A DNA stretch of 64,000 bases from Microbacterium sp. Nx66 (GTDB lineage Bacteria; Actinomycetota; Actinomycetes; Actinomycetales; Microbacteriaceae), in NCBI RefSeq assembly GCF_904066215.1, contig NZ_LR880474.1, positions 1,674,001 to 1,738,000 of the forward strand, in the 5' to 3' direction. Of the stretch, positions 1 to 64,000 are shown piece by piece. Under the pieces are notes generated by a model that was not told the DNA's origin, searched no databases, and worked only from the letters and a program-made list of their open reading frames with translations. Positions within the stretch are counted from its first letter, which is position 1, and the number at the start of each line of letters is the position of its first letter. The position numbers were made by a program, and so were the translations under genes.

Positions 1-323
1 ACGAGCATCACGTTCACGATGTTCTGCAGGATGGTGCCGAGCGTTCGGGTGCGCTGCACGAGGCGCATGTCCGCGAGCGGGGAGCGTTCCAGCGCCTGCG
101 TGTCGTCGACGGCGGCCTTGTTCTTGGCGGTGTCCACGATGCGGTGCACGACGCGGGTGATCACCCGGCGCAGCACGAGCGCGATGAGGACGCAGGCGCC
201 GATGATCATCGCGATCTGGAGGAGCTTGCCGCCGACCGTGGTCAGCACGGCGAGCATGTCCTGCACCCACGGCGGGAGTTCGGCGGGCGTCGGCGCGGGG
301 GTCGTCTCGGCGGAAATCAGCAT
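1..323 (-). CDS. mechanosensitive ion channel (MscS-like), N-terminal part
   Basis: Partial gene running off the left edge; only about the first 107 residues are present. After a short proline/threonine-rich N-terminus comes one hydrophobic helix (about residues 25-50, rich in Ile, Leu, Val and Ala), then an Arg-rich stretch with an Arg-Arg-Val-Ile-Thr-Arg pattern. It resumes with the motif Gln-Arg-Thr-Arg-Thr-Leu, followed by a second hydrophobic segment beginning Ile-Val-Asn-Val-Met. This matches the membrane entry of small MscS-type channels, which vent solutes on osmotic downshock. It is transcribed in the same direction as pepN, 80 bases downstream of it. The start is the ATG at 323; no strong ribosome site is visible. 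The pore helix and cytoplasmic vestibule lie outside the window, so the family call rests on the N-terminal pattern. Confidence 0.6.
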   Translation of the reverse strand, partial: MLISAETTPAPTPAELPPWVQDMLAVLTTVGGKLLQIAMIIGACVLIALVLRRVITRVVHRIVDTAKNKAAVDDTQALERSPLADMRLVQRTRTLGTILQNIVNVML

Positions 324-403
324 CGTCTCGATGGTACCGAGCGGGCCTCTGCGCCGGCTGGAAGAGCGGCGGCAGAGGCCCGTGTCGTGTCGGTGGCGGA
401 GGG

Positions 404-2956
404 TCAGTCCTCGGCGTCGCGGGACTGCGCTGCGAGAGCGCGCTCCACGTCCGCGAGGTTCTCCAGAACGAGACGGCGCAGCGCGGGCGGCGCGTCCTGG
501 TGCTCGGAGAGCCATCCGCGCGTCGCGTCGCGCAGGGCGACGTCCGCGAGCGCGGTGGGGAACAGCCCGACGACCAGGTACTGGGCGATCTGGTAGGTCC
601 GCGACTCCCACACCGGCAGGAGCATGTCGAAGTACTGCGACACGAAGGCACCGAGCACCTCGGCACCCGCCGGGTGGACGAAACCGAGGGCTGCGGAGCG
701 GACGATCGTGTTCGGGGCGTCGTCGCGCGCGATCAGCGCGTCCCAGGCCTGCTGCTTCGCTGCGGCGTCCGGAAGAGCCGCGCGCGCCTGCGCGGCGAAC
801 TCCGCGCCCTTGGCCGTGTTGTCGGCGGCCAGCGCGGCGTCGATGGCACCGGCGTCGGTCGCACCGATCGTCGCAAGGCCGACGAGGAGCTGCCAGCTCA
901 GGTCGGCGTCCACGTCGAGTCCGGGGAGCGTCTCCTCGCCCGAGCGCAGACGGCCGACGATGCCGGCGTGCTCCGGCGTCACCAGGTTGTTCGCGAAGGC
1001 GGTGACGAACTGGAGCTGGCTGTCGCTGCCGGCCTCCGCCGACTCGGCGAGCGCCCAGAGACCGTCGGCCACCTTGAGCCGTGCGGTTTCGCGCTCCGCC
1101 GGAGCGACGTAGAGCGTCGCGGCCGTCCGCAGCTGCGCGAGCGTGGTCCGGACCGTGGTGGACTCGGTCTCCCGACCGATGTTGCCGAGGACGAGGTCGA
1201 TGTAGTCGGATGCGGGCGTCTCCGCGTCGCGGGTCTGGTCCCAGGCCGCACCCCACACGAGCGAGCGTGCGAGGGGGTCGTGGATGTCGGCGAGGTGGGC
1301 GATCGCGGTCGCGAGCGACTTCTCGTCGAGACGGATCTTCGCGTACGCGAGGTCGTCGTCGTTGAGGAGGATGAGATCGGGGCGAGCCAGGCCCTGGAGC
1401 TCGGGCACCTCGGTGCGGTCACCGTCCACGTCCACCTCGATGTGGTGGGTGCGCGTGAGTGCGCCGTCCTGCAGCGAGTAGAAGCCGATGCCGAGACGGT
1501 GCGGACGGATGGTCGGGTAGTCGGCCGGAGCCGTCTGAGTGATGGCGAAACGCGAGATCTTCCCGTTGTCGTCCTCGGCCACGACCGGCTCGAGAGTGTT
1601 GACGCCGGCCGTCTCCAGCCACTTCTTGGACCACGTGCCGAGGTCGCGACCGCTGGTGGCCTCGAGCTCGGTGAGCAGGTCGCTGAGCTCGGTGTTGCCC
1701 CAGGAGTGCTTCTGGAAGTACTGCGAGACGCCCGAGAAGAACGCCTCGATGCCGACCCAGGCGGCCAGCTGCTTCAGGACGGAGCCGCCCTTGGCGTAGG
1801 TGATCCCATCGAAGTTCACCTGCACGTCTTCGAGGTCGTTGATCTCGGCGACGATCGGGTGGGTCGAGGGGAGCTGGTCCTGGCGGTAGGCCCAGGTCTT
1901 CTCCATCGCGTTGAAGGTCGTCCAGGCCTCGGTCCACTCCGTCGCCTCGGCCGTCGCGATGGTGGACGCCCACTCCGCGAACGACTCGTTGAGCCAGAGG
2001 TCGTTCCACCACTTCATGGTGACGAGGTCGCCGAACCACATGTGGGCGAGCTCGTGCAGGATCGTGACGACGCGACGCTCCTTGACGGCGTCGGTGACCT
2101 TGCTGCGGAAGACGTACGTCTCGGTGAAGGTCACCGCTCCCGCGTTCTCCATCGCGCCCGCATTGAACTCCGGGACGAAGAGCTGGTCGTACTTGGCGAA
2201 CGGGTACGGCACGCCGAACTTGGACTCGAAGTAGGCGAAGCCCTCACGGGTCTTGTCGAAGATGTAGTCGGCGTCCAGGTGCTGCCAGAGGCTCTTGCGT
2301 CCGTAGACGCCGAGCGGGATCACGCGTCCCGAGGCGCTGGTGAGCTCGGAGAAGGTGGCCTCGTACGGGCCCGCGACGAGAGCCGTGATGTAGGAGGAGA
2401 TCCGGGGCGTGGGCTCGAAGCCCCAGGTGGCCGAGACTCCGTCGTCGTGGACGATGGGCTCGGGGGTGGGGGAGTTGGAGACGACCTTCCACTCCGCGGG
2501 GGCGGTCACCGTGAACTGGAAGGTGGCCTTGAGGTCGGGCTGCTCGAAGACGGCGAACACGCGACGGGAGTCGGGCACCTCGAACTGCGAGTAGAGGTAC
2601 ACCTCGCCGTCCACCGGGTCGACGAAGCGGTGCAGGCCCTCGCCGGTGTTGGTGTAGAGGCAGTCGGCGTCGACGACGAGGACGTTCTCCTCCTGCAGTC
2701 CGGCGAGCGCGATCCGGGAGTCTGCGAAGACCTCGCGCGGGTCGAGCTGCTCTCCGTTGAGCGAGATCTCGCGCACGTCACGGGCGATGAGGTCGATGAA
2801 GGTGAAGCTGTCGGGGGACGCGGAGAAGCGCACGACGCTCCGGGAGCCGAAGACCTCGGCGCCCTTGGTCAGATCGAGGGCGACCTCATAGGAGTGCGTG
2901 TCGACGACGTCGCGGCGCTCCTGCGCTTCGATTCGGGTGAGGTTCTCTCCAGGCAA
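404..2956 (-). CDS. pepN: aminopeptidase N (M1 zinc metallopeptidase)
   Basis: Cytosolic zinc aminopeptidase of family M1 that removes N-terminal residues from peptides. The product is about 850 residues, the usual length for actinobacterial PepN. The substrate-anchoring GAMEN motif is at residues 267-271. The zinc site HELAH is at 301-305 with the third ligand Glu324 in NESFAEW, the exact 18-residue spacing of HEXXH-(X18)-E. The C-terminal half is the ERAP1-like helical domain. I chose the TTG start at 2956 because a GGGAG sits 8-9 bases ahead and the protein then begins PGENLTRIEAQER, typical of the family. A longer reading to 3022 has no ribosome site. It is divergent from the ferrochelatase gene. 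Confidence 0.95.
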   Translation of the reverse strand: MPGENLTRIEAQERRDVVDTHSYEVALDLTKGAEVFGSRSVVRFSASPDSFTFIDLIARDVREISLNGEQLDPREVFADSRIALAGLQEENVLVVDADCLYTNTGEGLHRFVDPVDGEVYLYSQFEVPDSRRVFAVFEQPDLKATFQFTVTAPAEWKVVSNSPTPEPIVHDDGVSATWGFEPTPRISSYITALVAGPYEATFSELTSASGRVIPLGVYGRKSLWQHLDADYIFDKTREGFAYFESKFGVPYPFAKYDQLFVPEFNAGAMENAGAVTFTETYVFRSKVTDAVKERRVVTILHELAHMWFGDLVTMKWWNDLWLNESFAEWASTIATAEATEWTEAWTTFNAMEKTWAYRQDQLPSTHPIVAEINDLEDVQVNFDGITYAKGGSVLKQLAAWVGIEAFFSGVSQYFQKHSWGNTELSDLLTELEATSGRDLGTWSKKWLETAGVNTLEPVVAEDDNGKISRFAITQTAPADYPTIRPHRLGIGFYSLQDGALTRTHHIEVDVDGDRTEVPELQGLARPDLILLNDDDLAYAKIRLDEKSLATAIAHLADIHDPLARSLVWGAAWDQTRDAETPASDYIDLVLGNIGRETESTTVRTTLAQLRTAATLYVAPAERETARLKVADGLWALAESAEAGSDSQLQFVTAFANNLVTPEHAGIVGRLRSGEETLPGLDVDADLSWQLLVGLATIGATDAGAIDAALAADNTAKGAEFAAQARAALPDAAAKQQAWDALIARDDAPNTIVRSAALGFVHPAGAEVLGAFVSQYFDMLLPVWESRTYQIAQYLVVGLFPTALADVALRDATRGWLSEHQDAPPALRRLVLENLADVERALAAQSRDAED

Positions 2957-2992
2957 AGCTGTACTCCCAGGGGTGAGGGGATGTAACCGGGG

Positions 2993-3013
2993 GTCGGCGC
3001 AGTTGGCGCCGAC
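2993..3013. promoter_or_regulatory. perfect 8-bp inverted repeat in pepN/ferrochelatase gap
   Basis: GTCGGCGC and its exact reverse complement GCGCCGAC are separated by AGTTG. The repeat lies 37 bases upstream of the pepN start, in the divergent gap. It could be an operator for either gene or a small hairpin; no known regulator motif is recognised. Confidence 0.3.
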
Positions 3014-3126
3014 GGCAACCATGACAGCCTACGCCAGAGCGACGCGCGCGCCGTCGATCCTCACGGACCGGGGATAGTCACGGTCGTGCGGACGCTCGTC
3101 GTCCGCGGAGGTGGGAAGATGGAGGG

Positions 3127-4311
3127 GTGACCGCGATCGAGCCGAATGTCGTTCCCTTTGCCTCGCCCGCCGCTGCCGGCGGCGACCCCTATGTGACCAC
3201 GCCCGTCGCCTACGACGCCATCCTCTTGGCGAGCTTCGGCGGCCCGGAGGGCCAGGAGGACGTGATCCCCTTCCTCCGGAACGTGACGCGCGGTCGGGGC
3301 ATCCCGGATGAGCGTCTGGAGGAGGTCGCGCACCACTACCGTCACTTCGGCGGGGTGAGCCCGATCAACGGCCAGAACCGTGTGCTCAAGGACGCGCTGG
3401 AGAAGGCGCTCGTGGCCCGGGGGATCGACCTCCCCGTGTACTGGGGCAACCGCAACTGGGGTCCGTACCTGGAGGACGTGCTGCCCGAGGCGTCCGCGAA
3501 CGGTCACACCACCCTCCTCGCCTTCGCCACGAGCGCGTACAGCTCGTTCTCCAGCTGCCGCCAGTACCGCGAGGACTTCGCTCGCGTGCTGACGGACACC
3601 GGCCTCGGCGAGACGGTCACCATCGACAAGATCCGTCCCTTCTACGACCACCCCGGCTTCGTCGAGGCCTTCGAGGCGGGCGTGCGGGAGTCGGTGCAGG
3701 GCTATCTCGACCAGGGCTTCGCGCCGACCGAGATCCAGGTCCTCTTCTCCACGCACAGCATCCCGACGGCTGACGCCGAGCGCTCCGGTGCCAGGGACAT
3801 CGAGTGGGGCGAGGGTGGGGCCTACGCCGCGCAGCACCTCGCCGTGTCGGAGTGGACGATGGGGCAGGTACGGGCCGCCATCCCGGGAGCCGCCGACGTG
3901 CCCTGGGAGCTCGTCTACCAGTCGCGTTCCGGCCCCGCGTCGCAGCCCTGGCTGGAGCCCGACGTCTGCGACGTGATCGCGGGGCTCCCAGCGCGCGGCC
4001 GCAAGGCGGTCATCGTGGTCCCCGTCGGCTTCATGAGCGACCACATGGAGGTCCTCTGGGATCTCGACACCGAGGCCGCCGAAGCCGCGGAGGAGGCGGG
4101 CCTCGCCTTCGTCCGCACGCCGACGCCCGGTGTCCGCGCGGCGTTCGTGGAGGGCATCGTCGACCTCATCGAGGAGCGCCTGCAGGGTCGCCCGAACGCG
4201 GAGCGTCCGCACGTCACCGATCTGCCCGGCGCGTTCGACGTCTGCCGTCCCGGGTGCTGCGAGAACGTGCGCGCGGGGTTCAAGCCCGCGGCGGCCGGCA
4301 TCGCCCCCTGA
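3127..4311 (+). CDS. cpfC: coproporphyrin ferrochelatase
   Basis: Inserts ferrous iron into coproporphyrin III in the haem route of Gram-positive bacteria (also called hemH). The 394-residue protein has the family start YDAILLASFGGPEG near residue 29. The metal-site His210 is in FSTHSIP, and Glu308 is in SDHMEVL. It has Cys144 plus a C-terminal cluster Cys373, Cys377, Cys378, consistent with the [2Fe-2S] cluster of several actinobacterial ferrochelatases; that role is inferred. The start is GTG 3127. A GGAGG lies only one base upstream, too close to act as a normal ribosome site, while GAAGAT ends six bases before the GTG, so the mRNA may be leaderless. The other haem genes are not in the window. 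Confidence 0.93.
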   Translation: MTAIEPNVVPFASPAAAGGDPYVTTPVAYDAILLASFGGPEGQEDVIPFLRNVTRGRGIPDERLEEVAHHYRHFGGVSPINGQNRVLKDALEKALVARGIDLPVYWGNRNWGPYLEDVLPEASANGHTTLLAFATSAYSSFSSCRQYREDFARVLTDTGLGETVTIDKIRPFYDHPGFVEAFEAGVRESVQGYLDQGFAPTEIQVLFSTHSIPTADAERSGARDIEWGEGGAYAAQHLAVSEWTMGQVRAAIPGAADVPWELVYQSRSGPASQPWLEPDVCDVIAGLPARGRKAVIVVPVGFMSDHMEVLWDLDTEAAEAAEEAGLAFVRTPTPGVRAAFVEGIVDLIEERLQGRPNAERPHVTDLPGAFDVCRPGCCENVRAGFKPAAAGIAP

Positions 4312-4329
4312 GTCGCGGACACCGGATCC

Positions 4330-4335
4330 TAGGAT
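4330..4335 (+). promoter_or_regulatory. -10 box TAGGAT, leaderless start of rpiB
   Basis: TAGGAT followed by seven bases and the ATG at 4343, so transcription would begin at or next to the start codon. Confidence 0.5.
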
Positions 4336-4342
4336 GGACACC

Positions 4343-4828
4343 ATGCGCATCCACATCGCCACCGATCACGCCGGACTCGAGTTCTCGACCCAGCTGCAGG
4401 AGCACCTCCGCGCCGCGGGTCACGAGGTGATCGACCACGGTCCGGTGGAGTACGACGCGCTCGACGACTACCCCGCCTTCTGCATCCGGGCGGCGCAGGC
4501 CGTCGTCGTCGATCAGGCGACAGGGGTGCCGGCGCTCGGCGTCGTCTTCGGCGGCTCGGGCAACGGCGAGCAGATCGCGGCGAACAAGGTCGCCGGCGTC
4601 CGCGCAGCCCTCGTCTGGAACCTGTCCACGGCCGAGCTCGCGCGCGAGCACAACGACGCGAACGTCATCGCCATCGGAGCTCGCCAGCACACCTACGACG
4701 AGGTCACGGCCTTCATCGACCGGTTCATCGCGACGCCGTTCTCGGGCGACGAGCGTCACGTCCGCCGGATCGGCCAGATCGCCGACTTCGAGCGGGACGG
4801 CTCGCTCCTCCCGGACCCTCGGGCCTGA
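4343..4828 (+). CDS. rpiB: ribose-5-phosphate isomerase B
   Basis: Interconverts ribose 5-phosphate and ribulose 5-phosphate in the pentose phosphate pathway. At 161 residues it is the normal RpiB/LacAB size. The N-terminus IATDHAG holds the phosphate and substrate-binding Asp8-His9. The loop GGSGNGEQIAANK at residues 70-82 carries Glu76 where the Escherichia coli enzyme has its catalytic Cys. This Glu-based variant is established for the mycobacterial enzyme. An in-frame ATG at 4334 would add three residues. I prefer 4343 because TAGGAT is spaced for a leaderless start there. The nei-type gene follows two bases after the stop, as in mycobacteria (Rv2465c-Rv2464c). Confidence 0.93.
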   Translation: MRIHIATDHAGLEFSTQLQEHLRAAGHEVIDHGPVEYDALDDYPAFCIRAAQAVVVDQATGVPALGVVFGGSGNGEQIAANKVAGVRAALVWNLSTAELAREHNDANVIAIGARQHTYDEVTAFIDRFIATPFSGDERHVRRIGQIADFERDGSLLPDPRA

Positions 4829-4829
4829 T

Positions 4830-5828
4830 ATGCCCGAAGGACATTCCGTCCACCGCATCGCGCGGCAGTTCGATCGCAACTTCGTCGGCAAGACGATGAG
4901 CGCCTCCAGCCCGCAGGGACGATTCGCCGAGGGCGCCGCCGTGCTCGACGGACGCCAGGCCGTGAGCGTGCAGGCCGTGGGCAAGCAGATGTTCCTCGAA
5001 GCGGAGGGCGACCTCTGGCTGCGTGTGCACCTCGGCCTCTACGGCGCGTGGGACTTCGCGGGGGAGATCCTCGTCGATCCCACCATCGCGTCGGCCAACG
5101 GCCGGATGGGACAGACAAATCAGCGCGGCACCACTCTCGACGAGGCGATCCTCGACGATGCGGGGGAGAACTCGCTCGCCTCGATCGGGGCCCCGCGGCG
5201 CGCCAGGGTCCACGTGCGGATGTCCGAGCAGACCAAGGGCCTGACCGACGAGATCGACGAATGGCCGCCGCCCGTGGTGGGTCAGGTGCGGCTGCGCCTC
5301 ATGACCGACATCACGGTGGCCGACCTGCGCGGTCCCACCGCGTGCGTGCTGCAGACGCCGGAGGAGATGCTGGCGACCGTGGCCAAGCTCGGCCCCGATC
5401 CGCTCGTCGGCGATCCGGCGGAGAACGAGGAGCGGTTCGTCCGCGCCGTGCGGAAGAAGCCGACCCCGATCGCGCTGCTGCTGATGGACCAGGCGGTCGT
5501 CAGCGGCATCGGCAACGTGTACCGCGCCGAGATGCTCTACCGGCAGCGGCTGAACCCGCACACGCCGGGCCGCGACGTCCCGGAGGATGTCGTCAGGGCG
5601 CTCTGGCACGACTGGGTGCGGCTGCTGGCCATCGGTGTGGAGACCGGTCAGATGATGACCATGGACGGACTGTCTCCTGAGCAGTACCGCGCCGCGATGG
5701 CCAGCCGCGACGACCGCCACTGGGTCTACCACCGCGCCGGCCTACCGTGCCGGGTGTGCGGGACCGAGATCGCCCTGGAGGAGATCGGCGCCCGCAAGCT
5801 GTACTGGTGCCCGCGCTGTCAGGCCTGA
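4830..5828 (+). CDS. nei: Fpg/Nei-family DNA glycosylase (Nei1-like)
   Basis: Base-excision repair glycosylase/AP lyase for oxidised bases. The 332-residue protein starts MPEGHSVHR: Pro2 is the expected Schiff-base nucleophile and Glu3 the catalytic acid. A helix-two-turn-helix region follows around GIGNVYRAEMLYR. The C-terminus is a CxxC-x(n)-CxxC zinc finger in CRVCGTEI...CPRCQA. The opening PEGHSVHRIAR and the SSPQGRFAEGA motif fit the Nei1 branch of actinobacteria rather than MutM. It begins two bases after the rpiB stop, so the two are probably co-transcribed. No repair partner is next to it. Confidence 0.9.
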   Translation: MPEGHSVHRIARQFDRNFVGKTMSASSPQGRFAEGAAVLDGRQAVSVQAVGKQMFLEAEGDLWLRVHLGLYGAWDFAGEILVDPTIASANGRMGQTNQRGTTLDEAILDDAGENSLASIGAPRRARVHVRMSEQTKGLTDEIDEWPPPVVGQVRLRLMTDITVADLRGPTACVLQTPEEMLATVAKLGPDPLVGDPAENEERFVRAVRKKPTPIALLLMDQAVVSGIGNVYRAEMLYRQRLNPHTPGRDVPEDVVRALWHDWVRLLAIGVETGQMMTMDGLSPEQYRAAMASRDDRHWVYHRAGLPCRVCGTEIALEEIGARKLYWCPRCQA

Positions 5829-5857
5829 GGGCGGGATCCCCGAGGCTTCCGCCGCTC

Positions 5858-5863
5858 TAGGCT
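5858..5863 (+). promoter_or_regulatory. -10 box TAGGCT, leaderless start of PaiB-like gene
   Basis: TAGGCT ends seven bases before the ATG at 5871; no Shine-Dalgarno sequence is present. Confidence 0.5.
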
Positions 5864-5870
5864 GGGATCC

Positions 5871-6512
5871 ATGCGACAGAATCCGAGCTTCACGCTCGCC
5901 GATGTGGCCGAGATCCGCCGCGTCATCGACGCCAACCCGTGGGCGACGGTGGTGAGTGCGCCTGAGGATGGTCTGGTCGCCTCGCACTATGCCGTCCTCC
6001 TCGACGACGACCGCGATGATCTGACGGTCGTGGGGCACGTGGGCCGCCCGGACGACGCCATCCACGGCCTGGGGCACAGGGAGATCCTGCTTGCCTTCCA
6101 AGGGCCGCACGGGTACGTCTCGCCGGGCTGGTACGGCGACGCCCCCGCGGTCCCCACCTGGAACTACACCGCGGTGCACCTGTCGGGCGTTCCCGAGATC
6201 CTCAGCACCGCGGAGAACCTCCGTGTGCTCGATGCCCTCGTCGCGCGGTTCGAGTCGCGCCTGCCCGACCCGCGCCTGATGTGGGAGCGTCCGAACGACG
6301 CGGGCTTCATCGAGAGACTCGAATCCGGAACGGTCGGCTTCCGCCTCACCCCGACGAAGGTCGTCGCCAAGCGGAAGCTGAGCCAGAACAAGCCGGCGGA
6401 GACCATCGAGGCGGTGATCGCGGCGCTGCACGCCGAAGGGCCGTACGAGAACGCCGCCCTCGCCGCGGAGATGCGTCGTGCACAGGACGCACGGACGGGT
6501 GGCGGGGCGTGA
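5871..6512 (+). CDS. FMN-binding PaiB-family protein
   Basis: The 213-residue protein is the size of PaiB-type FMN-binding split-barrel proteins, named after a negative regulator of sporulation and protease genes in Bacillus. Family-like features are the start MRQNPSFTLAD, SHYAVLLDDD, an FQGPHGYVSPGWY segment near residue 78 and VPTWNYTAVHLSG near residue 95. The segment GFRLTPTKVVAKRKLSQNK comes near residue 158. These are the flavin-barrel signatures. Whether it regulates transcription here is unknown; no DNA-binding motif is obvious. It overlaps the amidohydrolase start by four bases, so the two are coupled. Confidence 0.85.
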   Translation: MRQNPSFTLADVAEIRRVIDANPWATVVSAPEDGLVASHYAVLLDDDRDDLTVVGHVGRPDDAIHGLGHREILLAFQGPHGYVSPGWYGDAPAVPTWNYTAVHLSGVPEILSTAENLRVLDALVARFESRLPDPRLMWERPNDAGFIERLESGTVGFRLTPTKVVAKRKLSQNKPAETIEAVIAALHAEGPYENAALAAEMRRAQDARTGGGA

Positions 6513-8005
6513 GCGCCCTCGGAGTCGAGGTCGGAACGGTCCGTGCCGTCCGCCCCGTGGGTCCGGGGCGGGAGTTCCTGCTGGACGATGAGCCGGTCGA
6601 CCTCCACCTCGCCCACGGACGCATCGTCGACATCGCGCCGACCGGGGCCCTGCCGGCGCGCGGCGAGGTCATCGAAGCGGACGGTGCCTGGGCGGTCCCC
6701 GGGCTGTGGGACAACCACGTGCACACCGTGCAGTGGGCTCTGGCGGCGGAGCGCGTGCCCTTGGACGAGGCGGACTCGGCCGCAGCGGCCGCGAGACTGA
6801 TGCGCGACGCTCCGGTCCTCCCCGACGGAAGACGGATCGGCACGGGGTTCCGGGACGCGCTGTGGCCTGATCGGCCATCCGTGGCCGCGCTCGATGCCGA
6901 AACCGGCGTCGTGCCGACCTACCTGATCAACGCGGACGTGCACAGCGTCTGGCTGAACTCGGCGGCCTTGGCGCGCGAGGGCTTCCGCGGAGACGACGGT
7001 CTGCTCCGCGAGGAGGACGCGTTCGAGATCTCCCGCCGCCTGAATGCCGTCGACCCTGCCCACAGCGATGAGGCGGTCATCCGTGCGGGGGCGGCGGCCG
7101 CAGCGCGTGGCGTGACCGGTCTGGTCGACTTCGACATGGCGTGGAACGCCGATGCCTGGCCGCGACGGATCCTCGCGGGCTTCTCCGCGCACCGTGTCGA
7201 GTTCGCGTTCTATCGGGCGGATCTCGATCGGGCGATCACCGCGGGCCTCCGCACGGGGGAGCGCCTTGGGGTGTCGGATCCGACCGGGCTGGTCGGATCC
7301 CTCGTGCGGGTCGGGTCGTTGAAAATCATCAGCGACGGCTCGCTCGGCACCCGTACCGCGGCCTGCTCACATTCCTACCCCGGCGACCCCGCGAACTACG
7401 GGGTGCTGACGGTACCTCCGGACGAACTCACGGCGCTGCTGACCACTGCGGCGGGAGCCGGGATCGAGGTCGCCGTGCACGCGATCGGCGATCGCGCCGT
7501 GACGGCGGCCCTCGACGCCTTCGGCGCTTCCGGGGCCACGGGGTCGATGGAGCACGCGCAACTGGTGCGGCACGCGGATCTGGCTCGATTCGCCCGGCTC
7601 GGGGTGCGCGCGAGCGTCCAACCCCAGCATGCGGTGGACGACCGCGACCTGGTCGAGCACCACTGGGCCGGTCAGACGGCCATCGGCTATCCGCTCGCTT
7701 CGCTGCGGGCGGCAGGCGCGGAGGTGCGCTTCGGGTCCGACGCGCCGGTCGCCCCGCTCGACCCCTGGCACGCGATCTCCGCGGCCGTCTGGCGGACTGA
7801 CGACGACCGTGCTGCCTGGCATCCGGAGGAGCGGCTGACGCTGGAGCAGGCGCTCGAAGCGAGTGTCCGCACATCTCTCCGTCCCGGTCAGAGCGCCGAC
7901 ATCGTGATCCTCGGGAGGGATCCTCGCACCGCTGATGCTGCGGGGCTCCGGACGATGCCCGTCACCACGACGCTGCTCGGCGGCCGCCTCACGCACGTCG
8001 CCTGA
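6509..8005 (+). CDS. amidohydrolase family protein (YtcJ-like)
   Basis: Metal-dependent hydrolase of the amidohydrolase-3 group, 498 residues. After the N-terminal beta-sandwich strand comes the metal motif NHVHT with His70 and His72. HAIGDRA around His324 supplies another metal ligand. GSDAPVAPLDPWHAI near residue 411 carries the catalytic Asp. The C-terminal strand GQSADIVILGRDP completes the small domain. The substrate cannot be told from sequence; this group includes formamide- and imide-type hydrolases. The start is the GTG overlapping the previous stop (GTGA), so it is probably the second gene of a two-gene operon that ends at the hairpin at 8017. Confidence 0.85.
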   Translation: MSALGVEVGTVRAVRPVGPGREFLLDDEPVDLHLAHGRIVDIAPTGALPARGEVIEADGAWAVPGLWDNHVHTVQWALAAERVPLDEADSAAAAARLMRDAPVLPDGRRIGTGFRDALWPDRPSVAALDAETGVVPTYLINADVHSVWLNSAALAREGFRGDDGLLREEDAFEISRRLNAVDPAHSDEAVIRAGAAAAARGVTGLVDFDMAWNADAWPRRILAGFSAHRVEFAFYRADLDRAITAGLRTGERLGVSDPTGLVGSLVRVGSLKIISDGSLGTRTAACSHSYPGDPANYGVLTVPPDELTALLTTAAGAGIEVAVHAIGDRAVTAALDAFGASGATGSMEHAQLVRHADLARFARLGVRASVQPQHAVDDRDLVEHHWAGQTAIGYPLASLRAAGAEVRFGSDAPVAPLDPWHAISAAVWRTDDDRAAWHPEERLTLEQALEASVRTSLRPGQSADIVILGRDPRTADAAGLRTMPVTTTLLGGRLTHVA

Positions 8006-8016
8006 GGCGGCGCGCA

Positions 8017-8059
8017 CACGACGAAGGGCGGCCCCGTATCGGAGCCGCCCTTCGTCGTG
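8017..8059. terminator. bidirectional terminator, 16-bp stem
   Basis: CACGACGAAGGGCGGC pairs perfectly with GCCGCCCTTCGTCGTG around an 11-base loop. It sits between the converging amidohydrolase and dps genes and can end transcription from both sides. There is no long T run, as is common in actinobacteria. Confidence 0.85.
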
Positions 8060-8068
8060 AACGTGGTG

Positions 8069-8554
8069 TCAGGCCGCGATGTGCGACACGAGGAACCAGC
8101 GGTCCTTCTCGAGGCCGCGCTGGATCTCGATCGCCACATCCTGGCTCGTGAGGTCGACCTCGTCGAGGCCTTCCACAGCTGCCTTCACATCGACGAGGAT
8201 CGCGTCGATGTCGGCGATCACGGCGCGGATCAGCTCGTCCGACTGCGCGAAGCCGGCCGGAACGCCGGTGGCGCCGGCCTTCTCGGCGACGGCGTTCACA
8301 CGCGCGTCGATCGGGAGGCCCAGAGCGACGATGCGCTCGGCGGCGGTGTCGGCGAAGTCACCGGCGTGGGCGACGATCGTGTCGAGCAGCTCGTGCACGC
8401 CGACGAAGTTGGCACCGCGGACGTGCCAGTGCGCCTGCTTGCCGTTGACGGTCAGCGCCTGGAGACCGAGGACGACGGGGGAGAGGAACTGCGCCGCACC
8501 GGCGGCGACAGTCGGGTCGATGGCGGTGGTGGAAACGGTCTGGGCCTTGCTCAT
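8069..8554 (-). CDS. dps: Dps-family DNA-binding ferritin
   Basis: Miniferritin that stores iron, detoxifies peroxide and may bind DNA. It has 161 residues. The inter-subunit ferroxidase ligands are visible: His42 in AHWH, His54 and Asp58 in VHELLD, and Asp69 and Glu73 in DTAAER. The ATG at 8554 is preceded by GGAGGAGCACAAG, a very strong ribosome site; upstream in-frame codons lack one. The short N-terminal tail has one Lys and little positive charge, so DNA binding may be weak. It is a single gene between terminator 8017-8059 and the divergent carbonic anhydrase gene. Confidence 0.93.
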   Translation of the reverse strand: MSKAQTVSTTAIDPTVAAGAAQFLSPVVLGLQALTVNGKQAHWHVRGANFVGVHELLDTIVAHAGDFADTAAERIVALGLPIDARVNAVAEKAGATGVPAGFAQSDELIRAVIADIDAILVDVKAAVEGLDEVDLTSQDVAIEIQRGLEKDRWFLVSHIAA

Positions 8555-8671
8555 CTTGTGCTCCTCCGAATGAAGTTCTCTGACTGACGAGTACAACGCT
8601 ACTCAGCCTCAGACATTCCGCAAGGAAGCTGAGGCTCCACTCACTTCCGCGTGATTCCGGGGGAGTGAGGG

Positions 8672-8677
8672 TAGTCT
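8672..8677 (+). promoter_or_regulatory. -10 box TAGTCT, leaderless start
   Basis: TAGTCT lies six bases ahead of the ATG at 8684 of the carbonic-anhydrase-like gene. Confidence 0.5.
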
Positions 8678-8683
8678 CGCCTC

Positions 8684-9220
8684 ATGAGCATCGCTGCCGG
8701 AGCTTCCATCCTCGCCCTCCCGGATCGCATCCCCGAGCTCGACGACACGGCCTTCGTCGCGGACGGCGCCCGCATCGTGGGCGCGGTCTCCCTCGGACCC
8801 GGTGCGAGCGTCTGGTACAACGCCGTGCTCCGCGGTGACTCGGCGCCCATCATCATCGGTCCGGGCAGCAACGTCCAGGACAACGTGTCGATCCACGTCG
8901 ACGCCGGGCATCCCGTCGTCGTCGGCTCCCAGGTGTCCATAGGCCATAACGCGGTGGTGCACGGCTGCACGATCGGTGACGGCTCTCTCATCGGCATGGG
9001 GGCCGTCGTCCTCAGCGGTGCCGTGATCGGAGAGGGCTGCCTGATCGCCGGCGGAGCCGTGGTGCTCGGCGGGACCGAGGTGCCGCCGGGTTCCCTGGTC
9101 GCCGGTGTTCCCGCGAAGGTGCGCAGGGCGCTGTCGGACGACGAGCGTGCCTCTCTGGTGGCGAACGCGGCGATCTACCTGGAGCACGCGGCGACGCACG
9201 TCCGCGCAACGGAAGCGTAA
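8684..9220 (+). CDS. gamma carbonic anhydrase-like hexapeptide protein
   Basis: Left-handed beta-helix protein of the YrdA/PaaY/gamma-carbonic anhydrase family, 178 residues. Repeated hexapeptides rich in Gly, Val and Ile run from about residue 28 to 140. The three zinc ligands are His71 (SIHVD), His88 (IGHNA) and His93 (VVHGC), with the spacing of the family. Members hydrate CO2 or act on thioesters; the physiological activity here is not known. It is a single gene preceded by a leaderless-type promoter, and a tRNA gene follows. Confidence 0.9.
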   Translation: MSIAAGASILALPDRIPELDDTAFVADGARIVGAVSLGPGASVWYNAVLRGDSAPIIIGPGSNVQDNVSIHVDAGHPVVVGSQVSIGHNAVVHGCTIGDGSLIGMGAVVLSGAVIGEGCLIAGGAVVLGGTEVPPGSLVAGVPAKVRRALSDDERASLVANAAIYLEHAATHVRATEA

Positions 9221-9233
9221 GGCCCTGCCCCGC

Positions 9234-9239
9234 TAGGCT
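9234..9239 (+). promoter_or_regulatory. -10 box TAGGCT of the CAT tRNA gene
   Basis: TAGGCT lies ten bases ahead of the mature tRNA 5' end; no clear -35 box is seen. Confidence 0.4.
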
Positions 9240-9248
9240 GGGCGGTAC

Positions 9249-9322
9249 GGGGCGGTGGCCAAGCTGGTTAAGGCAGTGGGCTCATAACCCAACGATCGTC
9301 GGTTCAAGTCCGACCCGCCCTA
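9249..9322 (+). tRNA. tRNA with CAT anticodon (probably elongator Met)
   Basis: Full cloverleaf. The acceptor GGGGCGG pairs with CCGCCCT (ending in a G-U pair), with a D arm GCC/GGC. The anticodon loop is CTCATAA, the T arm GTCGG-TTCAAGT-CCGAC and the discriminator base A. CCA is not encoded; CTA follows. The CAT anticodon is shared by elongator Met, initiator Met and lysidine-modified Ile tRNAs. The three G-C pairs flanking the loop (GGG/CCC) recall initiators, but there is no unpaired C1-A72, so elongator Met is favoured and Ile2 is not excluded. Confidence 0.88.
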
Positions 9323-9416
9323 CTACCCGTCTCGTCCGTCGTAATCGTCGCCGCGTTCTCCCGTCTCTCCTCTGGAGGTCTCGACGCCCGTCAGCCTCCG
9401 GATCGGAGCAGGAGCC

Positions 9417-9929
9417 ATGACGACCACGAATGTGCCGAACGCGGAGACCCGTCGTCGGATCGAGGACGTGGGGCAGATCGCGTTGCGTCTCGCGATCGCG
9501 GCGAGTTTCGCCCTCGCCGTCGCCGACCGCTTCGGGCTCCTCGGCGGCCCGGGGGCTGATGGCGTGTCGTGGGGATCGTGGACGATCTTCCGTGCGTACA
9601 CGGCGCAGCTCGTCCCTGTCTCCGTCGACCTGGTGGTGGACACGGCGGCCGTGCTGGCGACGGCTCTGGAGACCGTCCTCGCTCTGCTGCTGGCCGTCGG
9701 GCTGTGGACCCGGCTCGCGGCGGGAGTCGCCGCGCTGCTCACGGTGACGTTCGGCGTGACGATGCTCGTCTTCCTCGGACCGCTTGCGCCGTTCCGATAC
9801 CCGGTCTTCGTCTTCACGGCCGCCGCGATCCTGCTCGCGGGGCTGAAGCGCTACCGGTGGAGCATCGATGCGCTGCGAAAGGAGGTGCCGGGAGCGGGGA
9901 GAGACAACGATGCCCCCGGCACCAGGTAG
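9417..9929 (+). CDS. DoxX-like membrane protein
   Basis: 170-residue integral membrane protein with four hydrophobic helices: about residues 24-42, 70-92, 100-122 and 126-146. The pattern of an N-terminal helix with an Arg-Leu-Ala-Ile-Ala-Ala core, then a helix pair separated by a WTRLAAG turn, fits the DoxX/TQO-small-subunit group. Those proteins affect redox or thiosulfate-linked respiration in some organisms. No cofactor residue is obvious. The ATG follows GGAGCAGGAGCC, a good ribosome site. It stands alone downstream of the tRNA. Confidence 0.6.
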   Translation: MTTTNVPNAETRRRIEDVGQIALRLAIAASFALAVADRFGLLGGPGADGVSWGSWTIFRAYTAQLVPVSVDLVVDTAAVLATALETVLALLLAVGLWTRLAAGVAALLTVTFGVTMLVFLGPLAPFRYPVFVFTAAAILLAGLKRYRWSIDALRKEVPGAGRDNDAPGTR

Positions 9930-10063
9930 ACGGCGAATGCCTCTACAGACGGACGGACGCGTCGGAAGGGGAAGCGATCCGTCACAGGAGAGATGACGAG
10001 GTGACCGTTTCATGACGCCTTTTCCGCAGGATCACGGCATATTGCGTGTGCCGCGAGAAACCC

Positions 10064-10099
10064 GTTCGGCCGAACCGCGTAACAGAACGTGCCGTTCTG
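10064..10099. promoter_or_regulatory. two adjacent palindromes upstream of the wall-anchored protein gene
   Basis: GTTCGGCCGAAC (10064-10075) is a perfect 12-bp palindrome. Eight bases later CAGAACG-TGC-CGTTCTG (10083-10099) is a perfect 7-3-7 inverted repeat. Both lie 75-110 bases before the start at 10175. The pair looks like an operator. It does not fit the LexA box, because the GAAC/GTTC spacing is five rather than four. Confidence 0.4.
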
Positions 10100-10174
10100 C
10101 ATCCCTTCCTGGGGACATCACTCGCGCGGAAGAAGCCAAATGCGCGAGTTCATCGATCATCTGGGGAGTCGAAA

Positions 10175-11998
10175 GTGCCAGTCATTCAGCATGCAATCAG
10201 ATCGGGCGCGCGGGGAACGCGCCTGACGACGTTCGTGGGTGCTCTGCTCGCGATCTGTCTGGCGGCCCTGGCGGCCGTCATCGCGACGCCGGCCACGGCC
10301 CGCGCTGCGGAGGTCGCGGGGATCACCTCGTTGACCATCACCGAACCCACCGACCAGATCAAGGTCTGGGACCGGATCGCGTTCGAAGCGACCTGGGCAG
10401 TGCCGGACACGGCGACCGCGGGAGACACGTTCCGCCTCGCCTTCCCGACGAGCCCGAGCCTGACCGGGGTGCGGGATTCCTTCGCCCTGACGGCGCCGGA
10501 TGGCCAGACCGTCGGAACGTGCGAGGTGTCGACCGGTGAGCTCGTGTGCACGCTCACGGACTACGTGGACAGCCACACCGACGTCAGCGGCACCCTGCAC
10601 TTCCGCGCCAGGGCGGACGAGGAGACCACACTGACGGAGATCCCGTTCACGACGGGCGGCGGAACCGTCGTCCCGGTCGACGTTCCCGGCGGGATCGGGC
10701 CGGTCCCGGAGTTCCCGGCGCCGACGACCCCGACCAAGTGGGGCGACGTGACGCTCGACGGTCGGAACATCGCGTGGGGCGTGAACATCCCGTCATCCGC
10801 GCTGGCCGGGGAGGCCCCGACGCTCACCGACACGTTCACGGCCGGCCTCGTGCTCGATCCCGCCTCCGTCACCGTGGCGTACGTGCTCGCGAAGGACTGG
10901 GCGGGAGGCAAGTACACCGTGTCGACCGGGCTGCAGTCGGGCAGCGACTTCACCGTCACGGAGGTCAGCTCCGAGTCGTTCACTGTGACGGTGGACGCGC
11001 CGATCGTCGCCGACGCGATCTACGTGCTCCGGTACAAGACCGCACTGCCGGCCGACGTCCGTCCCGATGATGCATTCCACAACACCGTGACCGGCTCCCG
11101 GTGGGTCGCCGAGAGCACGCCGGTCATCTACTCGCAGGGTGGGGGAGACGGCGAGGGGGTGATTCCGGTCGGCGGGTTCACGGTGACCAAGACGCTCAGC
11201 GGTCCGGGGGCGGCTCTGGTGCCCGACGATCGCGAGTTCCGGGTGGCCTACTCGTATCAGCGCGCAGGACAGACGGTGGAGGGCGAGCTCGCCTTGCGAT
11301 CCGGACAGACCGATGGTCTGAAGGATCTGCCGGCGGGCACGGTCGTCACCCTGTCTGAGATCACGCCGGCGGACGTCGACGGCGTGACCTGGCAGGCGCC
11401 GGTCTTCTCCGGCACCGGTGTCGCGATCACCGATGGCGGCGCCACCATCACCATCGCACGGGGCGCGACGGTCGCGGTGACGCTCACCAACCCGACGACG
11501 GTCACGCCGCCGCCGGTCGGGGGCTTCACGGTGACCAAGAAGGTCACGGGGGCGGGGGCCTCCCTCGTCCCCGCGCACCAGACCTTCACCGTGGCGTACT
11601 CGTACGAGCTCGCGGGGCAGCCCGTCCGCGGTGAACTCACGCTCCGCGCCGGGGAGAGCGAGGGGCTCGCGGATCTGCCGGTGGGTACTGTCGTCACGCT
11701 CCGCGAGAAAGCGCCGAGCGCCGTGGAGGGCGTCACGTGGAAGAGCCCGCGCTTCACCGGCGCAGGAGTCGACGTCGGCGACGACGGCGCGACGCTCACG
11801 ATCTCCGAAGGCGCGACGGTCGGGGTGGTACTCACCAACGAGACCGCCGTCACTCCGCCGCCCCCTCCGGGTGGTGAGCTCGCCCTGACCGGATCCGAGG
11901 GACCCGCCGTCCCGTTCGCCCTGGGAGCGCTGCTGCTGCTTGCGGGACTGACAGCGCTCGGCGTCCGCCATCGGGTGGCGGGTCGCGTCGGTGATTGA
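10175..11998 (+). CDS. LAxTG-anchored surface protein with two DUF5979-like repeats
   Basis: Secreted, wall-anchored protein of 607 residues. A signal peptide (hydrophobic core about 18-38, cleavage near ATARA-AEV) leads into two Ig-like/adhesin-type domains (about 48-150 and 180-310). Two tandem repeats of about 108 residues follow, starting at 333 and 449 with GGFTVTK. These resemble the DUF5979 domain found in Gram-positive surface proteins. A Pro-rich linker, the sorting signal LALTG (569-573), a hydrophobic helix and an Arg-containing tail end the protein. LAxTG is the class E sortase signal; no sortase is in the window. The GTG start at 10175 follows CTGGGGAG, a strong ribosome site. 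It may be an adhesin or a shaft-tip-like protein; ligand unknown. Confidence 0.85.
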   Translation: MPVIQHAIRSGARGTRLTTFVGALLAICLAALAAVIATPATARAAEVAGITSLTITEPTDQIKVWDRIAFEATWAVPDTATAGDTFRLAFPTSPSLTGVRDSFALTAPDGQTVGTCEVSTGELVCTLTDYVDSHTDVSGTLHFRARADEETTLTEIPFTTGGGTVVPVDVPGGIGPVPEFPAPTTPTKWGDVTLDGRNIAWGVNIPSSALAGEAPTLTDTFTAGLVLDPASVTVAYVLAKDWAGGKYTVSTGLQSGSDFTVTEVSSESFTVTVDAPIVADAIYVLRYKTALPADVRPDDAFHNTVTGSRWVAESTPVIYSQGGGDGEGVIPVGGFTVTKTLSGPGAALVPDDREFRVAYSYQRAGQTVEGELALRSGQTDGLKDLPAGTVVTLSEITPADVDGVTWQAPVFSGTGVAITDGGATITIARGATVAVTLTNPTTVTPPPVGGFTVTKKVTGAGASLVPAHQTFTVAYSYELAGQPVRGELTLRAGESEGLADLPVGTVVTLREKAPSAVEGVTWKSPRFTGAGVDVGDDGATLTISEGATVGVVLTNETAVTPPPPPGGELALTGSEGPAVPFALGALLLLAGLTALGVRHRVAGRVGD

Positions 11999-12018
11999 GG
12001 ACTAGGAGAGGCCAGGCA

Positions 12019-12060
12019 GATCGATCGCGCGACGACTTCTTCGTCGTCGCGTGATCGATC
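12019..12060. terminator. long hairpin after the surface protein gene
   Basis: GATCGATCGCGCGACGAC pairs with GTCGTCGCGTGATCGATC with one G-T mismatch, an 18-bp stem and a six-base loop TTCTTC. A likely terminator 20 bases after the stop codon. Confidence 0.7.
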
Positions 12061-12077
12061 GTGCCATTCGGCGTCTA

Positions 12078-12109
12078 GTGGTCGTCGAGGAGTTTCCCTC
12101 GACGACCAC
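12078..12109. terminator. second hairpin between the two surface-protein genes
   Basis: GTGGTCGTCGAGG pairs perfectly with CCTCGACGACCAC around a six-base loop. It follows the first hairpin by 17 bases and lies 36 bases before the next start codon. It could be a tandem terminator or a 5' leader structure for the secreted protein mRNA. Confidence 0.5.
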
Positions 12110-12145
12110 GCCGACGCCGCAGCGCGTCGGAGAAAGGCATCTCTC

Positions 12146-12652
12146 ATGAACAAGACGCTCATTGCCCGTGCCTCTGCCGCCCTCGGCGTCGCGGCCGCTC
12201 TTTCGCTCGGTGGAGCGACGCTCGCTCCCGCCGCTCACGCGGAGGCGACACCTGCGGACCCGGCCGTGTCGAAGCCGCTGAGCACGGGCGTGCTCGCGCA
12301 GCGCGTCGGGCCTGCCTGTCTCTTCTTCCAGTACACGTTCAACATGAGCCCGACCGATCCCCAGGTGGGGGGCACCGTGACGTACACCATGCAGTTCCTC
12401 AACAACGGCGAGGTGGACTCCACGAAGAGCGCGCTCACGTTCCGCCTGGACGGCCTCCTCGACGACTCGACCTGGGCAGCGTCGACGCTGGAAGCGACCT
12501 CCGGCCGCCCTTCCGCGGCGGAGAACGCCGTCACGTGGAACGGGCCGCTCGACGCCGGAGACGATGTCGTGCTGCGCTTCAGCGGCGTGTGGACGGGCGA
12601 AGGCGATGGCCTCGCGTTCCCGCGGGTCGAGTCCTACGGCTACGTGAGGTGA
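12146..12652 (+). CDS. small secreted protein, putative surface/adhesive domain
   Basis: 168 residues with a clear signal peptide: Lys3, hydrophobic core about 8-28, cleavage near AAHA-EA at 32. The mature part is a single beta-rich domain with the segment GGTVTYTMQFLNNGEVD. This resembles DUF11-type repeats of bacterial surface proteins, in which a conserved strand precedes a NxG turn. There is no anchor or second membrane segment, so it should be released or held by partners. The ATG follows GGAGAAAGGC. Its placement just after the LAxTG protein suggests joint function at the cell surface; this is inference. Confidence 0.65.
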   Translation: MNKTLIARASAALGVAAALSLGGATLAPAAHAEATPADPAVSKPLSTGVLAQRVGPACLFFQYTFNMSPTDPQVGGTVTYTMQFLNNGEVDSTKSALTFRLDGLLDDSTWAASTLEATSGRPSAAENAVTWNGPLDAGDDVVLRFSGVWTGEGDGLAFPRVESYGYVR

Positions 12653-12744
12653 AAGCGGGGCAGAGTCCTGTTTTCCACGGTATCCGCGGCGACGTGGCGC
12701 GCTCGTCGTCGAGAGGCTGAACGGACACCGACCGAAAGGCAGCC

Positions 12745-13956
12745 ATGCAGCTCTCCACGGATTCCGAAGCCATCGTCCGCGCCACCGCCGGCGTCGTCGC
12801 CTCACACGCCGACGAGATCACCACCCTGTTCTATCGGCGCATGTTCGAGGCGCATCCGGAGCTGTTGAACGTCTTCAACCGCGCGCACCAGGCGCAGGGC
12901 GATCAGCCCAAGGCACTGGCGGCGTCCGTCGTGGCGTTCGCCGTCCACCTCATCGATCCCGACGCGCCGGATTTCTCCCCGGTGATGCGACGTATCGCCC
13001 ACCGCCACGTCTCGCTGGGGGTGTCGGCCCGTCAGTACACGATCGTGGGCCGCTATCTCCTGGCCGCCGTCGATGAGGTCCTCGGCGAGGCGGTCACACC
13101 GGCGGTGCACGCCGCGTGGGATGAGGTGTACTGGCTCTTCGGCTGCTCGCTCATCGCGGAGGAGGCGCGGCTCTACGCCGAGGCGGGCACAGACCCGGAC
13201 CACCCGTGGCGGCCGCACCGCGTCATCGAGCGGGTGGAGGAGGCCCGCGACGTCATCTCCCTCGTCCTGGAGCCGGTGGACGGTCAGCGGGCGCCCCATC
13301 GGACCGGGCAGTACGTGGCCGTCGCCGTCGACCTCCCGGACGGCACGCGCCAGCCCCGGCAGTACACGATCTCCTCGTCTGCACCCGGGGCAGCGCTGCG
13401 CGTCACCGTGAAGCGTGTGCGTGGTGTGGACGGCGCACCGGACGGTCAGGTGTCGACCTGGCTGCACGAGAACGCGCAGGTCGGTACGGTACTCGATGTC
13501 TCCCAGCCCGCCGGCGACCTGCTGCTCGACGACTCCGATGACGCGCTGGTCCTGATCTCGGCGGGAATCGGCATCACTCCCGTCGCGGCGATGGTGGACG
13601 ACCTCGCACAGCGGCGTCCCGACCGGCCGGTGCACCTGTTCCATGTGGACCGGGAGCCGGACACGCACGCCCTCGTCTCTGCCGTGCGCGGTCGTGCGCA
13701 GCATCTGAGCGACGTCCGCGCCCTGACCTGGTACACGGCGGGCGTGGAGGAGGGGCCGTCGGTGCGGTCCGGCCGGATGGATCTCGCCGGCATCGACCTT
13801 CCGCCGACGGCACGCGTCTTCCTCTGCGGGCCGCTGTCGTTCATGCAAGCCGTTCGGGGCGCACTGACGGCCCGCGGGATCGCGCCGGACCGTATCGACT
13901 ACGAGGTCTTCGGCCCTGACCTCTGGGCCCGGCGCCCGGAGTCCGGCGCGGCCTGA
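12745..13956 (+). CDS. hmp: flavohemoglobin (nitric oxide dioxygenase)
   Basis: Converts NO and O2 to nitrate using NAD(P)H, protecting against nitrosative stress. The 403-residue protein has the full three-domain plan. The globin domain (1-140) has Tyr30 at the B10 position and proximal His88 in HRHVSLGV. The FAD domain (about 152-260) has GQYVAV and RQYTISS. The NAD domain (about 265-395) has SAGIGITP near 272 and FLCGPLSFM near 361. GAAAGGC lies just upstream of the ATG. No NsrR-type regulator lies beside it. Confidence 0.95.
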   Translation: MQLSTDSEAIVRATAGVVASHADEITTLFYRRMFEAHPELLNVFNRAHQAQGDQPKALAASVVAFAVHLIDPDAPDFSPVMRRIAHRHVSLGVSARQYTIVGRYLLAAVDEVLGEAVTPAVHAAWDEVYWLFGCSLIAEEARLYAEAGTDPDHPWRPHRVIERVEEARDVISLVLEPVDGQRAPHRTGQYVAVAVDLPDGTRQPRQYTISSSAPGAALRVTVKRVRGVDGAPDGQVSTWLHENAQVGTVLDVSQPAGDLLLDDSDDALVLISAGIGITPVAAMVDDLAQRRPDRPVHLFHVDREPDTHALVSAVRGRAQHLSDVRALTWYTAGVEEGPSVRSGRMDLAGIDLPPTARVFLCGPLSFMQAVRGALTARGIAPDRIDYEVFGPDLWARRPESGAA

Positions 13957-14060
13957 GAGTCCCGGAGACCTGAGCGTGGCCGTGTCAAGCCCCTCCTCGA
14001 CGCCACGAGGTGCTGCCATGCTCCCCGAGAGCGGCACCGCGCCGCGGAACGGGAGAGACA

Positions 14061-14321
14061 ATGAGCATCGGCAGCGGAATCGCGCTCTTCGTCATCGGAG
14101 CGATCCTCGTGTTCGCGATCAACGTCGACGTGCCGTGGGTCAACCTGGACATGGTCGGCTACATCCTCATGGGTGCCGGCGTGATCATCTTCCTCATCGG
14201 CATCGTGCTGCTCGCCCGCCGACGTCGTACGGAGACCGTGTCGCGCACGTACGTCGACCCGGCGACGGGGGAGCCCACGACCCGGCGTTCGGTCAGCTCC
14301 AGTTCGGACGAGGGCCTCTGA
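14061..14321 (+). CDS. small two-helix membrane protein (DUF6458-like)
   Basis: 86 residues starting MSIGSGIALFVIGAIL. Two hydrophobic helices (about 6-22 and 32-50) are separated by a short loop DVPWVNLD. A polar tail with Arg-rich RRRR and Ser-rich segments follows. This layout matches the DUF6458 proteins common in Microbacteriaceae and related actinomycetes; their function is not known. GGGAGAG lies before the ATG. The hairpin at 14338 ends the transcript. Confidence 0.7.
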   Translation: MSIGSGIALFVIGAILVFAINVDVPWVNLDMVGYILMGAGVIIFLIGIVLLARRRRTETVSRTYVDPATGEPTTRRSVSSSSDEGL

Positions 14322-14337
14322 GCTGACCCATTCGGAA

Positions 14338-14375
14338 ACGAGAAGGGCCGCGGGGAAACCCGCGGCCCTTCTCGT
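14338..14375. terminator. bidirectional terminator, 17-bp stem
   Basis: ACGAGAAGGGCCGCGGG pairs perfectly with CCCGCGGCCCTTCTCGT around GAAA. It lies between two converging genes; its right arm touches the stop codon of the minus-strand gene. Confidence 0.85.
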
Positions 14376-14692
14376 CAGACGACGTCTGCGCCTTCGAGAT
14401 GTTCCTCGACGAGGGTGATGCCTCCGCTCGAGTTCGCGGAGTGCGCGAGTTCCTCGATCCAGCGACGGCTCAGCTCGGGCGTCTCGGCCTCGTCGAAGAC
14501 GAACCGGAGCGGGATGGACGGGTGCAGCCACAGCGTGGAGCGGCCGGGGGCGTCGCCCTCGGGGTGGCGCCAGGAGAGGGTGAAGCTCTCGTTGCGCCGC
14601 AGCTTGGTGGCGATGACGACCTTGAGGTGCGCGAGTGCGCGGTCTTCGATCTGGATCGGCGTCTGGGTGTCGCCGTAGTACAGGCTGCCCAT
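14375..14692 (-). CDS. small Microbacteriaceae-type protein (DUF7882-like)
   Basis: 105 residues, starting MGSLYYGDTQTPIQIEDRAL and containing LKVVIATKLRRNESFTLSW and LHPSIPLRFVFDE. Proteins with this start and middle are widespread single-copy or few-copy proteins of Microbacteriaceae and are carried as an uncharacterised family. There are no membrane segments or catalytic motifs. I chose the ATG at 14692 because GAAGG precedes it and the family begins with MG.LYYG. The reading frame is open further upstream, but that part lacks a ribosome site. Confidence 0.65.
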   Translation of the reverse strand: MGSLYYGDTQTPIQIEDRALAHLKVVIATKLRRNESFTLSWRHPEGDAPGRSTLWLHPSIPLRFVFDEAETPELSRRWIEELAHSANSSGGITLVEEHLEGADVV

Positions 14693-14876
14693 CGTCAGCC
14701 GACCTTCGCGCGGGAGGCGGGGGTGTTCATGGCGCTCCTTCGGAACGTGCAGGGGGAAGACGGCAGACCGCTCCCGGGGATACTTGGACTCTACCCAATT
14801 TGCGCACGACATCGTGCGCATCGCCGGGACTCGCCGTCGGGCGCGAACAGAGTATGCGCGCGGTGTCAGTCCGGCG

Positions 14877-15791
14877 TCACAGGGCCGCCAGGACGGGCCG
14901 ATTCCCGTACGCCTCGCGATAGGCGGTGGCGAACCGGGAGACATTGCTGAAACCCCATCGGCGGGCGACGGCCGACACGGAGGCTCCCTTGCCGTGTCGC
15001 AGATCCCGATGCGCGCCATCGAGCCGAGCACGCCTCAGGGCCTCGTTCGGTGTGATGTCGAGTGCGCGGCGGAACGCATACTGCAGGCCACGCGTGGACA
15101 TGTACGCGGCCGCGGCGACGTCGTCGACCGTGATCGGCAGATGTGCGTTGTCCTCGATGTACGCCAGGGCACGACGCACCGAGGCCGGTGCCGCAGAGCG
15201 CTGCGCGGGACGGTGCAGCGACTCGCTGAACGTGGTGGGGAACGCCGACATCGTCAGCAGGAGGGCGTGGCGTTCGAGTTCTGCGGCGATGAGAGGGGCG
15301 GCGCCGTCCGGTCCGAACGAGCCGTCGATATAGGAGAACATCTGCTCCCACCGCGCTCCGTCCTCCCGCGTATGCGGAGCGAGCCCGGTGGCCCGGAGCT
15401 CGAGGCGGTCGTCGCCGGTGATCTGCCTGATCGAGTCGCGCGCTGCGGTCCGATCGAACACGAGGGCCCGGACCCGGGCCACCTGATTCCATTTCGCTTC
15501 CACGCGGACGCCGTCCGTCAGCCACGGCTGGGCGGCGTCCAGTCCCTGGCGCCCCGACCAGATCCGGGCATCGGCGGCATCCACGCGGCACACCAACAGC
15601 TGATCCTCGGGCTCGGCGCGGGAGTGCACCTGGGCGGCGAGCTGGTAACGGACCAGCGACATCGAGGGTGCCTCCACCGAGCGCCAATCGAAGCGGAACC
15701 GGCGCGGGTCCACGTCCTGCAGGGTCGCCGAGGGCACGAACTGCTGCCAGGTGGTCTCCACCTGCTCGATGTCCGTGGATGTGAACTGCAC
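14877..15791 (-). CDS. AraC-family transcriptional regulator
   Basis: 304-residue regulator. The N-terminal two thirds is an AraC-binding-like sensing region. The C-terminal domain, about residues 205-300, holds two helix-turn-helix units, with VDDVAAAAYMSTRGLQYAF as the first and VSAVARRWGFSNVSRFATAY as the second; the latter is the classical AraC signature. The GTG at 15791 is preceded by AAGGAGTGTCG, a strong ribosome site, so the longer frame to 15863 was rejected. Its target is unknown; the neighbours are a hydrolase (divergent) and the DUF7882-like gene. Confidence 0.85.
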   Translation of the reverse strand: MQFTSTDIEQVETTWQQFVPSATLQDVDPRRFRFDWRSVEAPSMSLVRYQLAAQVHSRAEPEDQLLVCRVDAADARIWSGRQGLDAAQPWLTDGVRVEAKWNQVARVRALVFDRTAARDSIRQITGDDRLELRATGLAPHTREDGARWEQMFSYIDGSFGPDGAAPLIAAELERHALLLTMSAFPTTFSESLHRPAQRSAAPASVRRALAYIEDNAHLPITVDDVAAAAYMSTRGLQYAFRRALDITPNEALRRARLDGAHRDLRHGKGASVSAVARRWGFSNVSRFATAYREAYGNRPVLAAL

Positions 15792-15913
15792 CGACACTCC
15801 TTGCTGCGCCCTCTTCCGGGCGGCCGGGGCTTCTTGGACAGTAGCCCATGCCACTGACAGCACGGTGGGGATGCTCCGCGGGCCCGCGGGCGGGCCGCGC
15901 GGTCGGGGCCTCG

Positions 15914-15919
15914 TAGACT
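15914..15919 (+). promoter_or_regulatory. -10 box TAGACT, leaderless start of hydrolase
   Basis: TAGACT lies six bases ahead of the ATG at 15926; no ribosome site. Confidence 0.5.
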
Positions 15920-15925
15920 CGGATC

Positions 15926-16825
15926 ATGAGTGTGCCTTCCCCGTATGCGGAGCGATTGAGCCGGATTCCGGTGCAGCGCCATGAGGTGGAGGTCCGCGGC
16001 GGATCGACGGCGTACTGGGCGTACGGTCCGGACGACGCCGAGACGACCGTCATCGCGGTCCACGGCTTCCGGGGCGAGCACCACGGTCTCGAGTCGGTCC
16101 TGGCCTTCCTGCCTGAACTCCGGGTGCTGGCTCCCGACCTCCCCGGATTCGGGGAGTCCGCGCCGTTGCCCGGTCGCCGCCACGATCTGGCGGAGTACGC
16201 GGGATGGCTCACCGACTTCACGGCGGCCACGGCACCTGGTGCCGTGATCCTTGGCCATTCGTTCGGTTCCATCGTGACCGCCGCCGCCGTCGCCGGGGGG
16301 CTGGAGACCCCGCGGCTGATCCTCGTGAACCCCATCGGCGCGCCCGCGCTGGAGGGACCGAAGGGCATCATGACCCGACTGGCGGTGCTGTACTACGCTC
16401 TCGGTGCCAAGCTTCCGCCGCGGATCGGCACCGCGCTCCTGCGCAACCGGGTGATCGTCCGTGTCATGAGCGTGACCATGGCGAAGACGCGGGATCCGGA
16501 GCTGCGTCGCTTCATCCACGACCAGCACGACACCTACTTCTCGCGGTTCTCCGACCGGGAGGTCCTGCACGACGCGTTCGTCGCGAGCGTCTCCCACGAC
16601 GTCAGGGAGTTCGCGCCGTCGATCGACGTTCCCACGCTCCTGATCGCCGCCCAGAAGGACGACATCACCCCGATCGAGGCGGAGCGCGCGCTGGTCACTC
16701 TCTTCCCGGACGCGTCCCTCGTCGAGATCGCGCACGTGGGTCACCTGATCCACTACGAGACCCCGGCCGAGGCGGCCGGAGCGGTCCGTCGGTTCCTCAG
16801 GATTCCCGTCGCGCGAGGCCGATGA
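15926..16825 (+). CDS. alpha/beta hydrolase
   Basis: 299-residue alpha/beta-hydrolase. The oxyanion region HGFRGEHHG is near residue 46. The nucleophile elbow GHSFGS has Ser112, the acid is probably the Asp in AAQKDDITP near 240, and the His lies in HVGHLIHYETP near 270. The overall pattern resembles MhpC/serine hydrolases; the substrate cannot be told. The 3' end overlaps the converging Lrp-type gene by 29 bases, so antisense effects are possible. Confidence 0.85.
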   Translation: MSVPSPYAERLSRIPVQRHEVEVRGGSTAYWAYGPDDAETTVIAVHGFRGEHHGLESVLAFLPELRVLAPDLPGFGESAPLPGRRHDLAEYAGWLTDFTAATAPGAVILGHSFGSIVTAAAVAGGLETPRLILVNPIGAPALEGPKGIMTRLAVLYYALGAKLPPRIGTALLRNRVIVRVMSVTMAKTRDPELRRFIHDQHDTYFSRFSDREVLHDAFVASVSHDVREFAPSIDVPTLLIAAQKDDITPIEAERALVTLFPDASLVEIAHVGHLIHYETPAEAAGAVRRFLRIPVARGR

Positions 16826-17270
16826 GTCCGGCCACCCGGAACGGGATCACCTCGCCCATCGCGAGCGAGGTCTCCGTGCGCTCCACGCCCTCGATCGAGA
16901 GGATCCGGGCGTCCGTGTCGAACAGGTGACGCGCGTCGCGGCATGCCACGCGCGCCAACAGGTCGATGGAGCCGCTCAGGCCGTGCGCCTGGACGACCTC
17001 CGGGATGCGCGCGAGCTCGTTGATGATCCGGGGAAGCTCGGTCTGGCGGACGCCGATGCTGACGAACGCCTGCAGCGGGAACCCCAGGACATCGGGGGAG
17101 AAGGCGCGCTCGTAGGAGAGGAACACGCCGCTCTGCTCCAACCGCGCCATCCGCGCCTGGATGGTGTTCCGCGACAGGCTCATGCGCTCGGCGAGAGCGA
17201 CGATGGTCACGCGCGGGTCGTCGGCGAGCGCGGCGAGAAGCTCCAGGTCGATCCGGTCCAGTCCAGGCAT
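16797..17270 (-). CDS. Lrp/AsnC-family regulator, probable regulator of bkdABC
   Basis: 157 residues. The N-terminal helix-turn-helix (about 4-50) starts GLDRIDLELLAAL and holds LAERMSLSRNTIQARM. The C-terminal RAM/effector domain (about 65-145) contains VQAHGLSGSIDLLARV, the ligand-binding fold of the family. It is transcribed away from the branched-chain keto-acid dehydrogenase genes with a 171-base gap that holds a perfect 15-bp palindrome. Regulators of this family next to bkd genes sense branched-chain amino acids or keto acids, so control of bkdABC is likely but inferred. Confidence 0.9.
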   Translation of the reverse strand: MPGLDRIDLELLAALADDPRVTIVALAERMSLSRNTIQARMARLEQSGVFLSYERAFSPDVLGFPLQAFVSIGVRQTELPRIINELARIPEVVQAHGLSGSIDLLARVACRDARHLFDTDARILSIEGVERTETSLAMGEVIPFRVAGLIGLARRES

Positions 17271-17306
17271 AGTGCCAAACCCTAGCAGCACGCGGCCCGA
17301 GAAAAA

Positions 17307-17321
17307 TGAGCAACATGCTCA
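17307..17321. promoter_or_regulatory. Lrp/AsnC-type operator TGAGCA-ACA-TGCTCA
   Basis: Perfect 6-3-6 palindrome, 15 bp, the size of Lrp-family sites. It lies 37 bases from the regulator start and about 120 bases from bkdA. A partial copy of the half-site occurs just after it (TTGAGTTGCTTGAGC, 17329-17343), as in multi-site Lrp operators. Confidence 0.6.
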
Positions 17322-17441
17322 ATCCAGGTTGAGTTGCTTGAGCGAGGTGTTCACCGGACGTACCCTCAGACCATGCCGGTGATGACGCCGGCACCATTGC
17401 GCGTCGCCCCACGAGGGCCGCCAGGGACGAGGAGGACGATG

Positions 17442-18557
17442 ATGTCGCCGCAGACCACCCCCATTGCGGACACCGCCCAGGATCTGGAGCTGTCGGAGCG
17501 CATCCTCGCTCCGGACGGGACCCGTGTCGTCAACGACCGCCTCGACCCGTTCGTCACCGATGTCGACGCCGCGCAGCTGCGGGCACTGCACCGCGACATG
17601 GTCATCCTCCGCCGCATCGATGCCGAGGGCGTGGCCCTGCAGCGCCAGGGGCAGCTGGGACTCTGGGCGCCGTGCCAGGGCCAGGAAGCCACGCAGATCG
17701 GTACGGCCAGAGCGCTCGATCCGCAGGACTACGTCTTCCCGAGCTACCGGGAGACCGGCGTGATCTACGCGCGCGGCGCGCAGCCGGGGGACTACGTGCG
17801 GATGTGGCGCGGTGAAGAAGGGGCGGCCTACGATCCCGCCACCCTCCGCGTCGCTCCGTTGCAGATCATCATCGGCGCCCAGACCCTGCACGCGGTCGGG
17901 TACGCGCTCGGTATCCAGCATGAGAAGGCATCGGAGGTCGCCGTGACCTACTTCGGTGATGGGGCGACCAGCCAGGGGGATGTGAACGAGGCGATGATCT
18001 TCGCCGCGTCGTATCAGGCGCCGGTCGTCTTCGTCTGTCAGAACAACCACTGGGCCATCTCCGAGCCGGTCGCCGTGCAGTCGCAGTATCCGATCGCCGG
18101 GCGCGCGCCCGGGTTCGGGATCCCGAGCCTCCGTGTGGACGGGAACGACGTCCTCGCCTGCCTGGCGGCGATGCGCTGGGCGTTGGACCACGCGCGCTCC
18201 GGGAAGGGCCCGGCCTACATCGAGGCCGTGACATATCGGATGGGCCCGCACACCACCGCGGACGACCCCACCCGGTACCGGGACGAGGCCGAGCTGGAGT
18301 CCTGGCGCCGCCGCGACCCCATCACGCGACTGGAGGCGTACCTCCGTGCGACCGGGGACCTCACCGAGGAGCATCTCGCCGAGACGCAGGCGGCTGCGGA
18401 CGCGGTCGCCAAGGAGATGCGCGCGACCTGCCTCGGCATGGTCACCCGTCCGCCGCTGGCGGTGTTCGACGGCGTCTATGCCGAGCCGCACACGGGCCTG
18501 GAGCGGCAGCGCGACGAGTACGCGGCATACCTCGCGTCGTTCGAGGGCGAGGCGTGA
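17442..18557 (+). CDS. bkdA: branched-chain 2-oxo acid dehydrogenase E1 alpha
   Basis: Alpha subunit of the thiamine-diphosphate E1 component that decarboxylates the keto acids of Leu, Ile and Val. 371 residues. The thiamine site GDGATSQGDVNEA starts at residue 172, with the Asn-His region QNNHWAI near 199. The phosphorylation-loop-like stretch YRMGPHTTADDPTRYR is near 265. I used the ATG at 17442, six bases after GGAGG; longer in-frame starts at 17334 and 17373 have no ribosome site. It is the first gene of bkdABC, with two bases before bkdB. Pyruvate dehydrogenase E1 alpha is the alternative, but the neighbouring leucine genes favour the branched-chain enzyme. Confidence 0.88.
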   Translation: MSPQTTPIADTAQDLELSERILAPDGTRVVNDRLDPFVTDVDAAQLRALHRDMVILRRIDAEGVALQRQGQLGLWAPCQGQEATQIGTARALDPQDYVFPSYRETGVIYARGAQPGDYVRMWRGEEGAAYDPATLRVAPLQIIIGAQTLHAVGYALGIQHEKASEVAVTYFGDGATSQGDVNEAMIFAASYQAPVVFVCQNNHWAISEPVAVQSQYPIAGRAPGFGIPSLRVDGNDVLACLAAMRWALDHARSGKGPAYIEAVTYRMGPHTTADDPTRYRDEAELESWRRRDPITRLEAYLRATGDLTEEHLAETQAAADAVAKEMRATCLGMVTRPPLAVFDGVYAEPHTGLERQRDEYAAYLASFEGEA

Positions 18558-18559
18558 CC

Positions 18560-19570
18560 ATGACCGAACTCACTCTCGGCAAGGCGCTGGGCGCCGGCCT
18601 CCGTCAGGCGATGCGCGACGACGAGAAGGTGGTGCTCCTGGGCGAGGACATCGGCAAGCTCGGCGGCGTCTTCCGGATCACCGACGGCCTCCTCGACGAG
18701 TTCGGGGCGGCCAGGGTCATCGACACACCGCTCGCGGAGTCCGGGATCGTCGGCACGGCCGTCGGTCTCGCGTTCCGCGGCTACCGCCCGGTCGTCGAGA
18801 TCCAGTTCGACGGGTTCGTCTACCCCGCCTTCGACCAGATCGTCTCGCAGGTCGCCAAGCTGCACTACCGCACCCAGGGGCGGGTGAAGATGCCGATCAC
18901 GATCCGGATCCCGTGGGCCGGCGGAATCGGTGCCGCCGAGCATCATTCGGAGTCGCCGGAGGCCTACTTCGCCCACACGGCGGGCCTCCGTGTCGTCGCC
19001 GTCTCGAACCCGGAGGACGCCTATCGGAGCCTCCGGCAGGCGATCGCGTCGGACGACCCCGTCGTGTTCTTCGAGCCGAAGCGGCTCTATCACCACAAGG
19101 GCGAGGTCGACCTCGAGGCACCGCTCGCGGATGCGCCGCCGATGGGACTCGCCCGGGTCGTGCGCTCCGGGACGGACGTCACGGTCCTCACCTACGGAGC
19201 CATGGTGAGCACCGCGCTGCAGGCGGCGGAGGCCGCGGAAGACGAGGGCGTCGCCCTGGAGGTCATCGACCTGCGATCGCTCTCTCCGGTGGACTACGAC
19301 TCCATCGCCGCCTCGGTGCGGAAGACCGGGCGTGTGATCGTGGCGCATGAGGCCTCCCGGGAAGCCGGCCTCGCCGCGGAGGTCATCGCGAGCGTGACCG
19401 AGCTCTGCTTCCAGTACCTCGAATCCCCTCCGCTGCGGGTCACCGGGCATGACGTGCCGTACCCGCCCGCCAAGCTCGAGAAGTACCACCTGCCGGATCT
19501 CGACCGGATCCTCGATGCGGTCGATCGCGTGATGGATCGCCCGCACAGCCTGACGGGAGCGGACGCATGA
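18560..19570 (+). CDS. bkdB: branched-chain 2-oxo acid dehydrogenase E1 beta
   Basis: Beta subunit of E1, 336 residues. The typical start LGKALGAGLRQAM...LLGEDIG is followed by VIDTPLAESGIVGTAVG near 55. The substrate-channel segment PAFDQIVSQVAKLHYR is near 90. The C-terminal transketolase domain includes VLTYGAMV and LEVIDLRSLSPVDYD. The ATG at 18560 has GAGG seven bases upstream and overlaps nothing. The last four bases overlap the E2 start (ATGA), so E1 beta and E2 are translationally coupled. Confidence 0.9.
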   Translation: MTELTLGKALGAGLRQAMRDDEKVVLLGEDIGKLGGVFRITDGLLDEFGAARVIDTPLAESGIVGTAVGLAFRGYRPVVEIQFDGFVYPAFDQIVSQVAKLHYRTQGRVKMPITIRIPWAGGIGAAEHHSESPEAYFAHTAGLRVVAVSNPEDAYRSLRQAIASDDPVVFFEPKRLYHHKGEVDLEAPLADAPPMGLARVVRSGTDVTVLTYGAMVSTALQAAEAAEDEGVALEVIDLRSLSPVDYDSIAASVRKTGRVIVAHEASREAGLAAEVIASVTELCFQYLESPPLRVTGHDVPYPPAKLEKYHLPDLDRILDAVDRVMDRPHSLTGADA

Positions 19571-20946
19571 TCGCCGAATTCCGTCTCCCCGACCTCGGCG
19601 AAGGACTCACCGAGGCGGAGGTCGTGCAATGGCTCGTCGCGCCCGGCGACAGCGTCGCGCTGAATCAGACCCTCGCGGAGGTCGAGACGGCGAAGGCCGT
19701 CGTCGAGCTGCCGTCGCCCTATGAAGGCACGGTGTCGACCCTGCACGCGGACGCGGGAGAGACCGTCGCCGTGGGAGCACCGCTGATCGCCTTCGACATC
19801 GAGGGGGACGATCCTCCGGCGGCGCCGTCCGGTGGCGAGGAAGAGGCCTCCGCGGAGAAGGCGCAGCCGAACCTCGTGGGCTACGGAGCCGCCCCGACAT
19901 CGAGTGGACGCCCCGCGCGCCGGGCGCGGCGCCGGAGTGCCGCCCAGGTGGCCTCGGCGGCCGACACCGCCGTTCTCGAGGCAGCGCCGCACGACGCGAC
20001 GCCATCGGTCGCGGTCGAGCCCGTTCTGGAGCGACCACGGTCCACCCCTCCGGTGCGCGCCTACGCCAAGCGACGGGGCGTCGACCTCGTCCTCGTCGCT
20101 GCGGAAGTCGGTGACCGAGTGATCACGAGGGCAGACGTGGATGCGTACGCGGAGCGTATCGGAGCGGAGCCGTCACGGCCCGCCGGGACGCCTGAGCGCG
20201 AGACCACCGCGGCCTCCGGCACCCTTCCGCGCGCGGAGGGGAGGCCGCGGGAGACGCGCGTCCCGATCCGCGGGGTCCGCAAGCACACGGCAGCGGCGAT
20301 GGTGCAGAGCGCGTTCACCGCCCCGCACGTCACGGTCTTCCACACGGTCGATGTGACCGCGACCATGGAGATGCTGGCACGTCTCCGCGAGGACCGAGCG
20401 CTTGCGGAGCACCGGATCGGCCCGCTCGCCGTCGTCGCGAAGGCCGTCTGTCTCGCTCTGCGCCGGGCGCCCGGCCTGAATGCGCGCTGGGATGAGGAGT
20501 CCGGCGAGATCGTCCACTACAGCTATGTCGACCTGGGGATCGCCGCGGCGACCGATCGGGGTCTCATCGTGCCGATGATCCGGGATGCGGAGCGGATGAA
20601 CCTGGTGGAGCTGTCGACCGCGGTCAGGCGGCTCGCCGACACCGCTCGCGCAGGGAAGACCTCCCCGGCCGAGCTCGCCGGGGGCACGTTCTCCCTGTCG
20701 AACATCGGGGTGTTCGGGGTGGAGGCCGGAACGCCGATCCTCCCGCCAGGGCAGTCCGGGATCCTCGCGGTCGGCGCGGTGCGGCGGCAGCCGTGGGAGT
20801 ACCGCGGTGAGATCGCACTCCGTCAGCTCATGACGCTGAGTCTGTCCTTCGATCATCGCCTCGTCGACGGGGCCGAGGGCGCGACGTTCCTCAAGGACGT
20901 GGCCGACATCCTCGAGGATCCGGGACGGGCGATGCTGCTCAGCTAG
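19567..20946 (+). CDS. bkdC: dihydrolipoamide acyltransferase E2 of the branched-chain complex
   Basis: Core acyltransferase of the complex, 459 residues. It has one lipoyl domain (1-80) with the lipoylated Lys43 in VETAKA and an Ala/Pro/Arg-rich linker. The peripheral subunit-binding domain (about 160-198) starts VRAYAKRRGVDL. The catalytic domain has His430 in SFDHRLVDG. A single lipoyl domain is usual for actinobacterial BkdC. No lipoamide dehydrogenase (E3) is in the operon, so it must be shared with other complexes. Its stop overlaps the end of the converging TetR gene by eight bases. Confidence 0.92.
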   Translation: MIAEFRLPDLGEGLTEAEVVQWLVAPGDSVALNQTLAEVETAKAVVELPSPYEGTVSTLHADAGETVAVGAPLIAFDIEGDDPPAAPSGGEEEASAEKAQPNLVGYGAAPTSSGRPARRARRRSAAQVASAADTAVLEAAPHDATPSVAVEPVLERPRSTPPVRAYAKRRGVDLVLVAAEVGDRVITRADVDAYAERIGAEPSRPAGTPERETTAASGTLPRAEGRPRETRVPIRGVRKHTAAAMVQSAFTAPHVTVFHTVDVTATMEMLARLREDRALAEHRIGPLAVVAKAVCLALRRAPGLNARWDEESGEIVHYSYVDLGIAAATDRGLIVPMIRDAERMNLVELSTAVRRLADTARAGKTSPAELAGGTFSLSNIGVFGVEAGTPILPPGQSGILAVGAVRRQPWEYRGEIALRQLMTLSLSFDHRLVDGAEGATFLKDVADILEDPGRAMLLS

Positions 20947-21541
20947 CGGCGCGCAGTGCAGCCTCGGCCATCGCGACCAGCACGGTCGCGGTGGCCGTGT
21001 GCCGTCTCGTCGCGGCCCGCGTGCTGTGCGGGGTCGAGTTGATGAGACCGAAGCACGCCTGCACGCGGAGCCGGAGTTCGTCCCGGTCGAACGGTTCCGG
21101 ACGCTCGAGCGCGGCGAGAGCGTCCATCCAGAGCTCGATGTAGGCGCGTTGCAGTCGGCGGACCTCGGCGCGATCGTCCTCGTCGAGGAAGGCGAGATCG
21201 CGATCCTGCACCTGGATGACCTCGGCATTGCCGAGCGCGAACTCCACATGGAAGCGGATGAGCCCGCGCATGCGCTCGTCGGGTGCGCTCGTCTCGTCGG
21301 ACACGCGTCGTCCGCCCGCGACGAGGTCCTGGCTGACCTTCACCAGGACCGCTCCGAGAAGGGCCTGCTTCCCGGCGAAGTGGCGGTACACCGCGGGCCC
21401 GGACACACCGACGGCGGCGCCGATGTCCTCCAGGCTCACCCCGCTGTACCCGCGCGCGGCGAAGAGCCGAGCCGCGGCATGCAGAAGGGCGTCGGAGCGT
21501 TCTGCCTTGGCGCGGTCACGGGCGGTGGCGGGGCTTGTCAT
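20939..21541 (-). CDS. TetR-family regulator of the acc/fad/cit operon
   Basis: 200 residues. The N-terminal helix-turn-helix (about 15-62) contains LFAARGYSGVSLEDIGAAVG and ends VYRHFAGKQALL, the TetR signature. The C-terminal ligand domain resembles regulators of acyl-CoA catabolism such as the KstR2/FadR-like group. It is divergent from accD1, with a 112-base gap holding two palindromes that contain GTTA/TAAC half-sites, so it most likely represses the leucine operon and perhaps itself. The inducer would be an acyl-CoA; this is inference. Confidence 0.88.
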   Translation of the reverse strand: MTSPATARDRAKAERSDALLHAAARLFAARGYSGVSLEDIGAAVGVSGPAVYRHFAGKQALLGAVLVKVSQDLVAGGRRVSDETSAPDERMRGLIRFHVEFALGNAEVIQVQDRDLAFLDEDDRAEVRRLQRAYIELWMDALAALERPEPFDRDELRLRVQACFGLINSTPHSTRAATRRHTATATVLVAMAEAALRAAS

Positions 21542-21545
21542 CTCA

Positions 21546-21561
21546 GTTAATCCTCGCTAAC
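21546..21561. promoter_or_regulatory. second, imperfect TetR operator
   Basis: GTTAATCCTCGCTAAC, 16 bp, keeps the GTTA and TAAC ends of the perfect site at 21574. It lies directly ahead of the regulator start codon, so it may mediate autoregulation. Confidence 0.45.
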
Positions 21562-21572
21562 CTGAATCAACG

Positions 21573-21590
21573 GGTTAGTGAACACTAACC
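21573..21590. promoter_or_regulatory. TetR operator, perfect 18-bp palindrome
   Basis: GGTTAGTG-AA-CACTAACC is exactly symmetric. It lies 32 bases from the regulator start and 63 bases from accD1, where it could block both promoters. Confidence 0.65.
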
Positions 21591-21653
21591 GAGAATGCAT
21601 GCAGCGCGCCAGGTTCCCCGCCCGGCGCGACGTGGGTCGAGGAGGACGTCGCG

Positions 21654-23207
21654 ATGCCGGCAACCCAGGAAGCGCTCGCCCAGCGGCTCCGTGACCGTCT
21701 CGCGACCGCAGCGCAGGGTGGCCCCGCGGCTTCCCGCGAGCGACATGTCGCCCGCGGGAAGCTCCTCCCGCGCGACCGCGTCACCCGTCTCCTCGACGAG
21801 GACAGCCCGTTCCTCGAGATCGCCCCGCTCGCGGCCGACGGTCTGTACGGCGGGGAGGCGCCGGGGGCCGGTGTCATCGCCGGCATCGGCCTGGTCCACG
21901 GCCGGCACGTCATGGTCGTCTGCAACGACGCCACCGTGAAAGGCGGAACGTACTATCCGCTCACCGTGAAGAAGCACCTGCGGGCGCAGGAGATCGCCCT
22001 CGAGAACCGTCTGCCGTGCCTCTACCTCGTGGACTCGGGCGGCGCCTTCCTTCCTCGACAGGACGAGGTCTTCCCAGACCGCGAGCACTTCGGACGCATC
22101 TTCTTCAACCAGGCCCGGCTGTCCGCGCAGGGAATACCGCAGCTCGCGGCGGTCCTCGGATCGTGTACGGCGGGTGGCGCCTACGTTCCCGCGATGAGCG
22201 ACGAGACCGTCATCGTCCGTGGACAGGGCACGATCTTCCTCGGCGGGCCGCCGCTGGTGAAGGCGGCGATCGGCGAGGTGGTCACGGCGGAGGAGCTCGG
22301 CGGAGGGGAGCTGCACGCCCGGCGCAGCGGCGTCGTGGATCACCTCGCCGACGACGACGAGCACGCGCTGGAGATCCTCCGCGACATCGTCGCCACCCTT
22401 CCACCGCCGCTCAGTCCCTCCTGGGACGTCCGGGAGAGCTGCGCGCCCGCAGAGGCGGGGTCCCTGTACGACGTGGTACCGGTGGACGTCAACGCCTCCT
22501 ACGACGTGCGCGAGGTCATCGCACGCCTTGTCGACGGCGACACCTTCCACGAGTTCAAGGCGGAGTACGGCACCACCCTGGTGACGGGTTTCGCGCGGCT
22601 GCACGGCCACCCCGTGGGCATCGTCGCGAACAACGGCGTGCTGTTCAGCGAGTCGGCGCTCAAGGGCGCGCACTTCATCGAGCTCTGCGATCAGCGCGGC
22701 ATCCCACTGCTCTTCCTGCAGAACATCACCGGGTTCATGGTCGGCTCCGATGCGGAGGCGGGAGGGATCGCGAAGGACGGGGCCAAGATGGTCACGGCGG
22801 TGGCGACCACCCGGGTCCCCAAGCTCACCGTCATCATCGGCGGCTCCTTCGGTGCGGGCAACTACTCGATGTGCGGGCGCGCCTACTCGCCGCGATTCCT
22901 CTGGACCTGGCCGGCGAGCCGGATCTCGGTGATGGGCGGGCCTCAGGCCGCCTCGGTGCTCGCCACGGTGAAGGACGACCAGCTCGCGGCGCGGGGGGAG
23001 TCATGGACCGCCGAGGAGCGTGCGGCGTTCGAGGAGCCGATCCGGGCGCAGTACGAGGAGCAGGGCGAGCCGTACTACGCGACCGCACGGCTGTGGGACG
23101 ACGGCATCGTCGACCCGGAGCAGACCCGTGACCTCCTCGGTCTCGCCCTGGACGTCGTCGCCCGCAGCCCCCTGCCCGAGCCGCGCTTCGGCGTCTTCCG
23201 GATGTGA
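21654..23207 (+). CDS. accD1: methylcrotonoyl-CoA carboxylase, carboxyltransferase (beta) subunit
   Basis: Transfers carboxyl from biotin to 3-methylcrotonoyl-CoA in leucine breakdown. 517 residues, the normal size for a biotin-dependent carboxyltransferase with N (about 20-260) and C (about 270-510) crotonase-like halves. Visible signatures are [14 protein letters not shown] near 168 and [19 protein letters not shown] near 348. [16 protein letters not shown] is near 393. GGAGGACGTCGCG precedes the ATG. First gene of a five-gene operon with accA1, fadE, maoC and citE, as in Mycobacterium tuberculosis Rv2502c-Rv2498c; substrate specificity is taken from that context. Confidence 0.9.
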
Positions 23208-25147
23208 GCCCCATGACTCCTTCGCCGTCTCTCTCGTTCTCCACGGTCCTCGTCGCGAACCGCGGCGAGATCGCGCGCCGCATCATCCGGACCCTCCGCG
23301 ACCTCGGCATCCGCAGCATCGCGGTCTACAGCGATGCAGACGTCGACGCGCCGCACGTCCGCGAGGCGGACGCCGCCGTGCGGATCGGGCCCGCGCCGGC
23401 GGCGGAGTCCTACCTCGACATCGACGCCGTCATCGCCGCTGCCCGCGCTTCCGGAGCGGAGGCCGTGCATCCCGGCTACGGATTCCTCTCCGAGAGCGTC
23501 GGGCTCGCGGAGGCCTGTGCGGAGAGCGGCATCGTGTTCATCGGCCCGACGGTCGAAGCACTCCAGATCATGGGAGACAAGGCGCGAGCCCGTGAGCATG
23601 TGAGCCGCAGCGGCGTGCCGGTGGTGCCGGGGTTCGACGCCAGGGGCCTCTCGGATGCGGAGATCCGCGAGGAGGCGGAGGCGGTCGGGTTCCCGCTCCT
23701 CGTCAAGCCGAGTGCCGGCGGGGGTGGGAAGGGTATGGAGGTCGTCGTCGACAGCGCGGGTCTTCCCGGCGCGCTCAGCTCAGCCCGACGCGTCGCGGCA
23801 TCCGCCTTCGGCGACGATGCGCTCATCCTGGAGCGTCTCATCCGCCGACCGCGACACATCGAGGTGCAGGTGTTCGGCGATGCGCACGGCACCGTCGTGG
23901 CGCTCGGCGAGCGCGAGTGCACGCTCCAGCGTCGTCACCAGAAGGTGATCGAGGAGGCGCCGTCCGCCGGGATCCCGCCCGCGACCCGCGACCGGCTGCT
24001 CGCGGCAGCCGTGCGCGCCGCGGAGAGCGTCGCCTACGTCGGAGCGGGGACCGTGGAGTTCCTCGTCGACGCCGATGCTCCCGACGACGTCTTCTTCATC
24101 GAGATGAACACCCGGCTGCAGGTGGAGCACCCGGTGACCGAGGAGGTCACCGGACTCGACCTCGTCGCACTCCAGCTCCGCATGGCCGACGGACAGCCGC
24201 TCGACGTCGCACCCCGGACGACCGGGCATGCCGTCGAGGCCCGTGTGTACGCCGAGTCGCCGGAGCGCGGGTTCCTGCCGTCGACCGGCACCGTGCTGCT
24301 CTTCGACCCGCCTTCCGGTGTCCGCGTGGACGCGGCCGTGGAATCCGGGAGCGTGGTGAGCGGGTTCTACGACCCGATGATCGCGAAGATCATCGCGTGG
24401 GCGGAGGACAGGGCGACAGCGCTGCAGCGACTCGACGATGCCCTCGCCCGCACCGTGGTGCTGGGAGTGGAGACGAACATCGCGTTCCTGCGCCGGCTCC
24501 TCCGGGACCGTCGCGTGCTCGAGGGCGACCTCGACACCGGTCTCATCGACACCCTGCTCCCGCTCGAGCCGATGAGCCCGTCGGCGGCGCAGGTCGCGGC
24601 AGCTGCCGGACTGGTGGACGCTCGTCGCGAGACCGCCGCATCACCGGGCGGCGCCGGACCGCTGTGGCGGTCCCTCCCCGGGTGGCGTCTGGGGGCAGCA
24701 CCGCACGCGCCCGAACCGTTCACCCTGCTCACCGACGACGACGAGATCGTACGCACGACACCGACGCTGCCCCCGTCCGACCGCGTGTGCGCTGCCCGCG
24801 ATGCCGAGGGCGCGATATGGGTCTGCGAAGACGGGCGGACGCTGCGGCTCCGCCCCCTGGATCGCCGCAGCCGGATGCGGAGGCGACTCGCCGCCGCGGG
24901 GCGGGAGGCCCGCGCCACCGAGCCCGAGGCGCGCGCCCCCATGCCGGGCGGTGTCGTGGCGGTCCATGTCGAGGACGGGGCGGCCGTCCGCGCGGGAGAG
25001 CCTCTCGTATCGATCGAGGCGATGAAGATGGAGCACCCCGTGGTCGCGCCGCACGACGGCGTGGTGCGGATGCTGGTCGCGGTGGGCGATCAGGTGCGGC
25101 GCGATCAACCGGTCGCCCGCGTGTCGATGACGGAGGAGGACCGATGA
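23204..25147 (+). CDS. accA1: methylcrotonoyl-CoA carboxylase, biotin carboxylase/carrier (alpha) subunit
   Basis: 647 residues. Biotin carboxylase (about 10-450) starts [17 protein letters not shown], with the ATP-grasp loop GGGGKGME near 175 and [14 protein letters not shown] near 298. The C-terminal biotinyl domain has Lys608 in EAMKMEHP, the site of biotinylation. A GTG at 23204 overlaps the accD1 stop as GTGA; an ATG at 23213 would remove three residues, and neither has a good ribosome site. The acyl-CoA dehydrogenase start overlaps its stop (ATGA). Works with AccD1 as one complex. Confidence 0.92.
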
Positions 25148-26295
25148 TGCACGATCTCACCGAAGAGGAGCGCGAACTCGCCGCGATGGCACGCGAATTC
25201 GCCGACACGGTGGTCGCCCCGCAGTCCTACGAGGCGGATCGCACCCACACGCTCTCGATGGACGTCGTGCGGCAGATGGGCGAGCTCGGCCTCTTCGGGC
25301 TGCCCTTCCCGGAGGAGTACGGCGGGCAGGGCGGCGACTACATGGCGCTCGGCCTCGCCATCGAGGCTCTGGGACGAGTCGACCAGTCGATCGCGATCAC
25401 CCTCGAGGCCGGCGTGAGCCTCGGGGCGATGCCCGTCTTCCGCTTCGGCACCGAGGAGCAGAAGCGCGAGCTGCTGCCGGATCTCCTCGCCGGTCGTGCC
25501 CTCGCCGGGTTCGGACTCACGGAACCCGAGGCGGGGAGCGATGCCGGGGCGACGCGGACGACAGCGCGGCTCGACGGCGACGAATGGGTGATCGACGGCT
25601 CCAAGCAGTTCATCACGAACTCGGGCACCCCGATCACACGGTTCGTGACGGTCACCGCCGTCACCGGTCAGAACGAGGGGCGCAAAGAGATCTCCACGAT
25701 CATCGTCCCGAACGGAACGCCGGGGTTCACGGTCGAGCCGCCCTACGACAAGGTCGGCTGGAACGCCTCGGACACACATCCGCTGACGTTCGACGGGGCG
25801 CGGGTGCCGGCGGGCAACCTCCTCGGCGAGCGGGGGAGCGGCTTCCGGAACTTCCTCAGCATCCTGGACGAGGGGCGCATCGCGATCGCCGCCCTCTCGA
25901 CCGGCGCCGCGGAGGGCTGCCTGGAGGCCGCGGTCGACTACGCCAAGAGCCGCACCATCTTCGGCAGCGCCCTCAGCACGCGGCAGAACGCCCAGTTCAC
26001 CCTGGCGCGCATGCGAGCCCGCGTCCACACGGCACGACTCGCCTGGCACCACGCCGCCCGTCTCCGCGACGCGGGAGAGGCGTTCGCCGAGCAGGCGGCG
26101 ATCGCGAAGCTCGTCGCCGGGGAGGCCGCGATGGACAACGCCCGCGACGCCACGCAGATCTTCGGAGGCAACGGCTTCATGAACGAGTTCCCGGTGGCGC
26201 GCCACTACCGCGACTCCAAGATCCTGGAGATCGGCGAGGGGACCACCGAGGTCCAGCTCCTCGTGATCGCCAGGGCGCTCGGACTCGCCCGGTAG
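25144..26295 (+). CDS. acyl-CoA dehydrogenase (isovaleryl-CoA step)
   Basis: FAD enzyme of 383 residues, full length. Signatures are FGLTEPEAGSDAGATRTTA near 125, KQFITNSG near 156 and IFGGNGFMNEFPVARHYRD near 339. The catalytic Glu365 lies in GEGTTEVQ. The base is in the standard medium-chain position; the alternative Glu of vertebrate isovaleryl-CoA dehydrogenase (LDLER) is replaced by LDEGR. Placed between accA1 and maoC it should oxidise isovaleryl-CoA, as FadE19 does in mycobacteria; other branched acyl-CoAs are possible substrates. The ATG overlaps the accA1 stop. Confidence 0.88.
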   Translation: MMHDLTEEERELAAMAREFADTVVAPQSYEADRTHTLSMDVVRQMGELGLFGLPFPEEYGGQGGDYMALGLAIEALGRVDQSIAITLEAGVSLGAMPVFRFGTEEQKRELLPDLLAGRALAGFGLTEPEAGSDAGATRTTARLDGDEWVIDGSKQFITNSGTPITRFVTVTAVTGQNEGRKEISTIIVPNGTPGFTVEPPYDKVGWNASDTHPLTFDGARVPAGNLLGERGSGFRNFLSILDEGRIAIAALSTGAAEGCLEAAVDYAKSRTIFGSALSTRQNAQFTLARMRARVHTARLAWHHAARLRDAGEAFAEQAAIAKLVAGEAAMDNARDATQIFGGNGFMNEFPVARHYRDSKILEIGEGTTEVQLLVIARALGLAR

Positions 26296-26310
26296 CGTGG
26301 AGGCATGACC

Positions 26311-26793
26311 ATGCGCGAGATCGTGCAGCGCGGCCTGTACTACGAGGAGTTCGAGACCGACGTCCGGTACGTGCACCGCCCCGGACGCACGGCATCGGAG
26401 GCGGACAACATCCTCTTCACGACGCTGACGATGAACACCCAGGCGCTGCATCTGGACGCGGCCTTCGCCGAAGCTCAGGACCCCTTCCACGCGCGCCTCA
26501 TGAACTCCATGTGGACGCTGTCGACGATGGTGGGCTCCTCCGTCGCCCAGCTCACGCAGGGGACGCTGGTGGCGCAGCTCGGCCTCGGCGACATCGCCTT
26601 CCCGCATCCGCTGTTCGCCGGTGACACGCTCACGACCGAGAGCGTCGTCGTCGACAAGCGGCTCTCGTCGTCCCGCCCCGGCCAGGGTGTCGTGCAGATC
26701 ACGCACACCGGACGCAATCAGGACGGCACGGTGGTCGCGACGGCCGTCCGCACGGTGCTCGTGCGCTGCCGACCGGAAGGGGAGGCGGTATGA
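26311..26793 (+). CDS. MaoC-family acyl-CoA dehydratase
   Basis: 160-residue hot-dog fold hydratase. The family region FHARLMNSMWTLSTMVG near 57 and FPHPLFAGDTL near 96 are typical of MaoC-like (R)-specific hydratases. It is the counterpart of Rv2499c in the mycobacterial leucine operon. There it supplies or uses the (R)-3-hydroxy-3-methylglutaryl-CoA type intermediate for CitE; this role is from family knowledge. I chose ATG 26311 because GGAGG sits seven bases ahead; ATG 26305 is only one base from it. The end overlaps citE (ATGA). Confidence 0.85.
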   Translation: MREIVQRGLYYEEFETDVRYVHRPGRTASEADNILFTTLTMNTQALHLDAAFAEAQDPFHARLMNSMWTLSTMVGSSVAQLTQGTLVAQLGLGDIAFPHPLFAGDTLTTESVVVDKRLSSSRPGQGVVQITHTGRNQDGTVVATAVRTVLVRCRPEGEAV

Positions 26794-27596
26794 CCTTCGA
26801 GCTCGGTCCTGCCCTGCTTTTCTGCCCGGCGGACCGCCCCGAGCGCTTCGCGAAGGCGCAGGAGCGGGCCGATGCCGTGATCCTCGACCTGGAGGACGCC
26901 GTCCTGCCGGCTGCGAAGGCCGAGGCCCGGAAGAACGTCGTCGCCGCTGACCTCGATCCCGCGCGGGTCATCGTGCGGGTGAACGCCCCGGACTCCGCGG
27001 CCTTCGCGGACGACCTCGAAGCCCTGGCACGGTCGCCCTTCCGGACCGTGATGGTGGCGAAAACGGAGAGCGCGGAGAGTCTGGACGCCTTCGGCGCGGA
27101 GCACTCGCTCCTCGCGCTGTGCGAGACGGCGCGTGGGATCCATGCGGCGCCCGACATCGCCGCGCACCCGGCGGTCGCCGGACTGATGTGGGGAGCGGAG
27201 GATCTGGTGGCCTCGCTCGGCGGCACGTCATCCCGGAACGACGAGGGCGGGTACCGGGACATCGCCCGCTACGCCCGTTCCCGGGTGCTGCTGGAGGCCG
27301 GCGCGTACGGCAAGGCGGCGATCGACGCCGTGCATGTCGACATCGCCGACACGGCAGGGCTGGAGCAGGAGGCGAGGGACGCTGCAGCCTCGGGGTTCCG
27401 TGCGACGGCCTGCATCCATCCGAGTCAGGTCGAGGTGATCCGAGCCGCGTACGCACCGGACCCCGAGATCGTGGCCTGGGCACATGCGGTCCTCGCGGCA
27501 GCGGCGGAGGAACGGGGTGTGTTCCGCTTCCAGGGGCGCATGGTGGACGAGCCCGTCCTGCGCCACGCGCGCGCCGTGGTCTCCCGCGCCGGCTGA
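26790..27596 (+). CDS. citE: CitE-like beta-hydroxyacyl-CoA lyase
   Basis: 268-residue HpcH/HpaI aldolase-citrate lyase beta family enzyme. Features are LLFCPADRPERFAKA (CoA-binding start), VILDLEDAVLP near 30 with metal-binding acidic residues, IVRVNAPDS near 61 and LALCETARGI near 107. GLMWGAEDLVASLGG is near 130. It lacks citrate lyase partners. Mycobacterial CitE (Rv2498c) in the same operon cleaves (R)-HMG-CoA and citramalyl-CoA, linking leucine and itaconate breakdown; by synteny this is the likely reaction. No separate HMG-CoA lyase (MvaB) is seen here. Last gene of the operon, converging on a phosphatase gene eight bases later. Confidence 0.85.
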   Translation: MTFELGPALLFCPADRPERFAKAQERADAVILDLEDAVLPAAKAEARKNVVAADLDPARVIVRVNAPDSAAFADDLEALARSPFRTVMVAKTESAESLDAFGAEHSLLALCETARGIHAAPDIAAHPAVAGLMWGAEDLVASLGGTSSRNDEGGYRDIARYARSRVLLEAGAYGKAAIDAVHVDIADTAGLEQEARDAAASGFRATACIHPSQVEVIRAAYAPDPEIVAWAHAVLAAAAEERGVFRFQGRMVDEPVLRHARAVVSRAG

Positions 27597-27604
27597 CCGT
27601 CCCG

Positions 27605-28192
27605 TCAGAGGACGGGCGTCTCCTCCAGCAGGCGGAGGTAGCCGGGTGCGGCGACGAACCGGTGCGCGGAGCCGTTGCGCAGCACCTCACCGTCGCGGGG
27701 GAGCGTGCCGCCGGAGACGTGGTCGATGACGGCGCGGATCACGCCCCCGTGGGTCACGACGAGCACGGACTCGGCCTGCGGCGCCGACCTCCGTCGCGCG
27801 TCCCGTGCGATCCGGTGCAGCGCGGCGATGGCACGGACGCCGACCTCGTGCAGCGATTCCGCCCCGGGCACCTCCGCGTGCCAGTCGCCGTAGGTCGAGA
27901 TGTAGTCGGGAACGAGCATGCCCTCGCCGTCGCCGAACTCCCGTTCCCGGATGTCGGGGACCACGCCCGCGATCTCCAGCCCCAGGCGCTCCGCGATGAT
28001 GCCGGCGGTCTCGCTCGCTCGCACGAGCGGGCTCGTGTAGACGGCATGGTGCGTCGTGCCGGCGAGCTTCTCCGCCGCCCACCGTGCGTCCTCGCGCCCC
28101 GTCTCGTTCAGCGGGATGTCGGTCGACCCCTGGATGCGGCGGGCGAGGTTCCAGTCGGTCTGACCGTGGCGGATGAGAGTGAGATAGGTCAC
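27605..28192 (-). CDS. histidine phosphatase family protein
   Basis: 195 residues. The phosphohistidine motif LIRHGQTDWN has Arg8-His9. SPLVRASETA is near 54, the acid EREFGDGEG near 83, and the second catalytic His is in VVTHGG near 146. This is the phosphoglycerate-mutase-like fold; the substrate may be a sugar phosphate or a cofactor precursor. Its start overlaps the sirtuin stop by four bases, so the pair is co-transcribed and coupled. Confidence 0.88.
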   Translation of the reverse strand: MTYLTLIRHGQTDWNLARRIQGSTDIPLNETGREDARWAAEKLAGTTHHAVYTSPLVRASETAGIIAERLGLEIAGVVPDIREREFGDGEGMLVPDYISTYGDWHAEVPGAESLHEVGVRAIAALHRIARDARRRSAPQAESVLVVTHGGVIRAVIDHVSGGTLPRDGEVLRNGSAHRFVAAPGYLRLLEETPVL

Positions 28193-29028
28193 GAGAGCAT
28201 CTCCTGGAGGGCGGGGAGCACGTCGCTGGTGCCGGCGGCGATGGTGACATCGGCCCAGGCGTCCGCGCGGGTCGGCTCGCGATTGACGATGATCAGAGGG
28301 ATGCCACGCCGACGCGCACGGTTCACGAGGCGCACGCCGGAATTCACGACGAGCGAGGAGCCGGCGACGATGAGCGCATCGCTGGAGCGGAGCAGCGACT
28401 CCGCGGCGCGGAAGCGGTCCTGCGGCACGTACTCGCCGAAGAACACCACGTCGGGCTTGAGCATGCCGTCACAGACCGTGCAGGTCGGGACGAGGAAGCC
28501 CTCGGTGCTCTCCGGCAGCACGTCGCCGTCCGGGGCCAGGGCCACGTTCTCGGGGACGGTGATCCAGGGATTGCGCTCCTCGATCTGCACGGCGATGTCG
28601 CGACGATCGAACACCTGGCCGCAGTGCAGGCAGAGCACCCGGCGCATGGTGCCGTGCACTTCGATGACGTGTGAGCTTCCCGCGCGGAGGTGCAGGCCGT
28701 CGACGTTCTGCGTGATGACGCCCGAGACGACGCCTCTGGACTCCATCTCCGCGAGGGCGCGGTGGCCGGGATTGGGCGCCGCCTGCGCGAACGCCCGCCA
28801 GCCGAGATGACCGCCGACCCAGTAGCGGCGTCGGGCGGCTTCGTCGCCGAGGTACGTCTGGATCGTCATGGGGTTGCTGCGCGTGCGCGCGCCCTCGCCG
28901 CGGTAGGCGGGGATGCCCGAGTCGGTGGAGATGCCGGCTCCCGTGAGGAGGGCGATCCGCTTGCCGCGCAGCAGGTCGGCGGCGTGGGAGAGCTCTGCCG
29001 ACGGCTCGGCGGTGTTCGTCACGCTCAC
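28189..29028 (-). CDS. NAD-dependent protein deacylase (sirtuin)
   Basis: 279 residues. NAD site LLTGAGISTDSGIPAYRG at 28-45, TQNVDGLH near 107, catalytic His125 in EVHG. The zinc site has Cys133, Cys136, Cys183 and Cys186. VNSGVRLVNRARRRG and IIVNREPTRAD form the distal nucleotide region. It removes acyl groups from lysines, consuming NAD. The GTG at 29028 follows AGGAGG; a second in-frame GTG two codons on is too far from it. Convergent genes start 65 bases away on the other strand (TrmH-like gene). Confidence 0.92.
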   Translation of the reverse strand: MSVTNTAEPSAELSHAADLLRGKRIALLTGAGISTDSGIPAYRGEGARTRSNPMTIQTYLGDEAARRRYWVGGHLGWRAFAQAAPNPGHRALAEMESRGVVSGVITQNVDGLHLRAGSSHVIEVHGTMRRVLCLHCGQVFDRRDIAVQIEERNPWITVPENVALAPDGDVLPESTEGFLVPTCTVCDGMLKPDVVFFGEYVPQDRFRAAESLLRSSDALIVAGSSLVVNSGVRLVNRARRRGIPLIIVNREPTRADAWADVTIAAGTSDVLPALQEMLS

Positions 29029-29093
29029 AGGACCTCCTCGATCGAGTCTACGGGGCGTGGGGCGGAGGGGAACGGGGATGGCAGAGTGGAGCG

Positions 29094-29900
29094 GTGGACC
29101 TCCAGCATGTGATCGACATCGACGACCCGCGGCTGGACGATTATCGCGGCCTCACCGATACCGCCCTCCGCGCCGTGCGAGAGCCCGCGGAGGGACTCTA
29201 CATCGCCGAGACCGCCAAGGTGATCGAGCGCGCGCTGACCGCCGGACACGAAGCCCGATCGGTGCTCGTCTCGGCCCGGCGCGTCGACGAGGTCGGCCGG
29301 ATCATCGGGAAGCGCGGCGTGCCGGTGCTCGTGGTGCCGGAGGAGGTCGCGGAACAGGTCACCGGCTATCAAGTGCACCGTGGGGCCCTCGCCGCGATGC
29401 ACCGCCCGACTCTGGCGCCGGTCGCGGAGGTGGTACGCGACGCACGTCTGGTGCTGATGCTGGAGGACCTCGGCGATCACACCAACGTCGGTGCGGCCTT
29501 CCGTGCCGCCGCCGGGTTGGGGGCCGATGCGGTGCTGGTGTCGCCGCGCTGCGCCGACCCGCTGTACCGGCGGAGCGTGCGGGTGAGCATGGGCACGGTC
29601 TTCCAGGTGCCCTGGACCCGGATCGACGACTGGGATGCGGCCGTGGGCGCCCTCCGTGACGAGGGTTTCGACATCGCCGCCCTCGCTCTCAGCGACGCGG
29701 CGGTGGATCTCCGGGTCTACGCAGCGCAGCGGCCGGAGAAGGTGGCGCTGCTCCTCGGCGCCGAAGGAGACGGACTCACGCCGACTGCTCTCGACAGCGC
29801 GGACACCGTGGTCACGATCCCGATGGCCGGCGGCGTGGATTCGCTCAACGTGGCCTCGGCGGCCGCCGTGGCACTGTGGGCCCTCGCTCCCGCGCAGTGA
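29094..29900 (+). CDS. TrmH/SpoU-family RNA 2'-O-methyltransferase
   Basis: 268 residues. The N-terminal substrate-binding domain is about 25-105. The knotted SPOUT domain (about 117-265) has LMLEDLGDHTNVGAAFRAA (motif 1), LLLGAEGDGL (motif 2) and VTIPMAGGVDSLNVASAAAV (motif 3), the deep trefoil-knot signatures that bind S-adenosylmethionine. The target, 23S rRNA or tRNA, cannot be decided. The GTG at 29094 is used because the frame is well conserved from there; there is no strong ribosome site. It converges on the SGNH hydrolase gene with a nine-base gap. Confidence 0.85.
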   Translation: MDLQHVIDIDDPRLDDYRGLTDTALRAVREPAEGLYIAETAKVIERALTAGHEARSVLVSARRVDEVGRIIGKRGVPVLVVPEEVAEQVTGYQVHRGALAAMHRPTLAPVAEVVRDARLVLMLEDLGDHTNVGAAFRAAAGLGADAVLVSPRCADPLYRRSVRVSMGTVFQVPWTRIDDWDAAVGALRDEGFDIAALALSDAAVDLRVYAAQRPEKVALLLGAEGDGLTPTALDSADTVVTIPMAGGVDSLNVASAAAVALWALAPAQ

Positions 29901-29909
29901 GGGCGCGTG

Positions 29910-30737
29910 TCACTCCTTGCCGGGGAAGATGACCGGAGAGGGCTCTGGGCGCTTCGCCGCGATGTGATCCCCCGACGACTGGTGCCGCAGACGGCGGAGC
30001 ACCCAGGGCACGAGGTGCTCCCGCGCCCAGCCGAGGTCTTCGCCGCGGGCGGCACGCCAGGTACGCAGCGGCAGCGGTTCCGGCTGCATGGCCTCGAGGT
30101 CGTTCGGCACGTTGAGGGCGCGGAGCACCATCCGCGCGACCTCGTGGTGGCCGAGGGCGTTGTAGTGCAGGCGGTCATCGTCGAAGAAGCGTGCGTCCTG
30201 CACGACCTTCAGCGCCCACTGGTCCGCGACGATGCAGTCGTGCCGCTCCGCGATCGCGCGGATGTTCTCGTTGTAGATCGCGACCTTGCCGCGGAACGGA
30301 CGGAACACCGGCGTGAATCCGGTGTCGATGCCCGTGAAGAGGATCACGGCTGCACCGGTGGAGGACAGCCGTGCCACCGCGTCTTCGAGCTGCGCGGCGA
30401 TGGCGTCCGGGTCGGTGCCGGGGCGGATGACGTCGTTGCCGCCGGCGCAGATCGAGATGAGGTCGGGGCGGAGCGCGACGGCGGGTTCGATCTGATCGGT
30501 GACGATCTGCGCGATGAGCTTCCCTCGGACGGCGAGGTTGGCGTAGGCGAAGTCGTCCACCTGCTGGGCGAGCACCTCCGCGACGCGGTCGGCCCAGCCG
30601 CGGTGTCCACCCGGGGCCGCCGGGTCCGGGTCGCCGATGCCCTCCGTGAACGAGTCGCCGATCGCGACGAACCGTCGCCACGGGTGCGGGGTCTCGTTCG
30701 CGACGTACGGGGTCCTGGTCGATTCCTGATCGCTCAT
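29910..30737 (-). CDS. SGNH/GDSL-type hydrolase
   Basis: 275 residues. Block I is GDSFTEG with nucleophile Ser29, block II includes NLAVRG near 69, block III is GGNDVI near 96, and block V is DDDRLHYNALGHH with the catalytic Asp-x-x-His pair near 191. No signal peptide, so cytosolic; it may be an esterase or lipase-type enzyme of unknown substrate. The ATG at 30737 follows GAAGGAGAGTCGG; the longer frame to 30755 would begin before that site. Confidence 0.85.
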   Translation of the reverse strand: MSDQESTRTPYVANETPHPWRRFVAIGDSFTEGIGDPDPAAPGGHRGWADRVAEVLAQQVDDFAYANLAVRGKLIAQIVTDQIEPAVALRPDLISICAGGNDVIRPGTDPDAIAAQLEDAVARLSSTGAAVILFTGIDTGFTPVFRPFRGKVAIYNENIRAIAERHDCIVADQWALKVVQDARFFDDDRLHYNALGHHEVARMVLRALNVPNDLEAMQPEPLPLRTWRAARGEDLGWAREHLVPWVLRRLRHQSSGDHIAAKRPEPSPVIFPGKE

Positions 30738-30870
30738 CCGACTCTCCTTCGCCAACGCGTGCGCGCACGGTGGTGACCGCCGCGCAGTGACCGAGCCTAC
30801 CCGTGCCGCCGCTCCCGAGGGAGGACGCGCGCGGCGCCCCGGCGGATGCCCCGGTGTCGGTGGGAGCGAT

Positions 30871-30876
30871 TATCGT
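30871..30876 (+). promoter_or_regulatory. -10 box TATCGT, leaderless start of helicase
   Basis: TATCGT lies seven bases ahead of the ATG at 30884, which decides the start. A GTG at 30875 with GGGAG eight bases ahead is the alternative. Confidence 0.45.
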
Positions 30877-30883
30877 GGAGTCG

Positions 30884-32626
30884 ATGCTCTCTCCGTCCTT
30901 CCCTCAGCGCGCCCCGTGGGGAACGGCGAACAAGCTGCGGGCATGGCAGCAGGAGGCTCTGGATGCGTACTTCCAGGCCGACCAGCGCGACTTCCTCGTG
31001 GCCGCCACACCGGGCGCCGGCAAGACCACCTTCGCGCTCACCCTCGCGGTCGAGCTGATGCGCATGGGGGAGGTGAACCGGGTCATCGTCGTGGCTCCGA
31101 CGGAGCACCTCAAGACCCAGTGGGCCGACGCCGCCGCCCGCGTGCACATCCGGCTCGACCCGCGCTTCCGCAACAGCGACTGGGCACCGGCGCGGCACTA
31201 TCACGGCGTCGTGGTCACGTACGCGCAGGTCGCCGCGAAGTCCTCGGTGCACCGCCACCTCACGGAGGATGCGAAGACCCTGGTCATCCTCGATGAGGTG
31301 CACCACGGCGGCGACGCGCTGAGCTGGGGTGACGCGATCCGCGACGCCTACGGGCCGGCGAAGCGTCGACTGCTGCTGTCCGGGACCCCGTTCCGGAGCG
31401 ACACGGCGCCGATCCCCTTCGTGGAGTACCTCCCTGATGAGTCCGGGGCACGGGTCTCCAGCACCGACTACGCCTATGGTTACGGGCGTGCCCTCGCAGA
31501 CGGCGTCGTCCGCCCCGTGCTCTTCCACATGTACGCGGGGAAGATGCGGTGGCGGACGAGTGCCGGCGACGAGCTCGAGACCCATCTGGGACAGGACAAC
31601 ACGAAGGACGTCACGTCGCAGGCCTGGCGCACGGCGCTGGATCCCGAGGGCGACTGGATGCCGGCGGTGCTCTCGGCGGCCGACCGCCGTCTGACCGAGA
31701 TCAGACACCACATCCCGGATGCCGGCGGACTCGTGCTGGCGACGGATCAGACCGTCGCCAGGGCCTACGCCAAGATCCTGCACAGCATCACGCGCGAGCA
31801 GCCGACGATCGTGCTGTCCGACGACGCCACCGCCTCCGAGCGGATCGAGAAGTTCTCCGAAGGCACCGCCCGGTGGATGGTCGCGGTGCGCATGGTGTCG
31901 GAGGGCGTCGACGTGCCGCGGCTCGCGGTGGGCGTCTACGCGACCTCCTCGTCCACTCCGCTGTTCTTCGCCCAGGCCATCGGTCGCTTCGTCCGCGCCC
32001 GTCGTCGAGGTGAGGCGGCGAGCGTCTTCCTCCCGCACGTCCCCGTGCTGATGAAGCTCGCGAACGAGATGGAGAAGCAGCGCGACCACGCGCTGGATCG
32101 GCAGTCCAAGGATGACGACGGTCTCGAGGATTCACTCCTGGAGAGCGCGAACCGTGAGGACGAGGCCTCCGACGCGCTGACCCAGGAGTTCAGCTACCAG
32201 GCGATCTCCTCCGTCGCCCACTTCGATCGCATGGTGTTCGACGGCAAGGAGTTCGGCCAGCTCGCGGAGCCGAACACGCCGGAGGAGGAGGAGTTCATCG
32301 GCTTCCCGGGTCTCCTCGAACCCGAGCACGTCCACGAGCTCCTCATGCAGCGGCAGGCGCGGCAGTCCCGGCACCGCGAAGTGCGGGAGGCCCAGGCAGA
32401 GCCGACGCAGACGACGACGCTCCCTGCGCCGCTGCATCGCACCCTGCGCGAACAGCGCCAGCTCCTGAACAGCCTGGTGGGCCTCTACGCGCGGCAGTCG
32501 GGCCAGCCGCACGGTGCTGTGCATGCCGAACTCCGTCGCATCTGCGGCGGACCGGCGGTGGCGCAGGCGACCGTGACGCAGCTGCAGTCCCGCATCGAGG
32601 TGCTGCGCAAACGCGTCCGCTCCTGA
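30884..32626 (+). CDS. DEAD/DEAH-box helicase, superfamily 2
   Basis: 580 residues. An N-terminal LRAWQQEALDAYF Q-like motif is followed by Walker A ATPGAGKT at 41-48, VVAPTEHL and DEVHHGGDAL (Walker B) near 130, then LLLSGTPFRSD (motif III). Helicase domain 2 carries VRMVSEGVDVPRL and QAIGRFVRARR (motif VI, arginine finger). A C-terminal region of about 200 residues rich in Glu and Gln is not recognised. This is the UvrB/RecG-like SF2 group used in many DNA repair or restriction-linked helicases; a substrate cannot be named. Start choice is explained by the -10 box at 30871. Confidence 0.85.
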   Translation: MLSPSFPQRAPWGTANKLRAWQQEALDAYFQADQRDFLVAATPGAGKTTFALTLAVELMRMGEVNRVIVVAPTEHLKTQWADAAARVHIRLDPRFRNSDWAPARHYHGVVVTYAQVAAKSSVHRHLTEDAKTLVILDEVHHGGDALSWGDAIRDAYGPAKRRLLLSGTPFRSDTAPIPFVEYLPDESGARVSSTDYAYGYGRALADGVVRPVLFHMYAGKMRWRTSAGDELETHLGQDNTKDVTSQAWRTALDPEGDWMPAVLSAADRRLTEIRHHIPDAGGLVLATDQTVARAYAKILHSITREQPTIVLSDDATASERIEKFSEGTARWMVAVRMVSEGVDVPRLAVGVYATSSSTPLFFAQAIGRFVRARRRGEAASVFLPHVPVLMKLANEMEKQRDHALDRQSKDDDGLEDSLLESANREDEASDALTQEFSYQAISSVAHFDRMVFDGKEFGQLAEPNTPEEEEFIGFPGLLEPEHVHELLMQRQARQSRHREVREAQAEPTQTTTLPAPLHRTLREQRQLLNSLVGLYARQSGQPHGAVHAELRRICGGPAVAQATVTQLQSRIEVLRKRVRS

Positions 32627-32756
32627 GCGAGGTCCGGTCGCTGCTTCGGATCCCCGAAATGCTGGCAATCCGTGCCAGGACGCGGACTGTGCGACACCGC
32701 GCGGATAGCGTGGAACGGTTGCCCGGACGCCGGGCACGGTGACACCTGGAGGTTCC

Positions 32757-33854
32757 ATGACAGCCCCTGCCGCAGCCGATTCCACGGCCGCCGATCGACG
32801 GCGCTGGGCTCGCTATCTCGTCGAGGAACGGGCGGAGGGCGCCGTGTACCAGCGCCTCGCGTCCCGCCGGTCGGGGGAGGAGCGGGCGATCCTGCTCGGG
32901 CTCGCCGAGGCCGAGCGCCGGCATGAGAAGCACTGGCTCGATCTGCTGGGCGGAGAACCGACCCGCCTGCCGCGGGCGGGGGTCCGCTCGCGCCTCCTGG
33001 GGTGGATGGCCGGACGCTTCGGCTCGATCTTCGTCCTCGCCCTCGCCCAGAGCGCCGAGGCCCGCTCTCCGTACGACGCCGAGCGCTGGGCCACCCCTGC
33101 CATGCGGGCAGACGAGAAGGTCCACCACGAGGTCGTCCGCGGTCTCGCCGCACGCGGGCGTCGGCGCCTCTCCGGTTCCTTCCGCGCTGCCGTCTTCGGC
33201 GCGAACGACGGCCTGGTCAGCAACCTCGCGCTCGTGCTCGGCATCGGCGCCACCGGCGTGAGCTCGGGCTTCGTCCTGTTCAGCGGCATCGCCGGGCTCC
33301 TCGCCGGTGCGCTGTCCATGGGTGCGGGGGAGTTCGTGTCGGTGCGGTCGCAGCGGGAACTCCTCACCGCGACCGAGGCGAACGAGGATGCGGCGGCGGC
33401 CGCCGCCGACCTCGACATCGACGAGAACGAGCTCGCGCTCGTGTACCGCGCCCGCGGCATGGACCAGGGCGAGTCGCTGGCCAGGGCCCGCCGCATCGTC
33501 CAGGCGGCGCAGGAGGGTGTCAGACGGGCGGCCACGGGGCCCGTGAGCGTCCAGGGTGCGGACGCGCACGAGGTCGTCGGCAGCGACTGGACGGCCGCGA
33601 TCTCCAGCTTCCTCCTCTTCGCCTCCGGCGCGATCATCCCCGTCCTGCCGTGGATCTTCGGCATGGAGGGCACCGCGGCGATCGTCCTCGCGCTCGTGCT
33701 GGTCGGCATCGCTCTGCTCAGCACGGGAGCGATGGTCGGCGTGCTCTCCGGTGGCCCGCCCCTCCGTCGCGCCCTTCGGCAGCTCGCCATCGGGTTCGGC
33801 GCAGCGGCGGTGACCTACGCGCTGGGCCTGCTCTTCGGCGTCGGCGCGGTGTGA
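32757..33854 (+). CDS. ferritin-like/VIT1 fusion, MbfA-type iron or manganese transporter
   Basis: 365 residues combining two parts. The N-terminal ferritin-like four-helix region (about 10-135) has the metal-binding pairs EAERRHEKHW near 46 and ADEKVHHEV near 115. The C-terminal VIT1/CCC1 membrane domain (about 140-365) has FGANDGLVSNLALVLG near 147, AGALSMGAGEFVSVRSQREL and four to five helices. Proteins with this plan, such as MbfA of alphaproteobacteria, export iron; the sensor domain probably oxidises or senses the metal. Start at the ATG after TGGAGGTTCC. It is a single gene ending at the hairpin at 33916. Confidence 0.85.
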   Translation: MTAPAAADSTAADRRRWARYLVEERAEGAVYQRLASRRSGEERAILLGLAEAERRHEKHWLDLLGGEPTRLPRAGVRSRLLGWMAGRFGSIFVLALAQSAEARSPYDAERWATPAMRADEKVHHEVVRGLAARGRRRLSGSFRAAVFGANDGLVSNLALVLGIGATGVSSGFVLFSGIAGLLAGALSMGAGEFVSVRSQRELLTATEANEDAAAAAADLDIDENELALVYRARGMDQGESLARARRIVQAAQEGVRRAATGPVSVQGADAHEVVGSDWTAAISSFLLFASGAIIPVLPWIFGMEGTAAIVLALVLVGIALLSTGAMVGVLSGGPPLRRALRQLAIGFGAAAVTYALGLLFGVGAV

Positions 33855-33915
33855 CGGCGCTGTGGTCCCGCCGCGTGCGGGACCACAGCGCCCCACCGCG
33901 ACGCACGGGAAACGA

Positions 33916-33949
33916 CGAAGGCCCCGGATCCGTGGATCCGGGGCCTTCG
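33916..33949. terminator. terminator hairpin, 16-bp stem
   Basis: CGAAGGCCCCGGATCC pairs perfectly with GGATCCGGGGCCTTCG around GT. It lies between the transporter gene and the minus-strand tRNA-Leu, so it can serve both transcripts. Confidence 0.85.
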
Positions 33950-33956
33950 CTCTCTG

Positions 33957-34039
33957 TGCGCGGAGGGGGACTTGAACCCCCACGCCCTATCGGGCACTAG
34001 CACCTCAAGCTAGCGCGTCTACCATTCCGCCACCCGCGC
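33957..34039 (-). tRNA. tRNA-Leu (GAG)
   Basis: 83-base class II tRNA. Acceptor GCGCGGG pairs with CTCGCGC-type 3' end (CCGCGC plus A). The anticodon stem CTAGC/GCTAG encloses the loop TTGAGGT, anticodon GAG. The long variable arm TGCCCGATAGGGCG and T arm GGGGG-TTCAAGT-CCCCC are as expected for Leu. CCA is not encoded. Confidence 0.93.
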
Positions 34040-34140
34040 AGGTGTTGGATTTGATCGTTGCCGACCGAAGAATGAGATTAGCACGTTCTCGGAGGCGTCT
34101 CGAACCGAGCGTGACGCCCGGGCGTGGCATGCGGTTTCGA

Positions 34141-34146
34141 TAGCCT
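34141..34146 (+). promoter_or_regulatory. -10 box TAGCCT, leaderless start of M20 peptidase
   Basis: TAGCCT lies six bases ahead of the ATG at 34153. Confidence 0.5.
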
Positions 34147-34152
34147 GAGTCC

Positions 34153-35448
34153 ATGACCGAATCCTCCCTGCCGGAGGTCGCCCGCGTCGCGAGCGACCTC
34201 ATCCGCTTCGACACCTCCAACTACGGCGGCGGCAACGCGAAGGGGGAGCGGGAAGCCGCCGAGTACGTCGGCGCGTACCTGGAGGAGCTGGGACTCGAGG
34301 TCGAGTACTACGAGCCCATCCCGCGGCGCACGAACGTCATGGCACGTGTCCCGGGGCGCGATCGCACCAAGCCGGCTCTCGTCGTGCACGGCCACCTGGA
34401 CGTCGTGCCCGCGGTCGCCGAGGACTGGACGGTGGATCCGTTCGCCGGCACGGTGCAGGACGGCATGCTGTGGGGCCGCGGCGCGGTCGACATGAAGAAC
34501 ATGGACGCGATGATCCTCACCGCCGTGGCGGACATCCTGCGCGCGGGGGAGCAGCCGGAGCGTGACCTCATCCTGGCCTTCTTCGCCGATGAGGAGAACG
34601 GCGGCGTGGAGGGCTCCGCGCTCGTCGTGAAGGATCGTCCGGAGTGGTTCGTCGGCGCGACGGCGGCCATCAGCGAGGTCGGCGGCTACTCGATCTCCGT
34701 GGACGACCGCCGGGCGTACCTGCTGCAGGTGGGGGAGAAGGCCCTGATCTGGATCCGCCTCGTCGCCACCGGCCGAGCGGGACACGGCAGTCGCCTGCAC
34801 GACGACAACGCCGTCACGAAGCTCGCCGAGGCGGTGGCCGCCATCGGCCGCACGCGGTGGCCGGTCCGGCTCACGCCGACGACGGAGGCGCTGCTCGAGG
34901 GTCTGAGCGCGTTGAGCGGCCGGAGCGCCGATGACCCTGATGCCCTCGCCGCCGCGGCCGGTCCAGCAGAAGCCTTCCTGCGGTCGACGTTCCGCACGAC
35001 GACCAACCCGACGGCCCTCACCGCCGGCTACAAGCACAACGTCATCCCGGAGCGCGCTGAGGCGCTGATCGACGTCCGGGTGATCCCCGGGACCGAGGAC
35101 GACGTGCTCGCCGAGCTCCAGCGCATCGTCGGCGACGACATCCGGATAGAGACCGTGGTGCGCGACATCGGCATGGAGACGCCGTTCGCGGGGGAGCTCG
35201 TCGACGCGATGGTGGCAGCCCTGGGTCGGCACGACCCCGGCGTACCGGTCATCCCGTACCTCCTGGGAGCCGGGACCGACAACAAGGCGCTGGCCACTCT
35301 CGGCATCACCGGTTACGGCTTCGCCCCGCTGCGTCTGCCGGCCGATCTCGACTTCACCGGGATGTTCCACGGAGTCGACGAGCGGGTGCCCGTAGACTCA
35401 CTTGTCTTCGGTCAGCGGGTGCTGGCCGATCTGCTGCGCACGTACTGA
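34153..35448 (+). CDS. M20-family metallopeptidase
   Basis: 431-residue dinuclear zinc hydrolase. Ligands are visible in order: His81 ([10 protein letters not shown], with catalytic Asp83), bridging Asp113 (GRGAVDMKN), catalytic Glu147 and metal ligand Glu148 (ADEENGG), then a His late in the chain ([10 protein letters not shown]). The lid domain lies between about 190 and 310. This is the dipeptidase/succinyl-diaminopimelate desuccinylase/carboxypeptidase group; the exact substrate is open. It is the first gene ahead of uppP, 47 bases apart. Confidence 0.9.
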
Positions 35449-35495
35449 GCGGCGTCCACGCGCTCCGTGCCGTCCCGAAAGACGAAGGCCTCTCC

Positions 35496-36326
35496 ATGCA
35501 CCTGCTCGAAGCACTGATCCTGGGAATCGTCCAGGGTCTCACCGAGTTCCTGCCGATCTCCTCCAGCGCCCATCTGCGTGTCGTCGGGACGTTCCTGCCG
35601 TCCGGAGAAGATCCGGGCGCGGCGTTCACCGCCATCACGCAGATCGGCACCGAGGCCGCGGTCGTCGTATTCTTCTGGCGGGACATCGTCCGCATCATCT
35701 CCCAGTGGTTCCGATCCCTCGCCGGCAAGGTGCCGCGGAACGATCCGGACGCGCGCATGGGCTGGCTCATCATCATCGGCAGCATCCCGATCGTGCTGCT
35801 CGGGCTGCTCTTCCAGGATCAGATCGAGACCGTCTTCCGGTCACTCTGGATCGTGGCGATCATGCTCATCGTGTTCGGCATCCTCCTGGGCATCGCCGAC
35901 CACGTCGGGGCCAAGCGCCGCAAGCTCGACGACCTGACCTACCCGCACGGCATCGCCTTCGGGCTCGCCCAGGCACTCGCCCTCATCCCCGGCGTCTCGC
36001 GGTCCGGCGGCACGATCACCATGGGTCTCTTCCTCGGCTACGAGCGCGCCGCCGCCGCCCGGTACGCCTTCCTGCTCGCCATCCCTGCCGTGTTCGGCAG
36101 CGGCTTCTACCAGCTGTTCAAGAGCTGGGGCGAGCCGTCCTTCTTCTCGCTCGGCGACACGGTGGCCGCCACGGGCGTCGCCTTCGTCGTCGCACTGGGT
36201 GTGATCGCGTTCTTCATGAACTGGATCTCGAAGCGCAGCTTCCTGCCGTTCGTGATCTACCGGATCCTGCTCGGCGGCGTGCTGCTCGTGCTGCTCGCGA
36301 TGGGCGTCATCCCCGCCTCGGCCTGA
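35496..36326 (+). CDS. uppP: undecaprenyl-diphosphatase
   Basis: Recycles undecaprenyl pyrophosphate to the monophosphate carrier for cell-wall synthesis, giving bacitracin resistance. 276 residues, polytopic. The two catalytic motifs are present: [14 protein letters not shown] at 13-26 with Glu17, and PGVSRSGGT near 167. The Arg and Ser of the second motif complete the active site. About eight hydrophobic helices are visible. It converges with the PAC2 gene with 12 bases between stops. Confidence 0.95.
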
Positions 36327-36338
36327 GGCGCGCGCCGT

Positions 36339-37187
36339 TCAGCGCTTGCGGTCGCCGCGGCCGTCGTCGCGGCGCCGCAGATAGCGCTCGAAGGCCTGGG
36401 CGATCGCGTCTCCCGAGGCGTCGGGGGAGTCCCACGTGTCGCGCGTGCGCTCCAGCTGCCGGATGTACTCCGCCATGTCCTCGTCCTCGGACGCGGCGGC
36501 ATCGATAGACGCCTCCCAGGCCGCGGCTTCCGTACGGAGGTGCCGGCGGTCCACATCCACACCGGTCAGCTCCTCGAGCCGGTCGAGGAGGGCCAGGGTG
36601 ACCTTCGGCGACGGGGCGGCCGAGGCGACGTAGTGCGGGACGCTCGCCCAGAGGCTCACGGAGGGGATCCCCGCGTTCTCGGCGAAGTGCTCGAGCACGG
36701 TGAGGATGCCGACGGGTCCCTCGTACACCGACCGCTCCAGGGCGTGTGCCTCGCGGACCTGCTCGTTCTGGCTCGACGCGAAGATCGAGATCGGGCGGGT
36801 GTGCGGGACGTCGGAGAGCATGGCGCCGAGGGTCACGAAGCCGGTGATGTCGTCGCGCAGGGCGACATCGATGAACTCGGACGCGAACGCCTGCCAGGTG
36901 CGCGCGGGCTCGGCACCGGTGAGCAGCCAGAACTCGGGGCCGGGGCCCGGATCACGCGGGCGCCACAGCCCGGCCTCGGGCCACGTCATCTGACGGCGTC
37001 CCTCGGCATCGAGTCGGGTCGCCGGCCGGGTGTACTGGTAGTCGAAGTAGAGTTCCGGATCGACCGAGTGCACGAGGTCGTAGCCGCCCGCCGCCTGTAG
37101 CGCGCCGACGGCTCCGGTCGCGGCCTCACCGGCGTCGTTCCAGCCGTCGAAGGCGGCGATGATGATGCGTGAACCGAGAACGTCCAT
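36339..37187 (-). CDS. PAC2-family protein (proteasome-assembly-chaperone-like)
   Basis: 282 residues beginning MDVLGSRIIIAAFDGWNDAG. Family marks are the AAFDGWNDAGEAATGAV start, LTGAEPARTW, a GAMLSDVPHTRP loop near 121, SVSLWASVPHYVA near 175 and a C-terminal acidic helical segment. PAC2 proteins in actinomycetes lie near proteasome-related genes; a chaperone role is known only for eukaryotic relatives. I chose the ATG at 37187, which has AAGGGAG six bases ahead. It is divergent from the HAD gene. Confidence 0.85.
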   Translation of the reverse strand: MDVLGSRIIIAAFDGWNDAGEAATGAVGALQAAGGYDLVHSVDPELYFDYQYTRPATRLDAEGRRQMTWPEAGLWRPRDPGPGPEFWLLTGAEPARTWQAFASEFIDVALRDDITGFVTLGAMLSDVPHTRPISIFASSQNEQVREAHALERSVYEGPVGILTVLEHFAENAGIPSVSLWASVPHYVASAAPSPKVTLALLDRLEELTGVDVDRRHLRTEAAAWEASIDAAASEDEDMAEYIRQLERTRDTWDSPDASGDAIAQAFERYLRRRDDGRGDRKR

Positions 37188-37262
37188 GCCGTGCTCCCTT
37201 CGAGGTCGAGGATTCGATCCCCCCAGGCTAGCCCGCGTCGAGGGGATGTGGGCGGGCCCGGC

Positions 37263-37268
37263 TAGCAT
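37263..37268 (+). promoter_or_regulatory. -10 box TAGCAT, leaderless start of HAD gene
   Basis: TAGCAT ends seven bases before the GTG at 37276. An ATG at 37267 overlaps the box itself, which favours the GTG. Confidence 0.45.
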
Positions 37269-37275
37269 GGGTTCA

Positions 37276-37959
37276 GTGAGCAACAAGCCCCGCGCGGTCC
37301 TCTGGGACATGGATGGAACACTGGTCGACACCGAGCCGTATTGGATGGCGGCCGAGACCGCGCTGGTGGAGTCGTTCGGCGGCAGGTGGTCCCATGAGGA
37401 CGCCCTGCAGCTCGTGGGCAGCGGCCTCATCGACAGCGCGATCATCCTCCAGGGCGCGGGGGTCGACATGGCCCCGGAGGCGATCGTCTCCCACCTGACG
37501 AGTGCCGTGCAGGAGTCGCTGCGGGCCCAGGGCGTGCCCTTCCGGCCCGGCGCCCAGGAGCTTCTCCGTGACCTCCGTACCGCCGGCATCCCGACCGGGC
37601 TGGTGACGATGTCGCTGCGTCGGATGGCTCTCGACGTGGTCGGGCTGATCGAGTTCGAGGCCTTCGACATCGTCGTCGCCGGAGACGACGTCGACAACCC
37701 CAAGCCGCACCCGGAGCCGTACCTCCAGGCCGCCGCGCTCCTCGACGTAGACATCGCCGAGGTCGTGGTCATCGAGGATTCCCCGACCGGTCTCCGCGCG
37801 GGCCTCGCCTCCGGCGCTCTGACGCTCGGCGTGCCCCACATCGTCCCGCTCGACGGCCTCGGTGCCCATGAGCTGTGGCCGACCCTCGACGGCCGTGGTG
37901 CCGCCGACCTCGTGGAGCTCTTCGGCTCCCGCGCCGCGATCACGGAGGCCACCCGATGA
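37276..37959 (+). CDS. HAD-superfamily hydrolase
   Basis: 227 residues. Motif I is DMDGTLVDTE with nucleophile Asp11 and Asp13, motif II TMSLRRM near 114, motif III Lys in NPKPHPEPY near 142, motif IV VIEDSPTGLRAG near 164. The helical cap between about 22 and 90 places it among beta-phosphoglucomutase-like phosphatases. The ATGA overlap with trmI couples the two genes. Conserved position beside trmI and PAC2 in actinobacteria suggests a housekeeping role, not a specific substrate. Confidence 0.85.
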   Translation: MSNKPRAVLWDMDGTLVDTEPYWMAAETALVESFGGRWSHEDALQLVGSGLIDSAIILQGAGVDMAPEAIVSHLTSAVQESLRAQGVPFRPGAQELLRDLRTAGIPTGLVTMSLRRMALDVVGLIEFEAFDIVVAGDDVDNPKPHPEPYLQAAALLDVDIAEVVVIEDSPTGLRAGLASGALTLGVPHIVPLDGLGAHELWPTLDGRGAADLVELFGSRAAITEATR

Positions 37960-38975
37960 CCACCACTCCCGCCCCGCGCCCCAGCGGCCCCTTCCGTGAG
38001 GGCGACCGCGTGCAGCTCACGGGCCCGAAAGGCCGTCTGCACACCGTGACCCTCCGGGAGGACGGCGAGCTGCACACGCACCACGGGGTCCTCCGGCACC
38101 GAGACCTCATCGGGCTCCCCGATGGCTCAGTCGTTGCGAACAGCTCCGGACACGAGTACCTGGCGCTGCGGCCGCTGCTGCGGGACTTCGCGATGTCGAT
38201 GCCGCGCGGCGCCGCGATCGTCTACCCGAAGGACGCGGCGCAGATCGTCATGCAGGCCGATATCTTCCCCGGCGCCACCGTGGTCGAGGCCGGAGTCGGT
38301 TCGGGCGCCCTGTCGCTGTCGCTGCTGCGAGCCGTCGGCTCGGCGGGACGCCTGCTCTCCTTCGAACGCCGCGAGGATTTCGCCGAGGTCGCCCAGGCGA
38401 ACGTCGAGACCTTCTTCGGGGAGCGCCCCGACTCCTGGCGGGTCGTCGTCGGAGACCTCGTCGCCGCGCTGCCCGAGGAAGTCGAGTCCGGCACCGTCGA
38501 CCGGGTCGTCCTCGACATGCTCGCGCCGTGGGAGTGCATCGAGGCGGTCGCGGACGCGCTGACCCCCGGCGGTGTCGTGCTCTGCTATATCGCCACTGCC
38601 ACACAGCTCTCCCGCGTTGCCGAGTTCATCCGGGGCACCGGCCTCTTCACCGACCCGGAGGCATCCGAGACGATGGTGCGCGGCTGGCACGTGGAGGGGC
38701 TCGCCGTCCGGCCGGACCACCGCATGGTCGCGCACACCGGCTTCCTGCTCACGGCTCGCCGGCTCGCTCCCGGCGCCGTGGCTCCGTCGGTGAAGCGTCG
38801 CGCCTCGAAGAGCAGCTACGGCGACGAGGACGTCGAACTGTGGACGCCGGGCGCGGTGGGTGATCGCGAGATCACGGACAAGAACCTCCGCAAACGTGCC
38901 AGGGAGGCCGGGAAGGCTGCCGAAGGCGCGCGGTTGGCCGCGGCATCGCGCGAATCCGAGCACACGACGGAATAG
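37956..38975 (+). CDS. trmI: tRNA (adenine-58-N1)-methyltransferase
   Basis: Methylates A58 in the T loop of tRNA. 339 residues. An N-terminal barrel domain (about 10-80) with REGDRVQLTGPKGR is followed by the Rossmann methyltransferase domain. That domain has IVYPKDAAQIVMQADIFPG near 90 and the S-adenosylmethionine motif VEAGVGSGALSLSLLR at 109-124. LDMLAPWECI near 190 holds motif IV. The lysine- and arginine-rich tail is usual. In most actinobacteria Pup-proteasome genes follow directly; here the FKBP gene does, 10 bases later. Confidence 0.93.
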   Translation: MTTTPAPRPSGPFREGDRVQLTGPKGRLHTVTLREDGELHTHHGVLRHRDLIGLPDGSVVANSSGHEYLALRPLLRDFAMSMPRGAAIVYPKDAAQIVMQADIFPGATVVEAGVGSGALSLSLLRAVGSAGRLLSFERREDFAEVAQANVETFFGERPDSWRVVVGDLVAALPEEVESGTVDRVVLDMLAPWECIEAVADALTPGGVVLCYIATATQLSRVAEFIRGTGLFTDPEASETMVRGWHVEGLAVRPDHRMVAHTGFLLTARRLAPGAVAPSVKRRASKSSYGDEDVELWTPGAVGDREITDKNLRKRAREAGKAAEGARLAAASRESEHTTE

Positions 38976-38978
38976 ACT
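38973..38978 (+). promoter_or_regulatory. -10 box TAGACT, leaderless start of FKBP lipoprotein
   Basis: TAGACT begins inside the trmI stop codon and ends seven bases before the GTG at 38986. It suggests that the FKBP-pafBC transcript has its own promoter. Confidence 0.5.
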
Positions 38979-38985
38979 GGAGCGC

Positions 38986-39918
38986 GTGCGTAAAACGTCC
39001 GCCGTTCTGGCCTCTCTCAGCCTCGCCGCCCTCGCCCTGACGGGGTGCAGCGTGACCGCATCGTCCGCTGACGCCTCGTGCGATCGCGACGGGCACGCCA
39101 ACGGCATCGACAGTGCCGTCACCGTCACCGGCGATGTCGGGTCCGAGCCGGAGGTCGAGATCTTCGCGCCCGTCCGCCTGACGGAGACGTCCTACGCCGA
39201 CGTCGTGACGGGGGACGGTCATGCGCTCGTCGACGACGCCCAGCCACTCATCGCCCAGATCTCCATCTACAACGGTGCGACCGGCGAGCAGATCTTCCAG
39301 ACGACGTACGACGAGGAGAGCACCCGCGCGTCGACGATCGGCTCCTGGGCCACGCAGTCTCCCGGGCTCGCCGACGCCATGGAATGCGCGACCGGCGGCA
39401 CCCGCATCGTGGCGGGTCTGACCCCGGAAGACTTCGGCGAGGCGAACCTCAGCGGCTTCGGCATGGGCCAGGACGACATCGCGGTGTTCGTCATCGACGT
39501 CGTCGACGCCTTCCTCCCGAAGGCAGAGGGCACCCTGCAGTTCAACGACGCGAAGGGGATGCCGACCGTCGTGCGCGCCGACGACGGCACCCCGGGCATC
39601 ATCATCCCCGACAGCGCCGCCCCGGACGAGCAGGTCGTCCAGACGCTGATCCGTGGAGACGGCGAGAAGCTGACCGCGGACCAGACGCCGCTCGTCCACT
39701 TCACCGCGGTGAGCTGGGACGACAAGTCCGTCCTGCAGAGCACCTGGGGACAGTCCGCCACCGACGGCATCCGACAGATCGCGGCGCCGGTGGCTGACGC
39801 GCTCGTCGGGCAGCCCGTCGGCTCCCAGGTCCTCGTCGTGCTCCCCAAGACCGAGACCTCCTCCGCGATGGCCGTCGTGGTCGACATCCTCGGCGTGTCC
39901 CCGGTCTCCGCACCCTGA
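38986..39918 (+). CDS. FKBP-type peptidyl-prolyl isomerase lipoprotein
   Basis: 310 residues. A lipoprotein signal with lipobox LALTGCS gives lipid attachment at Cys21. The mature chain has two FKBP-like halves (about 45-190 and 200-310). The second has PGIIIPDSAAPDEQVVQTLI and VHFTAVSWDDKSVLQSTW, the substrate-pocket region; the first is more diverged. It should fold exported proteins at the cell surface. Its stop shares one base with the pafB ATG (TGATG). Confidence 0.85.
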   Translation: MRKTSAVLASLSLAALALTGCSVTASSADASCDRDGHANGIDSAVTVTGDVGSEPEVEIFAPVRLTETSYADVVTGDGHALVDDAQPLIAQISIYNGATGEQIFQTTYDEESTRASTIGSWATQSPGLADAMECATGGTRIVAGLTPEDFGEANLSGFGMGQDDIAVFVIDVVDAFLPKAEGTLQFNDAKGMPTVVRADDGTPGIIIPDSAAPDEQVVQTLIRGDGEKLTADQTPLVHFTAVSWDDKSVLQSTWGQSATDGIRQIAAPVADALVGQPVGSQVLVVLPKTETSSAMAVVVDILGVSPVSAP

Positions 39919-40910
39919 TGGCTGCCCGGATCCCTGCCGAAGAGCGCCTGACGAACCTCGTCGTGGCGCTGATGGCGACGGAGATCGGGCTCACCAAGCA
40001 GCAGATCCTCGACAACGTCTCCGGCTATCGCCAGCGCGCGGATGCCGGGACACGCTCGGATGCCCTGGAGAAGATGTTCGAACGGGACAAGGACGAGCTC
40101 CGTGCGCTCGGCGTCCCGATCGAGACGATCGGCGACGCCGCGGACCCGAACGACCTCCGCGAGGCCAGGTACCGCATCCCGCAGGCGGAATACGACCTGC
40201 CAGGAGACATCGAGTTCTCCCCGGCGGAGCTGGCTGTCCTGCGCCTCGCGGGAAGTGTCTGGAGCGCGGAGTCCGTCTCGGGAGACGCGCAGTCCGGAGT
40301 GCGGAAGATCCGCGCCCTCGGCATCGACGGCGACGAGCCGATCATCGGCTTCGCGCCGCGCATTACCGCACGCGATGCCGCCTTCGGCCCGCTCCAGGAC
40401 GCCATCGAACGCCGCAGAGTGGTCACCTTCGACTATCTGAAGCCGGGAGAGGACGCCCCTCGTCGGCGTCGTATCCGCCCGCTCGCGCTGGTGGACTACG
40501 AGGCGCGCTGGCACGTGTACGGCGTCGACGTCGACATCGAAGAGGACCGGACGTTCCTGCTGAGCCGCATCGTCGGCGAGGTCGTGGTCAGTGCCACGAC
40601 GTTCGACCCCGCGCTGCGCGAGGGCGCGGGGGAGCGGGCGCTGAGCGGTCTCGAGCGCGTCGCCGCGGAGAACTCGGCGTTGCTGGAGGTCACACCCGGA
40701 ACCGAAGCCGCACTGCGCCTGGGCCGACGGGCGACCCCCGCCGCCCAGGGCATCCACGTGCCCTTCGTCGATCTGCACATCCTGGCCGATGAGCTCGCCT
40801 CTTATGGACCCGAGGTCCGAGTCGTGGAGCCGGCATCGCTCAGGGACGCGGTGATCAGCCGCCTGCGCGCCGTGGTCGAGGCCCACACGGATACGGAGGT
40901 GCCCGCATGA
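39918..40910 (+). CDS. pafB: WYL-domain regulator PafB
   Basis: 330 residues: N-terminal winged helix (about 8-75, ERLTNLVVALMATEIGLTKQQIL), a middle linker, and WYL domain (about 150-235) with FDYLKPGEDAPRRRRI and WHVYGVDVDIEEDRTF, then the C-terminal WCX extension. With PafC it forms the DNA-damage-responsive activator of the LexA-independent SOS-like response in actinobacteria. The start overlaps the FKBP stop and the end overlaps pafC (ATGA), so the pair is made in equal amounts. Confidence 0.92.
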   Translation: MAARIPAEERLTNLVVALMATEIGLTKQQILDNVSGYRQRADAGTRSDALEKMFERDKDELRALGVPIETIGDAADPNDLREARYRIPQAEYDLPGDIEFSPAELAVLRLAGSVWSAESVSGDAQSGVRKIRALGIDGDEPIIGFAPRITARDAAFGPLQDAIERRRVVTFDYLKPGEDAPRRRRIRPLALVDYEARWHVYGVDVDIEEDRTFLLSRIVGEVVVSATTFDPALREGAGERALSGLERVAAENSALLEVTPGTEAALRLGRRATPAAQGIHVPFVDLHILADELASYGPEVRVVEPASLRDAVISRLRAVVEAHTDTEVPA

Positions 40911-41890
40911 GCGCCGCGCCCAAGCCCCTCCTCGCCGCAGAGCGCGTGCGTCTCTACCTCACGCTCGTCCCGTACCTGCTGGAGCACGGGCAGGTCTCCC
41001 TCGCCGAGGCCGCCGAGGAGTTCGGCGTGACCCCGCGGGAGATGCGGGCGATGGTCGAGAAGCTCACCGTGATCGGCCTGCCGGGTGAAGCCGGCTACTG
41101 GCAGCAGCCGCAGGAGATGTTCGACATCAACTGGGATCTCCTCGACCACGAGGACATCATCGAGATCACGAACGACGTGGCGCTGCGCCGCGTCCCGCGC
41201 TTCACGGCGCGTGAGGCCGCGGCCCTGCTCGCCGGCCTGCAGATGGTCGCCGCCGTACCCGCCGTGTCCGATTCCGGCCTCGTCGCCGGCCTCATCTCCA
41301 AGCTCTCGCGCGGAGCGGCCGACGCTCCCGCCGACGTCGTCGTCGCCCCGAGCGCCGTCGACGAAGTACGGGAGGTTGTCGCGCGCGGCCTGCAGAAGGG
41401 CGTGGCCGTCTCGTTCACCTACCAGGCCCCCGATGCGGCTCCGACGACGAGGACCGTGGACCCGGTGCAGATCCTCATCACGAACGGGCAGTGGTATCTG
41501 CAGGGCTGGTGCCACATGCGCGAGGCGATGCGGACGTTCCACCTCGACCGCGTCAGCGCCCCCACTCTCACCGACATCCCGAGCGCCCACGGCGGCGAGC
41601 GGGTGCCCGAGGCGTTCGCCGGGCTGGAGGAGGAGCGCGAGGTCACCGTCCGCGTCCCGGAGCGCCTCGCGCCGCTGCTCAGCGGTTTCGTGCCGACCGA
41701 GACCCTCCGTATCGGCGACGGAATGGTGACGACGCAGCTCCACCTCGCGGACCCTCGAGGCATCAAGCGTCTCGCCGCGCGCTTCGGCGGGGCGATGGAG
41801 GTCACCGACCCGGGGATCGCGCGCACCGCGACCCGCGAGTGGGCAGCTGCCGGACTCGCGCTCTACCACCGGCCTGATGCCGAGGTTTGA
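40907..41890 (+). CDS. pafC: WYL-domain regulator PafC
   Basis: 327 residues with the same plan as PafB: helix-turn-helix (about 10-70, VSLAEAAEEFGVTPREMRAM), WYL domain (about 155-225, VSFTYQAPD and WYLQGWCHMREAMRTF), and WCX tail. PafBC activates many DNA-repair genes after damage and does not depend on pupylation. The pafB-pafC-tatA-tatC-helY order is the conserved actinobacterial one. Confidence 0.92.
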   Translation: MSAAPKPLLAAERVRLYLTLVPYLLEHGQVSLAEAAEEFGVTPREMRAMVEKLTVIGLPGEAGYWQQPQEMFDINWDLLDHEDIIEITNDVALRRVPRFTAREAAALLAGLQMVAAVPAVSDSGLVAGLISKLSRGAADAPADVVVAPSAVDEVREVVARGLQKGVAVSFTYQAPDAAPTTRTVDPVQILITNGQWYLQGWCHMREAMRTFHLDRVSAPTLTDIPSAHGGERVPEAFAGLEEEREVTVRVPERLAPLLSGFVPTETLRIGDGMVTTQLHLADPRGIKRLAARFGGAMEVTDPGIARTATREWAAAGLALYHRPDAEV

Positions 41891-41894
41891 TCTG

Positions 41895-41900
41895 TAGACT
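41895..41900 (+). promoter_or_regulatory. -10 box TAGACT of tatA with a short leader
   Basis: TAGACT lies about 35 bases ahead of the tatA ATG. The leader just after it contains GGGGC-GGAAA-GCCCC, a small perfect hairpin at 41901-41915. Unlike many genes here, this transcript would have a leader. Confidence 0.4.
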
Positions 41901-41935
41901 GGGGCGGAAAGCCCCCCTACGACGGGAATGTCGAT

Positions 41936-42172
41936 ATGTTCGCTGGAATGCAAGGCTGGCACCTGCTCATCGTGCTGGCCGTTATCCTCCTCCTCTTCGG
42001 CGCTGCCAAGCTGCCGGCACTCGCGAAGAGCATGGGTCAGTCCGCTCGCGTGTTCAAGGGCGAGATGAAGGCCATGAAGGAAGAGGACGCGAGTCGTGCC
42101 GAGTCGGCGCCCGCAGAGCCGACGACGGTGAAGGACTCGGGCACCGACCCTGAGACTCCGCCTCGCGCCTGA
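41936..42172 (+). CDS. tatA: Sec-independent translocase subunit TatA
   Basis: 78 residues. Single membrane helix (about 6-22, WHLLIVLAVILLLF), hinge FGAAKLPALAKSMG, amphipathic helix (about 26-46), then a charged Glu/Pro tail. This is the pore-forming subunit of the twin-arginine pathway that exports folded proteins; the amidase at 62 kb with a twin-arginine signal is one potential client. tatC follows after six bases; tatB is not present in the window, as usual for actinobacteria where tatB lies elsewhere. Confidence 0.93.
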   Translation: MFAGMQGWHLLIVLAVILLLFGAAKLPALAKSMGQSARVFKGEMKAMKEEDASRAESAPAEPTTVKDSGTDPETPPRA

Positions 42173-42178
42173 CCGGCC

Positions 42179-42988
42179 GTGGCAGCCATCGAACCGACCG
42201 TGACGCCGACGGCGGATCGGGATCGGCGGATGTCGCTCGGCGCGCATCTCGTCGAACTGCGCAAGCGCCTGATGTACGCGGCGATCGCTCTCGTCGTCGG
42301 CATGATCGTGGCGTTCCTCATCGCGGACCCGGTGATCCACTTCATCACCGAGCCGATCCGCATCATCGCCGACAAGCGTGGTGATGACTTCAGCGCTCTG
42401 AACTTCGGGACAGTGACGTCCGCGTTCGACATGCGCATGCGCATCGCCCTGACCATCGGGCTGTTCCTGTCCGCACCGGTGTGGCTCTGGCAGATCTGGG
42501 CCTTCATCATGCCCGGGCTCACCCGCAAGGAGATCCGCTACACGGTCGGCTTCGTGGTCGCCGCCGTGCCGCTGTTCTTCGCGGGGTGCTACCTCGGGGT
42601 GCAGATCATGCCGCACGTCATCGAGCTCATGTGGGGCTTCACGCCGGAGGGCGCCACGAACTTCTACTCCGCTCAGGAGTACTACGACTTCGTGTTCAAG
42701 CTGATGATCGTCATCGGCATCTCGTTCGTCCTCCCCGTCTTCCTCGTCGCGCTCAACCTCGCAGGGGTGATGTCGGGCCGAGCGATCCTGAAGGGGTGGC
42801 GGGTGGCCATCCTCATCGCGACGATCTTCGCCGCACTGGCCACGCCCGCGGCGGACGTCGTGAGCATGCTGATGCTGGCCGGCATCCTCATCGTCCTCTT
42901 CTTCGCAGCGGCAGGGCTCTCCCTCCTCTTCGACCGGCGCAAGCGCAAGCAGGACACCGCCGCCGGACTCATCCCGGACGCCCCATGA
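42179..42988 (+). CDS. tatC: twin-arginine translocase subunit TatC
   Basis: 269 residues, six hydrophobic helices. Signatures include MSLGAHLVELRKRLMYA near residue 18, the substrate-binding Glu in the ELRKRL loop, and APVWLWQIWAFIMPGLTRKE near 98. It binds the twin-arginine signal and forms the receptor with TatA/B. GTG 42179 lacks a ribosome site; an ATG at 42230 is the alternative and would remove 17 residues. Its last four bases overlap helY (ATGA). Confidence 0.92.
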   Translation: MAAIEPTVTPTADRDRRMSLGAHLVELRKRLMYAAIALVVGMIVAFLIADPVIHFITEPIRIIADKRGDDFSALNFGTVTSAFDMRMRIALTIGLFLSAPVWLWQIWAFIMPGLTRKEIRYTVGFVVAAVPLFFAGCYLGVQIMPHVIELMWGFTPEGATNFYSAQEYYDFVFKLMIVIGISFVLPVFLVALNLAGVMSGRAILKGWRVAILIATIFAALATPAADVVSMLMLAGILIVLFFAAAGLSLLFDRRKRKQDTAAGLIPDAP

Positions 42989-45459
42989 GTTCGCCGTCCG
43001 AGCGATACGCGCAGGCGCAGGAGAGCGCGGCGCACCCGGAGACCGCAGCATTCGCCTCGCGCCAGCGCTTCCAGCTCGACCCGTTCCAGCTCGCCGGATG
43101 CCACGCGCTGGAGAACGGACGCAGCGTTCTCGTGGCAGCCCCCACGGGTGCCGGGAAGACGATCGTGGGGGAGTTCGCCATCCACCTGGCGATGCAGACC
43201 GCGACGGACAAAGCCTTCTACACCACGCCGATGAAGGCGCTCTCGAATCAGAAGTTCCGTGAGCTCGTCGACGTCTACGGCGCGGACGACGTCGGTCTGC
43301 TGACGGGCGACACGAACATCAACGGCAACGCCCGCATCGTGGTCATGACGACCGAGGTGCTGCGGAACATGATCTATGCCGACTCCGCGGCGCTGCGCGA
43401 CCTGCGCTACGTCGTGATGGACGAGGTCCACTATCTGGCCGACCGCTTCCGTGGTGCCGTGTGGGAAGAGGTCATCATCCACCTCCCGCCCCGCGTGCGG
43501 CTGGTCTCGCTGAGCGCGACCGTGTCGAACGCCGAGGAGTTCGGCGACTGGCTCGACACCGTGCGCGGAGACACCGAGGTCATCGTCTCCGAGATCCGTC
43601 CGGTGCCGCTGGAGCAGCACGTGCTCGTACGCGACGACCTGCTGCCGCTCTTCGACGACCGGGCGGGCATCGCCACGGCCCAGGTGAACCAGGAGCTCAT
43701 GCGCATCCGTTCGTTCACGGGTTCCACCTACGAGAGCAACCGCCAGGCGCAGTCGTATCGCAGCAATCGCCACGCCGGGCGCCAGGCCGCGCGACCGCCC
43801 CGGGGTGGCCGCCGCCCCGTGCGCGCCGCGAACGCGCACCGGATCGAGCGTATGGACCGCCCTGACGTGGTCGAGCTGCTGGAACGGTCGAATCTCCTTC
43901 CCGCCATCTTCTTCATCTTCAGCCGCGTGGGCTGCGATGCCGCGGTGCAGCAGGTGCGGCGCTCCGGCCTGCGCCTGACCTCGTCGGAGGAGCGCGCGGA
44001 GATCCGGGCCCTCGTCGAGGAACGCACCCGCACGCTGCAGGACGAGGATCTCGGGGTGCTCGGCTACTGGGAGTGGCTGGACAACCTCGAACGGGGCGTG
44101 GCCGCCCACCATGCCGGCCTCCTCCCTGCCTTCAAGGAGGTCGTCGAAGAGCTGTTCCGGCGCAAACTGCTCAAAGTCGTCTTCGCGACCGAGACGCTGG
44201 CCCTCGGCATCAACATGCCGGCGCGCACGGTCGTGCTGGAGAAGATGGAGAAGTTCAACGGAGAGGCGCGCGTCGCGATCACCTCCGGCGAATACACGCA
44301 GCTCACGGGCCGCGCCGGGCGCCGCGGCATCGATGTCGAGGGGCACGCGGTCGTGCAGTGGACCGAGGGCATGGACCCGCAGGCCGTCGCCGCCCTCGCA
44401 TCGCGGCGGACCTATCCGCTCAACTCCAGCTTCCGGCCGACGTACAACATGGCCGTCAACCTGATCGATCTGTTCGGGCAGGCCAGGGCGCGGCAGATCC
44501 TGGAGTCGTCGTTCGCCCAGTTCCAGGCCGACCGCGCCGTGGTCGGCCTGGCCCGACAGGTGCGGGAGGCCGAGGAGTCGCTGGCCGGCTACCAGTCGGC
44601 GATGGCGTGCGAGCACGGCGACTTCCCGGAGTACGCCGCCATCCGCCGCGAGCTGAGCGATCTCGAGAAGAAGAATCGACAGGACACCCAGGCTCCCCGT
44701 GCCGCCCGGGACAAGCGGATGAAGCGCATCCAGACGCTCCGCACGCGGATGCAGCGCCACCCGTGCCATCGGTGCCCCGACCGCGAGAAGCACGCTCGCT
44801 GGGCCGAGCGCTACTGGAAGCTCAAGCGACAGACAGACCGTACGCGGCGTCAGATCGAGACCAGGACGGGAACGGTGGCTCGCGTCTTCGACCGTGTCGT
44901 CGAGGTGCTGGAGACGCTGGACTATGTGCGTCGCGATGAGGACGGGATGCACCTGACCGACGCCGGCCGCACGATGCGGCGGATCTACGGTGAGCGCGAT
45001 CTACTCGTGGCCGAGTCGCTGCGTCAGGGGCTCTGGAAGGGACTGGACGCCCCGTCACTCGCGGCGATGGCGTGCTCCCTCGTGTACGAGCCGCGTCGGG
45101 ACGAAGCCAACGCGGGGGAGCGGGGCCTCCCGCGGGGTGCCTTCCGAGCGGCATACGAGAAGACGACCGCGTTGTGGGCCGAGCTCGACGACCTGGAGCA
45201 GGACCACCAGCTGCCGGGAAGCGAGCCGCTGGCCGCGGGACTCGCGGGTGCGATGCACGCGTGGGCGCGGGGCGGCATGCTCGATCGCGTGCTCATCGAC
45301 GCGGACATGGCGGCCGGTGATTTCGTGCGATGGGCGAAGCAGACCATCGACCTCCTCGATCAGCTGTCCATCGTCGCGGAGGACGCCGCACTCGCACGCA
45401 CCGCCCGGGCAGCCCTCGACGGTGTGCGCCGTGGCATCGTCGCCTACTCCTCGATGTGA
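42985..45459 (+). CDS. helY: Ski2-like DEAD/DEAH-box helicase HelY
   Basis: 824 residues. Walker A APTGAGKT at 52-59, DEVHYLADRFRG (146-157), SLSATVSNAEEF (motif III), FFIFSRVGCD (motif IV), ATETLALGINMPART and QLTGRAGRRGID (motifs V-VI). The long C-terminal half contains DSHCT-like helices and a CHRCPDREKH zinc-like segment near 593. The Ski2/Mtr4 family remodels RNA; HelY in mycobacteria lies in the same tatA-tatC-helY order. The role in bacteria is not well known. Confidence 0.9.
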   Translation: MSSPSERYAQAQESAAHPETAAFASRQRFQLDPFQLAGCHALENGRSVLVAAPTGAGKTIVGEFAIHLAMQTATDKAFYTTPMKALSNQKFRELVDVYGADDVGLLTGDTNINGNARIVVMTTEVLRNMIYADSAALRDLRYVVMDEVHYLADRFRGAVWEEVIIHLPPRVRLVSLSATVSNAEEFGDWLDTVRGDTEVIVSEIRPVPLEQHVLVRDDLLPLFDDRAGIATAQVNQELMRIRSFTGSTYESNRQAQSYRSNRHAGRQAARPPRGGRRPVRAANAHRIERMDRPDVVELLERSNLLPAIFFIFSRVGCDAAVQQVRRSGLRLTSSEERAEIRALVEERTRTLQDEDLGVLGYWEWLDNLERGVAAHHAGLLPAFKEVVEELFRRKLLKVVFATETLALGINMPARTVVLEKMEKFNGEARVAITSGEYTQLTGRAGRRGIDVEGHAVVQWTEGMDPQAVAALASRRTYPLNSSFRPTYNMAVNLIDLFGQARARQILESSFAQFQADRAVVGLARQVREAEESLAGYQSAMACEHGDFPEYAAIRRELSDLEKKNRQDTQAPRAARDKRMKRIQTLRTRMQRHPCHRCPDREKHARWAERYWKLKRQTDRTRRQIETRTGTVARVFDRVVEVLETLDYVRRDEDGMHLTDAGRTMRRIYGERDLLVAESLRQGLWKGLDAPSLAAMACSLVYEPRRDEANAGERGLPRGAFRAAYEKTTALWAELDDLEQDHQLPGSEPLAAGLAGAMHAWARGGMLDRVLIDADMAAGDFVRWAKQTIDLLDQLSIVAEDAALARTARAALDGVRRGIVAYSSM

Positions 45460-45470
45460 GATCCGCCCGC

Positions 45471-46994
45471 ATGACCGAAGCTCCCGTTCGCCGACGCGCC
45501 CTCCTGCCCCTGTGGGCCGCCGTACCCGTCGCCGCCCTGGCTGCGCTGCTCATGGACCTCGCGTTTCCCGAAGCGGCGATCTGGATCCTGGCTTTCCCCG
45601 CCACGGGGCTGCTGCTGCTCGCGCTGATCGGCCGACGGGCCGGTGGCGCACTGCTCGTGGGACTGGTCTACGGCATCGTGTTCTTCGCCCTGCTCGTGTC
45701 CTGGACGTCTCGATATCTGGGGCCGCTGCCCTGGGCTGCCCTGAGCGTGGTCGAGGGCGCGCTCACGGCCGTGGCGCTGATCCCGCTGTCCCTTGCCTAC
45801 CGGTGGCTGCCCCGGGCCTGGCCGGGCACCGCGGGTCGCCTGCTGACCCTCCCGTCGGTCGTTGCGGCGCTGTGGGTAGGGAGGGAGCTGTTCCTCGGCT
45901 GGTGGCCATACGGCGGCTTCCCGTGGGCTCGTCTCGGGATGAGCCAGGCGGAGAGCCCCCTCGCCGCCATCTCGTCCTGGCTGGGTGTGAGCGGGCTGAG
46001 CTTCCTCATGGTCTTCCTCGTGGCCATGGTGATCGAGATCGTCCGCACGGGGCTGTGGCGGCGGCCGGTCACCCTCCTCGCGCCGGTCGCACTGGTCCTG
46101 ATCCTCTTCTTCACCCCGCTCTTCCCGACCACGCCGTCCGGATCGATGCGCATCGCTGCGGTGCAGGGGAACGGGCCGACCGGCTACTTCGACGAGCGCG
46201 AACCCTTCGCCGTCGTCCAGGCGCAGACGGAGGCGACCGAGCCCCTCTACGGCGAGGACGTCGATCTTCTCGTCTGGCCGGAGGGCGGGCTGGACACGGA
46301 TCCGTTCGCGAACTCCGCGATCGCGCGGCGGATGACCCTCGTGGCGAACCGCATCGATGCGCCGCTGCTCGCCAATGCCGCCACCGGTCGGGGCAACCTC
46401 TTCTACAACACGTCGATGCTGTGGCTGCCGGACGGCACGGCGCCTCAGAAGCACGACAAGCGGCATCCCGTGCCCTTCGGCGAGTATGTGCCGGATCGTG
46501 CGTTCTTCAATGCCCTCGTCCCCGACCTCATCGGGCTGATCCAGCGCGAGTACACGCCGGGGACCAACCCGCCGATCGTCGAGGTCGACGACGTCCGGGT
46601 GGGGCTCGCGATCTGCTTCGACGTGATCTACGACGACGTGATCACGGAGGGGCTGTACGACGGCGCCGAGGTCCTGGTCTTCCAGACGAACAACGCCGAC
46701 TTCCGCGGCACGGACGAGAATCTGCAGCAGCTCGCCTTCGCTCGGATGCGCGCCATCGAGACGGGCCGGAGCGTCGTCAACATCTCCACGGTCGGCACGA
46801 GCCAGGTCATCCTCCCGGACGGGCGCACGGTCACCAGCCTGGACGCGGATGAGGCCGGAGCGATGCTCGAAGATGTCGAACTCCGCTCCGGCCTCACGGC
46901 GGGAATCGTCCTGGGCCCCTGGCTGCAGCAGGTGCTGCTCTGGGGCAGTCTGGGTGCGCTCGGTCTCGGGTGGTGGCGCGCCCGTCGGCGCTAG
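45471..46994 (+). CDS. lnt: apolipoprotein N-acyltransferase
   Basis: Third acyl transfer to the N-terminal Cys of lipoproteins, in the membrane. 507 residues: about six helices in the first 210, then a nitrilase-like domain. The catalytic triad is visible: Glu271 in WPEGG, Lys330 in HDKRHPVPFGEY and Cys382 in LAICFDVIY. Fits the lipoproteins found nearby. Its stop overlaps the converging rbpA stop by four bases. Confidence 0.9.
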   Translation: MTEAPVRRRALLPLWAAVPVAALAALLMDLAFPEAAIWILAFPATGLLLLALIGRRAGGALLVGLVYGIVFFALLVSWTSRYLGPLPWAALSVVEGALTAVALIPLSLAYRWLPRAWPGTAGRLLTLPSVVAALWVGRELFLGWWPYGGFPWARLGMSQAESPLAAISSWLGVSGLSFLMVFLVAMVIEIVRTGLWRRPVTLLAPVALVLILFFTPLFPTTPSGSMRIAAVQGNGPTGYFDEREPFAVVQAQTEATEPLYGEDVDLLVWPEGGLDTDPFANSAIARRMTLVANRIDAPLLANAATGRGNLFYNTSMLWLPDGTAPQKHDKRHPVPFGEYVPDRAFFNALVPDLIGLIQREYTPGTNPPIVEVDDVRVGLAICFDVIYDDVITEGLYDGAEVLVFQTNNADFRGTDENLQQLAFARMRAIETGRSVVNISTVGTSQVILPDGRTVTSLDADEAGAMLEDVELRSGLTAGIVLGPWLQQVLLWGSLGALGLGWWRARRR

Positions 46995-47374
46995 GCGCCG
47001 ATCTTCTCTCGGGTGGGGTCCTCGCCGGCACCGCGCCGGGCTCGGATGTAGGCGAGGCGCTCTTCGAGAAGCTCCTCCAGCTCCGCGCGGGTACGACGCT
47101 CCATGAGCATGTCCCAGTGGGTGCGGGCGGCCTTCTCGTCGGTGACCTCGAGGGTGACGGCTTCGCCGTCGACCTTCAGGCGGGCTTCCGCTCCGCAGGA
47201 ACGGCACTCCCAGGTCTGAGGCGGTTCGGCATCGGCTGCGAACATGAGCGTGGTGTCGTGTCCGCAGGTGTCACAGGTGTAGGTGGTCTCACGGCGCTCC
47301 ATGAAAACGACGCCCTCTTCGCTCTGTAGGCTCTGGGCGCCGAGTCGGATGCCGCGCAGGCTGCGATCTGCCAT
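46991..47374 (-). CDS. rbpA: RNA polymerase-binding protein RbpA
   Basis: 127-residue actinobacterial transcription activator that stabilises the RNA polymerase-sigma A/B open complex. N-terminal tail MADRSLRGIRLGAQSLQSEE, a zinc-like core with Cys34, Cys37, Cys57 and Cys60, then the sigma-interaction region DEKAARTHWDMLMERRTRAELEELL near 85. A single-copy essential gene in related bacteria. Its promoter may resemble the stress sigma class (see 47404-47429). Confidence 0.95.
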   Translation of the reverse strand: MADRSLRGIRLGAQSLQSEEGVVFMERRETTYTCDTCGHDTTLMFAADAEPPQTWECRSCGAEARLKVDGEAVTLEVTDEKAARTHWDMLMERRTRAELEELLEERLAYIRARRGAGEDPTREKIGA

Positions 47375-47403
47375 TGTGTGGTCCTCTCGTCGCTGTCAGG
47401 TAT

Positions 47404-47429
47404 AACGTTCGAGCCTGTGCGCTTCATCC
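47404..47429 (-). promoter_or_regulatory. SigR-like promoter candidate of rbpA
   Basis: On the minus strand GGATG is followed by 18 bases and GTT, 30 bases before the rbpA start. The SigR/SigH consensus is GGAAT-N18/19-GTT, and rbpA is a SigR target in Streptomyces coelicolor (known). One base pair of the -35 box differs. Confidence 0.35.
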
Positions 47430-47490
47430 ACGTGGGGGCGTTCTGCCCGGTATTCACAGCGGAATCCCAGCGCCGGAGGATAAAGGGCGC

Positions 47491-48267
47491 TCAGGGCTTC
47501 CGGAGCGTGGCGACGGCGAGGTCGGCGCGGTCGGTCACGACGCCGTCCACACCGGCGTCGACGAGGCGGCGCATGTCCTCCGCCTCGTTCACCGTCCACA
47601 CGTGGACCTCGGTGCCGACGCGGTGGGCGGCGCGGAGGAGGGCCGGCGTCAGCACTGTGAGCGCCCCGTGGCGCTCCGGGATCTGCACGGCATCGATCTC
47701 CCGCAGCAGCCGGCCGGGGGAGAGGCGCATCGCGGACAGCGTCCGGAGCGCCGCGATCGTCCGGCTCCCGCCCGAGGTGGCGGGCCGGAGCCCGGTGCCG
47801 GTCTGTCGCACGGCCTCCACCGTCGCGCGCCGGTTGGCGTCCGAGAAGCTGGTGACCAGGACACGGTGCGTGTGCGCGGCCAGGACGGGCCCCAGGGGAG
47901 CCGCAGCGGTCGGCGTCTTCACGTCGATGTTGAAGCGCGTCTCCGGAAACGAGGAGAGCGCCTCGGCCACGGTGAGCAGACCGCCGTGCTCCGCGAAGAG
48001 CGCGCTCAGCTCCCTGGTCCGGACCTCGTGGACGGCGCGCGGATCGTCCACCAGACGCCGGAGGTCGTGATCGTGGAAGAGCACGACGTCGCCGTCTGCG
48101 GTGACCTGGCAGTCCGTCTCGATGTACTCGGCCCCGGCGGCATGAGCAGCGGCGAAGGCGGCCGCCGTGTTCTCCCAGACCCCGGACTCCCGCCCTTCGA
48201 CGGTCACGAGACCCCGATGGGCCAGGATCCGGGGCTGCTCGGCCTTGACGAAGTACGGGTGGGTCAC
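47491..48267 (-). CDS. glycerophosphodiester phosphodiesterase
   Basis: 258 residues. TIM-barrel GDPD family: ILAHRGL with His17-Arg18, ENTAAAFAAA, EYIETDCQVTADGDVVLFHD with the metal-binding Glu and Asp near 50-62, and a second His in FHDHDL. The tail VWTVNEAEDMRRLVDAGVDGVVTD is also typical. It hydrolyses glycerophosphodiesters to glycerol 3-phosphate and an alcohol. The GTG at 48267 overlaps the SPFH gene stop (GTGA); the longer frame to 48366 was rejected. Confidence 0.9.
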   Translation of the reverse strand: MTHPYFVKAEQPRILAHRGLVTVEGRESGVWENTAAAFAAAHAAGAEYIETDCQVTADGDVVLFHDHDLRRLVDDPRAVHEVRTRELSALFAEHGGLLTVAEALSSFPETRFNIDVKTPTAAAPLGPVLAAHTHRVLVTSFSDANRRATVEAVRQTGTGLRPATSGGSRTIAALRTLSAMRLSPGRLLREIDAVQIPERHGALTVLTPALLRAAHRVGTEVHVWTVNEAEDMRRLVDAGVDGVVTDRADLAVATLRKP

Positions 48268-49193
48268 GCGCCAGCGGGGGGAGTGGTCGAACCCGGCCCG
48301 GCCTTCGGGGTGAAGGCGGTGCCGATGCCCTTGAGCGCCTCGGTCAGCTCGCTCGGGATGATCCACAGCTTGCTGGACGGGCTCTCGCTGATCTTCGGGA
48401 GCATCTGCAGGTACTGGTAGGCGAGGAGCTTGTCGTCCGGAGCGCCTTGGTGGATCGCGGTGAAGACGCTCTGGATCGCCTCCGCCTCACCCTGGGCGCG
48501 AAGGACCGCTGCCTGCTTGTCGCCCTCGGCCCGGAGGATCTCCGCCTGACGAAGGCCCTCCGCCTCGAGGATCGCGGACTGCTTCGTCCCCTCGGCGGTC
48601 AGGATCGCCGCACGGCGGTCCCGCTCCGCGCGCATCTGCTTCTCCATCGAGTCCTGGATCGAGACGGGCGGGTCGATCGCCTTGAGCTCGACACGGCCCA
48701 CGCGGATGCCCCACTTGCCGGTCGCCTCGTCGAGGACCACGCGGAGCTGGCCGTTGATGTTGTCGCGGCTCGTGAGCGCCTCTTCGAGGTTCAGACCGCC
48801 GACGACGTTGCGGAGCGTCGTGGTGGTGAGCTGCTCCACGGCGCCGAGGTAGTTCGCGATCTCGTAGGTGGCGGCACGGGCGTCGGTCACCTGGAAGTAG
48901 ACGACCGTGTCGATGGAGACGACGAGGTTGTCCTCGGTGATCACGGGCTGCGGCGGGAAGGAGACCACCTGCTCGCGCATGTCGATCAGCGGCCGCAGAC
49001 GGTCGATGAAGGGCACGAGGATGTTGAGGCCGGGGGAGAGGGTCTTGTGATACCGGCCGAGCCGTTCCACCACGCCGGCGGTCGCCTGCGGGATGATGCG
49101 GATCGCCCGCGCGATCGTGACGATCACGAAGATGATGACCGCGATCACCAGGATCCAGATGATCACGGTCGGGATGATCGATGCGTCGTCCAC
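48264..49193 (-). CDS. SPFH/Band 7 membrane protein
   Basis: 309 residues. One N-terminal membrane helix (about 6-26, IIPTVIIWILVIAVIIFVIVTI), then the SPFH domain (about 30-200) with QATAGVVERLGRYHKTLSPGLNI, and a coiled helical region with repeated AEG/EAEGLRQAEILRAEG units (205-250). Works with the NfeD protein encoded eight bases upstream as a membrane-microdomain pair. The GTG at 49193 follows AGGAGCACGC. The end overlaps GDPD. Confidence 0.9.
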   Translation of the reverse strand: MDDASIIPTVIIWILVIAVIIFVIVTIARAIRIIPQATAGVVERLGRYHKTLSPGLNILVPFIDRLRPLIDMREQVVSFPPQPVITEDNLVVSIDTVVYFQVTDARAATYEIANYLGAVEQLTTTTLRNVVGGLNLEEALTSRDNINGQLRVVLDEATGKWGIRVGRVELKAIDPPVSIQDSMEKQMRAERDRRAAILTAEGTKQSAILEAEGLRQAEILRAEGDKQAAVLRAQGEAEAIQSVFTAIHQGAPDDKLLAYQYLQMLPKISESPSSKLWIIPSELTEALKGIGTAFTPKAGPGSTTPPAGA

Positions 49194-49201
49194 GCGTGCT
49201 C

Positions 49202-49675
49202 CTAGTCGTTGAGGGGTCGGACGATGGCGGTCGCGCCGTTGATCGCGCTGACGGCGACAGGCGCCCCCGCGGGGATCGCCATCGGGGTGGTGGTTCGGGC
49301 GGTCCAGGTGTCGCCGTTCGCGAGCTTCGCCTGGCCGGAGATCTGCGTGATCTCGCTGAGCGCGATGCCGCGGAGGTCGACGAGGGCCTCGACGTTCGAG
49401 CGGGTGGGGTCGGCACCGCGGTGCAGTCGGCGCAAGAGGGGCGGCCGCAGGAAGAGGATGAAGAGGGCGGATGCCAAAGCGGCGATGAGGATCTGGATCC
49501 AGACCGGGAGCCCGACGAAGTCGGTGACGAGACCGATCACGCTGCCGAAGCTCAGCATCAGGAAGGTGAAGTCGAGGGAGAGCATCTCGATGACGAGGAA
49601 GACGGCGATGAGGACGAGCCACCCGATCCATGCCCAGTGGTCGATGAACGTGACGAACGTCGAGAAGTTGTCCAT
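49202..49675 (-). CDS. NfeD-like membrane protein
   Basis: 157 residues. Four hydrophobic segments in the first 90 residues (about 11-27, 30-44, 50-60, 66-78) and a C-terminal OB-fold (about 95-155) with GIALSEITQISGQAKLANGDTWTA. NfeD-type proteins pair with SPFH proteins, here the next gene. The ATG follows AAAGGAGGCCGC, a very strong ribosome site. It is the first gene of the nfeD-SPFH-gdpd operon. Confidence 0.88.
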   Translation of the reverse strand: MDNFSTFVTFIDHWAWIGWLVLIAVFLVIEMLSLDFTFLMLSFGSVIGLVTDFVGLPVWIQILIAALASALFILFLRPPLLRRLHRGADPTRSNVEALVDLRGIALSEITQISGQAKLANGDTWTARTTTPMAIPAGAPVAVSAINGATAIVRPLND

Positions 49676-49797
49676 GCGGCCTCCTTTGCCGTCAACGTAC
49701 CACGCGTGGCGACGCCCGACCGGCCGCCACCGCGCCCCCTTGGTAATCTGTGAGGGCCGTGCGCTCACGGCGTTCCACGCACCATGAGGAGTCACCC

Positions 49798-50562
49798 GTG
49801 ACCGACGTTCTTCCCGCAGGATCCCTCGACGGCAAGGTGGCCCTCGTCACCGGCTCATCGCGGGGGATCGGCGCCGACACCGTGCGGTACCTCGCCGAGG
49901 CCGGCGCCGACGTCGTCATCAACTACCGGAACAAGGCGCCGCGCGCGGAGAAGCTCGCAGCGCAGCTGCGCGAGCTGGGCCGCCGGGCGCTCGTCGTCGG
50001 CGCGGACCTCACCGACCCGGCGTCGATCGCCGAGATGTTCGCCGCCGTCCGCGCCGAGTACGGGCGTCTCGACGTCCTCGTCCTCAACGCCTCGGGTGGC
50101 ATGGAGTCGGGGATGGCCGAGGACTACGCCCTGACGCTCAACCGGGACGCGCAGCTCAACGTCCTCAACGCCGCGACCCCGTTGCTGTCGGACGGCGCAC
50201 GCGTCGTGTTCGTCACCAGCCACCAGGCGCACTTCATCCGCACGACGCCGACGATGCCGGAGTACGAGCCCGTCGCGCTGTCCAAGCGGGCCGGCGAGGA
50301 CGCGCTGCGGGAACTGATCCCCGGCCTCGCAGAGAAGGGGATCGGCTTCACCGTCGTCTCCGGCGACATGATCGAGGGCACGATCACCGCGACGCTGCTC
50401 GAGCGCGCGAACCCCGGGGCGATCGCCGAGCGCCGCGAATCCGCCGGCCGTCTCTACAACGTGTCCGAGTTCGCCGCCGAGGTCGCCAAGGCGGTCATCG
50501 ACCCCGTCCCCGCGGACAACACCCGCCTCGTCGGCGACGTGAGCGCCTTCGCCGCGGAATAG
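49798..50562 (+). CDS. SDR-family oxidoreductase with unusual active site
   Basis: 254 residues. The Rossmann NAD(P) motif TGSSRGIG at 18-25 and DLTDPASIAEM, LVLNASGG at 96-103, are typical. In the catalytic stretch YEPVALSKRAGE the expected Tyr four residues before the Lys is replaced by Val, so the classical YxxxK pair is missing; a Tyr lies seven residues before the Lys. The Ser of the triad is in VVFVTSHQ. It may be an atypical SDR or have shifted geometry. GTG 49798 has AGGAG eight bases ahead; an earlier frame to 49750 has no ribosome site. Ends at hairpin 50575. Confidence 0.8.
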   Translation: MTDVLPAGSLDGKVALVTGSSRGIGADTVRYLAEAGADVVINYRNKAPRAEKLAAQLRELGRRALVVGADLTDPASIAEMFAAVRAEYGRLDVLVLNASGGMESGMAEDYALTLNRDAQLNVLNAATPLLSDGARVVFVTSHQAHFIRTTPTMPEYEPVALSKRAGEDALRELIPGLAEKGIGFTVVSGDMIEGTITATLLERANPGAIAERRESAGRLYNVSEFAAEVAKAVIDPVPADNTRLVGDVSAFAAE

Positions 50563-50574
50563 TCGTCCGACGCC

Positions 50575-50613
50575 ACGACGCCCCGGACCTGCTCGGCAGG
50601 TCCGGGGCGTCGT
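50575..50613. terminator. bidirectional terminator, 18-bp stem
   Basis: ACGACGCCCCGGACCTGC pairs perfectly with GCAGGTCCGGGGCGTCGT around TCG, between the converging SDR and DUF308 genes. Confidence 0.9.
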
Positions 50614-50625
50614 GCGTATCCGAGA

Positions 50626-51213
50626 TCAGACGGCGGCAGCGCCGGTGGTGAACGCTTTCTCATCCTTGCCCAGCGTGATCGCGCGGATGATCTGCACGAT
50701 ACCGAGCACGACGAGCGACATGCCCAGGAGCAGCCATAGCGCGAATCCGGCGATGACCGGCGAGAAGAGGACGATGATTCCGGCGATGATGCTGAGGATG
50801 GCGTAGATCACGGTCCACACTCGCGACCCATCGCTGCCGAGCAGCGAGAGCGCCACGACGCCGTCGACGATCCAGCTCACGCCGATGAAGATCACGACGA
50901 CCAGCGCGAGGGTGGCGGCGGCGACGTTCAGGTTGAAGAACGCGATGACGCCGGCGACGATGTAGAGCAGGCCGAGGACGATGTGGCCGACGCGAGACCA
51001 GCCGCCCTTGGCGCGGGAGAAGATGCCGAGGCCGATGTAGACGACTCCCGCGACGATCAGATACGACGCGAAGATCGCCGTCACGATGACGGCGGACTTC
51101 ACCGGCCAGACGAGCAACGCGATACCCGCGAGCAGCGCGAGCACGCCGGAGACCGCGAGAGCGACGCGGATGGACTTGAAGAAAGACTTCGTTTCTGCGA
51201 CTGCTTCAGACAT
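50626..51213 (-). CDS. DUF308/HdeD-family membrane protein
   Basis: 195 residues with six hydrophobic helices (about 17-36, 40-62, 74-92, 96-118, 130-150, 154-176). The pattern of repeated VVxGVVxIxxG helices and the SEAVAE start match HdeD-like DUF308 proteins, linked to acid or membrane stress in some bacteria. No enzyme motif. AAGGGG lies ahead of the ATG. It is a single gene with its own divergent promoter region. Confidence 0.8.
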   Translation of the reverse strand: MSEAVAETKSFFKSIRVALAVSGVLALLAGIALLVWPVKSAVIVTAIFASYLIVAGVVYIGLGIFSRAKGGWSRVGHIVLGLLYIVAGVIAFFNLNVAAATLALVVVIFIGVSWIVDGVVALSLLGSDGSRVWTVIYAILSIIAGIIVLFSPVIAGFALWLLLGMSLVVLGIVQIIRAITLGKDEKAFTTGAAAV

Positions 51214-51350
51214 GACGGGGAACCCCTTCTGAGAGAATCCTGTGAGGATGCCCCCAGGGTAGCGCCGGAAGTCCGACAGCGGGGGAGGAGTGGTTCCGCG
51301 CGTCGCGGATGGTCATTCCCCGTCTTCCGGCGTCATGGCAGGATCATCAC

Positions 51351-51791
51351 GTGATACCGGTGGATGACGCTCGACTGCGGGAGCTGGTCGTGATGCGGAA
51401 GGTACGCGACCGCATCGATCGGGAGTACGCGAAGCCCCTGGACGTCGAGGCCCTGGCGCGGGACGTGCACATGTCCGCCGGCCACCTCAGTCGGCGGTTC
51501 CGCGAGACCTACGGCGAATCCCCGTACTCCTATCTCATGACCCGCCGCATGGAACGCGCCATGGCGCTGCTGCGTCGCGGCGACCTCAGCGTCACCGAGG
51601 TGTGCTTCGCCGTGGGCTGTTCCTCGCTGGGAACCTTCAGCACGCGGTTCTCCGAGCTGGTCGGTGTCCCACCCAGCGTGTACCGTGAACGCGCCGCGAA
51701 CGTCGAGGGCATCCCCTCGTTCCAGGCGAAGCAGGTCACCCGACCGATCAGGAATCGAGAAGCGCCGCGCCCCGAGGCGCACCTAACGTGA
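51351..51791 (+). CDS. AraC-family regulator, DNA-binding domain only
   Basis: 146 residues that are almost all AraC-type helix-turn-helix: first helix pair about 20-60 (VEALARDVHMSAGHLSRRFRETYG), second about 75-115 (VTEVCFAVGCSSLGTFSTRFSELVG, the AraC signature). There is no ligand domain, so the signal must come from elsewhere or it is constitutive. GTG start without ribosome site; CAGGAT lies six bases ahead, so it may be leaderless. Its stop overlaps the VOC gene (GTGA), placing them in one operon with the UvrA-like gene. Confidence 0.85.
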   Translation: MIPVDDARLRELVVMRKVRDRIDREYAKPLDVEALARDVHMSAGHLSRRFRETYGESPYSYLMTRRMERAMALLRRGDLSVTEVCFAVGCSSLGTFSTRFSELVGVPPSVYRERAANVEGIPSFQAKQVTRPIRNREAPRPEAHLT

Positions 51792-52207
51792 GCATCATGA
51801 ACATCAGCATCCACTACGCCTTCCTCCCGCACACCGACGCCGAAGCGGCGCTCGGCTTCTACCGCGACGCCCTCGGCTTCGAGGTGCGCAACGACGTCGG
51901 CTATGACGGTCTCCGCTGGCTCACGGTCGGCCCCGCAAGCCAGCCGGAGACCTCGATCGTGCTCCACCCGCCGGCCACGGACCCCGGCATCACCGACGCC
52001 GAACGGCAGACGATCCTGGAGCTCATCGCGAAGGGCAGCTATGGCGCTCTGACACTCGCGAGCGACGACCTGGACGCCCTGTTCGACCGTCTGGTCGCGG
52101 AGGGGGCGGACGTGGTCCAGGAACCCATGGATCAGCCCTACGGTGTGCGCGACTGCGCGTTCCGCGACCCCGCGGGCAACCTGCTCCGCATCAACCAGGC
52201 CGCCTGA
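51788..52207 (+). CDS. VOC-family (glyoxalase/bleomycin-resistance-like) protein
   Basis: 139 residues, one paired beta-alpha-beta-beta-beta unit set. LPHTDAEAALGFYRDALGFEVRND at the start and QPYGVRDCAFRDPAGNLLRINQAA at the end are VOC signatures. The second metal Glu position may be occupied by an Asp or lost. Such proteins bind drugs or are dioxygenases; here it lies between an AraC regulator and a UvrA-like protein, a context reported for antibiotic self-protection. Inference. An ATG at 51797 is an alternative start. Confidence 0.85.
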   Translation: MSIMNISIHYAFLPHTDAEAALGFYRDALGFEVRNDVGYDGLRWLTVGPASQPETSIVLHPPATDPGITDAERQTILELIAKGSYGALTLASDDLDALFDRLVAEGADVVQEPMDQPYGVRDCAFRDPAGNLLRINQAA

Positions 52208-52234
52208 CGGCCCCACCACCACGAAGGACGCCGC

Positions 52235-54592
52235 ATGACCGCTGCCGAGCACCCCGCGGACACCCACGATCTCATCCGTGTGCAGGGCGCGCGCGAGAAC
52301 AACCTCAAGGACGTGAGCGTCGACATCCCGAAACGACGCCTCACGGTGTTCACCGGGGTCTCGGGTTCCGGAAAGAGCTCTCTCGTCTTCGACACGATCG
52401 CCGCCGAATCGCGCCGGATGATCGACGAGACGTACAGCGCCTTCGTGCAGGGCTTCATGCCGTCCGTCCCTCGACCCGACGTCGACGTGCTGGAAGGCCT
52501 CACCACGGCGATCATCGTGGACCAGGAGCGCCTCGGCGCGAATCCGCGGTCCACCGTCGGCACGGTGACGGATGCCAATGCGATGCTCCGCATCCTGTTC
52601 AGCAAGCTCGGACAGCCCTACATCGGCGGGCCGACGGCGTTCTCGTTCAACATCCCGACGCAGAAGGCCAGCGGAGTGATGACCGGGCCGGGCGGGGAGA
52701 AGAAGATCGTGAAGGACGCGATCTACCTCGGCGGCATGTGCCCGCGATGTGAGGGCAGGGGAGTGGTGTCCGATCTCGACCTCTCGCAGATCGTCGATGA
52801 GTCGAAGTCCCTCGACGAGGGCGCGATCATGGTGCCCGGATACACCGCCGACGGCTGGATGGTGAAGGGGTTCTCGCAGTCCGGGTTCTACCCGCCGGAC
52901 AAGCCCATCGCGTCGTTCACCGACAAGCAGCGTCACCTCTTCCTCTACGGCGAGGTCACGAAGGTCAAGATCTCCGGTATCAACATGACCTACGAGGGCC
53001 TGATCCCGAAGATCACGAAGTCCATGCTCTCGAAAGACCTCGACGCGCTGCAGCCGCACATCCGCGCGTTCGTCGAGCGGGTGGCCACCTTCGCGGTGTG
53101 CCCGGAGTGCTACGGCTCGCGCCTCACCGAAGGCGCACGATCGTCCAAGATCGACGGTGTGAGCATCGCCGATGCCTGCCGCATGCAGGTGACGGACCTC
53201 GCCGCGTGGGTCAGGGGTCTCGACCTCCCCGGTGCGGGGCCCCTGCTCCAGGCGCTGAGCGCCAACCTCGACGCCTTCGTGACCCTCGGCCTGGGGTACC
53301 TGAGCCTGGATCGGCCCTCAGGGACGCTGTCCGGGGGAGAGGCGCAGCGGATCAAGATGCTGCGGCACCTCGGCTCCTCGCTGACCGACGTCACGTACGT
53401 GTTCGACGAGCCGACGATCGGGTTGCACCCGCACGACATCCAGCGGATGAATGGCCTGCTGCTCCGACTCCGCGACAAGGGGAACACGGTGCTCGTCGTC
53501 GAGCACAAGCCGGAGACCATCGCGATCGGCGATCATGTCGTGGATCTGGGGCCGGGTGCCGGAAGCGCCGGGGGAGAGATCTGCTATCAGGGGAGCGTCG
53601 AAGGCCTCACGGCCAGCGGAACGCTGACGGGGCAGCACCTCGACGACCGCGCGCAGCTCAAGGACGCCGTGCGTGACCGCACCGGCGCGATCGAAGTCCG
53701 CGGCGCCTCCACGAACAACCTCCAGAACGTGGACGTCGACATTCCGACCGGTGTCCTGACCGTGGTCACCGGCGTCGCGGGATCCGGGAAGAGCTCGCTC
53801 ATCCACGGTTCAGTGACCGGACGCGAGGGCGTGGTCGCGATCGACCAGTCCGCCATCAAGGGCTCGCGTCGCAGCAATCCCGCGACCTACACGGGGCTGC
53901 TCGAGCCCATCCGCAAGGCCTTCGCGAAGGCGAACGGAGTGAAGCCCGCCCTGTTCAGCGCGAACTCCGAGGGCGCGTGTCCCACGTGCAAGGGCGCCGG
54001 TGTCATCATCACCGAGCTCGGGTTCATGGACACGATCGAGACCCCCTGTGAGGACTGCGGCGGTAAGCGCTTCCAGGCGGCGGTGCTGGAGTACAAGCTC
54101 GGCGGCAAGGACATCACCGAGGTGCTCGACCTTCCGGTGTCCGAGGCCCGCGTGTTCTTCAGCGAGGGCGAGGCGAAGCTCCCGGCCGCGGCGGCCATCC
54201 TCGGACGCCTGGAGGACGTGGGGCTCGGCTACCTGTCGCTCGGACAGCCGTTGTCGACCCTGTCGGGCGGTGAGCGCCAGCGCATCAAACTCGCGATCCA
54301 GATGGGCGAGAAGGGCGACGTCTACGTGTTGGACGAGCCGACGACCGGCCTGCATCTCGCCGACGTGGACACGATCCTCGGTCTGTTGGATCGACTTGTC
54401 GACGCGGGCAAGACGGTGGTGGTGATCGAGCATCATCAGGCGGTCATGGCGCACGCCGATTGGATCATCGACGTCGGACCGGGAGCCGGCCACGACGGTG
54501 GTCGCATCGTGTTCCAGGGAACGCCTGCCGAGCTCGTCGCAGACGGGTCGACGCTGACGGGTGAGCATCTCGCGGCGTACGTCAACGCATGA
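52235..54592 (+). CDS. UvrA-like ABC ATPase (drug-resistance type)
   Basis: 785 residues, shorter than repair UvrA (about 950). Two ABC units: Walker A GVSGSGKSSL at 41-50 and GVAGSGKSSL at 513-522, signatures LSGGE at 365-369 and 676-680. Cys pairs in CPRCEGRG and CPECYG, and in CPTCKGAG and CEDCGGKR, mark zinc sites. The insertion and UvrB-binding domains seem reduced, as in the DrrC/UvrA-like proteins that release DNA-bound drugs. Only an AraC and a VOC gene accompany it. Its 3' end is partly copied at 55341-55518. GAAGG is eight bases upstream. Confidence 0.88.
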   Translation: MTAAEHPADTHDLIRVQGARENNLKDVSVDIPKRRLTVFTGVSGSGKSSLVFDTIAAESRRMIDETYSAFVQGFMPSVPRPDVDVLEGLTTAIIVDQERLGANPRSTVGTVTDANAMLRILFSKLGQPYIGGPTAFSFNIPTQKASGVMTGPGGEKKIVKDAIYLGGMCPRCEGRGVVSDLDLSQIVDESKSLDEGAIMVPGYTADGWMVKGFSQSGFYPPDKPIASFTDKQRHLFLYGEVTKVKISGINMTYEGLIPKITKSMLSKDLDALQPHIRAFVERVATFAVCPECYGSRLTEGARSSKIDGVSIADACRMQVTDLAAWVRGLDLPGAGPLLQALSANLDAFVTLGLGYLSLDRPSGTLSGGEAQRIKMLRHLGSSLTDVTYVFDEPTIGLHPHDIQRMNGLLLRLRDKGNTVLVVEHKPETIAIGDHVVDLGPGAGSAGGEICYQGSVEGLTASGTLTGQHLDDRAQLKDAVRDRTGAIEVRGASTNNLQNVDVDIPTGVLTVVTGVAGSGKSSLIHGSVTGREGVVAIDQSAIKGSRRSNPATYTGLLEPIRKAFAKANGVKPALFSANSEGACPTCKGAGVIITELGFMDTIETPCEDCGGKRFQAAVLEYKLGGKDITEVLDLPVSEARVFFSEGEAKLPAAAAILGRLEDVGLGYLSLGQPLSTLSGGERQRIKLAIQMGEKGDVYVLDEPTTGLHLADVDTILGLLDRLVDAGKTVVVIEHHQAVMAHADWIIDVGPGAGHDGGRIVFQGTPAELVADGSTLTGEHLAAYVNA

Positions 54593-54669
54593 TCGAGGGC
54601 CGCGGTGGCGGAATCTCCATCCTCTCTCGAAAGAACTCAGGCGCCGACCCAAGCACTGCTGGAGAACAC

Positions 54670-55221
54670 ATGACGACCTACGACCAGCTTCTGGAGTCAG
54701 CGCGCGAACACTACAACGTGCCCGCCATGCCTCTGGTGGACGACGTAGCCTCCTTCCTCGTCTCACTAGGCGCTACGCCACTGGATCTTGATCGGTACGG
54801 CGAGGATCTGATCGATGAGTTCGTGGATCCCGAACTCGCGATCGTCGCCTTCACGCTGCGCGCACCGCAGCTGCTGCGTCAGCGTGCGAGCTCCGAAGAA
54901 CTCGAGAACTTCGCCTCGGACTCATCCTCAGAGTTCGACCCGCTCGAGTACGGAGAAGCCAACGAAGAGTGGACCGTGTACTCCCACGAGATCGAGGAGT
55001 TGTCACGCATCCACGTCGTGCTGGAGCGCGCTGACCACACGGCTGAACGCGTCGGTAACTTTCGAGTCTATGGAGGCGCGCAGTGGCTGCGCGAAATGCT
55101 CTGGGCCGCTACAGGCGTGGTGCCCCGAGATCCCGGCTCTCCCACGAGTGGCTCCACGCTCTTCGGACGGGCGTTCCAGTTCGCGGATCGAGCGCCGTTC
55201 ACTGCGGCGCCTCTCGTATGA
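54670..55221 (+). CDS. hypothetical protein, orphan, 183 residues
   Basis: Not recognised. The sequence is acidic (rich in Glu and Asp) with no signal, membrane helix or catalytic motif. It starts MTTYDQLLESAREHYN, and CTGGAGAACAC precedes the ATG. It lies between the UvrA-like gene and a rearranged copy of that gene's 3' end, so it is probably inserted cargo. Base composition is less GC-rich than the neighbours on the left. Its partner and role are unknown; a small antitoxin or immunity role is only a guess. Confidence 0.55.
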   Translation: MTTYDQLLESAREHYNVPAMPLVDDVASFLVSLGATPLDLDRYGEDLIDEFVDPELAIVAFTLRAPQLLRQRASSEELENFASDSSSEFDPLEYGEANEEWTVYSHEIEELSRIHVVLERADHTAERVGNFRVYGGAQWLREMLWAATGVVPRDPGSPTSGSTLFGRAFQFADRAPFTAAPLV

Positions 55222-55340
55222 CATACGGTGGCGTCGGCCGCGCAGCCCGTGCTGCGTGGGTTATCGCTCGCGCGTTCCGAGAAGCGTCTGGTCGTGACCT
55301 CTCGACCACAGAAGCGGATTCGAGCTGAGCGGCTGAGCCC

Positions 55341-55518
55341 AAGCTCGGCGGCAAGGACATCACCGAGGTGCTCTACCTTCCGGTGTCCGAGGCCCGCGTG
55401 TCCTGGGAACGCCGTCCGAGCCCGTCGCTGACGGGTCGACGTTGACGGGCGAACATCTCGCGGCGTACGTCAACGCATGATCGAGGGCCACGGGGGCGCC
55501 TTTCCCACCCTCTCTCGT
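55341..55518 (+). pseudogene. rearranged duplicate of the UvrA-like gene 3' end
   Basis: 55341-55400 copies 54095-54154 (59 of 60 bases). 55401-55518 then copies 54513-54630 with about 85-90% identity, including the final codons (AAYVNA), the stop and the flank after it. The 358 bases between the two source blocks are missing. The reading frame is broken. This is the scar of duplication or of recombination with a related copy. Confidence 0.85.
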
Positions 55519-55539
55519 CCTGCCAGATCCCGTATACGG

Positions 55540-55552
55540 ATTATCCGATAAT
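55540..55552. promoter_or_regulatory. palindrome ATTATC-C-GATAAT in AT-rich leader
   Basis: Perfect 6-1-6 palindrome in an unusually AT-rich stretch between the duplicate and the SDR fragment. It resembles an operator left from the lost SDR promoter. The word CGGATTAT-x-CG recurs at 55763-55773. Confidence 0.3.
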
Positions 55553-55769
55553 GCACATTATGTCAGATTGAGGACGACATATTCTCGCAATACGCGAACT
55601 GGCCGGTCTCATCACACTCCCCGCGAGTCCGGAGCCAGCACGGGATCGACCACGTCGACGACCACAGGGTGAGGTTGCAGTCGTCATGCTACGCGGACTC
55701 CATGAGAAGGCAAGGTTTACTCATAAACGAGTGATCAGATGGTCCTGAGTTGCGTTACATCGCGGATTA

Positions 55770-55987
55770 TGCGAACTCGCTGCAGCCGGCTACACCGTCG
55801 CCCTCGTCGCCCGCCGCCTGAACCGCATCACCGCCCTCGCGGAGGAACTCAGCTGCGGCGCGATCGCGATCGAAGCCGACGTCACCGACCGCGACTCCAT
55901 CGTCGCGGCTGCCGCCCGCGTCCAGGATGAGCTCGGAGGGGCTGGTGTCCTGGTCAACAACGCCGGCATCATGCTGCTGGGTCCGAG
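55770..55987 (+). pseudogene. fragment of a short-chain dehydrogenase, cut at both ends
   Basis: Frame reading (from 55782) AAGYTVALVARRLNRITALAEEL, then EADVTDRDSIVAAAARVQDELGG and VLVNNAGIMLLGP is the middle of a classical SDR. The Rossmann glycine motif on the left and the YxxxK half on the right are absent. The right break coincides with the end of the minus-strand HEPN-like gene, whose stop codon lies inside this fragment. High GC and codon use fit the host, unlike the genes to the right. Confidence 0.75.
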
Positions 55988-57330
55988 TCTTCGATCTCGG
56001 CTTCGAGCTCAGATTCCTCGATCTCGGTGGACAAGAAGCCGCGAACCAGGTCGCCGTACTCTCGGATACGCGGGTCAGTCCTCAAGGGAGCGGTCAGCGG
56101 CCATGTCGCCAGCGCGGCACCAGACAACTTGTCACGTTCTACGAGACCTGGAAGCTGAGCGAACGCGGCATCTAGGTCTCCGAGGATGCATGCTTTCGCA
56201 AAAACATAGAGCTCGTCGACACCAGTGACGTCCCACTCCTCCACGTCTCGGCGAATTGCGTCCAGACCGAACAGGCCTTTCTGAGCGAGCCAAGTGTTGA
56301 CGAGGGTGATTAGGCGCTTCTCGTTCGACAGAGGCAATTCTCCACACCGTTCGAAGAGCGGCAACGCGAAGGCCCACCGCCCTGTGCTGAGTGCTCCGAA
56401 CGCGACCCTCTGAAGCTGTGTGAATATGTCATCCGCGTTCTTGGTGAACTTGTGCCAGACCGACGCTTGCAGAAGTGTCCCCATGACTTCCAGAGCATCG
56501 ATGGCGTGTGTTACATAGTCGCGATCCGGCCGCAAGTCCGACTTGATTTCAGAGGAGCCCGTGACCTTGACGTATCGGTGCGACGCTTGGCCTTCGCTGT
56601 GCACAAGGCAGTGGCGTCGCTCAAAGATCTCCAACAACTGCTCCCATGTGGTGCCTTGATCGGCCAGATCTATGCTCATCCGGTCTTTGAAGAATTTTCG
56701 CCAGTCGGAGAGGCTGCCGAAGCTGAGCTTGTTAACTCGTGAGTCGATAGCGGCTTCGATCGCCTGATCGATCGAACCCAGCGTCTGAAGGTCCTTCAAA
56801 GAAAACTCTTTGAGCGCCTCTTTAGGGACGTCATGCAGCGCTGCTGGCGCCGCGCGGTAGTAGTTCTCGGCTAGCTGCCCGAGATGAGCTTCCAGGCTGG
56901 CAACGGCGCTGATCAGCAGCGCGCCATGGAAGATCGGTTCTCGTCGAGGCCGGTAGAACTTAGCCATCGTTGCGGTGGCAAAGGCGGGCCCCCAGGCATC
57001 ATCAGAGGTGACGTCCCAAAGTGCGTCGAGCAACTTGCGAGCGGTGAACGCATCCTTGGGTATCGAGCGGATACGGGCTACAACGCGTTGCTTGTCTTCA
57101 CTGCTGATCTCGACGCCAGCCGGCAGGTTGTCCCAGATTGAGCCAAAGTGGTCGAGATTGGCAGCAGCTTTCGAAAGCTCGGTGTGAGTCTCCCGCAGTG
57201 CGTCGAATCTGTCAGTGAACTCAGTTCCCGTGACCCAGAAGCGCTGATCGAGTGACCGCACCCGCTCTTCCCGTGTAGCTGCATCTACGGTGTCGGGGTT
57301 GACGTCAGCACCGGGCTCATCAGTCTTCAT
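55969..57330 (-). CDS. HEPN-like protein with R-x4-H motif
   Basis: 453 residues, no signal or membrane segments, mostly helical. In a segment of Glu/Phe/Arg pattern LLEIFERRHCLVHSEG the residues Arg239 and His244 form the R-x4-H motif of HEPN RNases, followed by Gly as in many members. The N-terminal 120 residues and the C-terminal 170 residues are not recognised. The last few residues are encoded by the broken SDR sequence, so the native C-terminus was probably lost or replaced. TAGATT seven bases before the ATG suggests a leaderless mRNA. The role is unknown; HEPN proteins often cut RNA in defence or toxin systems. Confidence 0.6.
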   Translation of the reverse strand: MKTDEPGADVNPDTVDAATREERVRSLDQRFWVTGTEFTDRFDALRETHTELSKAAANLDHFGSIWDNLPAGVEISSEDKQRVVARIRSIPKDAFTARKLLDALWDVTSDDAWGPAFATATMAKFYRPRREPIFHGALLISAVASLEAHLGQLAENYYRAAPAALHDVPKEALKEFSLKDLQTLGSIDQAIEAAIDSRVNKLSFGSLSDWRKFFKDRMSIDLADQGTTWEQLLEIFERRHCLVHSEGQASHRYVKVTGSSEIKSDLRPDRDYVTHAIDALEVMGTLLQASVWHKFTKNADDIFTQLQRVAFGALSTGRWAFALPLFERCGELPLSNEKRLITLVNTWLAQKGLFGLDAIRRDVEEWDVTGVDELYVFAKACILGDLDAAFAQLPGLVERDKLSGAALATWPLTAPLRTDPRIREYGDLVRGFLSTEIEESELEAEIEDSDPAA

Positions 57331-57710
57331 AGACCGAAATCTAGCGGAACTCGCAGGTGCCGGTGGCGGACGGCTGGCGATCTCGATGGTCGGAGCGGCG
57401 GCAGACGGAGGTGTGGATGCGGGCTCACGACGCCCGATCTAGGAGCGCACCACAACGACGAGCGAAATTCGGCGCGGCGGGATTGCCAACGGACGCGTTC
57501 AGCCACCATCGGTGGGAAGCCCTCCTCCGAGTGCCGTCGCTGCGCAATCGGAGTGAGCAGAAGTGTGCACAACGAAGAACAAGCATCGTACAGAACCAGG
57601 AGGCCGCAACACCTGGCAAGGTAGGTGGCAAGGGCCGGATGCGGTGATCGTCTCGCATTCGACTGCCTGCGGCCGGGTATCCGCGCTACATCACGCATCG
57701 AGAGGAAACT
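57331..57710. other. divergent gap between HEPN-like and DUF6414-like genes
   Basis: 380 bases without a supported gene. It holds the leaderless -10 box of the HEPN-like gene (57338-57343, minus). Near the right end are the AGAGGAAACT ribosome site of the DUF6414-like gene and a possible -10 TACATC about 30 bases before its start. No repeats or hairpins of note. Confidence 0.5.
57338..57343 (-). promoter_or_regulatory. -10 box TAGATT, leaderless start of HEPN-like gene
   Basis: On the minus strand TAGATT is followed by seven bases and the ATG at 57330. Confidence 0.45.
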
Positions 57711-58475
57711 ATGTCGAAGAGTCTGCGACCCGCACGCCTCGTGAAGATCGTCTACTTCGACGAAGAGTCAGCATCTGACCTGCTTGACATCACAGCAGGC
57801 GGCCGGGAGGTCTCCTCAACCGAGCACATCCAGGAACGTGCAAAGGAAGCACACGCAAATGCGGATGCGGCGCTATCGGCGAGGTTGAAATGGCTCTCGT
57901 TCTTCGGTGCATCTGCCGAGGTCGCGGCTGGCGTGAAGGGGTCGGCAGTCGGGCGAAACATCTTGAACAAGACAATCTCGAACACCATTCTTACCGACTA
58001 CCTCGACAAGAGTGTCGACATCGAGGGTGTCGCGCGTCTCGAGGGACTGCGCGTAACGGCGAGCAACAAGTCAGCGGCGTACATGAAGATGTACGCCCCC
58101 TACATGTCCATGCTCAAGCTAGAGGACGCACCGATTAGCCTCAACGGACTAAGCGAGATGCTGGCGACGGCCAAAGGCTACTATGAGCTGCTCGCTCGAG
58201 ACAACCATGGGACGGCGCGAATCCTCCGCTTCAACATCAACGCGTTCCGCAACAGTTATGGACTCGTCGATCTGGCCCGAATGAATCTTGTCTTCGACGC
58301 AGTGCGGGTCGGCAGCGCCAGCGAGGGAAGTCTCACGATGGAAGCCGAGATGGCGCCTAGCGATGCCTCAACGCTGCCATCCGTTGAACGACTCGTGGGT
58401 AGAGCCGAGATCAACGACACGGCCGAGCTGGACGTCTACGACGTCATCCTCGCGGGGGTCATGCATGGGAGCTGA
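57711..58475 (+). CDS. DUF6414-like protein
   Basis: 254 residues, cytosolic. It starts SKSLRPARLVKIVYFDEESASDLLDITAGGRE; the YFDEESAxDLL..GG segment is like DUF6414 proteins, which are uncharacterised and often sit near ATPase genes. The middle has an Ala/Gly stretch FFGASAEVAAGVKGSAVGRN (65-84) that could be a loop or weak membrane-active segment. The end TAELDVYDVILAGVMHGS is coupled: the AAA+ gene starts inside it. The function is unknown. AGAGGAAACT precedes the ATG. Confidence 0.6.
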   Translation: MSKSLRPARLVKIVYFDEESASDLLDITAGGREVSSTEHIQERAKEAHANADAALSARLKWLSFFGASAEVAAGVKGSAVGRNILNKTISNTILTDYLDKSVDIEGVARLEGLRVTASNKSAAYMKMYAPYMSMLKLEDAPISLNGLSEMLATAKGYYELLARDNHGTARILRFNINAFRNSYGLVDLARMNLVFDAVRVGSASEGSLTMEAEMAPSDASTLPSVERLVGRAEINDTAELDVYDVILAGVMHGS

Positions 58476-59613
58476 CGTGGCGGTGACGGCCTATTACGGA
58501 CCGAGCGAGTGGTTTGGCGAACGGGTCAAGCCAACACGCAAAGAGAGCTTGCGGGAGGCAGTTAACGCTCATGACGACGAGAGGAATCAAACTGTTCACA
58601 TCCACCACGTACCTGGTCAGGAGCCTCCGCGGGTCAAGCCGAAGAAGAGGAAGCGACCCCAGCGGCTCGTAGCGGACTCAGGTGACTACGCCAGTCTCAA
58701 CGAGCATGTCATAACAAATTTCTCGTGGCTGGCTAGAGCACTGAACCCGAAAGAGTTACATCTCCACAACCCGCCTGAACAAGTCAAAGCGCAACTCGAA
58801 AAAACATTCCCGAACTCCTTCCGCGTAGAGCGGTACTCCTACCCCATGGTGACATTGGAGACCCTGCGCGCTTTCCGGGACCACTTCGGAGAACACCTGG
58901 TCGGTCAAGCGCAGGTCCGGGACGCAATGCTCCGCGCGATGTACCCTCTGACTAGAGCGAGGCGCAACAGGCCGGTTGTCGTGATGTTCTACGGCCCGTC
59001 CGGTGTCGGCAAGACAGAGACGGCAAAGTTTATCAACGACCTGCTGCAAGGTTCTCTGATGCGGACTCAGTTCTCAATGTTCCAGAACGACTCATTCGCC
59101 TCCTACCTGTTTGGGGGTAAGCACTCCGAACGCTCATTTGCCCACGAACTCATCGATCGAGATTCTGGTGTCATCCTTATCGACGAGTTCGACAAAGCGG
59201 CAAGCGTGTTCCACAGCGCCTTCTACGAGTTGTTCGATGAAGGTGTCTTTACGGATAAAAACTATCGAGCTGACGTCGGTCGGGCTATCATCATCTGCAC
59301 GTCGAACTATGATTCAGAGGCGGAAATCCGCCGGGCCCTTGGGGAGGCGCTGTCTTCGCGTTTCGATGCAATGATTCAGTTCACGCACCTGTCCAGACAT
59401 GAGGCGATCACGGTGGTGGAGCGCCAGATCACCCGGCGGCTGGGCGAGTTGGAGCCTGACGAACTGGCCCTTGTCGCCGGCGTCGATTTCGAGGACATGC
59501 TCCGCTCTCTTGCTGAGCATGCGGGGAACATTCGAGAAGTCGGCAAGAGAGTCGACGCGGTTATCGCTGACGAACTGGTGCACCGTTCCCTCGCTGACAC
59601 ACAACGCGGGTGA
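58465..59613 (+). CDS. single-module Clp-type AAA+ ATPase
   Basis: 382 residues. A novel N-terminal part (1-150), with Lys-rich KPKKRKRPQR near 56, is followed by an AAA+ domain like ClpB/ClpA module 2. It has HLVGQAQVRDAMLRAM near 147, Walker A GPSGVGKT at 177-184, Walker B VILIDEFDKA with Asp240-Glu241, sensor ICTSN with Asn281, and arginine finger in SSRFD at Arg299. There is no ClpP-docking loop. Start ATG 58465 lies inside the DUF6414-like gene, GGGGG seven bases ahead; a GTG further on is possible. TTA and AAA codons suggest transfer. Likely unfolds or remodels its coupled partner; inference. Confidence 0.75.
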   Translation: MGADVAVTAYYGPSEWFGERVKPTRKESLREAVNAHDDERNQTVHIHHVPGQEPPRVKPKKRKRPQRLVADSGDYASLNEHVITNFSWLARALNPKELHLHNPPEQVKAQLEKTFPNSFRVERYSYPMVTLETLRAFRDHFGEHLVGQAQVRDAMLRAMYPLTRARRNRPVVVMFYGPSGVGKTETAKFINDLLQGSLMRTQFSMFQNDSFASYLFGGKHSERSFAHELIDRDSGVILIDEFDKAASVFHSAFYELFDEGVFTDKNYRADVGRAIIICTSNYDSEAEIRRALGEALSSRFDAMIQFTHLSRHEAITVVERQITRRLGELEPDELALVAGVDFEDMLRSLAEHAGNIREVGKRVDAVIADELVHRSLADTQRG

Positions 59614-59868
59614 AGTCGTCGTCCACATTGTTCAGGCGACGAGATGCCGAACCGCAGAGCTGGAGCATGTTGCCGACTCGTCGTCGGCAGAGCTCAACTC
59701 GCTCGCGTGGCGCCCGCCCAAGAACGCGCCGGAACTCATTTCCGCAGGGCCCGGGCTGGTGGCGGCGTCGCGACTCGTCGAACGCTGTTTGACGGCCCCA
59801 TTGCCTCGGTCCCTGCTGGCAAGTTCGAGCTGCGCGGGCGCTCGTGCCCTGCTGGTGCGATCTACCGA
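59614..59868. other. gap between converging AAA+ and RES genes
   Basis: 255 bases with no supported gene, no clear terminator hairpin and no repeat. Confidence 0.4.
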
Positions 59869-61131
59869 CTATCGCGGCTGGAGCCTGATTTGCTGCACCC
59901 GAACGCTACGCACCACGGCGTGCGCCGACACAGCCTCCGGGGTGATGGTGAGTGTCGCGCGTTGGCTACCGCCAAGCTTGGCTGACATGGCGAGGTCCCG
60001 ACGTTCGTCTGGCGTGGGAGGCGAGGACACCACGTCAGCACCCGGAGGAACAAAAAGAACGACATTCTTGCCGCCTTTGCTGGCACGGGATGGAAATGCA
60101 ATTCCGTCAATCCGTCGGTCAGGAACCCAGCGTAGGTACTCGGTGACGACCTGTGTCGGTATATAGTCCACTCGCTCTCTCCCGTCAAGAGCTATCGGCC
60201 GGGTCAAGGCTTTCACGAAATCGTCGGCGAACTCAGCGAAGGCTCGACGCTCCTGTCGCATAATGTCGAACACGCTAGGTAGCCGCGGGGTGCGGGTGAA
60301 ATCGAGGATAGTCAGCGGACGCTGAACGACGAACTCTCCGATGACTGCCACGTCATACGGCGAATGCAGCGCAATCTCCGCCACCGCAGTATGAAGGTCG
60401 TCTGCGCCGTAGAACAGTGGTACTCCTTCGCCGCTCATTCGGCCAGCAGCGGCGCGGTCGGGCGGCGCGGATCCCAATACTTTGCTGGGGGCCGCGACGG
60501 CCTCGGCCACCAGCTTGTCTAGATCGGCCGTCATCCGACCCCGATATAGTTTCGAACCGACCTCCAACACGTGCAGCATTCGCGTGCTCTTGTCTGCGTA
60601 GGCAAGCAACCCATCCAAGAACCTAGAGAGACGAGCGGGCGGCTCGTGCTCGCCACCATCCCGGGCGTTGGCAACGAAGACGAATCGCGCTTCGTGACGA
60701 ACGGTTTCTGTGAACTGCTCCCACGAGTACGCGAACTGCGTCTGGGCGTCTTTCTCGAACCAGGACTCTGGCCAGACGATTGCTCTGCTAATCGCCGCCA
60801 GAGCCCGCTCGCTTACCGAGTGTTCGAACGCACCGTCAGCGATATCGGCGACAACCTCCGAGGTCTCCAGCTCAGTTTCGTACGCCTCGCCTTCAAAAAA
60901 TGAAGCCCCGTCGAAACTCTGGAAGTGATTTAGGGCGGCCCGATACACCTGCTGAACGACAGCATCGATCGGCACGGCGAATGGCGCATCTCTGGCGGAT
61001 CCAACGAGGCCACAGAATGAGCACTCGGTTCTGGTGGCCGAGTCTTGAACCCGCCGACGTAGCGCAGAGTCCGTGATGTGACCTATGCATAGTGACTCCA
61101 GTGACGGCCGCAGAGAGTTGCTGTCCAACAT
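59869..61131 (-). CDS. RES-domain protein with N-terminal Cys/His cluster (HEPN/RES-like)
   Basis: 420 residues. N-terminus SLESLCIGHITD...TECSFCG has Cys15, His18, Cys37 and Cys40, a probable metal site; the following helical region is the HEPN/RES N-terminal type of RES proteins. The RES domain (about 185-400) shows the Arg in LYRGR (Arg197), Tyr241 in LFYGADD, and Glu252 in AVAEIALHSP; a Ser in IAFPSRAS completes the usual set. RES toxins degrade NAD. No Xre-type antitoxin is adjacent. ATG 61131 is preceded by TAGCAT-N7, a leaderless pattern; ATG 61176 is an alternative adding 15 residues. Confidence 0.8.
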   Translation of the reverse strand: MLDSNSLRPSLESLCIGHITDSALRRRVQDSATRTECSFCGLVGSARDAPFAVPIDAVVQQVYRAALNHFQSFDGASFFEGEAYETELETSEVVADIADGAFEHSVSERALAAISRAIVWPESWFEKDAQTQFAYSWEQFTETVRHEARFVFVANARDGGEHEPPARLSRFLDGLLAYADKSTRMLHVLEVGSKLYRGRMTADLDKLVAEAVAAPSKVLGSAPPDRAAAGRMSGEGVPLFYGADDLHTAVAEIALHSPYDVAVIGEFVVQRPLTILDFTRTPRLPSVFDIMRQERRAFAEFADDFVKALTRPIALDGRERVDYIPTQVVTEYLRWVPDRRIDGIAFPSRASKGGKNVVLFVPPGADVVSSPPTPDERRDLAMSAKLGGSQRATLTITPEAVSAHAVVRSVRVQQIRLQPR

Positions 61132-61490
61132 GGTGCTGATGCTAGCGAGTTTCAACGCTGCGAGCCGCAGCTCCATTCTCCAACCTAGGGTCAGCCGCCG
61201 CTCTGCGGTCCATATCTGAGCGAGGGGGCGCGTCGCTCCGCTCGGCAGTTTACTCGGTTCTCGAGTACCCGATGAGCGGGGAACTGGGGACGCGAGTGCA
61301 AGGCTATGGCGGTGTGTCCGGGCAGGAGGGAAGGTCATGGCGACTCGAGTGGCAGCGCTCGGCTTCGCAAACGCTGACGTCAGACAACGATTACGCCGGT
61401 CTCGAATAAGCCGTGTAACCAGTAGAGGAAAGTGGCCCTCTCCTGAGTCGCCGGCCGCGGTGACACGGGTGGATGCTGCATGATGGGCCT
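61132..61490. other. gap between RES gene and lipoprotein gene
   Basis: 359 bases. It holds the minus-strand -10 box TAGCAT (61139-61144) of the RES gene. A 48-residue frame at 61337-61483 has a strong ribosome site GGAGGGAAGGTC but is Arg-rich and unsupported. The GC rise here marks the right end of the island. Confidence 0.45.
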
Positions 61491-62012
61491 GTGCCCACCC
61501 GTCCATCCCCTCGGAATCGCGGCCGCGTCGGTGCGCTCGCGTTCTTGACCGCATTCACGCTCTCGTTGGCGGCGTGCGGGACGTCGGACTACAGCCTGAC
61601 GGAGGCCGATGCGTACGGGACATGGCGGGCGGGAAGCGACCTGCCGACGACGCTCGAGCTCGCTGAGGACGGTACCTTCCAGGCGACTGCGTGGCCACGG
61701 GATGTGGGGTGCGGTGGGAGTCCGCCGCGCACCGCGGTGGAGCTGCGCGGGGCAGATGCCGTTGACTTCTCCGGGACCTGGGAAGAGGGTTCAGGCGGCG
61801 CTCTGAATGAGATCACGCTGGCCACGGATCCGGATTCACCGTGCGGGACGACCTGGATCTACGCCGGTTTCCGAAGCGAAGACAGCGTCCTCTATACCTG
61901 CATGCTCCTGGATGTGCACGTCGACGAGGCGACGGCGGCAAACTGGTTCATCCTCTACAAGGGTGAGCCGGAGTCGACGCCGGACTCGAGTCGGTGCTTC
62001 AACTACAACTAG
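61491..62012 (+). CDS. small lipoprotein of unknown function
   Basis: 173 residues. Signal with lipobox LSLAACG, lipidated Cys29. The mature part is beta-rich with GTWRAGSDLPTTLELAEDGTFQATAW near 45, similar to lipocalin-like or extracellular small beta-barrel proteins. Four mature Cys may form disulfides (CGG, CGTT, YTCM, RCF). The GTG at 61491 lies after CATGAT-N6, a leaderless-like box; ATG 61473 is an alternative. It converges on the amidase gene. Ligand unknown. Confidence 0.7.
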   Translation: MPTRPSPRNRGRVGALAFLTAFTLSLAACGTSDYSLTEADAYGTWRAGSDLPTTLELAEDGTFQATAWPRDVGCGGSPPRTAVELRGADAVDFSGTWEEGSGGALNEITLATDPDSPCGTTWIYAGFRSEDSVLYTCMLLDVHVDEATAANWFILYKGEPESTPDSSRCFNYN

Positions 62013-62027
62013 CCCGCTCCCGTGCCG

Positions 62028-62816
62028 TCACCGTGACTCCCTCCGGATCTCCTCCGCCCGCGCCACGATGTCATCCACTCGCGATTGGAGGAACGGACCG
62101 GGACACTCCGTTCCCGACCATGTCTCCTGGTGGGTGATGACGTGCTCTCGGTCGATCCGGAAGCGCACCGGAACGCCGTCCAGGGTCCGGCCGTCGAAGC
62201 CTGCGAGCCACGCGATCATCTGCGCGATCTCCTCCACCTGCGCGGTGGTCACCGTGTACTCCGGGGCTCCGGTGAAATCCAGCGTCTCCACCGCCACGGA
62301 CCGCCAGTTCCAGTCCGCGCCGGTGGACGACGGCTTCGCTCCCGGGCGGATGGTCTCGATGACCGATCCGTCGTGTCGCAGATAGAAGGTGGGAGCCGAT
62401 GATCTCCGGTTGCAGCGGGAGAAGAACTCCAACTGGTCGGAAGTCGTGCCGGTGTGGTGGATGATGAAGCGGTCGATGACAGGGCTCACGGTTCGGCGAT
62501 CACTCCCCGCGATGCTGCGGTCGGCGCGAACCGTGGGATCGGCACAGTCCTCGAAACCGAGCGGTACCTCGAGACCCGTGACCGCGCGGTCGTAGACCGG
62601 CTCATACTCGGGCAACCCTCGGGGATTGTCCGGGCGGCGTCCGGTGTCGTCTGCCTCTCCCCCGGAGTTCGCGGAGAGCCAGATGCCGACGCCGGTCACC
62701 GCGACGCCGGTTCCGGCAGCGATGAGGAATCCCCGCCGCGTCTGCGTCGGGACGTGCTCATCGGCGTCCCGTGCTCCCGGGTCCTCCGGATGCTGACCCT
62801 CCCCGCGTGTGCTCAC
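62028..62816 (-). CDS. Tat-exported N-acetylmuramoyl-L-alanine amidase-like protein
   Basis: 262 residues. Twin-arginine signal TRRGFLIAAGTGVAVTGVGIWLSA with Arg27-Arg28. The catalytic domain is PGRP/amidase-2 type: FIIHHTGTTSD with the first zinc His near 111, YLRHDGSVIET, then REHVITHQETWSGTECPGP near 228 with second His and zinc Cys. It should cleave peptidoglycan stem peptides at the cell surface. The GTG at 62816 overlaps the next gene upstream (GTGA), so they are co-transcribed. Confidence 0.85.
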   Translation of the reverse strand: MSTRGEGQHPEDPGARDADEHVPTQTRRGFLIAAGTGVAVTGVGIWLSANSGGEADDTGRRPDNPRGLPEYEPVYDRAVTGLEVPLGFEDCADPTVRADRSIAGSDRRTVSPVIDRFIIHHTGTTSDQLEFFSRCNRRSSAPTFYLRHDGSVIETIRPGAKPSSTGADWNWRSVAVETLDFTGAPEYTVTTAQVEEIAQMIAWLAGFDGRTLDGVPVRFRIDREHVITHQETWSGTECPGPFLQSRVDDIVARAEEIRRESR

Positions 62817-63319
62817 GCGGCCTGGTCGTCGTCTCGGGGTGCTCGGGACTCTCGCGGCCGGCGTCGCCCTGGCCAGACGAAATGCGCGACCGAGAAGGCG
62901 AGGACCGTCCACGAGATGACGAACGCCCACCATGGGGACGCCGCTCCCCCGCTTCCGCCCGCCAGCACGACCGACACGATGCAGGCGCCGAGTCCGACGA
63001 CGACCCCGAGGACGGTGATCTCGCCATGGGCGAGCCACCGCGCGCGCAGCGCCGAGACGAGGCGAAGGGGCAGGCCGACCACCAGGGCGGTGATCATCGA
63101 CACGACGGACAGCACGACGGCCATGATGCTCGCCCCGATGAAGGACGTCACCCCGTCGTACTCATCCGCAGCACCGAGTGCGAGGAAGAAAGCCACGATG
63201 AACAGGAAAAAGCCACCGACGAAGAACTGGCCGAGGATGAGCGAGGCGGTCGATTCATCCGCTCCTCGAAAGCCCCCGCGTTTCCGCAGGTCTGCAGGGA
63301 CACGGCGAGGGGAGGTCAT
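62813..63319 (-). CDS. four-helix membrane protein
   Basis: 168 residues. Four hydrophobic helices (about 30-48, 60-84, 103-122, 128-150), a Pro/Arg N-terminus and a charged C-terminus RRRPRESRAPRDDD. No family recognised. It is coupled to the amidase, so it may be involved in its secretion or regulation; that is only context. It is divergent from the membrane gene at 63462. Confidence 0.65.
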   Translation of the reverse strand: MTSPRRVPADLRKRGGFRGADESTASLILGQFFVGGFFLFIVAFFLALGAADEYDGVTSFIGASIMAVVLSVVSMITALVVGLPLRLVSALRARWLAHGEITVLGVVVGLGACIVSVVLAGGSGGAASPWWAFVISWTVLAFSVAHFVWPGRRRPRESRAPRDDDQAA

Positions 63320-63461
63320 ATCGCGATCCTACGAGGTGCACGCCTTCGCTGGGAGCGCACTCGCGCTACTCTCATCCTCAGGGACAGGCACATTTGGGCC
63401 GCGGCTGGATCGATGGGGCCTGATCCTCCGCCTGCAGTCTGGGGAGAGGTGGGGCGAGCGG

Positions 63462-64000
63462 ATGGGCGCTGGCGATGAGAAGGGCGAAGGGCTGCTGACG
63501 CCCATCGTGGTGGGCGTGGCGCTGGCGATGTTCAGCGCAGCGGTGGCGGTGGCTTCGACATTCCTGATCGCGGATCCTCGAATCGGCGTTCTGGCGGCAA
63601 TGACGCTGTCTTTCGGATGCGTCGGAGCGGCGGCCGGCCTCCTGCTCACCAGGCGAAGGACCTGGGGCGACCCCTCGTGGCCTCCAGGCACGGAGCCGAA
63701 GCCCTGGACGGCCCGCCGCTCCCGTCGGGTCGTCTTGCTCTACGGAGTCTTCCTTCTCCTCATCTCCGTGGGTGGGGTTGTCACACTGGCGGGGACGGAT
63801 CAGAACGAGACCGACGACCCGCTGCGCGGATGGGTGCTGTCCACCGTGTTCGGTGTGGTGGGCATGACGCTGATCATCAGAGGAGTGCGGCGGCAGCCTC
63901 AACCGGTGCACTCGTCCGATCGCCCGGAGAGCGAGCCGAACGTCGACGTGCAGGAGTGGATGCCGTTGGGGCCCTCTCGTTCGCGGGCTCTCTTCCCCTG
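63462..64000 (+). CDS. membrane protein, cut by the window end
   Basis: Open from ATG 63462 to the edge, 179 codons so far. Four hydrophobic helices (about 11-36, 43-62, 92-112, 124-140), separated by Arg/Trp-rich loops such as RRRTWGDPSWPPG; a Pro/Ser tail follows. No family recognised. GGGGCGAGCGG precedes the ATG. Probably a single gene that shares the divergent promoter region with 62813-63319. Confidence 0.6.
   Translation, partial: MGAGDEKGEGLLTPIVVGVALAMFSAAVAVASTFLIADPRIGVLAAMTLSFGCVGAAAGLLLTRRRTWGDPSWPPGTEPKPWTARRSRRVVLLYGVFLLLISVGGVVTLAGTDQNETDDPLRGWVLSTVFGVVGMTLIIRGVRRQPQPVHSSDRPESEPNVDVQEWMPLGPSRSRALFP

Follow-up and report, generated by a model that had tools for sequence, protein, structure and literature searches.

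A Dodola gene pair flanked by separate HEPN- and RES-type genes in an accessory mini-island at the predicted dif site of Microbacterium sp. Nx66

Gene content and composition

Four neighboring genes of low GC content in Microbacterium sp. Nx66 raise the question whether they constitute one defense system or several modules that share a location. The first-pass annotation had proposed the former, with neighboring modules as a fallback. The window (the whole stretch of DNA analyzed) comprises 64,000 nt. An ORF check confirmed the four genes, here termed A to D, with the following features:

55969-57330, − strand: gene A, HEPN-type protein standing alone, C-terminal half helical, 453 aa
56599-56616, − strand: RHCLVH motif of gene A, residues 239-244
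57711-58475, + strand: gene B, dolA (DUF6414), 254 aa; PADLOC DolA 1e-69, Pfam DUF6414 3.1e-30
58465-59613, + strand: gene C, dolB, single-module Clp/AAA+ ATPase (AAA_2), 382 aa; PADLOC DolB 4.2e-127
58993-59019, + strand: dolB motif taken to be Walker A
59170-59193, + strand: dolB motif taken to be Walker B
59869-61131, − strand: gene D, N-terminal CxxH/CxxC (zinc-ribbon-like), HEPN/RES-NTD1 and RES, 420 aa

The GC contents of A, B, C and D were 0.583, 0.588, 0.570 and 0.603, respectively, compared to 0.696 (window 1-54592) and 0.677 (62028-64000) in the flanks, which bears out the earlier description of four lower-GC genes lying together. The genes form three transcription units on alternating strands, A and B being 380 bp apart and C and D 255 bp. 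The domain assignments and the reading as an accessory island made at first pass were likewise upheld.

The four genes are the known two-gene system Dodola and separate single-gene HEPN-type and RES-type proteins, one on either side. Judged by the genome comparisons below, they are not a single conserved four-gene system.

Insertion site of the island

The region is an accessory defense mini-island of about 6.5 kb, with a predicted dif site on its left and an amidase gene on its right. The surrounding features are as follows:

52235-54592, + strand: uvrA-like gene, left neighbor of dif (sequence match)
54589-55221, + strand: accessory gene left of dif and outside the insert, without Pfam match
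55335-55517, + strand: decayed duplicate (repeats), two pieces of the 3′ part of the uvrA-like gene
55541-55568, + strand: predicted chromosomal dif site, left edge of the insert (likeness to Frankia alni dif)
61473-62012, + strand: accessory gene inside the insert, without Pfam match, lipoprotein-like by eye
62028-63038, − strand: Amidase_2 gene, right edge of the insert (Pfam 3.5e-11)

At 22 of 28 positions the predicted dif site is the same as the dif of Frankia alni given in PMC3025954, and the 21-nt core is identical. One copy with at most two mismatches was found in the genome, located at 50.5% of its contig. All six relative stretches that contain the uvrA-like gene have it at 90-93% identity, with dif after it. 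The duplicate beside dif repeats 54089-54158 (94%) and 54513-54629 (86%).

Five relative stretches (L112-L116) were used for the comparison of the amidase site, and a sixth (L117) was chosen for its relative of the 61473-62012 gene. At three empty sites (L113, L115 and L116), dif and the amidase gene lie within about 40 bp of each other and the 61473-62012 gene is missing. Thus, the island is inserted at the chromosome terminus between dif and the amidase gene. In L112 and L114 the amidase gene stands in a stretch without uvrA or dif, and the coordinates place uvrA at a distance of about 26 and 33 kb, respectively. In L132 and L133, uvrA is followed by dif, with no amidase match seen.

The flanks had been described as host-type. 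This applies in part, but the gene at 54589-55221 was found in only one of 59 genomes of the genus (the own one, with similar DNA in genome G507), the gene at 61473-62012 in two of 59 and the amidase gene in six of 99 at E 1e-20, the own genome being included in both counts.

As the island abuts dif, it could have been integrated there by XerCD, carrying a dif-like site of its own, an origin compatible with any of the functional readings discussed below. It is very unlikely nonetheless: no second dif-like site was detected in 55000-62200, where the best candidate agrees at 13 of 22 arm positions and is no better than those in the rest of the window. Furthermore, no other dif match with at most three mismatches was found, and the five genes of the insert include no recombinase.

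Genes B and C encode Dodola

By their sequence, genes B and C are the known anti-phage system Dodola. B exceeds the Pfam cut-off for DUF6414 clearly (106.3 bits, cut-off 25), and the best PDB sequence match of DolB is ClpA (7.6e-14). The dolB gene lies directly downstream of dolA on the same strand, its ATG overlapping the dolA end (58465-58475). The first-pass annotation had not recognized the set of four; this no longer holds for the DUF6414/Clp pair, whereas the other half of the statement stands.

One study found cloned Dodola to be protective against every streptococcal phage that it tested, according to the part of the report available (PMC12322248), and the corresponding text of another describes minimal effects on the test phages (PMC11514479). 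The mechanism was listed as unknown in 2025 in the text available (PMC12322248). Given the protection reported for other Dodola systems, the pair in the window is a putative anti-phage system by membership.

Gene A encodes a putative HEPN-type protein

R239, H240 and H244 of A are invariant in all 11 aligned rows. The resulting RHxxxH agrees with the Rx4-6H motif of the HEPN superfamily. A itself scores below the curated cut-off of Pfam HEPN_RiboL-PSP (PF18735; 5e-4, 20.4 bits, cut-off 28.4), and the same profile matches 8 of the 11 rows at E ≤0.01 (best 3.8e-7). The structure model is all-helical (pLDDT 79) and matched no distinct solved HEPN structure. The homologue list contained at least 7,997 scored candidates. 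The conserved motif suggests that A would cut RNA at the RHxxxH site when triggered, and it may act in defense.

Gene D combines HEPN/RES-NTD1 with RES

Pfam detected RES (1.3e-20; 74.5 bits, cut-off 23.2) and HEPN_RES_NTD1 (1.0e-12) in D. The 420-aa start used here is the one supported by most aligned homologues; the start of D is uncertain, since the open frame extends to 61554 and a database copy has 489 aa. C15, C37, C40, R199, Y241 and E252 are invariant in all 21 aligned rows, and the homologue list held at least 7,991 scored candidates. An Arg, a Tyr and a Glu are conserved in RES proteins and have a catalytic role; R199, Y241 and E252 are the corresponding residues of D. RES is regarded as an NAD+ breakdown domain, a view later than the 2013 paper cited below. 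D would accordingly be expected to degrade NAD+ through the RES fold once a trigger acts on the N-terminal part, probably in defense.

Alternatively, A and D might play no part in defense and be solo toxins or addiction genes inserted at the same hot spot as Dodola, a reading which differs from the preferred one only in the role of these two genes. RES is best known from toxin-antitoxin pairs, and the fold of D matches the RES toxins MbcT, NatT, ParT and RES-Xre. The domain is also called a potential RNase in various toxin systems in the available text of PMC3710099. No recognized antitoxin was found beside D or A, however: Pfam matched neither of the accessory genes on the flanks nor any of another 10 ORFs (82-255 aa) in the surroundings of A and D. 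The neighbors of D are dolB and a gene that lacks any Pfam match, and no Xre-type protein was recognized among these ORFs; an antitoxin of a new type or of smaller size may exist. Additionally, a SIR2-type protein adjoins the D relative in two of seven cases examined, the neighboring genes varying. Toxins devoid of a defense role are rather improbable.

The four genes do not travel together

In 49 of 50 other Dodola loci on genome contigs, dolB follows dolA; in the remaining one (L059) the contig ends first. The profiles of A and D matched in none of these 50 loci over the DNA covered, which spans about 10 kb on both sides in only 30 of the loci, the D profile being without a positive control. 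Of 398 genomes of the family, 4 contain DolA, 5 contain A (three by weak matches) and 23 contain D, and only the own genome has DolA together with either A or D. A was present in 4 of 247 genomes of the genus; neither DolA nor HEPN_RES_NTD1 is present in the other three. The DolA model applied to these three had matched in the 398-genome search, which served as positive control. The closest other A in the genomes searched (73%, genome G488) is located far from dif, at 0.2 Mb of a 4.1-Mb contig with dif at 3.74 Mb.

Among viral contigs, 33 and 41 stretches matched the pattern for A or DolA relatives, none of which was confirmed, and A was not found in plasmids. DolA was detected in 17 plasmid records, all from Bacillota, and in one phage-collection record without annotation. 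Four of the 17 plasmid regions were examined and contained dolA-dolB without an overlapping third gene, according to a plasmid gene table that is incomplete. An Abi-family gene was observed 146 bp after dolB in one of these four.

The proposal that the four genes form one system thus fails for want of co-occurrence (none of 50 Dodola loci, the own genome alone among 398), and the data support the fallback of neighboring modules. The closest DolA relatives (91, 85 and 78% identical) are known here as proteins alone, without readable neighbor genes, so that a rare DolAB lineage linked to A or D may exist. All four genes and the 61473-62012 gene lie in one insert and could have come in a single arrival.

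A third gene is coupled to dolB in other Actinobacteria

At 14 of the 29 Dodola loci from Actinobacteria, the dolB stop codon contains the start of a third gene. Its family varies (Gabija, PDC-S06, two Ymh-HEPN, one ApeA-type, one TIR), even between DolAB pairs that are 92% identical (L029 with PDC-S06, L038 with Gabija). Two of the 14 loci are damaged: dolB lies in two frames in L033, and in L054 both dolA and the GajA-like third gene are broken. Genes in the relative loci were called by a simple script rather than a gene finder. No description of the coupled gene was found in the available parts of the literature searched, mostly outside subscription journals.

The Dodola of the window has no such coupled gene. 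Its dolB ends in GTGA, followed by only a short frame and a convergent next gene. Three of the 15 loci without a coupled gene show such a four-letter sequence (L051 ATGA, L052 GTGA, L055 GTGA), by chance or through decay. A search with 11 third-gene proteins revealed no relative or remnant in 55001-62500 (best E 0.35). In a Dodola tree of the quick kind, with long branches flagged for L055, L060, L061 and L064, the window groups with the Ymh loci L030 and L033 and the ApeA-type locus L056 (support 92, not starred, inner branching not settled).

These overlaps suggest that an exchangeable third gene frequently accompanies Dodola, and DolAB may serve as a core for effectors that can be swapped. 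The chances are about even that DolAB is a sensor/ATPase core rather than the killer, with the coupled gene dealing the blow in Actinobacteria. If the overlap reflects functional coupling, DolAB would be an effector-neutral trigger. The survey thereby yields a testable idea of Dodola action, as near-identical DolAB pairs precede unrelated defense-type genes in the same stop/start overlap; the window adds one more Dodola, adjoining dif.

The genes could still act as one system in trans, if the DolAB of the window lost or never had its third gene and A and/or D served as effector from their own promoters. The kinds of coupled gene seen in 14 of 29 loci and the tree group with Ymh and ApeA-type members speak for this. 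The opposite strand of A and D, the lack of third-gene relatives in the window, the absence of A and D from the DNA covered at the 50 other loci and the existence of A and D relatives without DolA argue against it, and it appears highly doubtful. That the HEPN and/or RES gene fills the effector role in this particular window is hardly to be expected, and the joint reading of sensor core, exchangeable effectors and action in trans is improbable as well, if slightly less so. The expectation of HEPN or NAD effectors with DolAB is backed indirectly by other genomes, in which genes of the Ymh-HEPN, ApeA-type and TIR kinds overlap the dolB stop; these are not detectable relatives of A or D.

Proposed model

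The locus is very likely a small defense island holding three independent modules at the terminus. An island of about 6.5 kb would have entered there between dif and the amidase gene. In the Dodola module, DolB would act as a one-ring Clp/AAA+ ATPase with DolA as partner, and both would jointly block phage growth. The lone HEPN protein A would be the second module, an RNA cutter whose helical C-terminal half may sense or restrain the HEPN part. As the third, D would degrade NAD+ once its N-terminal part is triggered.

Comparison with known systems

A resembles the HEPN_RiboL-PSP/MAE_28990-type HEPN proteins in the weak match over its HEPN part and the invariant RHxxxH. It differs in its score below the Pfam cut-off, its helical C-terminal half and its solo position.

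Compared to the RES toxins MbcT, NatT and RES of P. putida, D has a long N-terminal part and no recognized Xre-type neighbor. Some RES-fused HEPN/RES-NTD1 proteins bear a further N-terminal Zn ribbon (Anantharaman 2013, PMC3710099). D has the same order of Zn ribbon, HEPN/RES-NTD1 and RES, with no difference seen in the available text of that paper.

The same text describes PrrC/RloC-type effectors encoded within R-M operons (PMC3710099). Some actinobacterial DolAB cassettes are similarly placed, with an R-M system on one side and an effector on the other, whereas the DolAB of the window is not.

With Dodola the pair in the window shares both protein families, the gene order, the strand and the overlapping genes. 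It belongs to an actinobacterial branch, 39-40% identical to the Bacillota member L060, and is without the third gene of 14 of the 29 actinobacterial loci. Here, the pair sits between two unrelated effectors.

Organization and co-occurrence of genes A to D

The four genes encode a lone HEPN-type protein (A), DolA with DUF6414 (B), the single-module Clp/AAA+ ATPase DolB (C) and a zinc-ribbon/HEPN_RES_NTD1/RES protein (D), DolA and DolB being the two components of the anti-phage system Dodola. The strands are −, +, + and −, respectively, and the GC content is 0.57–0.60 compared to approximately 0.70 to the left of them; the four lower-GC genes of the first-pass annotation were recovered with their strands. 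A and B are divergent with a gap of 380 bp, and C and D are convergent with a gap of 255 bp. Judged by this layout, they would therefore represent three predicted transcription units.

Four tests speak against the earlier proposal that A to D form one system. At 50 Dodola loci, no match to the A or D profile was found in the DNA covered at each locus (genome_contigs; ORFs of at least 60 aa, E < 0.01), which included approximately 10 kb on both sides at 30 of the 50. Among 398 Microbacteriaceae genomes, DolA was identified in 4, A in 5 and D in 23, and DolA occurred together with A or D in the source genome only. The genome G132 carries D and a weak match to A (27% over 231 residues), located 184 kb apart. 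A is present in 4 of 247 genomes of the genus, and neither DolA nor HEPN_RES_NTD1 was found in the three besides the source genome. Among the matches listed, a 71% relative of A belongs to a Microbacterium murale record; the genome G488 is of the same genus as the source genome. The neighbours of D relatives differ from locus to locus (seven examined, L079–L085), and a SIR2-type protein adjoins the D relative in two of them:

L080, 7719–11246: large SIR2-type protein directly beside the D relative (Dsr1-like N-terminal match)
L082, 2904–5957: large SIR2-type protein directly beside the D relative (LmuA/ThsA-like match)

The most suitable reading of the locus is a simple two-gene Dodola flanked by two genes independent of it, which corresponds to the fallback of neighbouring modules in the first-pass annotation. 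An action of A or D in trans for the window DolAB is quite improbable.

Insertion site next to the predicted dif site

The following features delimit the insertion site:

54589–55221: accessory gene without Pfam match, left of dif
55335–55517: decayed duplicate, left of dif, derived from two segments in the 3′ part of the uvrA-like gene
55541–55568: predicted chromosomal dif site (similarity to Frankia alni dif)
62028–63038 (−): amidase gene

Over the 21-nt core CCGATAATGCACATTATGTCA, the site matches the Frankia alni dif given in a passage of PMC3025954 without a mismatch, and 22 of 28 positions agree overall; by this similarity the site is a predicted dif. The sequence is found once in the source genome, at 50.5% of its contig, and lies downstream of uvrA in each of the six stretches with a uvrA match (L113, L115, L116, L123, L132, L133). 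The window (1,674,001–1,738,000 of a 3.42-Mb contig) would therefore span the replication terminus region. Variable DNA adjoins the predicted site on the right.

Three related stretches (L113, L115, L116) retain the gene order found on the left side of the uvrA-like gene, L116 having no match to the window gene at 51309. Here the amidase follows approximately 1 kb after uvrA and the island genes are absent; this kilobase contains an unrelated 281-aa ORF and CGATAATGCACATTATGTCA, which lies at most about 40 bp from the amidase. In the window, CGATAATGCACATTATGTCA is located at 55546–55565 and the amidase starts at 62028. The approximately 6.5 kb between dif and amidase (A to D and the gene at 61473), a nearly empty interval in these relatives, are therefore extra in the window. 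The amidase is not general in the genus (6 of 99 genomes at E 1e-20, the source genome included) and lies away from uvrA in two of the five other amidase genomes (G419, G402).

A second dif-like site was sought for the insert and was not found. XerCD integration at dif and a role of A and D as solo toxins or addiction genes, both rather unlikely, overlap with the explanation by separate modules, and the probabilities of these explanations do not exclude one another. The accessory gene at 54589–55221 has 78% similar DNA in one other genome of the genus (G507), on a different contig from the uvrA of G507. This gene and the uvrA duplicate indicate that the spot was reshuffled more than once.

A third gene starting in the dolB stop codon of some actinobacterial Dodola loci

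An ORF of at least 120 aa starting exactly at offset −3 from the dolB end was found in 14 of 29 actinobacterial loci (L029–L057), with the overlap ATGA in 13 cases and GTGA in one. It was found in none of the 20 loci beyond these 29 that have a dolB end, with just 37 bp remaining in L066; L059 was excluded, since its contig stops before dolB.

Third genes of actinobacterial Dodola loci
GajA, then GajB: L034, L035, L037, L038
GajA-like start, frame broken (first residues only): L054
PDC-S06: L029, L032, L041, L045, L046
Ymh (Pfam): L033, L040
ApeA_NTD1 (Pfam): L056
TIR (Pfam): L039

PADLOC identified the third genes of L029, L032 and L037; the remaining GajA and PDC-S06 genes were named from their tblastn similarity to these three (73–93% identity). 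Ymh and ApeA are listed among HEPN families in an excerpt of PMC3710099; an R-N-x3-H motif is present in both Ymh proteins, and the HEPN-type motif pattern had no match in the ApeA-type protein.

Along the DolA+DolB tree, at least 8 switches of third-gene state are counted for the 14 rows with such a gene, the minimum for five states being 4. L029 (PDC-S06) and L038 (Gabija) are sisters with a support of 90, and their DolA and DolB are each 92% identical despite the different third genes. Overlap and exchange suggest that the third gene may be functionally coupled to DolAB. A plain alternative is a defence island in which genes accumulate. In several loci dolA is immediately preceded, in the same orientation, by type III R-M genes (L029, L032, L037, L038, L041) or type I R-M genes (L045, L046). 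According to a section of PMC10924106 on metagenomes, R-M genes outside defence islands preferentially co-localise with those of Dodola.

RhuM-family (L036), Cap15-receptor-type (L040) and BsuBI/PstI restriction-enzyme (L055) genes also end near the dolA start on the same strand. In Bacillota, dolB is followed, with no overlap, by further probable defence genes: an annotated Abi-family gene (L108) and Abi-like (L072), SIR2-like (L073) and DUF262-like (L074) starts recognised by eye only. A natural DolA-DolB fusion in a single open reading frame was observed in L006 (1471–3456) and at the same place in L090. Broken copies have dolB in two frames (L033, L058) or dolA in two pieces (L054).

Comparison with described Dodola systems

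No third gene follows the window dolB, although it likewise ends in GTGA. The tree places the window DolAB in one group (support 92, not starred) with L030, which lacks a third gene, and with L033 (Ymh) and L056 (ApeA-type). The lead from its relatives at large, the third gene, is stronger than that from the window locus itself.

Cloned Dodola protected against every streptococcal phage tested in one study, its mechanism being given as unknown (passages of PMC12322248). Effects were minimal on the phages of another study, which adds an AlphaFold description (part of PMC11514479). The window locus is a further example of this known system.
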